32,404 nucleotides of DNA. Origin: Bacteroides sp. Marseille-P3684 (GTDB lineage: Bacteria > Bacteroidota > Bacteroidia > Bacteroidales > Bacteroidaceae). Position numbers and translations under genes: made by a program. Shown in pieces: positions 1 through 32,404 of the stretch; within the stretch, counting starts at the first letter, position 1, and each line of letters opens with the position of its first letter. The notes under the pieces were generated by a model that was given only the letters and a program-made list of their open reading frames with translations, was not told the DNA's origin and did no database searches. The DNA lies in contig NZ_LT985808.1 in NCBI RefSeq assembly GCF_900291465.1, positions 3,617,079 to 3,649,482 of the forward strand, written 5' to 3'.

Positions 1-197
1 TACTAAGATGTTTCAGTTCCCTGCGTTAGCCTCTGTCATTGACAGATGATGTCCCTTCAGGACACCGGGTTGTCCCATTCGGAGATCCGCGGGTCAAAGG
101 TCATTTGCACCTCACCGCGGCTTTTCGCAGCTTATCACGTCCTTCATCGCCTCCGAGAGCCTAGGCATCCACCATGTGCCCTTATCTACTTCCTTTC
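1..197 (-). rRNA. 23S ribosomal RNA, 5' part (runs off the window)
   Basis: Read on the minus strand this is the conserved start of bacterial 23S rRNA: the GGTGGATGCCTAGGCTC block, then GGAGGCGATGAAGGACGTG and GCTGCGAAAAGCC. Only about the first 200 nt are present; the rest lies before base 1. The 5' end near 197 is placed by the usual distance to GGATGCC and could be off by several bases. It follows 16S, tRNA-Ile and tRNA-Ala in a normal rrn order. Confidence 0.95.
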
Positions 198-330
198 CGT
201 CTTGCGGTATTGCTACCGCTACGGATTATACTCTTGGCTCTTGCGTCTTACTGTTATTGGGTTTGTACAACATGTCAAAGATCTTCTTCCAATTGACAAT
301 TGATAATGGACAATTGACAATTCTGGACTG
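198..330 (-). other. tRNA-Ala to 23S internal transcribed spacer with a 13-bp repeat
   Basis: Spacer of the rRNA operon. It holds two near-identical, near-palindromic 13-mers, CAATTGACAATTG at 290-302 and CAATTGACAATTC at 311-323, 21 bp apart. I see no gene. One strand of the 23S processing stem is expected here, but its partner lies outside the window. Confidence 0.6.
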
Positions 331-404
331 TGGAGAATAACGGATTCGAACCGTTGACCCCCTGCTTGCAAAGCAGGTGCTCTAGCCAGCTGAGCTAATC
401 CCCC
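331..404 (-). tRNA. tRNA-Ala (anticodon TGC)
   Basis: The minus-strand sequence folds as a 74-nt tRNA. The acceptor arm starts GGGGGAT, the D-arm is GCTCAGCTGG, the anticodon loop is CTTTGCAAG with anticodon TGC, and the T-loop is GGTTCGAATCC. No CCA is encoded right after the discriminator. It sits in the 16S-23S spacer behind tRNA-Ile, the usual arrangement in Bacteroidales rrn operons. Confidence 0.97.
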
Positions 405-420
405 TTCGTTTTCCGGGCGG

Positions 421-451
421 CAAAGGTACGCTTTTCTGTACGTTCCGCAAG
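421..451 (-). promoter_or_regulatory. possible internal promoter between tRNA-Ile and tRNA-Ala
   Basis: On the minus strand a TACCTTTG box (complement of 421-428) matches the Bacteroides -7 consensus TAnnTTTG. It has CTTG (complement of 448-451) 19 bp upstream, where TTTG is expected. The -7 box is identical to that of the main rRNA promoter at 2413-2420. Transcription would enter tRNA-Ala and 23S. The -33 element is imperfect, so this is tentative. Confidence 0.3.
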
Positions 452-478
452 CGGATGCCCGGACTTTTTTTTTCGGAG

Positions 479-552
479 TAGTCCCAGGCAGAGTTGAACT
501 GCCGACCTCTACATTATCAGTGTAGCGCTCTAACCAACTGAACTATAGGACT
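479..552 (-). tRNA. tRNA-Ile (anticodon GAT)
   Basis: The minus strand reads as a 74-nt tRNA. The acceptor arm AGTCCTA pairs with TGGGACT, the D-arm is GTTCAGTTGG, the anticodon loop is CTGATAATG with anticodon GAT, and the T-loop is AGTTCAACTCT. It is the first tRNA after 16S. Confidence 0.97.
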
Positions 553-615
553 GTCAGTCTAACCTCAATCTGCCCGGACAATGCCCGGCTTCTCTGGTTC
601 TCCTTCATATCTTTA

Positions 616-641
616 CAAACAAACATCAGCAGTACAAGACC
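616..641 (-). other. 3' strand of the 16S processing stem
   Basis: This segment downstream of 16S is largely complementary to 2331-2357 in the leader. They share AGTACAAGA exactly, plus flanking CAAACA and AG-AG matches. In pre-rRNA the two would pair and bring the ends of 16S together, as an RNase III-type processing stem does. Confidence 0.65.
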
Positions 642-683
642 GGATAGAAAGGTCTCCATCCTATCGGAATCCTGAAGCTCCAG

Positions 684-2217
<1,534 letters not shown>

Positions 2218-2330
2218 AATGAATTTCTTTAATCTCTTTTGCCCGGATTTCCGATTTCCTTTTGACTTATTGTCCAGGTTTTGACGTTGACCTTTCATAC
2301 CCATTCCGCTGATTTTAAACCATCAGCAGA

Positions 2331-2357
2331 GCTCTTGTACTACTTGTCTGTTTGTTG
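2331..2357 (-). other. 5' strand of the 16S processing stem (rRNA leader)
   Basis: Leader segment whose RNA would pair with the stretch at 616-641 beyond the 3' end of 16S. A smaller hairpin with GCTGAT/ATCAGC arms lies beside it nearer to 16S (about 2308-2327). Both lie between the rRNA promoter and the 16S 5' end. Confidence 0.6.
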
Positions 2358-2412
2358 CATTCTTTTCAAGTATCTAACGCTTTGCAGCGGCTTTCCTTAT
2401 CGAAAGCGGATG

Positions 2413-2444
2413 CAAAGGTAGAGCTTTTGGGTATTCCCTCCAAA
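2413..2444 (-). promoter_or_regulatory. rRNA operon promoter (Bacteroides type)
   Basis: On the minus strand TTTG (complement of 2441-2444) is followed after exactly 20 bp by TACCTTTG (complement of 2413-2420). This fits the sigma-ABfr consensus TTTG-N19/20-TAnnTTTG. Transcription would begin near 2406, giving a leader of roughly 190 nt before 16S. Confidence 0.8.
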
Positions 2445-2665
2445 CATTCTACGCACTTTTTTTGAATATTTTTTGAGGCTTTCTCCTAAAGGTTTCATTA
2501 ACAGATATGTTTTACAACATGTTTTTCGGGGATTGTTTCGTGGATGTGACGGGAAAACGGGCGGGGAATGGTGGATTGGGATGGAGAGAGCAGGATGTTT
2601 GTTTGCGTTTGTTTACATTTTAAAAGGGAATTACAGAATTGGCGGGTATGGGAGATACATATAAT
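2445..2665. other. gene-free stretch upstream of the rRNA promoter
   Basis: AT-rich just above the promoter (a T run at about 2457-2473), then G-rich on the plus strand. No convincing reading frame, tRNA or terminator is seen. The T-rich part directly above the -33 box could act as an UP-like element; that is inference. Confidence 0.5.
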
Positions 2666-2899
2666 AATGTAGGGGCGACCGGTCGGGTCGCCCGGTCCAA
2701 TCCTTATTGCCCGTTATTATGGGGGACAATATTATTTGTTGGTAATTGGGGGGGGGGTGATGAAACGGGTGTTTATGGAATGTGCATTACATAGACCATC
2801 CGTTATTGGACCCGGCGTTATTGGACCATTCATTGATGGACCACCGTTATTGGGTCGGGCGTTGTTGGACCGGGCGACCAGACCGGTCGCCCCTACATT
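2666..2899. repeat. BIME-like element: two inverted REP-like hairpins around a degenerate repeat
   Basis: The 35-bp end at 2666-2700 and the end at 2865-2899 are inverted copies with one mismatch. Each end also folds on itself: GGGCGACC, a 5-nt loop, then GGTCGCCC. Between them at about 2811-2874 is a run of degenerate units built on CGTTATTGGACC. The layout resembles REP-inverse REP pairs (BIMEs) or a small non-autonomous transposon. No transposase and no clear target duplication are visible. Short palindromes carrying GTAGGGGCGA are familiar as dispersed repeats in many bacteria; that family link is from memory. Confidence 0.7.
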
Positions 2900-2928
2900 C
2901 GTGTGGTGGACATTCCGGAATTGCGTTT

Positions 2929-3374
2929 TGACAAAATGTCAAACGAAGGGGGCTACAATGTCTTTCCTCGCACCAAAATACGATTTGGTGGATTCGGAGG
3001 GCCTTCTCGGGCGATTCGCAAAATACAAATTGATGCAGACAGGGGTGTCGGAACAACATTCCGGAGGGTGTTGGGAACGGATGGATGTCCTTTTTCTGTT
3101 TTCTGTTCCTAATGGGTTCCTTTTTATTACCTTCCGATTTGTTGACAGCACCCTTCTTCTAGAGAGTGAAACTCACTTCTTTTTACTTCCGTTTTCCAAA
3201 GATTTGACTTCCGGGCACGAAACAATTGTGTTTGGGAGGTGAAACTATATTGTTTGAGGCGGCAAACTATATTGTTTGGCGCGCGAAACAATATTGTTCC
3301 GGGCACGTTTTGTCTGTTTTTCGAAAATGAAATGTATAGTTTTCTAAAATGAAGGGCATTTTTCCGGCGTTTCG
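2929..3374 (+). repeat. dispersed non-coding element, copy 1 (contains a 22-bp-period array)
   Basis: About 445 bp that recur in inverted orientation at 22660-23094. Conserved modules in order: a TGACA-nnn-TGTCA dyad at 2929-2941; a block around GGCGATTCGCAAAATACA; a very similar block about 3118-3210 with CCTTCTTCTAGAGAG; then the 22-bp array. Open frames through it are not maintained between copies (one-base indels, frame changes), so a protein is unlikely. It sits between the rRNA operon and susC with no gene of its own. Confidence 0.8.
3197..3374. repeat. 22-bp-period palindrome array inside copy 1
   Basis: Successive 22-bp units are each a 16-bp dyad core plus a 6-bp spacer. Clear cores are GAAACAATTGTGTTTG, GAAACTATATTGTTTG, CAAACTATATTGTTTG and GAAACAATATTGTTCC, with spacers GGAGGT, AGGCGG, GCGCGC and GGGCAC. 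The first clear core starts at 3219. More degenerate units keep the same period on either side. The 22-bp period is not a multiple of three, which argues against coding. Confidence 0.75.
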
Positions 3375-4165
3375 TTTGCAATCATTCACCTTTCGTCTCC
3401 AGATTACCGGATTTTCGAAAAGGACGAGTTAGCGAGAAAGGGGGATTTTGATGTTTCTGTATTGTGAAGAGGCTAAAAGCATGGCAAAACGACAGATGAT
3501 AGGACGGGCGTCCGCTAAAAACAGGGAAAGAGGAGGAAAGGGATGACGAGAAACGAATCTCGCGAAGAATCATTCAGGATTTTTCAACTTTCATCCGCTA
3601 AAAGGAACCTTCAGAAAACGAACAAGGATGGGCACAAAAATATATACAATGCACTACCGTCAGCAGAAGACAAGGCTTCCGTCCGATAAAAAACACAGCA
3701 GAGGAAAGGAAGGAGACGGCTGCTGCCTGAAAACAGAAAAGGAGCTCGGAAAACCTCACAGAAGGCTTTTCGTATGAATATACAATAAGCCCAACGAAAG
3801 CGAAGCGGCATTCCACAGATGCACGATTCGGGTCCTACATATTATGAGACAAGGAGGAAGGATGCGTCGGATAAACTGATAATAAAAACGCTAAAATCAT
3901 GTGTATCATTTCGACAAGAAGGGGTAGCTGCTGAGTAATATTGCAAATTTCAACGTGAAAAAAGGCAGCAAAAAGTGAACAAAAATGTTTGGAGACATCG
4001 GGGAAACTTGCCAATATTGCAACCGGGATAGAAAAGAGACAAGAGCTTTCAAACCTATTGAACCCTGAATTAAAAGAAAAAATCCCTACACATGCAAAAG
4101 CAACCAGTCTTCTTTTCCATCCTTGACAAGTAACTAATTATTTAACAACCTAAACAACCATTTCA
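3375..4165. other. long gene-free region and leader upstream of susC
   Basis: About 790 bp, purine-rich on the plus strand, with no convincing gene on either strand. It holds two copies of AATATTGCAA (3937-3946 and 4013-4022), 76 bp apart. The first overlaps TAATATTG, a one-mismatch relative of the -7 box, but without a good -33 partner. No Shine-Dalgarno is seen before susC, as is usual in this phylum. The susC promoter is probably here but I could not place it. Confidence 0.4.
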
Positions 4166-7100
4166 ATGAAAAATGCCATGAATTTAAAGGCAGTGGGGCT
4201 GCTGGTACTGTTCAGCCTCATTTCTCTGTGGACCTATGCACAGAGTCTGACCGTGAAGGGCGTTGTCAAAGATTCCAATGGTGAGAGCATCATTGGTGCC
4301 AACGTCCTCGAAAAAGGTACGACAAACGGGACAATCACGGACCTGGACGGCAACTTTACACTGAAAGTGTCCGGGAAAGACGCCATCCTGCAGGTGTCTT
4401 TCGTCGGGTTCCGCTCAGAGGAAGTGTCCGTCGGTGGAAAAACAACCTTCAACATCACCTTGCAGGAAGATTCCAAAGCGCTGGAAGAGGTCGTCGTCAT
4501 CGGTTATGGTAGCGCACGCCGCAGCGACGTGACCGGTTCCATCGCCTCGGTGGATGGTGACAAGCTGCGCGAGATGCCGGCAACCAACGTGACGTACGCC
4601 TTGCAGAACCGGGTGGCAGGTGTCGACATGGCACAGACGTCCTCGGCTCCGGGAGCTTCGATGCAGATACGTATCCGTGGTACGCGTTCGCTGAATGCGA
4701 GCAACGACCCGCTGATCGTGCTGGACGGAATCCCCTTCATGGGCAACCTGTCGGACATCAACCCGAGCGACATCAAGAGCCTGGACATCCTGAAGGATGC
4801 TTCGTCGACAGCTATTTACGGTTCACGCGGTGCGAACGGTGTCATCATCATCACAACCCACAAGGGCACGCAAGGCACGCCTGCCAAGTTCACATACAAT
4901 GGCTATGTGGGCATGAAGAAGGTGTTCTCCAAATACCCGATGATGCACGGACAGAAGTTTGCCGAGATGCGCAAGATGGCGGGCAAGTTCGAGAATTCCG
5001 TCGACGAGTCGGATGACACGGACACGGACTGGCAGGACCTGATGTTCCGCAACGGTTATGTCAACAGCCACGACATCAGTGTTGCCGGTGGTACCCAACG
5101 CGGAGGATACAGCTTCGGTGCTGCCTACTACAAGGACCAGGGCGTAATCCCGACACAGAACTATACGCGTTACTCCGTCCGGGGCTCATTTGACCAGGGT
5201 GTGGGCGAGTATTTCCGTTTCGGACTCGTCAGCAATACCAACTACAACGTGACGAAGGGACAGAACATCGGACTCTACGGGGTGCTGGCTGCCACGCCGC
5301 TCACCAATCCGTACAACGAAGACGGAAGCTTGAAGCGGACGGTGAAATACAACAGCCAGGACGAGGCATTCGTCCTGACACGGAGCGTCGTGGAGGGTCT
5401 GTCTGACAGTTGGATTAACCGGACGGAAGGATTCGGTACCTACAACAACCTTTTCGGAGAGGTCAAGTTCCCGGGAAAGGGCGCATGGGAAGGCCTCAAA
5501 TATCGCATCAACATCGGATTGAACTACCGTTCGAGCAAGAACGGAACCTTCACCGGAGAAGGGGTCAACAGCACCACGGCAGACACCCCGTCGACGGCTT
5601 CGCTCGAACATAAGGAGACTACCAACTGGACCGTGGAGAACCTTCTGACCTACGACCACACCTTCGGCAAGCATCAGCTGAACGTGGTGGGCATGTATTC
5701 AGCGGAACAGACCGTCTATACCATTTCGCACATTGCCGGACGTGACATCCCTGCCGAGTATTTCCAGTTCTACAACATCGGACGTGCCGAGAGCACCATC
5801 ACCGTCGACCCTTCCAAGTGGGACTACCAGAAGAGCGGACTGATGTCGTGGATGGGACGTGTGATGTACACCTACGACAACCGTTACATGCTGATGGCGA
5901 CCGTACGTGCCGACGCATCCTCCCGCCTGGCAAAAGGGCACCAATGGCACACCTATCCGGCAGTCTCCGCAGGATGGAACATCCGTCAGGAGGAATTCAT
6001 GGACAACGTGAAGTGGCTCGATGCCCTGAAACTCCGCGTCGGTTACGGACAGACCTCCAACCAGGCAGTCGACCCATACAAGACCTGGGGACGGCTTGCC
6101 ACCCGTCCGTATAACTTCGGTCCTACGGGCTATGCCACCGGCAAGTTCGTGTCGGAACTGCCGAACGCCGAGCTGGGCTGGGAGTACTCCTCGACCTGGA
6201 ACTTCGGTCTGGACTTCACCCTGTTGGGCGGCAGACTGTCGGGAACATTGGAATACTATATCCAGAACACCACCGACCTGCTGCAGAGCGTCAGCCTGCC
6301 TTCCACCTCCGGCGTGGAACGCTACATGGCAAACGTGGGCAAGACTCGCAACCGCGGTGTCGAACTGACATTGAACGGCATCATCCTGGAGAACCGCAAC
6401 GGCTGGTCATGGGATGCCAGCCTCAACCTCTCGGCTAACCGGAACAAGCTGACGTCCCTCGCTTCGGGGGCTGACCGGGACGAGCCCAACAACTGGTTCG
6501 TCGGTTATCCCATCGACTGTATCTATGACTACGAGAAGGTCGGTCTGTGGAACAGCGACGACCCCGACTTCCAATACCTCAACATCCTGGAGCCGGGCGG
6601 CAACGAAGGTATGATTAAGGTGAAATACACCGGCGAGCGTGACGAGACGGGCAAGCCGCTGCGTGCCATCGGACCTGCCGACCGCCAAATCATCAGCATG
6701 GAGCCCAAGTTCCAAGGCGGATTCAGTACACGCGTCTCCTACAAGGACTTCGACCTGAACATCATCACCGCCTTCCGTTACGGCGGCAAGCTCATCAGCA
6801 CGCTGCACCACTCCAGCGGTTACCTGAACATGCTCTCCGGACGTCGCGGACAAGTCGACGTAGACTACTGGACGCCTGAGAACAAGAACGCCAACTATCC
6901 CAAGCCCGGCGGTATCAACAGCAGCGACAACCCGAAATACGGCAGCACGCTGGGACTCTTCGACGCCTCCTACTGGAAGGTGCGCAACATCACGCTGGGC
7001 TACAACTTCGACCATCAGAAGTGGGTAGAGCGCATCGGTCTCCAGAGCCTGCGTGCCTACCTGTCGGTACAGAACCCGTTCGTCATCTGCTCTCCCTTCC

Positions 7101-7249
7101 ACAAGGAGACCGGACTTGACCCGGAAACCAATTCGTACGGCGACGAGAACGTGGCAGTGACCGGTGCCATCCAACACCGTTTCCTGACCGTGGGTACCAA
7201 CTCACCGTCGACCCGCAACTTCTTATTCGGTATTAACTTAACATTCTAA
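4166..7249 (+). CDS. susC: SusC/RagA-family TonB-linked outer membrane transporter
   Basis: 1027-residue outer membrane channel that with SusD imports glycans or other large nutrients using TonB energy. Residues 1-26 look like a signal peptide (hydrophobic run ending TYAQ). Residues about 28-112 are a carboxypeptidase-D-like beta-sandwich. EEVVVIGYGSA at 107-117 leads into the plug, which carries the SusC-family stretch DPLIVLDGIP. The rest is a long beta-barrel ending in NFLFGINLTF, an aromatic C-terminus expected for outer-membrane insertion. Length is typical. An alternative start is Met5. susD follows after 6 bp, so the two are co-transcribed. Unusually, no glycosidase, surface glycan-binding protein or regulator adjoins the pair, so the substrate cannot be inferred. 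The symbol is the family name. Confidence 0.95.
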   Translation: MKNAMNLKAVGLLVLFSLISLWTYAQSLTVKGVVKDSNGESIIGANVLEKGTTNGTITDLDGNFTLKVSGKDAILQVSFVGFRSEEVSVGGKTTFNITLQEDSKALEEVVVIGYGSARRSDVTGSIASVDGDKLREMPATNVTYALQNRVAGVDMAQTSSAPGASMQIRIRGTRSLNASNDPLIVLDGIPFMGNLSDINPSDIKSLDILKDASSTAIYGSRGANGVIIITTHKGTQGTPAKFTYNGYVGMKKVFSKYPMMHGQKFAEMRKMAGKFENSVDESDDTDTDWQDLMFRNGYVNSHDISVAGGTQRGGYSFGAAYYKDQGVIPTQNYTRYSVRGSFDQGVGEYFRFGLVSNTNYNVTKGQNIGLYGVLAATPLTNPYNEDGSLKRTVKYNSQDEAFVLTRSVVEGLSDSWINRTEGFGTYNNLFGEVKFPGKGAWEGLKYRINIGLNYRSSKNGTFTGEGVNSTTADTPSTASLEHKETTNWTVENLLTYDHTFGKHQLNVVGMYSAEQTVYTISHIAGRDIPAEYFQFYNIGRAESTITVDPSKWDYQKSGLMSWMGRVMYTYDNRYMLMATVRADASSRLAKGHQWHTYPAVSAGWNIRQEEFMDNVKWLDALKLRVGYGQTSNQAVDPYKTWGRLATRPYNFGPTGYATGKFVSELPNAELGWEYSSTWNFGLDFTLLGGRLSGTLEYYIQNTTDLLQSVSLPSTSGVERYMANVGKTRNRGVELTLNGIILENRNGWSWDASLNLSANRNKLTSLASGADRDEPNNWFVGYPIDCIYDYEKVGLWNSDDPDFQYLNILEPGGNEGMIKVKYTGERDETGKPLRAIGPADRQIISMEPKFQGGFSTRVSYKDFDLNIITAFRYGGKLISTLHHSSGYLNMLSGRRGQVDVDYWTPENKNANYPKPGGINSSDNPKYGSTLGLFDASYWKVRNITLGYNFDHQKWVERIGLQSLRAYLSVQNPFVICSPFHKETGLDPETNSYGDENVAVTGAIQHRFLTVGTNSPSTRNFLFGINLTF

Positions 7250-7255
7250 CGAAGC

Positions 7256-9223
7256 ATGACAATGAAAAGCATATCCATCCCCGCCCGTCTGTTGGGAACG
7301 GCATTCCTTGCCCTCTCACTGACGACCTCCTGCTCGGACATCCTCGACGAGCAACCGCGCAGCACCTACGACCCGTCGTTCTTCAAGACGGAAAAAGGTG
7401 TCGAGGGAGGCATCACCTCCATGTATGCCCACCTGCGCTACATCTACGGACAAGCCTACTACTACAACTCCTGCCAGACCGGTACGGACGAAGCTACCTA
7501 TGGCTTCAGTGCCGACGGCAACTTCAAGGACGCCGACCTCTCGGGCGTCGGCAACCTGACGGCATCGACCAGCCGGAGCGACGCCTTGTGGGGAACTGCC
7601 TTCTCCAACATCAACACGGCCAACGGCGTCATCGAGAACGGCGCTTCCGTGGGCATCTCCGAAGCATTGGTTTCGGAGGCACGCTTCTTCCGCGCCTTCG
7701 ACTACTTCCTGCTCGTGCAGACCTTCGGCGGTGTGCCTCTTGATATGGGAGCCGGTGAATTGAAGTTCAACATTAACCCCAACCGCGTCTCGGTGCGGAA
7801 CACCGTGCCCGAAGTCTACACGAAAGCCATCTTCCCGGACCTGCTGAAAGCGGTCGAGAACCTGCCTGAACAGCCACGCGTGAAAGGCGGCGTCACCAAG
7901 ACCGTCGCACGGCTCTACCTCTCGAAGGCGTACCTGACTTATGCCTGGTGGCTGAAGAACCCCAACCAGATACCAACCTATCCGGAGTGTCCGCGTACAG
8001 ACCCCGACGGACACGATGCCGCCTGGTATTTCCAGCAGGCGTATGATGTGGCGGTGAAGGCCATCGAGAACCCCGGTCCCTTCGGCTTGCAGGAGAGCTT
8101 CTGGCAGGTCAATGCCGGACCGAACGACCGCAACAACGAGATTCTCCTCTATGCCGACCACACGCAGGAGGACGAGTACTACAACGGCGGAAGTCTCAGC
8201 TACGGCAGCGGCGGTGCACCCGACAACTTCGCCGGCTGGATGGTGAACTGGAACTACACCGACGCACGTTCATCCGACGGCAAGTCCGTGCTCATCCGTA
8301 CTGCCGAACAAAGCTACGGTCGTCCGTGGAACCGCATGGCACCGCCCCAGGGAGTCTTCACCCATACCTTTGCCGACAAGACGCACGACTCGCGCTTCGA
8401 CGGAACGTTTACCACCGTCTACCGCGGCAACTGGTCGACGAACGGGAAGACCTGGGAGTCAGTCCCCAATGCCAACGGCATGCAGGTGAAAGAGCGGGAA
8501 CCTGTCTTCTCGTTCGTAGCAGAAGACATGGACAAGGTAAACTACTCGGAAGAGGCAGCCAAGCAGAACAACCTGGGTGCAGGGACACTGCCGGGACGTG
8601 CCGACTGGGTATTGGGACTGGACAAGGTCAGCCGCTATGCCTATCCGGGACTGTGGAAGCTCGGCCCGTACCGCACTGACAATGGTTCGGGACCCGGACA
8701 ACCGAACGCCGGAAGTACCCGTCCGTATAACATCGCCAAGTTCTCCGAACTCTACCTGCTGGCAGCCGAAGCTGCCGTCGAGGGAGCCCGGACACAAGCC
8801 GGGAAGACTGCCCGTGACCTGGTGAATGTGCTCCGTGCACGTGCCGGACGGTGGACGTACAGCAACGCGGAATACAAGGAGGTCGACCGTGACTTCAGTG
8901 CCGAGATGGTGGCAGCAACCCCGGCGACCATCGACATCAACTACATCCTCGACGAGCGCAGCCGCGAGTTCTTCGGTGAAGGCTACCGCTGGTTCGACCT
9001 GGTGCGTACGCAGAAGTGGAACGAGTATGCCGACACCTACACCATCTGCGGCAAACTGCCCGAACAGGGATACAACGTCAAGACGGACCACACGCCGAAG
9101 ACGCATCAGCGCACCATCAAGCCCTTCCACTACCTCCGCCCCATTCCGCAAGGACAGCTGGACGGCATGGAGATGAGTGCCGATGAGAAGAAGGCCTACC
9201 AGAATCCGGGCTATCGTGACTAA
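7256..9223 (+). CDS. susD: SusD/RagB-family surface lipoprotein
   Basis: 655-residue partner of the SusC channel; it caps the transporter on the cell surface and binds the substrate. The N-terminus is a lipoprotein signal with the lipobox ending LTTSC, so Cys26 would be lipidated. The next residues SDILDEQPRSTYDP are a typical SusD opening. Helical TPR-like regions follow (e.g. SEARFFRAFDYFLLVQTFGGVP and AKFSELYLLAAEAA), as does the late motif LDERSREFFGEGYRWFDLVR. The ending YQNPGYRD is characteristic of the family. Start is Met1 or Met3. At 655 residues it is at the longer end of the family. Transcription ends at the hairpin at 9259-9308. Confidence 0.95.
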   Translation: MTMKSISIPARLLGTAFLALSLTTSCSDILDEQPRSTYDPSFFKTEKGVEGGITSMYAHLRYIYGQAYYYNSCQTGTDEATYGFSADGNFKDADLSGVGNLTASTSRSDALWGTAFSNINTANGVIENGASVGISEALVSEARFFRAFDYFLLVQTFGGVPLDMGAGELKFNINPNRVSVRNTVPEVYTKAIFPDLLKAVENLPEQPRVKGGVTKTVARLYLSKAYLTYAWWLKNPNQIPTYPECPRTDPDGHDAAWYFQQAYDVAVKAIENPGPFGLQESFWQVNAGPNDRNNEILLYADHTQEDEYYNGGSLSYGSGGAPDNFAGWMVNWNYTDARSSDGKSVLIRTAEQSYGRPWNRMAPPQGVFTHTFADKTHDSRFDGTFTTVYRGNWSTNGKTWESVPNANGMQVKEREPVFSFVAEDMDKVNYSEEAAKQNNLGAGTLPGRADWVLGLDKVSRYAYPGLWKLGPYRTDNGSGPGQPNAGSTRPYNIAKFSELYLLAAEAAVEGARTQAGKTARDLVNVLRARAGRWTYSNAEYKEVDRDFSAEMVAATPATIDINYILDERSREFFGEGYRWFDLVRTQKWNEYADTYTICGKLPEQGYNVKTDHTPKTHQRTIKPFHYLRPIPQGQLDGMEMSADEKKAYQNPGYRD

Positions 9224-9258
9224 GCCTGTCTGAGGGACAACAGCCCTGCTGATACAGC

Positions 9259-9312
9259 AAGAGGGTGCATCAAAGTGAGCCGACGGCTCTCCCTTGATGC
9301 ACCCTCTTTATA
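9259..9312. terminator. bidirectional terminator between susD and murF
   Basis: 15-bp arms AAGAGGGTGCATCAA (9259-9273) and TTGATGCACCCTCTT (9294-9308) are perfect inverted repeats, with an inner GAGCC/GGCTC hairpin. T-rich sequence follows on the plus side and A-rich sequence on the other. The genes on either side converge, so one hairpin can serve both. Confidence 0.85.
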
Positions 9313-9326
9313 TAGGTATGCGTTGG

Positions 9327-10637
9327 TTACAGGTAGGGAACGACGGAAGCCAGCTTCATGCTGTTCGAACCCTTGATCAAGACGTAATAGCCGGACAGGG
9401 GTTCCTGTTTCAATGCCTCGATGACCTCGTCCGCCGTACGGAAGAAGCGTGCTTTGGGAGGAACAGCGTCGGCAAACTCCTCACCGACCAGCCACACCCG
9501 GTCGAAGCCGTCAGCCGACACAGCCTCTGCCACCGCCCGGTGTTCCCGGGCACTGTACTCGCCCAGTTCCTTCATGGCACCCAGGATGACCATCTTCGGC
9601 GATACGGTCATCTGACGGAAGTTGTCCAACGCGGCTGCCATACTTGTCGGGTTGGCGTTGTAGGCGTCGATAATCAGGTGGTTGTGCGCTGTCTGCTCCA
9701 GCTGGGAACGATTATTGCTCGGCACATAGGCCTCCAGGGCTGCATCGATGCGGTCGGACGGCACACCGAAGTAGCGTCCGATGGTGACGGCTGCCAGCAG
9801 GTTGTCCACATTGTATGCCCCGATGAGGTGGGTGGCAACGTGGTGCCACTCCTCTCCCCCGCTCTGCCAACGGAAGTGCAGGAAGGGGGAGCACTCCACC
9901 ACTTCACCGCAGACGGCAGGTTGCTGTCCGTCGGTCTGCGGACGTCCGTAGCGCACTGCCTCCAGTCCGTCGGCGATACGCGCCAGGTAGGGATTGTCGT
10001 TGTGCAGGAAGATGACTGACTGCGGACGCGTCCGCAGGAAATCATACAGTTCACCCTTCGTGCGGATGACCCCTTCGAAGGAGCCGAAGCCTTGCAGGTG
10101 AGCCTTCCCGACGTTGGTGATGATGCCATAATCCGGCTCGACGATGTTCACCAGTTCCCGGATGTCACCCGGATGGTTCGCCCCCATCTCCACCACAGCC
10201 AGTTCGTCGTCTGCCGTGAGACGGAGCAAGGTCAGCGGCACACCAATCTGGTTGTTCAGGTTGCCCTGCGTATAGAGCACACGGAAGCGTTGCATCAGCA
10301 CGTGGGCAATCAGTTCCTTGGTCGTGGTCTTGCCGTTCGTGCCTGTAATGCCGATGATGCGTGTGCCCAACTGACGGCGGTGATAATTCGCCAGCTGCTG
10401 GAGAGTGGAGAGCACATCGTCCACCAGGATTAGCCGTCCGTCGGCAGCATCGGCATAAGCCGGATTGTCAATCACGGCATAGGCACAGCCCTGTTCCAAA
10501 GCGGACTTGGCAAAGGCGTTGCCGTCGAACGAAGCGCCTTTGAGGGCAAAAAACAGACTCCCCTCCGGGCAGTGACGGCTGTCGGTCGTCACCTGCGGAT
10601 GGGAGCGGAATATTTCATAAAGCGATACGAGGTCCAT
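9327..10637 (-). CDS. murF: UDP-MurNAc-tripeptide:D-Ala-D-Ala ligase (MurF)
   Basis: 436-residue cytoplasmic ligase that adds D-Ala-D-Ala to the UDP-MurNAc-tripeptide using ATP, the last cytosolic step of muropeptide synthesis. The three-domain Mur ligase layout is visible: N-terminal substrate domain (VTTDSR, GSLFFALKG), central ATPase with the P-loop GITGTNGKTTT at 96-106 followed by GNLNNQIGVP and VEMGANHPGDI, and a C-terminal domain with the DAYNANPTSM motif. I place the start at the ATG giving MDLVSLYEIF; upstream in-frame Mets would add 26 residues that look non-coding. A -7-like box lies just upstream. The O-acetylation cassette ends 106 bp upstream on the same strand. Confidence 0.95.
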   Translation of the reverse strand: MDLVSLYEIFRSHPQVTTDSRHCPEGSLFFALKGASFDGNAFAKSALEQGCAYAVIDNPAYADAADGRLILVDDVLSTLQQLANYHRRQLGTRIIGITGTNGKTTTKELIAHVLMQRFRVLYTQGNLNNQIGVPLTLLRLTADDELAVVEMGANHPGDIRELVNIVEPDYGIITNVGKAHLQGFGSFEGVIRTKGELYDFLRTRPQSVIFLHNDNPYLARIADGLEAVRYGRPQTDGQQPAVCGEVVECSPFLHFRWQSGGEEWHHVATHLIGAYNVDNLLAAVTIGRYFGVPSDRIDAALEAYVPSNNRSQLEQTAHNHLIIDAYNANPTSMAAALDNFRQMTVSPKMVILGAMKELGEYSAREHRAVAEAVSADGFDRVWLVGEEFADAVPPKARFFRTADEVIEALKQEPLSGYYVLIKGSNSMKLASVVPYL

Positions 10638-10663
10638 AATGACTTGATTCTTGAATTCGGGCG

Positions 10664-10671
10664 CAAACTTA
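10664..10671 (-). promoter_or_regulatory. putative -7 box for murF
   Basis: On the minus strand TAAGTTTG matches TAnnTTTG about 27 bp before the murF start codon. The nearest TTTG upstream is 25 bp away, longer than the usual spacing, so the promoter is only partly supported. murF could also be read through from the cassette upstream. Confidence 0.4.
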
Positions 10672-10743
10672 CGCAAATTCATGATACGACGGTGCGCAAA
10701 CCGGACAAAGTGCAAGAAGAATCTGCACGGCGTCCGCCTTCCG

Positions 10744-12231
10744 TCAGAACTGGAAGTAGATGAACGGCTGGATGTCGCTCGTCTTCACCTGGATGACCAC
10801 GTAGATGATGAGAATGAGCAGGAGCGCCTGTGCCACGAGCGGCAGACGGATGACACCGCGCTGGCATGCCTCCTCCCAACGGTCGGGCAGGAAATGGAGC
10901 ACAAAGCCGACTGCCATGAAGGCAAATACCATCTTGTAGCCGTCCACGAGTTGACCGAAGAGCTGGGGCTGGAAGTTGGCGACAATCTGGTGAATCATCG
11001 TCCACGAGGCTTCAAAGGTGCTGTTGCGGAAGAATATCCAGCAGAGGCACACGAGGTGGAACGTCAGCAGGATGCCCAGGACTCGTCGGATGCCCCGGCT
11101 CTGGTAGTGCTTGTCGCGTCCGAGCAGGCTTCGCCAGAACTTATGGAGCGCCAGTGCAATGCCGTGGATGGCACCCCAGAACACGAAGTTCCACGATGCG
11201 CCGTGCCACAGTCCGCCCAGCAGCATGGTCATGAAGAGGTTGAAGTAGGTGCGCAGCTTCCCGCGGCGGTTGCCTCCCATCGAGATGTAGAGGTAGTCGC
11301 GCAGCCAGGTCGACAGCGAGATGTGCCAGCGGTGCCAGAACTCCGTGATGGACGAAGCCTTGTAGGGCGAACGGAAGTTGAGCGGGAAATGAAAGCCCAG
11401 CAACAGGGCCAGACCGATAGCCATATCGCTGTAGCCCGAGAAGTCGCAGTAGATTTGCAGGGCATAGCCATAGACGCCGAAGAGGTTCTCGATGCCCGAA
11501 TACAAGCCGGGGTTGTCGAAGATGCGCTCCACGAAGTTCACGCTGATGTAGTCCGAGAGGATGGCCTTCTTGAACAGACCGGCAGCGATGAAGTAGACAC
11601 CGCGTCCGAACATCTCGGGAGTCACCACTACCGGACGGCGTATCTGCGGAATGAAGTCACGGGCACGGACGATGGGGCCTGCCACCAGCTGCGGGAAGAA
11701 GGACACGAAGAAGGCATAGTCGAGCGGATTGCGCAACGCCTTCAGCTCGCCCCGGTAGACGTCGAGCGTATAGCTCAGCGACTGGAAGGTGAAGAACGAG
11801 ATGCCCACCGGAAGGAAGATGTCGAGGGCATGGAACTGACCGCCCCACAACGGAGCCAGCATCTCGTAGAAGAAGTTGGTGTACTTGAAGTAGCACAGCA
11901 GTCCCAGGTTGATGCACAGACTGGTGATGAGCAGGGCGCGGCGTGCCCCCTTGCGTTCCGTCCGTTCCATGAGCCGTGCCAGCGTGAAGTCGCTCAGCGT
12001 GACCACTGCCAGCAGGAAGAAGTAGGTCCCGCTGCTCTTGTAGTAGAAATAGTAGGAGAAGAGCACCACAAACAGCAGGCGCAGGGTCGTGGTCTTCTTC
12101 AACAGCAGATAGACCAGGCTGAAGCCCAGGAAGAGGAACAGGAAGAGTCCGCTGCTGAAAATCATCGGTTGCTGCGCGTCGTAAGTCAGCACGTCGCACA
12201 GACGGTTCATATCAATTTGCCACATAGTCAT
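10744..12231 (-). CDS. MBOAT-family O-acyltransferase (AlgI/PatA-like)
   Basis: 495-residue polytopic inner-membrane protein with many hydrophobic segments. It carries the AlgI/DltB-type signature: PQLVAGPIVRARDFIPQ (180-196), YCDFSGYSDMAIG (261-273), EFWHRWHISLSTWLRDY (297-313) and the catalytic region GGLWHGASWNFVFWG with His343. Such proteins pass acetyl groups from the cytoplasm across the membrane to a periplasmic partner, which places them on a polysaccharide or peptidoglycan. The two upstream genes encode SGNH esterase-like proteins that fit as partners. The start overlaps the end of the preceding gene by 20 bp, which suggests coupled translation; Met3 and Met8 are alternative starts. 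The acceptor polymer is unknown; murF next door makes peptidoglycan one candidate. Confidence 0.92.
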   Translation of the reverse strand: MTMWQIDMNRLCDVLTYDAQQPMIFSSGLFLFLFLGFSLVYLLLKKTTTLRLLFVVLFSYYFYYKSSGTYFFLLAVVTLSDFTLARLMERTERKGARRALLITSLCINLGLLCYFKYTNFFYEMLAPLWGGQFHALDIFLPVGISFFTFQSLSYTLDVYRGELKALRNPLDYAFFVSFFPQLVAGPIVRARDFIPQIRRPVVVTPEMFGRGVYFIAAGLFKKAILSDYISVNFVERIFDNPGLYSGIENLFGVYGYALQIYCDFSGYSDMAIGLALLLGFHFPLNFRSPYKASSITEFWHRWHISLSTWLRDYLYISMGGNRRGKLRTYFNLFMTMLLGGLWHGASWNFVFWGAIHGIALALHKFWRSLLGRDKHYQSRGIRRVLGILLTFHLVCLCWIFFRNSTFEASWTMIHQIVANFQPQLFGQLVDGYKMVFAFMAVGFVLHFLPDRWEEACQRGVIRLPLVAQALLLILIIYVVIQVKTSDIQPFIYFQF

Positions 12232-13147
12232 TGAATGCTTTTAAGAGGGCTTCGCCCAATAGGTTTCCTTGAATGGTATAGCCTTGATGGGTGAAGTGCA
12301 CTTGGTCACGCTGCATCAGGCGGTTGGTTCTCCAGTTGGCACACGCGCTGCGTGCCCCTCCTGCCAGGTTGTACAGGTCCCACACGGGCAGGTCGCGTGC
12401 TTCGGCAAACTCCAGGATGGTGTCCACCGCCTTTGCCGTCCGCGGGTTGATGATACGCCGGCGACGGCTGGCACGGACGTAGGAACCGGGTGGAGTGGTC
12501 AGCATCACCTCCGCATCGGGCACATAGTGACGGAGCAGGGTGAGCAGGGCATCCATCTGTGCATAGTGCTCCACGGGGTCGTAACGCCGGTTGTGGCTCT
12601 CGTTCGTGCCGAACGACAGGATGACGAGGTCGGGCATGAGCGAGGCCACCTTGTCCATCTGTTCCGTGTTGCAGAACTCGGCAGCGGTGGCGCCGTTGAT
12701 GCCGATGGCGTGATAGACCAGTCCCGGTGCCCCGGTCTCACGGGCGAGGGCAGTCGTCTGGTAGGTGATGGCATCGGGATGGACCGCCTGGCTGCCCCAT
12801 GCCGCTTCGAGTGTATGGCGTGCAGCCACGGAGAACATGTGTCCCCGCACATGCGAATCGCCCAGCTGGACGATGCGCACAGGCTCCGTCCCCTGACAGA
12901 GCTTCTCGAAGAAGGGTGAAAGTTGTTCGGCGCGGAGGATGCAGTTCGTCCCGGCATTGCGAAACGTCCGGGGCAGTGAATTGCCGACCGTCACCGGGTC
13001 ATGCAGGGGAGCCGTCCCGTGCTGCACGTGGAGGACGGGATTCCGCAACGTGTCCTGCGGTGACAGACGGTCGGGAATCCGGTCCTGTGCTGTCGCCCCC
13101 ACGGCACAGCCCAGCAGGAGGAGCCACAGCCACAGTCTACTGTTCAT
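12212..13147 (-). CDS. periplasmic SGNH/GDSL hydrolase-fold protein
   Basis: 311 residues. A signal peptide ends near ATAQ (1-21). The SGNH blocks are in order: LGDSHVRG with nucleophile Ser98, GINGATAA near 149, SFGTNES with Asn182, and DQVHFTHQGY with Asp281 and His284. The full catalytic set is therefore present. In MBOAT systems such proteins act as the periplasmic acetyltransferase or esterase. I start at the ATG giving MNSRLWLW because it opens directly into the signal peptide and overlaps the stop of the upstream gene by 11 bp; an in-frame ATG 39 bp earlier is less likely. The downstream MBOAT gene overlaps it by 20 bp, so the three genes are tightly coupled. Confidence 0.88.
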   Translation of the reverse strand: MNSRLWLWLLLLGCAVGATAQDRIPDRLSPQDTLRNPVLHVQHGTAPLHDPVTVGNSLPRTFRNAGTNCILRAEQLSPFFEKLCQGTEPVRIVQLGDSHVRGHMFSVAARHTLEAAWGSQAVHPDAITYQTTALARETGAPGLVYHAIGINGATAAEFCNTEQMDKVASLMPDLVILSFGTNESHNRRYDPVEHYAQMDALLTLLRHYVPDAEVMLTTPPGSYVRASRRRRIINPRTAKAVDTILEFAEARDLPVWDLYNLAGGARSACANWRTNRLMQRDQVHFTHQGYTIQGNLLGEALLKAFNDYVAN

Positions 13148-14501
13148 TCTCGTATGCCTTCCGTTTGTCATATTGTTCTTTCCCATAAATCAAAGTCTCG
13201 TAGAGTTGTTTTGCCAGCACCTTTCCGCCGTGGAAGTTGATGTGCGTATAATCCAGGTTCGCCTGGGCAGGCTTTGCCTGGACCATCCGACGGATACTGC
13301 CCTCGCCTCCCATGGCGTCATAGAGGTTCCAGAACGCCACACCTGCCTTGGCGGCGATGGTCTGCTGGTAACGGATGAGGTTCTTCACACCGGGCATCGT
13401 GCGCAGGTTGCCCTCCTCGTCCTTGTGCTCGCGGTCTCCCACACCGACGACGAGGATGCCTGCCTGCGGGAATGCCTCCTTCAGGTGCTCGATGACGGTC
13501 AGCATGCCGCGTTCGTAGCCGTCGTAGTTGCTGCCTCGCGGCGTAGCGACGTTCAGTCCGAACTGCAGCACGATGAGGTCATAGGGACGGTAGGCGTTGA
13601 ACTGTCTCAGGCGGCTCATGGGGATGCTGCGCATGGTCAGTCCGCTGCTGCTGCGCACTCCGAAGTTGTCGACAGCAATACCCGTCCGTCCATCCATGGC
13701 AAAGCCGTAGAAGGTTGCCGTGTCGGCACGGTTCACGGTCCAGCGGACCCGCTTGATGTTGCCGGTGCAGTCGAGTTTCTGCAGACGTCCGTTGCCCTCG
13801 ACCGTCCGGGGCTCTCCATCCACCCCGTTGACCGTGGTGGTGAGGGTCACGGGACCCTTGTTCTCAAAGAAGATGGTCGCCACCTCGCAGCTGTCGAGTC
13901 GTCCGCGGCTCACCTTCGGAGTCTGTGCCTCCACGTACGCCCCTTCACGGGGAATGAAGTAGTGTCCGGAGAGTCCCAGCCGGGCAGGGTCATAGCCCAG
14001 CGAGTCGAGTATACCGCGCGTGCGCCATCCGCCGAAGTTGTGACGGACGGTCTGACGGAAGCCGTGCGTGTTGGACGTGATGTCAACAAAGCCTACCCCG
14101 CAACCGCCGTAACGTGCCTGCAACAGGTCGCGCAGGTCGCCCGTCAGGATATCCGCCTCGATGAACGAGTCGCCGAAGTAAGCGATGCGCACAGGACGTT
14201 GGCTGACGTGGGACAAGGCTTCATAAAAGGGCTTCATGCCCCGTTGGGTGGAGTCGGCATAGTCCTCGATGCAGGTCAGTCCGGTCTTGCAGGTATCCAC
14301 AAAAGCCGGTTTGACGGGAGGAGGCAGGGGGACTGTGTCGAGCAACTCGGGTTCCGGTTCCTTGACTTCCACGTCAGAGAGCAGGTTGACCCGACGGAGG
14401 GTGTAGCCGTTGATGGTGATGGCAGGCAGGAAATGCAGCCCCAGCAGGGCGACCACCACCAGCAACGTCAAGATAAACGTACGTGAGAGATAATTCTTCA
14501 T
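13137..14501 (-). CDS. membrane-anchored SGNH/GDSL hydrolase-fold protein
   Basis: 454 residues and the first gene of the cassette. Residues 5-24 form one N-terminal membrane segment. A Pro/Glu-rich linker at about 46-66 follows, then an SGNH domain split by a beta-rich insert (about 180-280). Catalytic blocks: YFGDSFIEAD with Ser112, QFGLNVA with Asn317, and DYTHINFHG with Asp417 and His420. The insert resembles an interrupted SGNH fold with a carbohydrate-binding-like module. The start is the ATG giving MKNYLS; earlier in-frame ATGs would add about 76 residues running into the repeat array. The two SGNH proteins differ in sequence and probably do different steps, as AlgJ and AlgX do; that comparison is inference. 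Confidence 0.88.
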   Translation of the reverse strand: MKNYLSRTFILTLLVVVALLGLHFLPAITINGYTLRRVNLLSDVEVKEPEPELLDTVPLPPPVKPAFVDTCKTGLTCIEDYADSTQRGMKPFYEALSHVSQRPVRIAYFGDSFIEADILTGDLRDLLQARYGGCGVGFVDITSNTHGFRQTVRHNFGGWRTRGILDSLGYDPARLGLSGHYFIPREGAYVEAQTPKVSRGRLDSCEVATIFFENKGPVTLTTTVNGVDGEPRTVEGNGRLQKLDCTGNIKRVRWTVNRADTATFYGFAMDGRTGIAVDNFGVRSSSGLTMRSIPMSRLRQFNAYRPYDLIVLQFGLNVATPRGSNYDGYERGMLTVIEHLKEAFPQAGILVVGVGDREHKDEEGNLRTMPGVKNLIRYQQTIAAKAGVAFWNLYDAMGGEGSIRRMVQAKPAQANLDYTHINFHGGKVLAKQLYETLIYGKEQYDKRKAYENEQ

Positions 14502-14519
14502 TGTTTGCAATTTGAGGTG

Positions 14520-14550
14520 CAAAGTTACGTGTTCACGGTGGAGTAGCACA
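14520..14550 (-). promoter_or_regulatory. promoter of the MBOAT/SGNH cassette
   Basis: On the minus strand TAACTTTG (complement of 14520-14527) matches the -7 consensus. TGTG, in place of TTTG, lies 19 bp upstream (complement of 14547-14550). It is about 18 bp above the start codon of the first SGNH gene. The palindrome array begins about 90 bp further upstream. Confidence 0.55.
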
Positions 14551-14638
14551 GCTTTCCCGTCTGTTTTTTCGCGCATCGGAGCAAGAAGACGTGCCCGACA
14601 CCCTGTTTTCAGCCGCCGGTAATACGGAATACATCGCC

Positions 14639-14881
14639 CGGACATTTGCATTTGACCGTGCAAACACAAGCCTTTGACCGGACAAACACAAGCCTTTGAT
14701 ACGGCAAACATAAGTGTTTGATATATCAAAGTATTATACTTAGCCTGCCAAAGTATTATACTTAGCCTGCCAAAGTATTATACTTAGGTCTATCAAACTA
14801 CTATGTTTGCCAGGTCAAACACTTGTGTTTGGTGTGTCAAACTAATGTGTTTCATCTGTCGAATGGCTGTATTTGCCGGGG
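14639..14881. repeat. 11-unit array of 22-bp palindromic repeats
   Basis: Units start about every 22 bp from 14639 to 14881; one is 23 bp. Each has a 16-bp dyad core followed by a 6-bp spacer. Core examples are CAAACATAAGTGTTTG, CAAAGTATTATACTTA (two identical neighbouring units plus a third), CAAACTACTATGTTTG, CAAACACTTGTGTTTG and CAAACTAATGTGTTTC. Arms differ between units, but left and right arms change together so the dyad is kept. Spacers vary freely (ACCGGA, ATACGG, ATATAT, GCCTGC and others). It lies between an outer-membrane gene remnant and the MBOAT cassette. The units are far too short and the spacers too small for a CRISPR. Confidence 0.85.
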
Positions 14882-14921
14882 CAAAGTCCGGACTACGGGA
14901 GGAACAGTGAGGTCTGTAAAC

Positions 14922-14960
14922 ATACAAAATCCGGCTATAAGACAGACTTATAACCGGATT
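14922..14960 (-). terminator. terminator downstream of the outer-membrane gene remnant
   Basis: Arms AATCCGGCTATAAG (14928-14941) and CTTATAACCGGATT (14947-14960) are inverted with one mismatch. On the minus strand the stem is followed by TTTTGTATGTTT. It lies about 45 bp past the remnant's stop codon, so it once ended that gene. Confidence 0.75.
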
Positions 14961-15003
14961 CTGCATCCACACGCACAAAAGCCTGTGCGGCGTATATCCG
15001 AAC

Positions 15004-15216
15004 TCAATATCTTAATCCGATGGACAGGTAGGCACCTCCATAGTTGGCAACGCCTTTGGTACGTGAATCGAGGAACCTGTATCCCAACTCAACGACCGGG
15101 GAGAATTTCCCGGCATTCATGTACCATGCCAACGATGCGTCGTACGTGGTTCGCTTTCAGTCGGGATTAGCCAGACATCCCAAGGCCTTTGCACGCACCA
15201 ACACTTCTTCATACGA
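15004..15216 (-). pseudogene. 3' remnant of an outer-membrane beta-barrel protein gene
   Basis: On the minus strand an open frame of 50 codons ends in GGAYLSIGLRY, the alternating aromatic C-terminus of an outer-membrane barrel. Before it come ASLAWYMNAGKFSPVVELGY and RFLDSRTKGVANY. An in-frame TGA at 15157-15159 interrupts it. Upstream of that stop the same frame carries 19 more plausible codons ending RAKALGCLANPD, closed by TAA. No start or signal peptide remains. Codon use is GC-rich like the neighbours and a terminator follows. It is therefore a decayed end of a host-like gene; the family cannot be named more closely. Confidence 0.6.
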
Positions 15217-15353
15217 TTAAGTTTAGGAATTAACGGCTGAAAATTACACGATTTATCTGTAATCTCCAACCTAAAAGCTATATTCTTTTCTTATTCCCCA
15301 TCAAATAATGTTATATCGTAACCTGTCAAGCGTAAAATAGCGGAATTCATAAG
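15217..15353. other. AT-rich gene-free stretch
   Basis: Lies between the outer-membrane gene remnant and the terminator at 15354. It is markedly more AT-rich than the surroundings. No frame, RNA gene or repeat is recognised. Confidence 0.4.
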
Positions 15354-15407
15354 CATAAAAATCCCCGCACGCCTTTTCCTCGGAGGAGGAACGGGACGGT
15401 GCGGGGA
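15354..15407 (-). terminator. terminator downstream of the nicotinamidase gene
   Basis: TCCCCGCAC (15362-15370) and GTGCGGGGA (15399-15407) form a perfect 9-bp stem, followed on the minus strand by TTTTTATG. It ends transcripts from the nicotinamidase gene and the short frame behind it. Confidence 0.8.
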
Positions 15408-15434
15408 CGTCGTGATTCTAACTACTGCTTGTCT

Positions 15435-15509
15435 TTATCGGATTTCCTTGATAACCTCCACCAGGCGGGTGAAGTCCTGCGGGTAGACATCGCCGATATA
15501 TACTGTCAT
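15435..15509 (-). pseudogene. 24-codon frame: probable 3' remnant of a displaced gene, or a coupled mini-ORF
   Basis: The minus strand has ATG at 15509, overlapping the nicotinamidase stop as ATGA, and runs 24 codons to TAA just before the terminator. The peptide reads VYIGDVYPQDFTRLVEVIKE and ends IR, an amphipathic helix-like tail typical of the end of a larger protein. Its GC-rich codons resemble the host genes rather than the AT-richer nicotinamidase. A TAG two codons above the ATG closes the frame. I favour a remnant of a gene cut off when the nicotinamidase arrived. A real translationally coupled peptide is possible. Confidence 0.4.
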
Positions 15510-16072
15510 CGGCTACATGACAAACCGAACTGTGTGATCATAGCATCAAGGGCTTTTCCTCCGTCCAATGAAGGAGCAAAACGTTGCAACACATTGAACA
15601 AGTCTTTGCCTAGCATCTCCATACCATCCCGGAGCGTGTTTAGCACACAAATATCCCCGGCAAGCCCACAAATGTCAATCCTGTCTATCCCCTCTCGCTT
15701 CACAATATCCTGGATAACCTTTCCTGCCTCAACGTTCTTGAAGATGGAATATTCCTCAACCGACGGCTCTTGCCCTTTATAAAGGAATGTCACTTCGCCT
15801 TTTGTAAGATATAAAGGCTCCATCAGAGGTTGCCAGATGGAAGCCCCGGCTGTATCATGTATGCAGTGTTGCGGCCAATCGCCGCCAAAAGGCTTGAAGG
15901 AACAATGATTGAAAGGATGACGGTCTGCGGTGATGATTTTATGTGAATAACATCCGTTATTGTCACGGATATAATCGGCCAACTCAGTCATTGCCTGTTC
16001 TGCGTTAGGGACAGGCAATGTACCGGTTATGAAATCAATCTGAGGGTCTATGATAAGCAGCAGTTTGTTCAT
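15506..16072 (-). CDS. nicotinamidase-like cysteine hydrolase (PncA/isochorismatase family)
   Basis: 188-residue cytoplasmic hydrolase likely to deaminate nicotinamide to nicotinic acid for NAD recycling. The catalytic triad can be read: Asp9 in IDPQIDF, Lys99 in FLYKGQ and Cys142 in GLAGDICVLNT. The PncA metal site is present as Asp50, His52 and His56 in TADRHPFNHCSF. The downstream GGDWPQHCIHDTAGA stretch is also PncA-like. Together these favour nicotinamidase over other isochorismatase relatives. Codon use is visibly more AT-rich than in the flanking cdaA and folP, suggesting acquisition. It starts 33 bp past the cdaA stop on the same strand, so it may be read through. Confidence 0.85.
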   Translation of the reverse strand: MNKLLLIIDPQIDFITGTLPVPNAEQAMTELADYIRDNNGCYSHKIITADRHPFNHCSFKPFGGDWPQHCIHDTAGASIWQPLMEPLYLTKGEVTFLYKGQEPSVEEYSIFKNVEAGKVIQDIVKREGIDRIDICGLAGDICVLNTLRDGMEMLGKDLFNVLQRFAPSLDGGKALDAMITQFGLSCSR

Positions 16073-16105
16073 AGGATTATGAGTTAGTTTTTAACAGGCG
16101 GCTTT

Positions 16106-16873
16106 TCAGTTCAGCTCACGGGTGAGGAAGCTCTCCAGCTCCTCGGCGGACAGACGCAGGTGGAACTCGCCCTTGAACGCGATGGAGATGCCACCTGTCT
16201 CCTCCGACACGATGACAGCCAGTGCGTCCGTCTGCTGGGAAACTCCCAGGGCGGCACGATGGCGCAAGCCCAACTTCTTGGGGATGTCGAGGCTGTGCGA
16301 TACCGGGAGGATGCAACCGGCAGCGGTGATGCGTTTGTGGCGGATAATCATGGCACCGTCGTGGAGCGGACTGTTCTTGAAGAAGATATTCTCGATGAGA
16401 CGCTGGTTCAGGTTGGCATCGATGGTGTCGCCCGTATGGATGATGTCGTTGAGGGGGATGTTGCGCTCGAACACCATGAGGGCACCGACCTTCTGCTTGC
16501 TCATGTTCATGCACGCCATGACGATGGGCATGATGTCGGAGTGTTCCACCTTCTCCTTCTTGCCTCCCGTGAGCAGACGGAACAGACGGCTGACCTTCTC
16601 ATGGGAACCCAGCATCTGGAGGAAGTGACGCACATCGTCCTGGAACAGGATAATGAGGGCGATGGCTCCCACCTTGACCAACTGGTCGAAGATGGCTCCC
16701 AGCAGACGCATCTCCAGCACCTGCGCCACCAACAGCCACAGCAGGATGAAGATAAGGACGCCTGTGAAAATCTTTACCGAGCCTGACTCTTTCATGAACT
16801 TGTAGGCGTAGTAAAGCAGGAGGGCTACCGAGAGAATGTCGATGATGTCTTTTATTTCAATGGAGAATATCAT
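16106..16873 (-). CDS. cdaA: diadenylate cyclase (CdaA/DacA type)
   Basis: 255-residue membrane enzyme that makes cyclic di-AMP from two ATP, a messenger for cell-wall and osmotic control. Three N-terminal hydrophobic segments (about 8-25, 33-52, 57-78) precede the DisA-N catalytic domain. The key motifs are intact: SPLHDGAMII with DGA at 172-174, and GLRHRAALG with RHR at 204-206, followed by VSEETGGIS. Length and topology match CdaA. It starts 14 bp after folP, so the two form an operon, an arrangement I recall from Bacteroidetes genomes. Confidence 0.95.
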   Translation of the reverse strand: MIFSIEIKDIIDILSVALLLYYAYKFMKESGSVKIFTGVLIFILLWLLVAQVLEMRLLGAIFDQLVKVGAIALIILFQDDVRHFLQMLGSHEKVSRLFRLLTGGKKEKVEHSDIMPIVMACMNMSKQKVGALMVFERNIPLNDIIHTGDTIDANLNQRLIENIFFKNSPLHDGAMIIRHKRITAAGCILPVSHSLDIPKKLGLRHRAALGVSQQTDALAVIVSEETGGISIAFKGEFHLRLSAEELESFLTRELN

Positions 16874-16887
16874 GGGCTAAGATACTT

Positions 16888-17760
16888 TTATCGGGTAAAT
16901 GGTTCGGGGGCGGAAAGGGCGGACTGCCGCATCGCTTCCACCAGACGTACGGCCTCGACGGCTGCCTTGACGTCGTGCACACGCAGGATGTGTGCCCCCT
17001 TCATCAGGGCGATGGTGTTCAGGACGGTCGTCCCGTTGAGGGCGTCGGCAGGTGTCCCGCCCAGCAGCTTATATATCATGGACTTCCGCGAGATGCCTAC
17101 CAGCAGGGGCAGGTCAAACGTACGCACGAACTCCTCCAGGTGTGCCATCAGCTCGTAGTTGTGCTCCAGCGTCTTGCCGAAGCCGAAGCCGGGGTCGAGG
17201 ATGAGGTCGTTCACCCCCATGTCGTGCAGACGGTGGATGCGTTCGGCAAAGTAGACGAACACCTCACGCATCAGGCAGTCGTAGTGGGGGGCGTGCTGCA
17301 TGGTCTGCGGCGTACCCTGCATGTGCATCATGATGTAGGACACCTGCAGGCGGGCGACCGTGTCGAACATCCGCTCGTCCATGGCTCCGGCAGCAATGTC
17401 GTTGATGATGCCGACTCCATAGTCACCGACGCAGCGTTCTGCCACATCCGCCCGGAAGGTGTCGACCGAAACGATGGCATCGGGGCACTCCTCACGCACG
17501 ATGCGCAGTCCGCGGTGCAGCCGTTCCATCTCCTCCTCTGCCGTGATGTGTGCGGCATCCGGACGGGATGAATAGGCACCGATGTCGATGATGGAGGCGC
17601 CTTCCTCCACAATCTGACGGCAACGGAGCCGGATTTCGTCTTCAGTCTGCTTGCGACTGCCTGCATAGAAAGAATCGGGGGTCACATTGAGGATTCCCAT
17701 TACCCGGGGAACGGACAGGTCAAAGAGCGTCCCGTGTATGTTGAGCGAATAGTTCTTCAT
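16888..17760 (-). CDS. folP: dihydropteroate synthase
   Basis: 290-residue folate enzyme that joins p-aminobenzoate to dihydropterin pyrophosphate; it is the target of sulfonamides. Signature motifs: GILNVTPDSF (22-31), DIGAYSSRPDA, VSVDTFRADVA, INDIAAG, MMHMQGTP, DPGFGFGKT and LVGISRKSMIYKLLG, then the C-terminal RVHDVKAAVEAVRL. A complete TIM barrel of normal length. The start MKNYSLNIHG is the only sensible one. It is the first gene of folP-cdaA. A -7-like TACTTTTG lies about 20 bp upstream. Confidence 0.96.
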   Translation of the reverse strand: MKNYSLNIHGTLFDLSVPRVMGILNVTPDSFYAGSRKQTEDEIRLRCRQIVEEGASIIDIGAYSSRPDAAHITAEEEMERLHRGLRIVREECPDAIVSVDTFRADVAERCVGDYGVGIINDIAAGAMDERMFDTVARLQVSYIMMHMQGTPQTMQHAPHYDCLMREVFVYFAERIHRLHDMGVNDLILDPGFGFGKTLEHNYELMAHLEEFVRTFDLPLLVGISRKSMIYKLLGGTPADALNGTTVLNTIALMKGAHILRVHDVKAAVEAVRLVEAMRQSALSAPEPFTR

Positions 17761-17781
17761 AAATCCGTAGGTTTACATCGG

Positions 17782-17789
17782 CAAAAGTA
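17782..17789 (-). promoter_or_regulatory. putative -7 box for folP-cdaA
   Basis: On the minus strand TACTTTTG fits TAnnTTTG about 21 bp before the folP start. At the expected -33 position only GTTC is found. It would give a very short leader. Confidence 0.45.
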
Positions 17790-17892
17790 CACACAATAAT
17801 TGATACCCGAACGCTTCATGCCCCGAAAGTTGCTCCCGTTTCAGACGCGACGGGACAAAGTGAAACCTCCCTGCAAAGACCTGACTCCCGGT

Positions 17893-18894
17893 TCAGGAGG
17901 GGTTGTCAAGCCATCCGGTCTCCACAATCCGGCATCCGCCCAACACGCCGAAGCCGCCTTCCACATTGGTATAGAGGTTGCGAAGGGGAGCCAGTCCGGC
18001 ATGTCCCAGCTCGTTGTTCGCATTGTCGTTGAGAGACTTCAAGTAACGGTACATCTCGGGAGAGAGCGTGTAAAGCCGGAGCTTGTAGGTGTGCAGTTGG
18101 CTTCTGCGCTCCCCTTCCTCCTCCCAGACTCCATCCGCGGAATAGTAGCCGTTCATGCGCAGGGTGTAGGTCTTGCCCTGCACCAGGCGATCGTCCCAGA
18201 TGTAGAGGTTCTGGTAGTAGTCGTCATACAGCTCGAAGACCGAGTTCAGTCCGGTGGAACTCTCCATCAGCGGCTCATCGTCCGCCTCCAGGTAGAACGG
18301 GTTGATATAGGCCTCCTCCACCTCGGAGGCAATGAGGGTGCCGTGCTCGTCGAAGAGCTCCCGCTTGTACTCGGACTTGTGCAGCACATGCACGCCGTAG
18401 CAGTCGTCCGTTCCGTCCGGGTCGGCAAACGTGATGCGGAACTGCACCATCCGGTCATCAACACCCGGCTTGACAGCCAGGTCCACCTCCTTCAGGGGGA
18501 ATGCCGACGGGATGACCGTGTGTGCCTGGATGGGTGGCAGGTCTTCCGCCTCAGCAGTGAGGTCGATGGCATCGCCCTCGTGCCACTGCCCGACAACGTA
18601 GTAACATCCGGCAGGGACCGTCGGCGTGCCCTTCTCACTGCGAAGGACAAGCTGTTCCTCTCCGTTGACGGAAAAGACAATCCGTACGCCTTGCAGCGGC
18701 TCCGGTTCTGCCCGACGTTTGTGTACGGGGACACTGCGCGAGAGCTGTATCAGCGTCGTGTCCAGTCCGGCACAAGGCATGCAGTAGAGCACCAGCCGCT
18801 CGTCCGACCGCACATCGTCGAGGTCGAGCTTGTCGTTGCAGGCTGCCAGCAGGAGGAGCAGGCAGCAGGAAAGGTATGCTTTCAGATTCATCAT
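17893..18894 (-). CDS. DUF4249-type outer-membrane lipoprotein
   Basis: 333 residues. A lipoprotein signal with lipobox LLLAAC puts lipidation at Cys19, followed by NDKLDLDDV. Then come beta-rich domains with the DUF4249 pattern: an early LVLYCMPCAGLDTTLIQLSRSVP stretch and a late SPEMYRYLKSLND...LYTNVEGGFGVLGG ending. Proteins of this family are found directly behind TonB receptors of the FecR-regulated kind and are thought to be their surface partners. That is the case here, 3 bp after the receptor stop. The ligand is unknown. Start is Met1 or Met2. Confidence 0.85.
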   Translation of the reverse strand: MMNLKAYLSCCLLLLLAACNDKLDLDDVRSDERLVLYCMPCAGLDTTLIQLSRSVPVHKRRAEPEPLQGVRIVFSVNGEEQLVLRSEKGTPTVPAGCYYVVGQWHEGDAIDLTAEAEDLPPIQAHTVIPSAFPLKEVDLAVKPGVDDRMVQFRITFADPDGTDDCYGVHVLHKSEYKRELFDEHGTLIASEVEEAYINPFYLEADDEPLMESSTGLNSVFELYDDYYQNLYIWDDRLVQGKTYTLRMNGYYSADGVWEEEGERRSQLHTYKLRLYTLSPEMYRYLKSLNDNANNELGHAGLAPLRNLYTNVEGGFGVLGGCRIVETGWLDNPS

Positions 18895-18897
18895 GCT

Positions 18898-21498
18898 TCA
18901 AAACTTTAAGGTGTAACTGAAGGAAGGGAGGATGGGGAAGACGCCTGTGACCTTCCCCTTCAACGTGCCATCGTCACGACGGACGACCCGGGCATAAAGG
19001 GCATTCTTGTGGTTGTAGGCGTTGTAGAGACTGACGTTCCAGATGCGCTCGTAGCCGCGCTTGGTGGTCCGGCGGAAGTTGAAGCCCAGGTCCAGCCGAT
19101 GGTAGGCAGGCAGGGACACGTTGTTCGGGGAGTCGAAGACCCACTCCCAGGTGCCGTCACTGCCTGCACCGGGCACAATGGGTGCCTCCACCAGTTGCGT
19201 GGCGACGGTCATGCGGTTGCCGCTGTGGAAGTTCCAGGCGGCATAGCCCTCGATGCGTCGGGTGAACCGGTGGTGCAGGCTCAACGTCAGCTTGTGGCGG
19301 TTGTCAAACTTGTCGGGATACCAGCCGGAGAAGAATGCCGGCATCTTCCGCCTGCTCCAGGAGAGAGTGTACGAGGCTGCGGCAGACGTCCGCCCGTCGT
19401 CGTAGGTCAGTTCCGTCTCCACCCCGTATGCCTTGCCTTTCCCCGTGCGGACCAGTGACTCCCAGTGGCTCACGGCAGGCGTCAGCTGATTGCCGCCGTC
19501 ATACTCCACCAGTCGGCTCATCGTCTTGTAGTAAGCCTCCACGCTCAGTCCGAGATGTCCGGGCAATGCCCTGTACACCCCGGCTGCATACTGTCGCGAA
19601 CGCATGGGGCGGACCCTGTCGGTGGAAGGCACCCAGTAGTCCGTCGGCAGATTGATGTAGGTGTTCGACAGCTGGTGCATGAACTGGCTCATCTCCGCAT
19701 AGGAGGCTTTCAGCGTAGTCCGGTCGTCGAGCTGGTAACGGACGGCCACACGCGGCTCCAGCGAGTGGAAGGTCTTTCCGCTGACGTGGAACAACGTGTA
19801 GTGCAACCCGGCGTTCAGCTTCCAACGGTCGCCCAACCGGATGTCGTCTTCGGCATAGAGTGCGAACTCATGTCCCCGGTAGGACGCCCTGCCCCGTCGT
19901 CGGAGTGTATCCACCGCCTCCTCCGTCCCGGCATAATGCCGGTTGTCGGTCTGTTGCGGACGGAAGAGGTGGTAGAGGTATGTCGACCCCATCCGCACAT
20001 GGTGGTCCGTGCCGGGACGGTAGTCCAGCTCGGCATGGTAACCGACGTCGTCGATGGTCGAGCGGCTGCGTTGCTCCTGAAGAGACAGCTGCCAACGGTC
20101 TTCGCCCGTCTGCTTGTCATCCTCCAGGAAATAGTAGTTGGAACGGTTGTGGGCATACAGTCCGCTGACGGAAGCAAAGAGACGGGGCGTCCACCGGTAC
20201 TCCCAGTTGAGCGTCGTCGCCGTGTTGCCCCACTCCATGTTGAACTTCACGTGGTAGAAATCCTTGTCATAGTCCTGGATGTAACTGTTGTCATGCTGCT
20301 TGCTGTCCACCTTGAAGAAGTCGTTGCCCGAATAGAAACTGAGCGAGGCGCGACTCCGGTCGGAGAAGATATGCGTCACCTTCGCATTGATGTCGTGGAA
20401 GGCATAACGCATGTTGAGCTTGTCAGTCCGCGAACTGTTGTAGGCGGCAAAGAACGGAGCGGTAAGTGCGTCGAGCCATGTGCGCCGCATTGCCACGTTG
20501 AACGAGGTCCGGCCCTTCCGTAAAGGACCTTCCAGCTGAAACCGTCCGTCGAGCAGTCCCAGACTGAAGGAGCCGTGCAGCTTCTCCAGGTTGCCGTCGT
20601 TGGTACGTACGTCGACCACTGACGACAGACGTCCGCCATAGCGTGCCGGGAAGCCGCTCTTGTAGAAGTCGATGTTCTTCACGATGTCGGTGTTGAAGGC
20701 AGAGAACAGACCGCCCAGGTGGTTCACCTGGTAGAGCGGCGTCCCGTCGAGCAGGAAGAGGTTCTCGTCGTTGCCTCCCCCGTGGACATACAGCCCCGAA
20801 ATCAGTTCCGTGCCGGCAGCCACACCCGACAGTCCCTGCAGGGTCTTCACCACATCCGACGAACTGAGCAGGGCAAAGCCCCGGTTCAGTCCCTGCTGCG
20901 TGAGCGACACCTTGCCCGTCTGTGTGGTACTCAGAGGGGAGTTCAGGTCGGCAGTCACCAGCACCTCGTCCAGCCGATAGTCCGGTGTCAGACGGATGTC
21001 CAGCTGACGGTTCCTCGTCAGTGTCAGCTCCAGCGTCCGTTCGCCCAGTCCCACGAAGGAGACACGCAGCCGGTGGAAACCTTCAGGCAGGGTGAGGCTG
21101 AAGAAACCGTACTCGTTCGTCAGGGTACCGCTTCCAGTGGTCTGGTCCCACACGGTGGCGTTGATGATGGTCTCCCCGTTGTCCTGACGGACGTAGCCGC
21201 TGAGCGTGTATCTCTCCAACGGCCTCAGCACGATGTACTGACGTTCCGCCACCCACTTCAGTCCGGTGCCCCGTAGCAGTTCGTCCAGTCCCTGTGACAG
21301 CGTCATCCCGTCCAGCGGACGCCCCCGATAAGGGACATCGAGCTTCAGCGAAGCATCATAGACCAGGCGGACGGCATGGACACTCTTCAGTCGCTCCAGC
21401 TGTTGGCGGACGGTCGTCCCCGTCTGTGCCCATGCAGCCAGCGGCAACAGGCAGGACAGCAGCAGGACCGGGAACGCACGCAGAACGGAAGCCTTCAT
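18898..21498 (-). CDS. TonB-dependent receptor with N-terminal STN signalling domain
   Basis: 866-residue outer-membrane receptor. Signal peptide 1-25 (ends AAWAQ). Residues about 40-92 are an STN/secretin-like domain (LDVPYRGRPLDGMTLSQGLDELL), which in such transducers contacts FecR in the periplasm. Residues 97-171 are a carboxypeptidase-D-like module. LDEVLVTA at 176-183 and the plug follow (SSSDVVKTLQGLSGVAAGTE, LFLLDGTPLYQVNHLGG, RYGGRLSSVVDVRTNDG). The barrel ends in FPILPSFSYTLKF. It starts 3 bp after fecR and is followed 3 bp later by the DUF4249 gene, so all three form one operon. The STN domain together with FecR indicates ligand-sensing control of transcription. Substrate is unknown. 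Confidence 0.94.
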   Translation of the reverse strand: MKASVLRAFPVLLLSCLLPLAAWAQTGTTVRQQLERLKSVHAVRLVYDASLKLDVPYRGRPLDGMTLSQGLDELLRGTGLKWVAERQYIVLRPLERYTLSGYVRQDNGETIINATVWDQTTGSGTLTNEYGFFSLTLPEGFHRLRVSFVGLGERTLELTLTRNRQLDIRLTPDYRLDEVLVTADLNSPLSTTQTGKVSLTQQGLNRGFALLSSSDVVKTLQGLSGVAAGTELISGLYVHGGGNDENLFLLDGTPLYQVNHLGGLFSAFNTDIVKNIDFYKSGFPARYGGRLSSVVDVRTNDGNLEKLHGSFSLGLLDGRFQLEGPLRKGRTSFNVAMRRTWLDALTAPFFAAYNSSRTDKLNMRYAFHDINAKVTHIFSDRSRASLSFYSGNDFFKVDSKQHDNSYIQDYDKDFYHVKFNMEWGNTATTLNWEYRWTPRLFASVSGLYAHNRSNYYFLEDDKQTGEDRWQLSLQEQRSRSTIDDVGYHAELDYRPGTDHHVRMGSTYLYHLFRPQQTDNRHYAGTEEAVDTLRRRGRASYRGHEFALYAEDDIRLGDRWKLNAGLHYTLFHVSGKTFHSLEPRVAVRYQLDDRTTLKASYAEMSQFMHQLSNTYINLPTDYWVPSTDRVRPMRSRQYAAGVYRALPGHLGLSVEAYYKTMSRLVEYDGGNQLTPAVSHWESLVRTGKGKAYGVETELTYDDGRTSAAASYTLSWSRRKMPAFFSGWYPDKFDNRHKLTLSLHHRFTRRIEGYAAWNFHSGNRMTVATQLVEAPIVPGAGSDGTWEWVFDSPNNVSLPAYHRLDLGFNFRRTTKRGYERIWNVSLYNAYNHKNALYARVVRRDDGTLKGKVTGVFPILPSFSYTLKF

Positions 21499-21501
21499 GT
21501 C

Positions 21502-22326
21502 CTATTCCTTATTTATATGAGTACCCAATGACTGTTCGATCAACGCCACGATGCCGTCCACCCCTTCGTCGGTGTCAAACTCCGCCGTGAGCATCTTGCC
21601 GGTATCTTCGGACGAGAGACGGACGCCGTAGTAGGCGGACAATTCCCGGAGCACTTCCTCCAGCGGCGTATTCTCATAGACGAACGTTCCGGTCGCCCAT
21701 GCGGCAGGATTGGGTACATCCGGATACATCTCCTCCGGCATTCCCGCACCGTCCTTCAGGCTCGCCGCCATACCCGGATAGAGGAAGATGCCCCCAAACG
21801 TCTCTTTGACCGCAAACGCCACCCTGCCTTCGGTGACATAGACGACGGTCTCCCCTTCCCTGCTCATCTCGTCGAACTCGAAGGCGGTGCCCAGCACACG
21901 GACGGTCCCGTACCGTCCTGTCACACGGAAGGGGCAGGCAGGGTCAGGATTGACACGGAAGTAGGCTTTGCCGCTGACCAGGACACTGCGTTCCCGTCTG
22001 CCGAACTTCCCCTTCTGATAGCGGAGCGTGGATTCGGGATAGAGCGTGACCCGGCTGCTGTCCGGCAATACGTAGGTCTCCGTATGATTGGCAGCCGTCA
22101 GCTGAGTCCAAGGTTCCACTTTCTCGGCGGTAGAGAACCAACCGTAGAGTCCGTAGACAAAGAGGGCGATGGCAGCCACTCCCAGCACCCACATCAGTAT
22201 GGTCCGGTGGAGGGTGTGTCCCTGACGGCGCAATTCGAACTTACGGATGGCGCGACGGGTGTCGAAGGTGCCGGGCTTGTAGTGCCGCAACACGTAGCGC
22301 AGTGATTTTTCTTCTGATGATTTCAT
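21502..22326 (-). CDS. FecR-type anti-sigma factor
   Basis: 274 residues. A short cytoplasmic N-terminus (SLRYVLRHYKPGTFDTRRAIRKF) precedes one membrane segment at 42-63. The periplasmic FecR domain (about 74-180) carries ETYVLPDSSRVTLYPESTLRY and VRVLGTAFEF. A DUF4974-like C-terminus (209-271) has FVYENTPLEEVLRELSAYYGV. It should hold an ECF sigma factor inactive until the TonB receptor signals. No sigma gene lies upstream, where one is normally found. I start at MKSSEEK; ATGs 6 and 36 bp earlier are in frame. Confidence 0.88.
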   Translation of the reverse strand: MKSSEEKSLRYVLRHYKPGTFDTRRAIRKFELRRQGHTLHRTILMWVLGVAAIALFVYGLYGWFSTAEKVEPWTQLTAANHTETYVLPDSSRVTLYPESTLRYQKGKFGRRERSVLVSGKAYFRVNPDPACPFRVTGRYGTVRVLGTAFEFDEMSREGETVVYVTEGRVAFAVKETFGGIFLYPGMAASLKDGAGMPEEMYPDVPNPAAWATGTFVYENTPLEEVLRELSAYYGVRLSSEDTGKMLTAEFDTDEGVDGIVALIEQSLGTHINKE

Positions 22327-22659
22327 AGGCATTTCTGTCGATGCCGCAAGCCCCGCTCCCAAGCGACGCTTGCAGCGGTTGAAGGCAACAATCGTGTTTT
22401 TGTTGCTAAGACTCCCATCCGGGTAGATACTACTATTCCATGAGTGTTAAAAAACACAAAGACATGATTGCAGGCGCATGGGGAAGTTCCTGCAGACAGA
22501 CCATTCCCCTCTACCACACAGCCTCGTTTATCAAAAAGCAAGCATCCCGTCTCATCTGCTTGACAGATTCGCCCCCCAAACACCCTTTGCGCTAACGCCT
22601 ACTTTTGAAGATTTCCTTCAAAGAGCGTTCAACTGCTAAATCTGTTTAACAGAGCTCAC
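22327..22659. other. gene-free stretch where an ECF sigma gene would be expected
   Basis: Contains small perfect hairpins (CAAGCGACGCTTG near 22359; GTGTT/AACAC around 22445-22458). No frame with sigma-factor region 2 or 4 motifs is seen on either strand. The fecR-operon promoter must be here or beyond, but I could not place a good TAnnTTTG box. Confidence 0.45.
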
Positions 22660-23094
22660 GAAAAACGCCTTCTATTTTAGAAAACTATACATTTCATTCC
22701 CGAAAAACAGACAAAACGTGCCCGGAACAATATTGTTTCGCGAGCCAAACAATATCGTTTGCCGCCTCAAACAATATAGTTTCACCACCCAAACACAATT
22801 GTTTCGCGCCCGAAAGTCAAATCTTTGGAAAATGGAAGTAAAAAGAAGTGAGTTTCGCTCTCTAGAAGAAGGGGCTGTCAACAAAGCGGAAGGTAATAAA
22901 AAGAGGGGCATAACAGAGTGACAAGCAGTAAAAGGATGCAATCATCCCCTTTCAGCCCTCCCCTATGCAACCGAAAGAAGTCATTTGCCGCCAATCTGTA
23001 TTTTGCGAATCGTCCGGGAAGACCCTCGAAATCCACGAAACCGTATTTGGGTGCAACGAAAGGGTGTGTAGAGAGGTTCGTTTGACAATGTGTC
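22660..23094 (-). repeat. dispersed non-coding element, copy 2 (inverted relative to copy 1)
   Basis: Reading the minus strand from 23094 down reproduces the module order of copy 1: TGACA-nnn-TGTCAAACGA, the GGACGATTCGCAAAATACA block, CCTTCTTCTAGAGAG and the 22-bp array, ending near TTTAGAAAACTATACATTTC. The best-conserved part corresponds to copy 1 positions 3118-3210 and differs there by only a few substitutions and a one-base indel. It lies between the fecR operon and the GH43 gene. Confidence 0.8.
22672..22845. repeat. 22-bp-period palindrome array inside copy 2
   Basis: Plus-strand cores include GGAACAATATTGTTTC, CAAACAATATCGTTTG, CAAACAATATAGTTTC and CAAACACAATTGTTTC. They are separated by the 6-bp spacers GCGAGC, CCGCCT, ACCACC and GCGCCC. 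The 22-bp phase continues into more degenerate units on both sides. It is the same 16+6 design as the array at 14639-14881. Confidence 0.75.
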
Positions 23095-23111
23095 AGGATG
23101 GATAGGAAATG

Positions 23112-23159
23112 ATGAAGCCACAAGGAAGAATGGGAATCCATACTTCTTTGTGACTTCAT
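23112..23159 (-). terminator. long hairpin downstream of the GH43 gene
   Basis: About 22-bp arms starting ATGAAG at both ends, with three differences between arms. On the minus strand one of these becomes a U-G pair, leaving two mismatches, and the loop is small. It sits about 65 bp past the GH43 stop and is followed by a T-rich stretch rather than a perfect T run. It is likely a terminator or 3'-end stabiliser. Confidence 0.55.
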
Positions 23160-23223
23160 GGCTTTTAAGTCATCCGGTGATGAAAGAGGAGTCTTGCAGC
23201 ATAAACACGCATGTTCACTAGCC

Positions 23224-24675
23224 TCAATGGTCTCGAAAATTCCACTTGGAATTATCGCTGTTCCTGTCAAATTTGCCCAGTGAAGGCGTACTGTCGCCGA
23301 TGGATACCAGCACCAGTTCCTCATCCGTCCCAGGAACCTTCTTGGGCAGGATGCGGTAAGTGCCGTCCGTGAGTTGCTCGATTCTCCACAACTGCTCGGG
23401 AGCACCTGTAAACTCAGGGACTGTCGACACCTCGGCATCAGCCGTAGCTGTCAAAGCCCGGTTCGTGCCTTCTATGACAATTTTATAATAAGGCGCCCCC
23501 AAGTACCCACCAGCATCAGGCACAGCAGTGATTGTCCACCGTTGATGCGGGCGGAACATATAGTCGCCGATCCGGACATCAATGTTACCTTTGGGCCATG
23601 TACCGATGACATCTTCCAAGGTCTGCGACTTCAACGGTTGAAGAGGTTCGTCGCTTTTCTCCCAAAAACGATGCATACCACCTTCCATCCGCACAAAGTC
23701 CACGCAGAGTTCCAGGGCATATCCCCTCCGTTCGGATTCGATTTCATAAGTACCTTCCTTGAAGACTTCACCGGCAACGGGCCAGTCATTCTTCCAGAGA
23801 AGTGGACGGACGGCAAGTACGCTGCGTCCACCTCGGTCAAAATCAGCTTCAAAATGGCACGACATCTTTTCGACACCTTCCTCCTCGATGTAGCGTCCGA
23901 AATGTCCGGCACCGGTCTGACGGTTTCCGGCTCCGATCACCATCCTTCCGCCTCCCTCCAACATGTCTCTGCCCATATTGTCCAGGTAGGGGCCTGTCAC
24001 CTTGCGCGAACGTCCGACCACGATGTTATAGGTCGAATTGGGACCGTCACAGCAAGTGCCGTGGGTACCCAGCAGGTAATACCAGCCATTCCGGTAAATC
24101 AAGTCGGTTGCCTCACAGCCAATCGCAATGTTGATCGGTTCATTCCCTTCCTTCCGTTTTCCTGTGGCTGGATCAAGTTCCACCAGACGGATAAAGCCGA
24201 AATAGGTACCATAAGACAACCACAGACGGCCGTCGGTCGGGTCCAACAGCAGACCGGGGTCGATGGCGTCACAGTCTTCATCGTCCTCTGACGAAGCTAC
24301 GGCAATGGCTTCCGTATACTTGAAATCAGGAGAAGTGGGGTCCAACGTCTTGTTCCACATTGTCAAGACCGTACCACGGTGACTGCCTCCGAGCCCTCCT
24401 CCGGTCGCACTGTAAGCAATCAGATAACGGTCGCCGATTTTCACGACATCGGGAGCTGCACCCCTGCCGGGTCTCACTCCGCCATCATGCCATGTCCAGC
24501 CATCTTCTGAAATCAGTCCGCCTCCTCCGGTGCCGAATGTGTAATATTTTCCCTCACATTTCATGATGGTGGAGGGGTCGTGGATATAGGGTTCTCCAAT
24601 TTGTGCAGCAGCTGTTCCCGGCATCAACAAAACGAACAAGGCAGCAGCTACCCGACAGAAAGTTTTTGTTTTCAT
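23224..24675 (-). CDS. glycoside hydrolase family 43 enzyme with C-terminal lectin-like domain
   Basis: 483 residues. Signal peptide 1-25 (ends GTAAAQ). The five-blade GH43 propeller shows the catalytic trio: Asp33 in YIHDPST, Asp139 in DAIDPGLLLDP and Glu188 in GCEATDLIYRNG. SYGTYFGFIRLVELDP and YYLLGTHGTCCDG are typical propeller strands. The last part (about 330-483) looks like a lipocalin/ricin-type binding module (NRALTATADAEV, PEQLWRIEQLTDGTYRI). Family members are mostly alpha-L-arabinofuranosidases, endo-arabinanases or beta-xylosidases; the exact specificity cannot be read. It is the last gene of the esterase operon next to the hybrid regulator. Confidence 0.9.
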   Translation of the reverse strand: MKTKTFCRVAAALFVLLMPGTAAAQIGEPYIHDPSTIMKCEGKYYTFGTGGGGLISEDGWTWHDGGVRPGRGAAPDVVKIGDRYLIAYSATGGGLGGSHRGTVLTMWNKTLDPTSPDFKYTEAIAVASSEDDEDCDAIDPGLLLDPTDGRLWLSYGTYFGFIRLVELDPATGKRKEGNEPINIAIGCEATDLIYRNGWYYLLGTHGTCCDGPNSTYNIVVGRSRKVTGPYLDNMGRDMLEGGGRMVIGAGNRQTGAGHFGRYIEEEGVEKMSCHFEADFDRGGRSVLAVRPLLWKNDWPVAGEVFKEGTYEIESERRGYALELCVDFVRMEGGMHRFWEKSDEPLQPLKSQTLEDVIGTWPKGNIDVRIGDYMFRPHQRWTITAVPDAGGYLGAPYYKIVIEGTNRALTATADAEVSTVPEFTGAPEQLWRIEQLTDGTYRILPKKVPGTDEELVLVSIGDSTPSLGKFDRNSDNSKWNFRDH

Positions 24676-24713
24676 AATTTATGCACTGACTTTAGTTTTA
24701 TACACTTTCCGGT

Positions 24714-24753
24714 TGACAAGGGCACAGCATCCTGTCGGTCCGACACCTTGTCA
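24714..24753 (-). promoter_or_regulatory. intergenic hairpin between the small secreted protein and GH43
   Basis: Arms TGACAAGG (24714-24721) and CCTTGTCA (24746-24753) enclose a second hairpin, TGTCGG/CCGACA. No T run follows on the minus strand, so it looks more like an mRNA processing or stabilising structure than a terminator. It lies between two genes of one apparent operon. Confidence 0.45.
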
Positions 24754-24762
24754 GCCAGCCGA

Positions 24763-25461
24763 TTACTGTTTTTTGATGGTCACGTTTCTGACCGGCACTC
24801 CCTGTTCATCGAGGAAGCGTACGCAGAAATCACTCATCCCCGGACCGTTGATGACTGCTCCGCGCAGGATGTTCTTCCCCTTTTTCAGGGTCAGACGTTT
24901 TGACAGGCAATCGTCCTTCACCATCCGACGGTCTCCCGAGAGCATGACGGCTTCTTCCCCATTCAGCCACCACATGGAAGCCGAGTTGGAGCCGACGGAC
25001 AGCCTCACATTCGGGATATCTTCCGGACTGTCGATGACAGTCACTGCCCAAAAGAGTACCCCGTAGACCTGTTTGTGAAGCTTGGATGCAAAGCGAAACA
25101 GTTTCACATTGAACAGGTTGCTTTCCAAGGCATGCCAGGTCAGCTTCTGTTTGCCGACAGTCACGTGGTCGCCGTCCTCAGGTAATACGGTAAATTGTCC
25201 AGGAAAATATTCGGTGGTAAAAGCCTCGCGAATGTAACTGTCCGTAAACACCGTGTTGCTCCGGTTGGGCTTGTCAATAGGCTCCAACAACAGCCAGCGG
25301 CGTATGAACCCGTCATCATCCGGATGCATGACCTCCGAAGTTGCCGGTGAGAAATAAGGAGCCAAAGGAAAATCGATCACTTTGTCTTGTGCAGGAACAG
25401 GTATGTTCAAGCCGACACCCAGGCAAAGAGCCAACAGGATTTTGCAATAGAAATTTTTCAT
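24763..25461 (-). CDS. secreted beta-sandwich-like protein of a polysaccharide locus (function unknown)
   Basis: About 232 residues. A signal peptide ends near IPVPAQ. The rest is a single domain without recognisable catalytic motifs. It has the stretch FIRRWLLLEPIDKPNRSNTVFTDSYI and an ending rich in beta strands (SASMWWLNGEEAVMLSGD, LTLKKGKNILRGAVING). That pattern, a tryptophan-rich strand followed by long strands, resembles non-catalytic carbohydrate-binding domains attached to esterases and glycosidases. I do not recognise a named family with certainty. It is the middle gene between the CE1 esterase and GH43, so a role in binding the same glycan is likely. Start at MKNFYC is preferred over the ATG two codons earlier. 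Confidence 0.7.
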   Translation of the reverse strand: MKNFYCKILLALCLGVGLNIPVPAQDKVIDFPLAPYFSPATSEVMHPDDDGFIRRWLLLEPIDKPNRSNTVFTDSYIREAFTTEYFPGQFTVLPEDGDHVTVGKQKLTWHALESNLFNVKLFRFASKLHKQVYGVLFWAVTVIDSPEDIPNVRLSVGSNSASMWWLNGEEAVMLSGDRRMVKDDCLSKRLTLKKGKNILRGAVINGPGMSDFCVRFLDEQGVPVRNVTIKKQ

Positions 25462-25512
25462 GAGCATAGGATGTGTTTCAAGGTGACACGTTGAGTATCA
25501 GAAAGGCTTCAA

Positions 25513-26652
25513 TCAGCGAAAGAGAAGTTGGGCAAAGTGATACAGGCTTTCCCTCCATACGGGCCAAGTGTGACCGCCCGGTGTTTCAAAGTAGGTGTAC
25601 CTGATGCCTATCCCGTCAAAACGCTTCATCATAATCTGACAATTGTTGTATGCAATGTCTTCCTTACCGCCCATGGATATCCAGAATTGCTTCCATCCTA
25701 CATTGTACTCGTCCTTGTGGTCTTGCAGCATCCTGTAATACTTCTCGCTGTCCTCGCCTCCCCCGAAAGGAGTCCGGTTTGCCCACCATCCCGAGCTGAA
25801 TACACCCAGATAGGCAAAACAATCCAAGTGGGGAATGCCTACATTCAAGGTCTGGATGCCTCCCATGGAGAGTCCTGCCAGGGCACGGTTGTCACGGTCG
25901 GTCTTTACACGGAAGTTCTTCTCTACAAACGGAATGCAATCCTTGAGCAGCTCGCTTTCGAAATCAGACGTATTGCCATCCGTCATCACCACAATCATTG
26001 GTGTCGCCTTTCCCTGCGCTATGAGGTTGTCCATGATGATATCAGTACGTCCCTGATTCGCCCAACCGCGTTCGTCTTCCCCACCGCCATGTTGCAGGTA
26101 CAGCACGGGATAGGTTTGCTCCGAGGTGTCATATCCGGGCGGACAATAGACAAACATACGTCTCCAGGCATTGGACGTCTTTGAGAAATACCGCTTCATG
26201 CGAATGTCTCCGTGAGGGACGTCTGCCAGATAAAACCGTACATCTCCATCGGGATAAGGGATTTCCACCCCACTGGTCATCATGCTGCATCCATAAAACG
26301 ATTCACTGGCAGGGTCGGCAACGGCAACTCCGTCAATGAGGAGAAAGTAGTAGTGAAAGCCCGGTGTGAGCGAATCGGTGGTACATCTCCATTCGCCGTC
26401 GTCGTTGCGAACGAGGTCATATTTGCGCCCCAAATCAATCTGCACCTTTCGGGCATCCGGAGCCTTTATCCGAAACTCCATGCGGTTGCCGGGCAACAGT
26501 CGCGGCCACATCGCATTGCGTACATTGAGTTCGCCACGTTTACCGGGCAACACTAAACGGTCATCCACCCTGACCGACGAATGACCGGATTGTGCCTGCA
26601 ACACACCTGAACATGCTACGGCAAGTAACATCAAAGTGAGGATTCGTTTCAT
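25513..26652 (-). CDS. CE1-type esterase with N-terminal Ig/CBM48-like domain (feruloyl or acetyl esterase)
   Basis: 379 residues. Signal peptide ends near VLQAQ. Residues about 45-145 form an Ig-like/CBM48-like domain (NRMEFRIKAPDARKVQIDLG, PGFHYYFLLIDG). An alpha/beta-hydrolase of the esterase-D type follows: YPVLYLQHGGGEDERGW, nucleophile Ser262 in AGLSMGGIQ, Asp332 in GGKEDIAYN and His361 in PGGHTWPVWR. This architecture is known from Bacteroidetes ferulic acid esterases acting on xylan side chains. First gene of the operon, facing the hybrid regulator. The start is the ATG at 26652 giving MKRILTL; an in-frame ATG 33 bp earlier would spoil the signal peptide. Confidence 0.9.
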   Translation of the reverse strand: MKRILTLMLLAVACSGVLQAQSGHSSVRVDDRLVLPGKRGELNVRNAMWPRLLPGNRMEFRIKAPDARKVQIDLGRKYDLVRNDDGEWRCTTDSLTPGFHYYFLLIDGVAVADPASESFYGCSMMTSGVEIPYPDGDVRFYLADVPHGDIRMKRYFSKTSNAWRRMFVYCPPGYDTSEQTYPVLYLQHGGGEDERGWANQGRTDIIMDNLIAQGKATPMIVVMTDGNTSDFESELLKDCIPFVEKNFRVKTDRDNRALAGLSMGGIQTLNVGIPHLDCFAYLGVFSSGWWANRTPFGGGEDSEKYYRMLQDHKDEYNVGWKQFWISMGGKEDIAYNNCQIMMKRFDGIGIRYTYFETPGGHTWPVWRESLYHFAQLLFR

Positions 26653-26684
26653 AAAGCTATCTGTTTTTGAATTATTAACTTGCA

Positions 26685-26787
26685 CAAAGATACGGACCTC
26701 ACGGACTTTTTCCTTGTACTTTTGGACACATTCCTTACACTTTTAAATATTTAGTGTACGAAGGGACAAGTTATATTTATATCTTTG
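26685..26787. promoter_or_regulatory. divergent promoter region between esterase operon and hybrid regulator
   Basis: TATCTTTG at 26685-26692 (minus strand) and another at 26780-26787 (plus strand) both match TAnnTTTG. They face the esterase and the regulator respectively. Neither has a clear TTTG at the ideal distance, consistent with activator-dependent transcription. The regulator's own operator is probably between them in the AT-rich part around 26740-26770. Confidence 0.6.
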
Positions 26788-26837
26788 TACAGTTTAGAAT
26801 TGAACGAGCGAGCGTATGCGCTATTTAATTTAATCAT

Positions 26838-29800
26838 ATGAAAGAATGCTTCGTACTCCTACTGTCCCTATTCTTGTTTTTGCCCTGCCGTGCAGTGCAG
26901 GATTTCACATTCACCAATCTCAACGATATGTATGGCATCTCCATGCGGGAGATAACCGCTGTCGTCCGTGACCAAGACGGATTTATCTGGGCAGCTTCAC
27001 ATACAGGTATCTTGCGTGTTGCCGGAGACGACCACCGGCACTACGACCTTCCACTTGCCACGACCGACGTCATGCAAGTCAAACTGGCTTGCCGAGGAAG
27101 CCTATTGGTCGCCACCACACAGAACGGACAGGTATACCGCTATAACCGTATCCGGAATAAATTCGAGCAATGGTTTACCCTTTCTTCCGTGCTGGGAAAT
27201 GATAACTGGGTGACCAACGTCCTGATAGATGCCGAGCAGAAGGTGTGGATAAGCACCAACACCGGCATTTACCTGTGGACGGGAAAAGAAGTGCGCCTCG
27301 CAGGAACCGACAAGACAGGCTTTTCCAACATGATCTCATTGGATAACGGTCAGATACTGGCTTTTGTGGAATCGTCCGTCTATCGCGTCGACACAAAGAC
27401 ACGCACATTCACTCAACTAAACGGTCATCTTCCCCGGCTGATATCATCCACCCGGTACGATGCACGGAAACGTCGCGTCTGGATTGGTACTTACAACGCC
27501 GGGCTATGGCAGTATGAACTCACCGGACAAAGAACCCGACAAGTCAATGTTCCGCAACTCCCGAAGCTTGTTGTCAGAGACATACTCCTGACGGATACAG
27601 CTTCTGTCTGGGTGGGTATTGACGGCGGGGGTATCTGGATACTCGATGCTGGGACCGAGCGGGTCCGGCAAGTGATTAGCGACAATCCGGACAATCCGTC
27701 CTCCCTACACGGCAACAGCGTCTATTCCTTGCTGGAAGATGAACGCCACCGGATTTGGGTTGCTACCAACAGCGGAGGACTGCAATACACGGAAGCACCT
27801 GATACTGAAGTGGAACATCTGGTACATGGCATCAACAATCCGCAATCCTTACCTAATAACGAAGTCAACCACCTGGAGACTGACAGCCGGGGAAATCTCT
27901 GGATAGCAACCAGCGACGGCATCAGCCTGTATGATACCCATACCCGACAATGGAAACGACTGCATGGAGGAAGTCAGGAGATCTTTCTATCCCTGACATC
28001 GGACAAGAAAGGACACCTCTATGCCGGGACCTACGGCAAGGGAGTCTACGTTTTCGACGAAGCATCAGGGCGTGAATCGCACCATTACACAGAGCGGGAT
28101 GGAGACCTCTTCGGAGTCGGAGGCTTTGTATTCGCCACTTACCTGGACAGCGAGGGTGACGTCTGGTTTGGCGGTGTCAAAGGCAAGGTTTATTGCCGCC
28201 GTTCAACCGATGGGAGAATGCGTGCCTATGACTCGCAGCCGGTCTACTGCCTGAGCGAGCTGTCACCCGGACAGATTCTGCTGGGATGTGCTTACGGTCT
28301 GTTGCTGCTGGACAAGGAGACCGGAAGATTTGACATGCTCCTCTCCGGATGTACCATACACGACATTGCCGTGTCCGGACGTATGATATGGGTCTGCACT
28401 TCCGGCGACGGCGTGATTGGTTTGGACATGAACACAGCCGGACAGACACGCATCACGACACAGCAGGGCTTGCCCAGCAACTATACGAAAAGCATCTCTC
28501 TGGTAGGCGACGACCTGTGGATTGGGACTGACAAAGGCTTGTGCTGTTACCATTCTTCCGACAAGCGAATACGGATATTCGGCTCCCGGCAACAACTCGC
28601 AAACGCCGCCTTCAGCATCAACGCGACTTGTAATCTGCCTGACGGGAGACTGGCGTTCGGAAGCAATAACGGCATATTCATCTTCCACCCTGAAGTACTG
28701 GACAACAGCCGTGCTGCAGGACGAATCTATTTCTCAGACATACGGGTCTCCGGACGTTCCATCCGGGAAATGGAAGATTTTAGGCTGGCTGTACCCATCG
28801 ACAGCCTCTCCACCCTCCATTTGGGCTATCCGCAGACATCCTTTACCCTATCGGTCCTTCCACTGGGGAATCTCAGCAAATCCGCAGCTCTATCCTGGAA
28901 GTTAGTGGGGCAGGATGACGCTTGGAGCACCTATACGACCAACCGTTACATCAACTACACCAACTTGCCTGCCGGTCATTACACACTCAGCATCCGACTA
29001 TATGACGGCAGCCTGTTATCAGAACGTCAGCTTTCCATCATCGTAGACCCGCCCTTCTGGCAAACCGCTTGGTTCAGGTTAGCAGTAGCGGCAGTCGTCA
29101 TCGGCATCCTGGTGTTTGGTATACGTTATTATCTACAATTGTTACACCGTCGTTACTCCGATGAGAAGATACGTTTCTTTACACGAATGTCGCATGACAT
29201 CCGCACCTCATTGATGCTCATCAAGGCACCGATAGAAGAACTGCTCAAGGAGAAAAATCTCTCGACATGGGGAACCGAGTGCCTGAAAATGGCTTCGGAG
29301 CAGAGCTCCCGACTATCCGACACGGCGACTCAGCTGCTGGATTTTGAGAAGCTGGACCTGGGAGAAGAACAACCGTCATTTACGGACCTGGAACTCGTCG
29401 GTCTAATCAAGCGGCGGGTCGGCATCCATGCATCGTATGCCGCCGGGCAACAAATCAGTATTTCGGTCGACTGTATACCGGAAGCCTATTGGGTGCAAGC
29501 CGATACGCGAATGCTTGAAAGCGTACTGGATAATCTGCTGTCCAATGCCGTAAAATACTCCCCTTCCGGTGGAAGCATTGAAGTTTCTTTCATCGGAAAA
29601 GCCTCCGAATGGACCTTACGTGTCAAGGACCATGGCATGGGTATCAGCAAAACAGGGCAACACAAGCTGTTCCAGGAATTTTACAGGAGTGACAATGCGG
29701 TCAATTCCCGAATCATAGGGTCGGGAATTGGTCTGTTGATGACCCAGAAGTATCTGCGCATCCATGACGGGAAGATACATGTAACAAGTGAATTGGGTAT

Positions 29801-30668
29801 AGGGACGGCTTTTGACATAACCGTGCCCTTGCGCCCCGCATCTAAGGCTGCAGGACTCCTCATACCGGAGAAAGTCGAGCCTGCAGCAACTGAAGGTGCA
29901 GAAGCTCATGACATGACTGTCCTCATCGTGGAAGACAACCAGACCCTGTGTGAATTCATGCGAGGAGCCCTGCAAGCACAATTCCGCGTCGCCACAGCCT
30001 ATGACGGACAACAGGCTTGGGAAATGATGACAGACTTGCAACCTGACCTTGTGGTATCCGACATTGCCATGCCACGTATGGATGGTTTTGAACTGTGCCG
30101 CAATATCAAATCGACCTATGAGACTTCCCACATCCCCGTCATCCTGCTGACAGCTCTCTCCGACAAGACGAACCAACTCCATGGACTGGGACTGGGTGCG
30201 GACAACTACCTGGTAAAGCCGTTTGATATGGAACTATTGGTCAGCCGCATCACCTCCATCATCCGTAACCGACGTACCGTTCTTCAAAAGGCTATCGAAA
30301 CCAAACACGACGATGTACGCTCAATCGTGACCAACCGCATAAACGATGAATTTATCAAGAAAGCTGTAGAATGTGTACGTGCCAACATTGCCAACGAGAA
30401 ATTCAGCAAAGAAGATTTTGCTTCCGCTCTCGCCATGAGCCAGTCCTTGCTTTACAAGAAAATAAAGGCTTTGACCAACCTGTCAGTCGTGGAATTTATC
30501 CGTTCCATCCGGTTGAATTACGCGTTGGAGAAACTCCGTTCGGGGGAATACAATGTAACAGAAGTGAGTGAAATGTGCGGATTCAGCACATCCGCCTATT
30601 TCAGTAAGGTTTTCAAGGAATATTTTGGCAAGACGCCTACAGAGATGATACAAAATCCAGACTTATAA
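26838..30668 (+). CDS. hybrid two-component system regulator of polysaccharide use (HTCS)
   Basis: 1276 residues; sensor, kinase, receiver and DNA-binding regulator in one chain. Signal sequence, then two periplasmic beta-propellers (repeats such as VWISTNTGIYLW, RVWIGTYNAGLWQYE, NLWIATSDGISLYD), then a Y_Y_Y domain (about 650-735). A membrane segment at 746-768 follows. The HisKA domain has His786 in MSHDIRTSLMLI. The ATPase domain (about 890-1005) has LDNLLSNAVKYS, DHGMGI and GSGIGL. The receiver (1026-1140) has phospho-acceptor Asp1075 in VVSDIAMPRMDG and KPF. The AraC domain ends with SEMCGFSTSAYFSKVFKEYFGKTP. The H-box proline is replaced by Ser. It is divergent from the esterase-GH43 operon, its likely target. 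An inserted IS begins 46 bp after its stop. Confidence 0.96.
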   Translation: MKECFVLLLSLFLFLPCRAVQDFTFTNLNDMYGISMREITAVVRDQDGFIWAASHTGILRVAGDDHRHYDLPLATTDVMQVKLACRGSLLVATTQNGQVYRYNRIRNKFEQWFTLSSVLGNDNWVTNVLIDAEQKVWISTNTGIYLWTGKEVRLAGTDKTGFSNMISLDNGQILAFVESSVYRVDTKTRTFTQLNGHLPRLISSTRYDARKRRVWIGTYNAGLWQYELTGQRTRQVNVPQLPKLVVRDILLTDTASVWVGIDGGGIWILDAGTERVRQVISDNPDNPSSLHGNSVYSLLEDERHRIWVATNSGGLQYTEAPDTEVEHLVHGINNPQSLPNNEVNHLETDSRGNLWIATSDGISLYDTHTRQWKRLHGGSQEIFLSLTSDKKGHLYAGTYGKGVYVFDEASGRESHHYTERDGDLFGVGGFVFATYLDSEGDVWFGGVKGKVYCRRSTDGRMRAYDSQPVYCLSELSPGQILLGCAYGLLLLDKETGRFDMLLSGCTIHDIAVSGRMIWVCTSGDGVIGLDMNTAGQTRITTQQGLPSNYTKSISLVGDDLWIGTDKGLCCYHSSDKRIRIFGSRQQLANAAFSINATCNLPDGRLAFGSNNGIFIFHPEVLDNSRAAGRIYFSDIRVSGRSIREMEDFRLAVPIDSLSTLHLGYPQTSFTLSVLPLGNLSKSAALSWKLVGQDDAWSTYTTNRYINYTNLPAGHYTLSIRLYDGSLLSERQLSIIVDPPFWQTAWFRLAVAAVVIGILVFGIRYYLQLLHRRYSDEKIRFFTRMSHDIRTSLMLIKAPIEELLKEKNLSTWGTECLKMASEQSSRLSDTATQLLDFEKLDLGEEQPSFTDLELVGLIKRRVGIHASYAAGQQISISVDCIPEAYWVQADTRMLESVLDNLLSNAVKYSPSGGSIEVSFIGKASEWTLRVKDHGMGISKTGQHKLFQEFYRSDNAVNSRIIGSGIGLLMTQKYLRIHDGKIHVTSELGIGTAFDITVPLRPASKAAGLLIPEKVEPAATEGAEAHDMTVLIVEDNQTLCEFMRGALQAQFRVATAYDGQQAWEMMTDLQPDLVVSDIAMPRMDGFELCRNIKSTYETSHIPVILLTALSDKTNQLHGLGLGADNYLVKPFDMELLVSRITSIIRNRRTVLQKAIETKHDDVRSIVTNRINDEFIKKAVECVRANIANEKFSKEDFASALAMSQSLLYKKIKALTNLSVVEFIRSIRLNYALEKLRSGEYNVTEVSEMCGFSTSAYFSKVFKEYFGKTPTEMIQNPDL

Positions 30669-30673
30669 GACAA

Positions 30674-30703
30674 GGAGGGTGCGTCGTAATTGACACACCC
30701 TCC
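30674..30703 (+). terminator. terminator of the hybrid regulator gene
   Basis: GGAGGGTG (30674-30681) and CACCCTCC (30696-30703) pair; inner GTC/GAC pairs extend the stem. The start of the T-rich tail is followed at once by the left end of the insertion sequence at 30715. The stem shares the GAGGGTGC core with the terminator at 9259-9308. Confidence 0.75.
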
Positions 30704-30714
30704 AGACATTTGTG

Positions 30715-32403
30715 TTTCCTGACTTTGACAGCTTGATATTTCAACAATTGTAACATTTTTAAAATCAGCCATTCCAGAAAATCTTCATGGTGACGCGGGT
30801 GACGCAAACCTAAAATGAGTACCTTTATGGCATGTTTGTACGCAAGAAAAAGAACCGTAGCGGCACTGTGAGCGTGGTTATCGCAGACAAGAGCAGTGGC
30901 AAGTTCAAGGAGCTTAAGACAATTGGAGTATCGTCTGCCCCCGACGAGATTGTTCGCCTTGAGGTCAAAGCGCGTCAATGGATAGACGAATATTCCGGTC
31001 AGATGACACTTGACTTTGACGAGAGCGCTCAGGCGCTCCAAGAAGCGAGAAATACCATTGCGCGCATCGAGAGGACGCTCCAGAACACGCCACAAGTTAT
31101 CCTCGGCCACATATATGACAGAATTGGCTTTGGAGTAATCGGGGACAGCATTTTGCGCCATCTCGTCATCGCAAGGGTCTGTCATCCGCAGAGCAAGGTT
31201 GCCACAGCGTCGTATCTGAAGTCCTACTTCGACGAAGACGTTCGGTTACATAACATCTACCGCTATATGGACAAGCTGTATAATACGCAGCGCGAGAAGG
31301 TCCAGCGGATAAGCGTAGAGCACACGATGAGGATTCTCGGCGGACGGATTGGGGTCGTTTTCTACGATGTGACCACACTTTACTTCGAGTCCGCACCACA
31401 GCCGGACGATGTTCTTCGTCAGGCAGGCTTCTCAAAGGACGGCAAGATGGCAGAATCGCAGATAGTCCTCGGACTGCTGGTGAGCGAGGACGGCTACCCG
31501 ATGTCCTACTCTATCTTCAACGGCAGCCAGTACGAGGGGCGCACAATGATTCCCGTAATCGATGACTTTGTCCAGCGCTTCAAGCTGACAGACTTCATCG
31601 TTGTGGCCGACTCGGGCCTTATGAACACAAAGAATGTGGAGCTGCTGGAATCCGCCGGCTACCGGTATATTATCGGGGCGAGAATCCGAAACGAGTCTCC
31701 AAAGATTAAAGACTGGATTCTTGCAATTGACAGGACGGACGGGAACATTATTGAATGTTGCAAGAATGATTGCCAGAGGCTGGTTGTGAGCTATTCAGAT
31801 GCACGGGCAAAGAAAAACGCATGGAACCGCAACAAAGGCGTCGATAGACTCCGCAAGGCCTATGCGAAAGGTACTCTGACCAAGGACAACGTCAATAAGC
31901 GAGGCTACAACAAATTTCTCGATATCAGCAAGGACATAACCGTAAGTATCAATGAGGAAAAGATAGCAGAAGACAGTCTTTGGGATGGACTGAAGGGGTA
32001 TATAACGAATACGACCCTGTCCGGGAAAGAGGTCATATCACAATACCATGGCCTTTGGATGGTTGAGAGGGCTTTCCGTATTGGCAAAGGGACGCTCGAG
32101 ATGCGTCCAATGTTCCATTTTACGGAGAAACGTATCGAGGCCCATATCTGCATCTGCTTTGTAGCCTACAAGGTGTATAAGGAACTTGAACGGGTCATCA
32201 GAGAAGTCGGCATGAAGATGAGCGTTGACAAGGTTCTTGAAATCGCCAAGACAATAACGACGCTCAGAATAAGGCTGCCCAACGGCTCGGTATATACTGA
32301 GACTCTATTCACAACACCACAGCAGGAGACCATCAAACCATTGTTGGAGGCATTAGATCAAGACAAAAATAAAGCAGGGTGACGCATTGTCAAAGTCAGG
32401 AAA
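30715..32403 (+). mobile_element. IS1634-family insertion sequence, essentially complete
   Basis: TTTCCTGACTTTGACA at 30715-30730 is matched by its exact inverse TGTCAAAGTCAGGAAA at 32388-32403, giving 16-bp terminal inverted repeats and a length near 1.69 kb. A single transposase fills the inside. GTGACGC motifs occur just inside both ends (two on the left before the gene, one on the right). The window ends one base after the right repeat, so the target duplication cannot be checked. Confidence 0.88.
30832..32382 (+). CDS. IS1634-type DDE transposase
   Basis: 516 residues. The DDE triad is readable: Asp179 in VFYDVTTLYFES, Asp260 in IVVADSGLM and Glu412 in MVERAFRIGKGTLEMRPMFH. A long beta-rich insert lies between the second Asp and the Glu, typical of the IS4/IS1634 clade. 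The N-terminus (FVRKKKNRSGTVSVVI) is the usual family opening. C-terminal EKRIEAHICICFVAYKVYKEL is also typical. No frameshift or stop interrupts it, so it may be active. It is oriented with the hybrid regulator upstream. Confidence 0.93.
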   Translation: MFVRKKKNRSGTVSVVIADKSSGKFKELKTIGVSSAPDEIVRLEVKARQWIDEYSGQMTLDFDESAQALQEARNTIARIERTLQNTPQVILGHIYDRIGFGVIGDSILRHLVIARVCHPQSKVATASYLKSYFDEDVRLHNIYRYMDKLYNTQREKVQRISVEHTMRILGGRIGVVFYDVTTLYFESAPQPDDVLRQAGFSKDGKMAESQIVLGLLVSEDGYPMSYSIFNGSQYEGRTMIPVIDDFVQRFKLTDFIVVADSGLMNTKNVELLESAGYRYIIGARIRNESPKIKDWILAIDRTDGNIIECCKNDCQRLVVSYSDARAKKNAWNRNKGVDRLRKAYAKGTLTKDNVNKRGYNKFLDISKDITVSINEEKIAEDSLWDGLKGYITNTTLSGKEVISQYHGLWMVERAFRIGKGTLEMRPMFHFTEKRIEAHICICFVAYKVYKELERVIREVGMKMSVDKVLEIAKTITTLRIRLPNGSVYTETLFTTPQQETIKPLLEALDQDKNKAG

Positions 32404-32404
32404 A

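Follow-up and report, generated by a model that had tools for sequence, protein, structure and literature searches.

Dyad-symmetric units in an exact 22-bp step form a dispersed intergenic repeat, with putative sites of a dimeric protein, in a Bacteroidaceae genome

The locus described here raises the question of what an array of short palindromic units, one every 22 bp, might be doing between the genes of a bacterial chromosome, and whether it is the sequence of such an array or its spacing that is kept. The array lies in a window of 32,404 nucleotides (the whole stretch of DNA that was analysed) from a genome of 3.71 Mb (G000) belonging to the Bacteroidaceae, near Phocaeicola; for a neighbouring gene the nearest named relative found was Phocaeicola coprophilus (75% amino-acid identity). 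The reading that we favour, with a probability of about 0.4, is that the array is a copy of a dispersed, species-specific repeat located between genes and composed of dyad-symmetric units in an exact 22-bp step, and that these dyads are putative sites of a dimeric DNA-binding protein assembling from the core outward.

The original prediction of eleven units, one every 22 bp, was borne out: positions 14639-14875 hold 11 units in exact 22-bp register (four outer, three core and four outer units), and TRF reported period 22 over 14651-14787, in three rows. Beyond what had been predicted, the array is a mirror image, sitting within a mirror-symmetric element of approximately 260 bp, and the same window contains two related arrays (3229-3298 and 22726-22815); all three have period 22 according to TRF. 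The features of the array and its immediate surroundings are as follows.

14637..14896, no strand assigned: whole element (of the type termed A-long below), mirror-symmetric, with CCGGAC/GTCCGGAC edges that are common to other A-long copies, by eye
14639..14720, no strand assigned: left outer units, four 16-mers starting at 14639, 14661, 14683 and 14705
14729..14785, no strand assigned: core, three identical odd palindromes AAGTATTATACTT in 22-bp steps, starting at 14729, 14751 and 14773
14794..14875, no strand assigned: right outer units, four 16-mers starting at 14794, 14816, 14838 and 14860, which roughly mirror those on the left
14928..14960, minus strand: hairpin resembling a terminator, with T after it, which lies upstream of the array with respect to transcription (by eye)
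13185..14501, minus strand: flanking gene for a GDSL-like acylhydrolase (PF13472, E 2.8e-8), its start codon approximately 140 bp from the array

The core units are odd palindromes of the AAGTATNATACTT type, and in the window array all three are the same perfect 13-mer. The outer units are even palindromes of the CAAACN6GTTTG type and of uneven quality, since 6-7 of 8 dyad pairs are present in just two (14705 and 14816) of the eight 16-mers. Each side resembles the other in reverse complement, with ACAAG in the left outer units and CTTGT in the right ones, and a half-base phase shift is found at each of the two outer/core junctions. Four-dyad chains of period 22 scored 22-25 out of 32 in this array, compared with a maximum of 19-20 in five Markov-shuffled windows. 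The spacers had been thought to drift, but most of those in the core are close, by eye, to one of a few GC-rich sequences, read in either orientation. For the segment 14636-14897 the predicted fold is a single long, imperfect hairpin (-102.3 kcal/mol, z -9.5), and its great stability is explained by the mirror symmetry of the array. Rfam models, applied to the whole window at the gathering threshold, matched rRNA and tRNA only, the array matching no known RNA family. Adjoining the array, at 15010-15160 on the minus strand, there is a remnant that resembles the C-terminus of an outer-membrane beta-barrel; its translation, judged by eye, indicates that it is probably a gene fragment.

Analysis of the host genome revealed that arrays of this type recur at scores of loci, so that a single occurrence can be rejected. 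We counted 219 exact AAACN6GTTT unit pairs (25 in the reversed-pattern control) and 113 exact pairs of AAGTATNATACTT (AAGTAT-type) units (none in the control), and the region 0-1.556 Mb of the chromosome carries 47 array loci, i.e. approximately one per 33 kb (listed places merged by eye). The 41 A-type arrays examined comprise (i) 15 A-long arrays, built as in the window, and (ii) 26 A-short arrays, in which three core units are accompanied by GC-rich outer units of different sequence, with the register unchanged. None of the A-type arrays, the window array included, has a leader or a tail, 39 of 40 A loci fall outside long ORFs, and the number of exact core units varies from 1 to 17. The 17 exact core units occur in an A-long array at G000:C1:1443816-1444180 (L139 1416-1781), and look like an expansion by slippage that affected the core alone. 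In five A-long loci examined by eye no target duplication was seen, and their flanks had nothing in common beyond the array except similar terminator hairpins. The hairpins adjoining the A-long loci L133, L140, L141, L142 and L145 are alike (GGGTGTATCGC...GCGATGCACCC and similar sequences), as if terminators belonged to the repeated element or formed a repeat family of their own.

The two related arrays of the window belong to larger elements, designated B-type.

22527..23095, plus strand: B-type element of approximately 545-570 bp with a conserved leader and tail and a AAACAATATTGTTT-type dyad array at 22724-22816 (TRF 22726-22815); limits inferred from match ends and a 25-locus consensus
2929..3364, minus strand: second B-type element (the part covered by BLAST, 81% identity; G000:C1:3620007-3620442, minus strand), with its array at approximately 3219-3300 (TRF 3229-3298)

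The latter is located between a 16S rRNA gene and a gene for a TonB-dependent receptor. The B-type reference has at least 63 matching stretches across the host genome (101 candidates, 40 of them scored), and the 25-locus consensus displays, by eye, weak inverted ends TTGACARAAT. A further repeat family, also recognised by eye, is present at 2845-2876 of the window (period 15) and beside B elements at loci L154 and L157; it has GTAGGGGCGACCGGTCTGGTCGCC-like ends and runs of GGTCCAATAACG-like units of approximately 15 bp.

Within the host genome the register is kept while the units diverge. For outer units 1-4 of the A-long arrays, the best match to the family consensus was at offset 0 in 106 of 120 cases (nine were off by 1-2 bases and five lay elsewhere), at a mean identity of 61-76% (the divergence over A-type outer units overall is 24-42%); for outer units 1-2 of the A-short arrays, offset 0 was best in 94 of 104 cases, at a mean identity of 58-60%. 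This signal fades past unit 4-5 in A-long and past unit 3 in A-short arrays. The spacing of exact neighbouring cores over 40 other loci was 22 in 95/97 cases. For exact B dyads, 49/50 spacings were 22. The arrays thus display the fixed register under sequence divergence that is a feature of phased arrays, and we infer that bacterial intergenic DNA diverged to this degree would have gathered more indels. The near-invariance of the core and the fall in conservation from core to edge partly reflect ascertainment, because the 40 A loci were chosen by core sequence or BLAST; outer unit 1 of the A-long arrays is less conserved (0.64) than unit 2 (0.76).

We also examined how far the array extends beyond this genome. 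An exact-pair search of 60 relatives, 14 of them congeneric, detected no AAAC-type or AAGTAT-type unit pairs, and AAAC-type exact pairs were missing from all 14 congeners in a genus-level repeat search of 15 genomes. Viral contigs contained no exact match to the AAGTAT-type pair or to three consecutive AAAC-type units. A Phocaeicola record (L093) carries a short array of GAAACTTTTGTTTC, the arms of which are identical to those of the B units of the host genome.

The period was followed with TRF, which is blind to the motif, in 1.64 Mb of other Bacteroidaceae, 0.93 Mb of other Bacteroidota and 0.15 Mb of E. coli. Among arrays of at least 2.2 copies in the other Bacteroidaceae, period 22 is in excess (38 arrays, with 10 of period 21, six of period 18, four of period 24 and three of period 23); a single period-22 array was found in the other Bacteroidota and none in E. 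coli. One genome, G008, supplies 11 of the 38, and without it 27 period-22 arrays are left vs 8 of period 21. Part of the sampled stretches had been picked after arrays were seen in G008, G019 and G023; with these array-guided stretches removed the counts are 18 vs 5 in 0.84 Mb, and 12 vs 5 when G008 and L091 are removed as well. Of 28 Bacteroidaceae genomes or loci represented by 10 kb or more (named loci and genomes may overlap), 13 carried period-22 arrays, mostly of other sequence; in 12 of the 15 array-free ones the sample was 40 kb or less. The conservation in relatives on which the original prediction depended was therefore found for the period and not for the sequence, which suggests that it is the spacing that is being kept.

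The units of these arrays are diverse. The G008 unit GAGCGN2CATATGN2CGCTC has 36 exact copies in that genome; no exact copy turned up in a search of 60 others, and a similar motif is present in L091; other period-22 units are GGACGACACATGTATCGTCC in L096, ACAAAATAAGTTGATTTGT in G019 and GTTTCCCCAGTGGGAAAC in G016. At least three unrelated 22-bp dyad families were observed in G019 (loci L186 and L193-L200), namely CAAAATAAGTTGATTTG, CGACCTAGGTCG with CGATCG between, and AAAGCTATGCTTT. Tandem arrays of 23 bp were also noted, consisting of dyad-symmetric CAGATGTACGTCTGACGCAGTGA in G008 (L218) and of 5.7 copies at L109 16593-16723, in a Paraprevotella record. Immediately upstream of the homologous gene in L090 and L091 there is no period-22 array.

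In the relatives, four-dyad chains at a strict threshold gave one period-22 cluster; at a lower threshold they gave 18 clusters of period 22, 10 of period 21, seven of period 23, 10 of period 33 and 0-7 for the other periods within 16-40. Of 12 unit families, 10 (two of the host genome, eight of other genomes) had pooled units that exceeded column permutation at p<0.05, and two of G023 failed, in tests that are optimistic because several seeds had been picked from the dyad-chain list. Unselected arrays showed a dyad excess for period 22 (n=39, mean z 1.07, p 2e-5) and for other periods (n=42, mean z 0.72, p 0.004), the difference between them being non-significant (p 0.20); taken singly, 7/39 and 6/42 arrays, respectively, reached p<0.05. 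The period is thus the robust shared property, and dyad symmetry is clear in several species but unproven generally.

It had also been proposed that the arms differ among units yet stay complementary within each unit, and that this reflects selection on dyad symmetry. Differing but complementary arms do distinguish the AAACN6GTTT class from the AAGTATNATACTT class, but the claim did not hold within the outer class. For 119 distinct outer units from 15 arrays, pairing was maximal at the right centre (533/952), with an excess over a stratified shuffle of z 3.4, while slid centres reached z values of up to 7.6. Because these controls were as high as the right centre or higher, within-unit covariation could not be claimed, and covarying arms were dropped as an explanation. 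A within-unit shuffle gave 384/736 vs 349 for the A-long outer units (p 0.001) and 157/329 vs 154 for the first outer units of A-short arrays (p 0.37). The left and right arms of A-long elements are 57% identical in mirror image (approximately 25% being assumed for unrelated DNA); the two arms of one array were no more alike than arms taken from separate arrays (A-long, p 0.32 and 0.16; A-short, p 0.27 and 0.35). Judged by the slid-centre and left-right arm tests, selection acting through covariation within this family was not confirmed. In the 18 tandem contexts, G-T pairs were not more frequent than A-C mismatches in the transcribed sense (54 vs 63, p 0.46).

Gene context was established with two callers, both of which are crude ORF scripts. 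With the same caller used for both sets, A-type loci were enriched in convergent gaps (17/39, vs 58/366 gaps in relatives, p 1e-4). The 40 A loci of the host were classed by the first caller as convergent (17), tandem (17), divergent (0) and uncalled (6), and by the second as convergent (17), tandem (15), divergent (7) and coding (1); exclusively convergent placement, or absence from divergent gaps, was dropped because of this disagreement (0/40 vs 7/40 divergent). The period-22 arrays of relatives showed no convergent bias (3/32) and, according to the second caller, 9/32 are in divergent gaps; the context of B-type elements was uncalled in 21 of 31 cases. A folding-based finder placed a terminator-like hairpin between the gene 3' end and the array at 18/21 A-long and 10/32 A-short gene ends (a first, stricter finder had detected hairpins at 16/49 gene ends, i.e. 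13/21 A-long and 3/28 A-short). A-short arrays are often near a stop codon with no intervening hairpin terminator (22/32 gene ends), and their cores are often 30-200 bp past stop codons.

This context bears on the idea that the repeat works at the RNA level, the array being transcribed as a 3' untranslated region whose hairpin would end or protect transcripts, and would do so for both genes where two converge, as a 3' function of the REP/BIME kind. The enrichment in convergent gaps, the A-short cores that soon follow stop codons and the fold of the window array (z -9.5) are consistent with it. However, that fold stability follows from mirror symmetry, neither left-right covariation nor an excess of wobble pairs was detected, and arrays also occur in divergent gaps, both in the host and in relatives, by the second caller (though at none of the 40 host loci by the first). 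Because terminators precede most A-long arrays and fewer A-short ones, this speaks against a hairpin RNA for the former, and what room is left for it concerns the latter; overall we regard an RNA-level element, which the original prediction had listed as a hairpin array, as improbable. Another possibility is that the two A classes mark chromosome domains, one being a site class for the origin side and the other for the terminus side, much as MatP/matS or SlmA sites do. Skew puts the origin at approximately 0.45 Mb and the terminus at approximately 2.3 Mb, and the median distance to the skew-inferred origin was 0.52 Mb for the 15 A-long and 1.38 Mb for the 26 A-short arrays (p 0.0025; p 0.0105 and 0.0007 with the origin set at 0.35 or 0.55 Mb), which may reflect function or local copying. 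Such marks nevertheless seem very improbable to us: the origin and terminus derive from the skew of sampled loci, the comparison covers 41 classed arrays, the two classes overlap broadly (there are A-short arrays at 0.08 and 0.37 Mb and A-long arrays at 2.00 and 2.14 Mb), local copying between neighbours would give the same pattern, and sister species would be expected to share the marks. The spacing of arrays along the chromosome is near random and not clearly regular, as judged from 46 intervals in 0-1.556 Mb (CV 0.87; KS vs exponential, p 0.0498). A single Bac_DnaA match was noted at G000:C1:2947344-2947829, far from the skew-inferred origin at approximately 0.45 Mb.

Several known systems invite comparison. 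Plasmid partition and iteron regions, as well as matS, Noc and SlmA sites, are arrays of palindromic protein sites. The host arrays share with them dyads phased near two helical turns, and nucleation and spread are plausible; they differ in that they occupy scores of chromosomal loci, that exact unit pairs were not found in sister species and that the partner protein is putative. A plasmid-like iteron or partition site, as had been suggested, appears unlikely because the copy number is so high across the chromosome. Species-specific intergenic palindrome arrays are already known as a kind, and full-length stem-loop MITEs (ERIC and Correia elements) are intergenic, dispersed and inverted repeats over their whole length. 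ERIC and Correia elements each have one fixed sequence, whereas here phased dyads surround a variable number of exact cores; the MITE features seen by eye are the weak TTGACARAAT inverted ends of B and the CCGGAC edges of A-long.

BrickBuilt of Porphyromonas gingivalis, in the accessible part of its description (PMC4596501), is a minisatellite-MITE with a 23-nt unit, a leader, a tail and IS5-like ends; the same text mentions 22-nt tandem repeats in strain W83, their positions not being given there. As far as this source goes, the two have several features in common: both are dispersed and intergenic in Bacteroidales, with a tandem unit of approximately two helical turns and predicted long stem-loops, both surround the repeats with a leader and tail (B-type), and both are confined to a species and a near relative. 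The differences are the unit length (23 nt there, 22 bp in all three window arrays), the A-type, which lacks leader and tail and is mirror-symmetric around its core, and the several unit families that share one register within one genome. The IS5-like ends GAGACCTTTGCA had three window matches (up to 2 mismatches) vs 2.98 expected by chance, none of them at the elements. REP/BIME sequences with their RAYT genes, as far as they are covered by the accessible text of PMC3733652 and PMC2817692, likewise consist of intergenic palindromic units in multi-copy arrays, a feature found here too, and occur in high copy in some species only. They differ from the host repeat, which has AT-rich core units at a strict 22-bp register and no Y1_Tnp gene (PF01797: 0 matches in the host genome, 6 candidates scored; 5/14 control genomes positive). 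For each of these two kinds, a tested defining feature is thus missing here: unit length and ends in the case of BrickBuilt, the RAYT gene in that of RAYT-linked REP/BIME. In the open-access literature, including the accessible parts of PMC4060949 and PMC5771137, we found no description of an exact period shared by unrelated sequences across a bacterial family.

The chief rival to protein sites is accordingly a selfish or neutral repeat, i.e. BrickBuilt-like MITEs whose internal minisatellite was grown and homogenised by slippage or gene conversion, and which, having no use for the host, persist where insertion is harmless. The B-type element of approximately 545 bp, with its leader, array, tail and weak inverted ends, resembles BrickBuilt in this respect; the dispersed copies, the lack of exact unit pairs in the 60 relatives searched and the slippage-like 17-unit core also fit, as does the placement of A-long arrays past terminator-like hairpins and of A loci in convergent gaps, where insertion would do little harm. 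What this leaves unexplained is the period 22 of unrelated sequences in many Bacteroidaceae, nearly missing from the sampled other families. Moreover, tandem duplication does not yield mirror symmetry around a core, target duplications or common flanks were not seen at A-type loci (five loci, by eye; similar terminators aside), and a RAYT-type transposase (PF01797) was not found in the host genome. We consider a selfish origin quite possible, without being persuaded of it; it is also compatible with protein sites, as a repeat that spreads selfishly may in addition be read by a protein.

Among the candidates of the original prediction, a cooperative dimeric protein, itself putative, is our best guess. 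Each dyad would be the site of a homodimeric DNA-binding protein, and the 22-bp step, equal to two helical turns, would set the dimers on about one face of the helix. Cooperative assembly would start at the core (TAAGTATNATACTTA) and extend outward over the weaker outer units, producing a local nucleoprotein patch between genes. We infer the binding, the dimeric state, the spread from the core and any usefulness to the cell. A system of this kind, with a different recognition sequence, would exist in other Bacteroidaceae, the sequence turning over like a satellite and the step being retained. The broadest form of this proposal, which we regard as unlikely though worth stating, is that phased dyad arrays make up a chromosomal system common to the Bacteroidaceae: from species to species the 22-bp step would be retained and the recognition sequence exchanged, and a fast-evolving DNA-binding protein would turn over together with the sequence of its array, as in centromere satellites. 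Should a protein indeed read this step, a family dominant in the gut would possess a general factor that organises the chromosome or propagates repeats, and the arrays would provide a bacterial case of satellite-like turnover.
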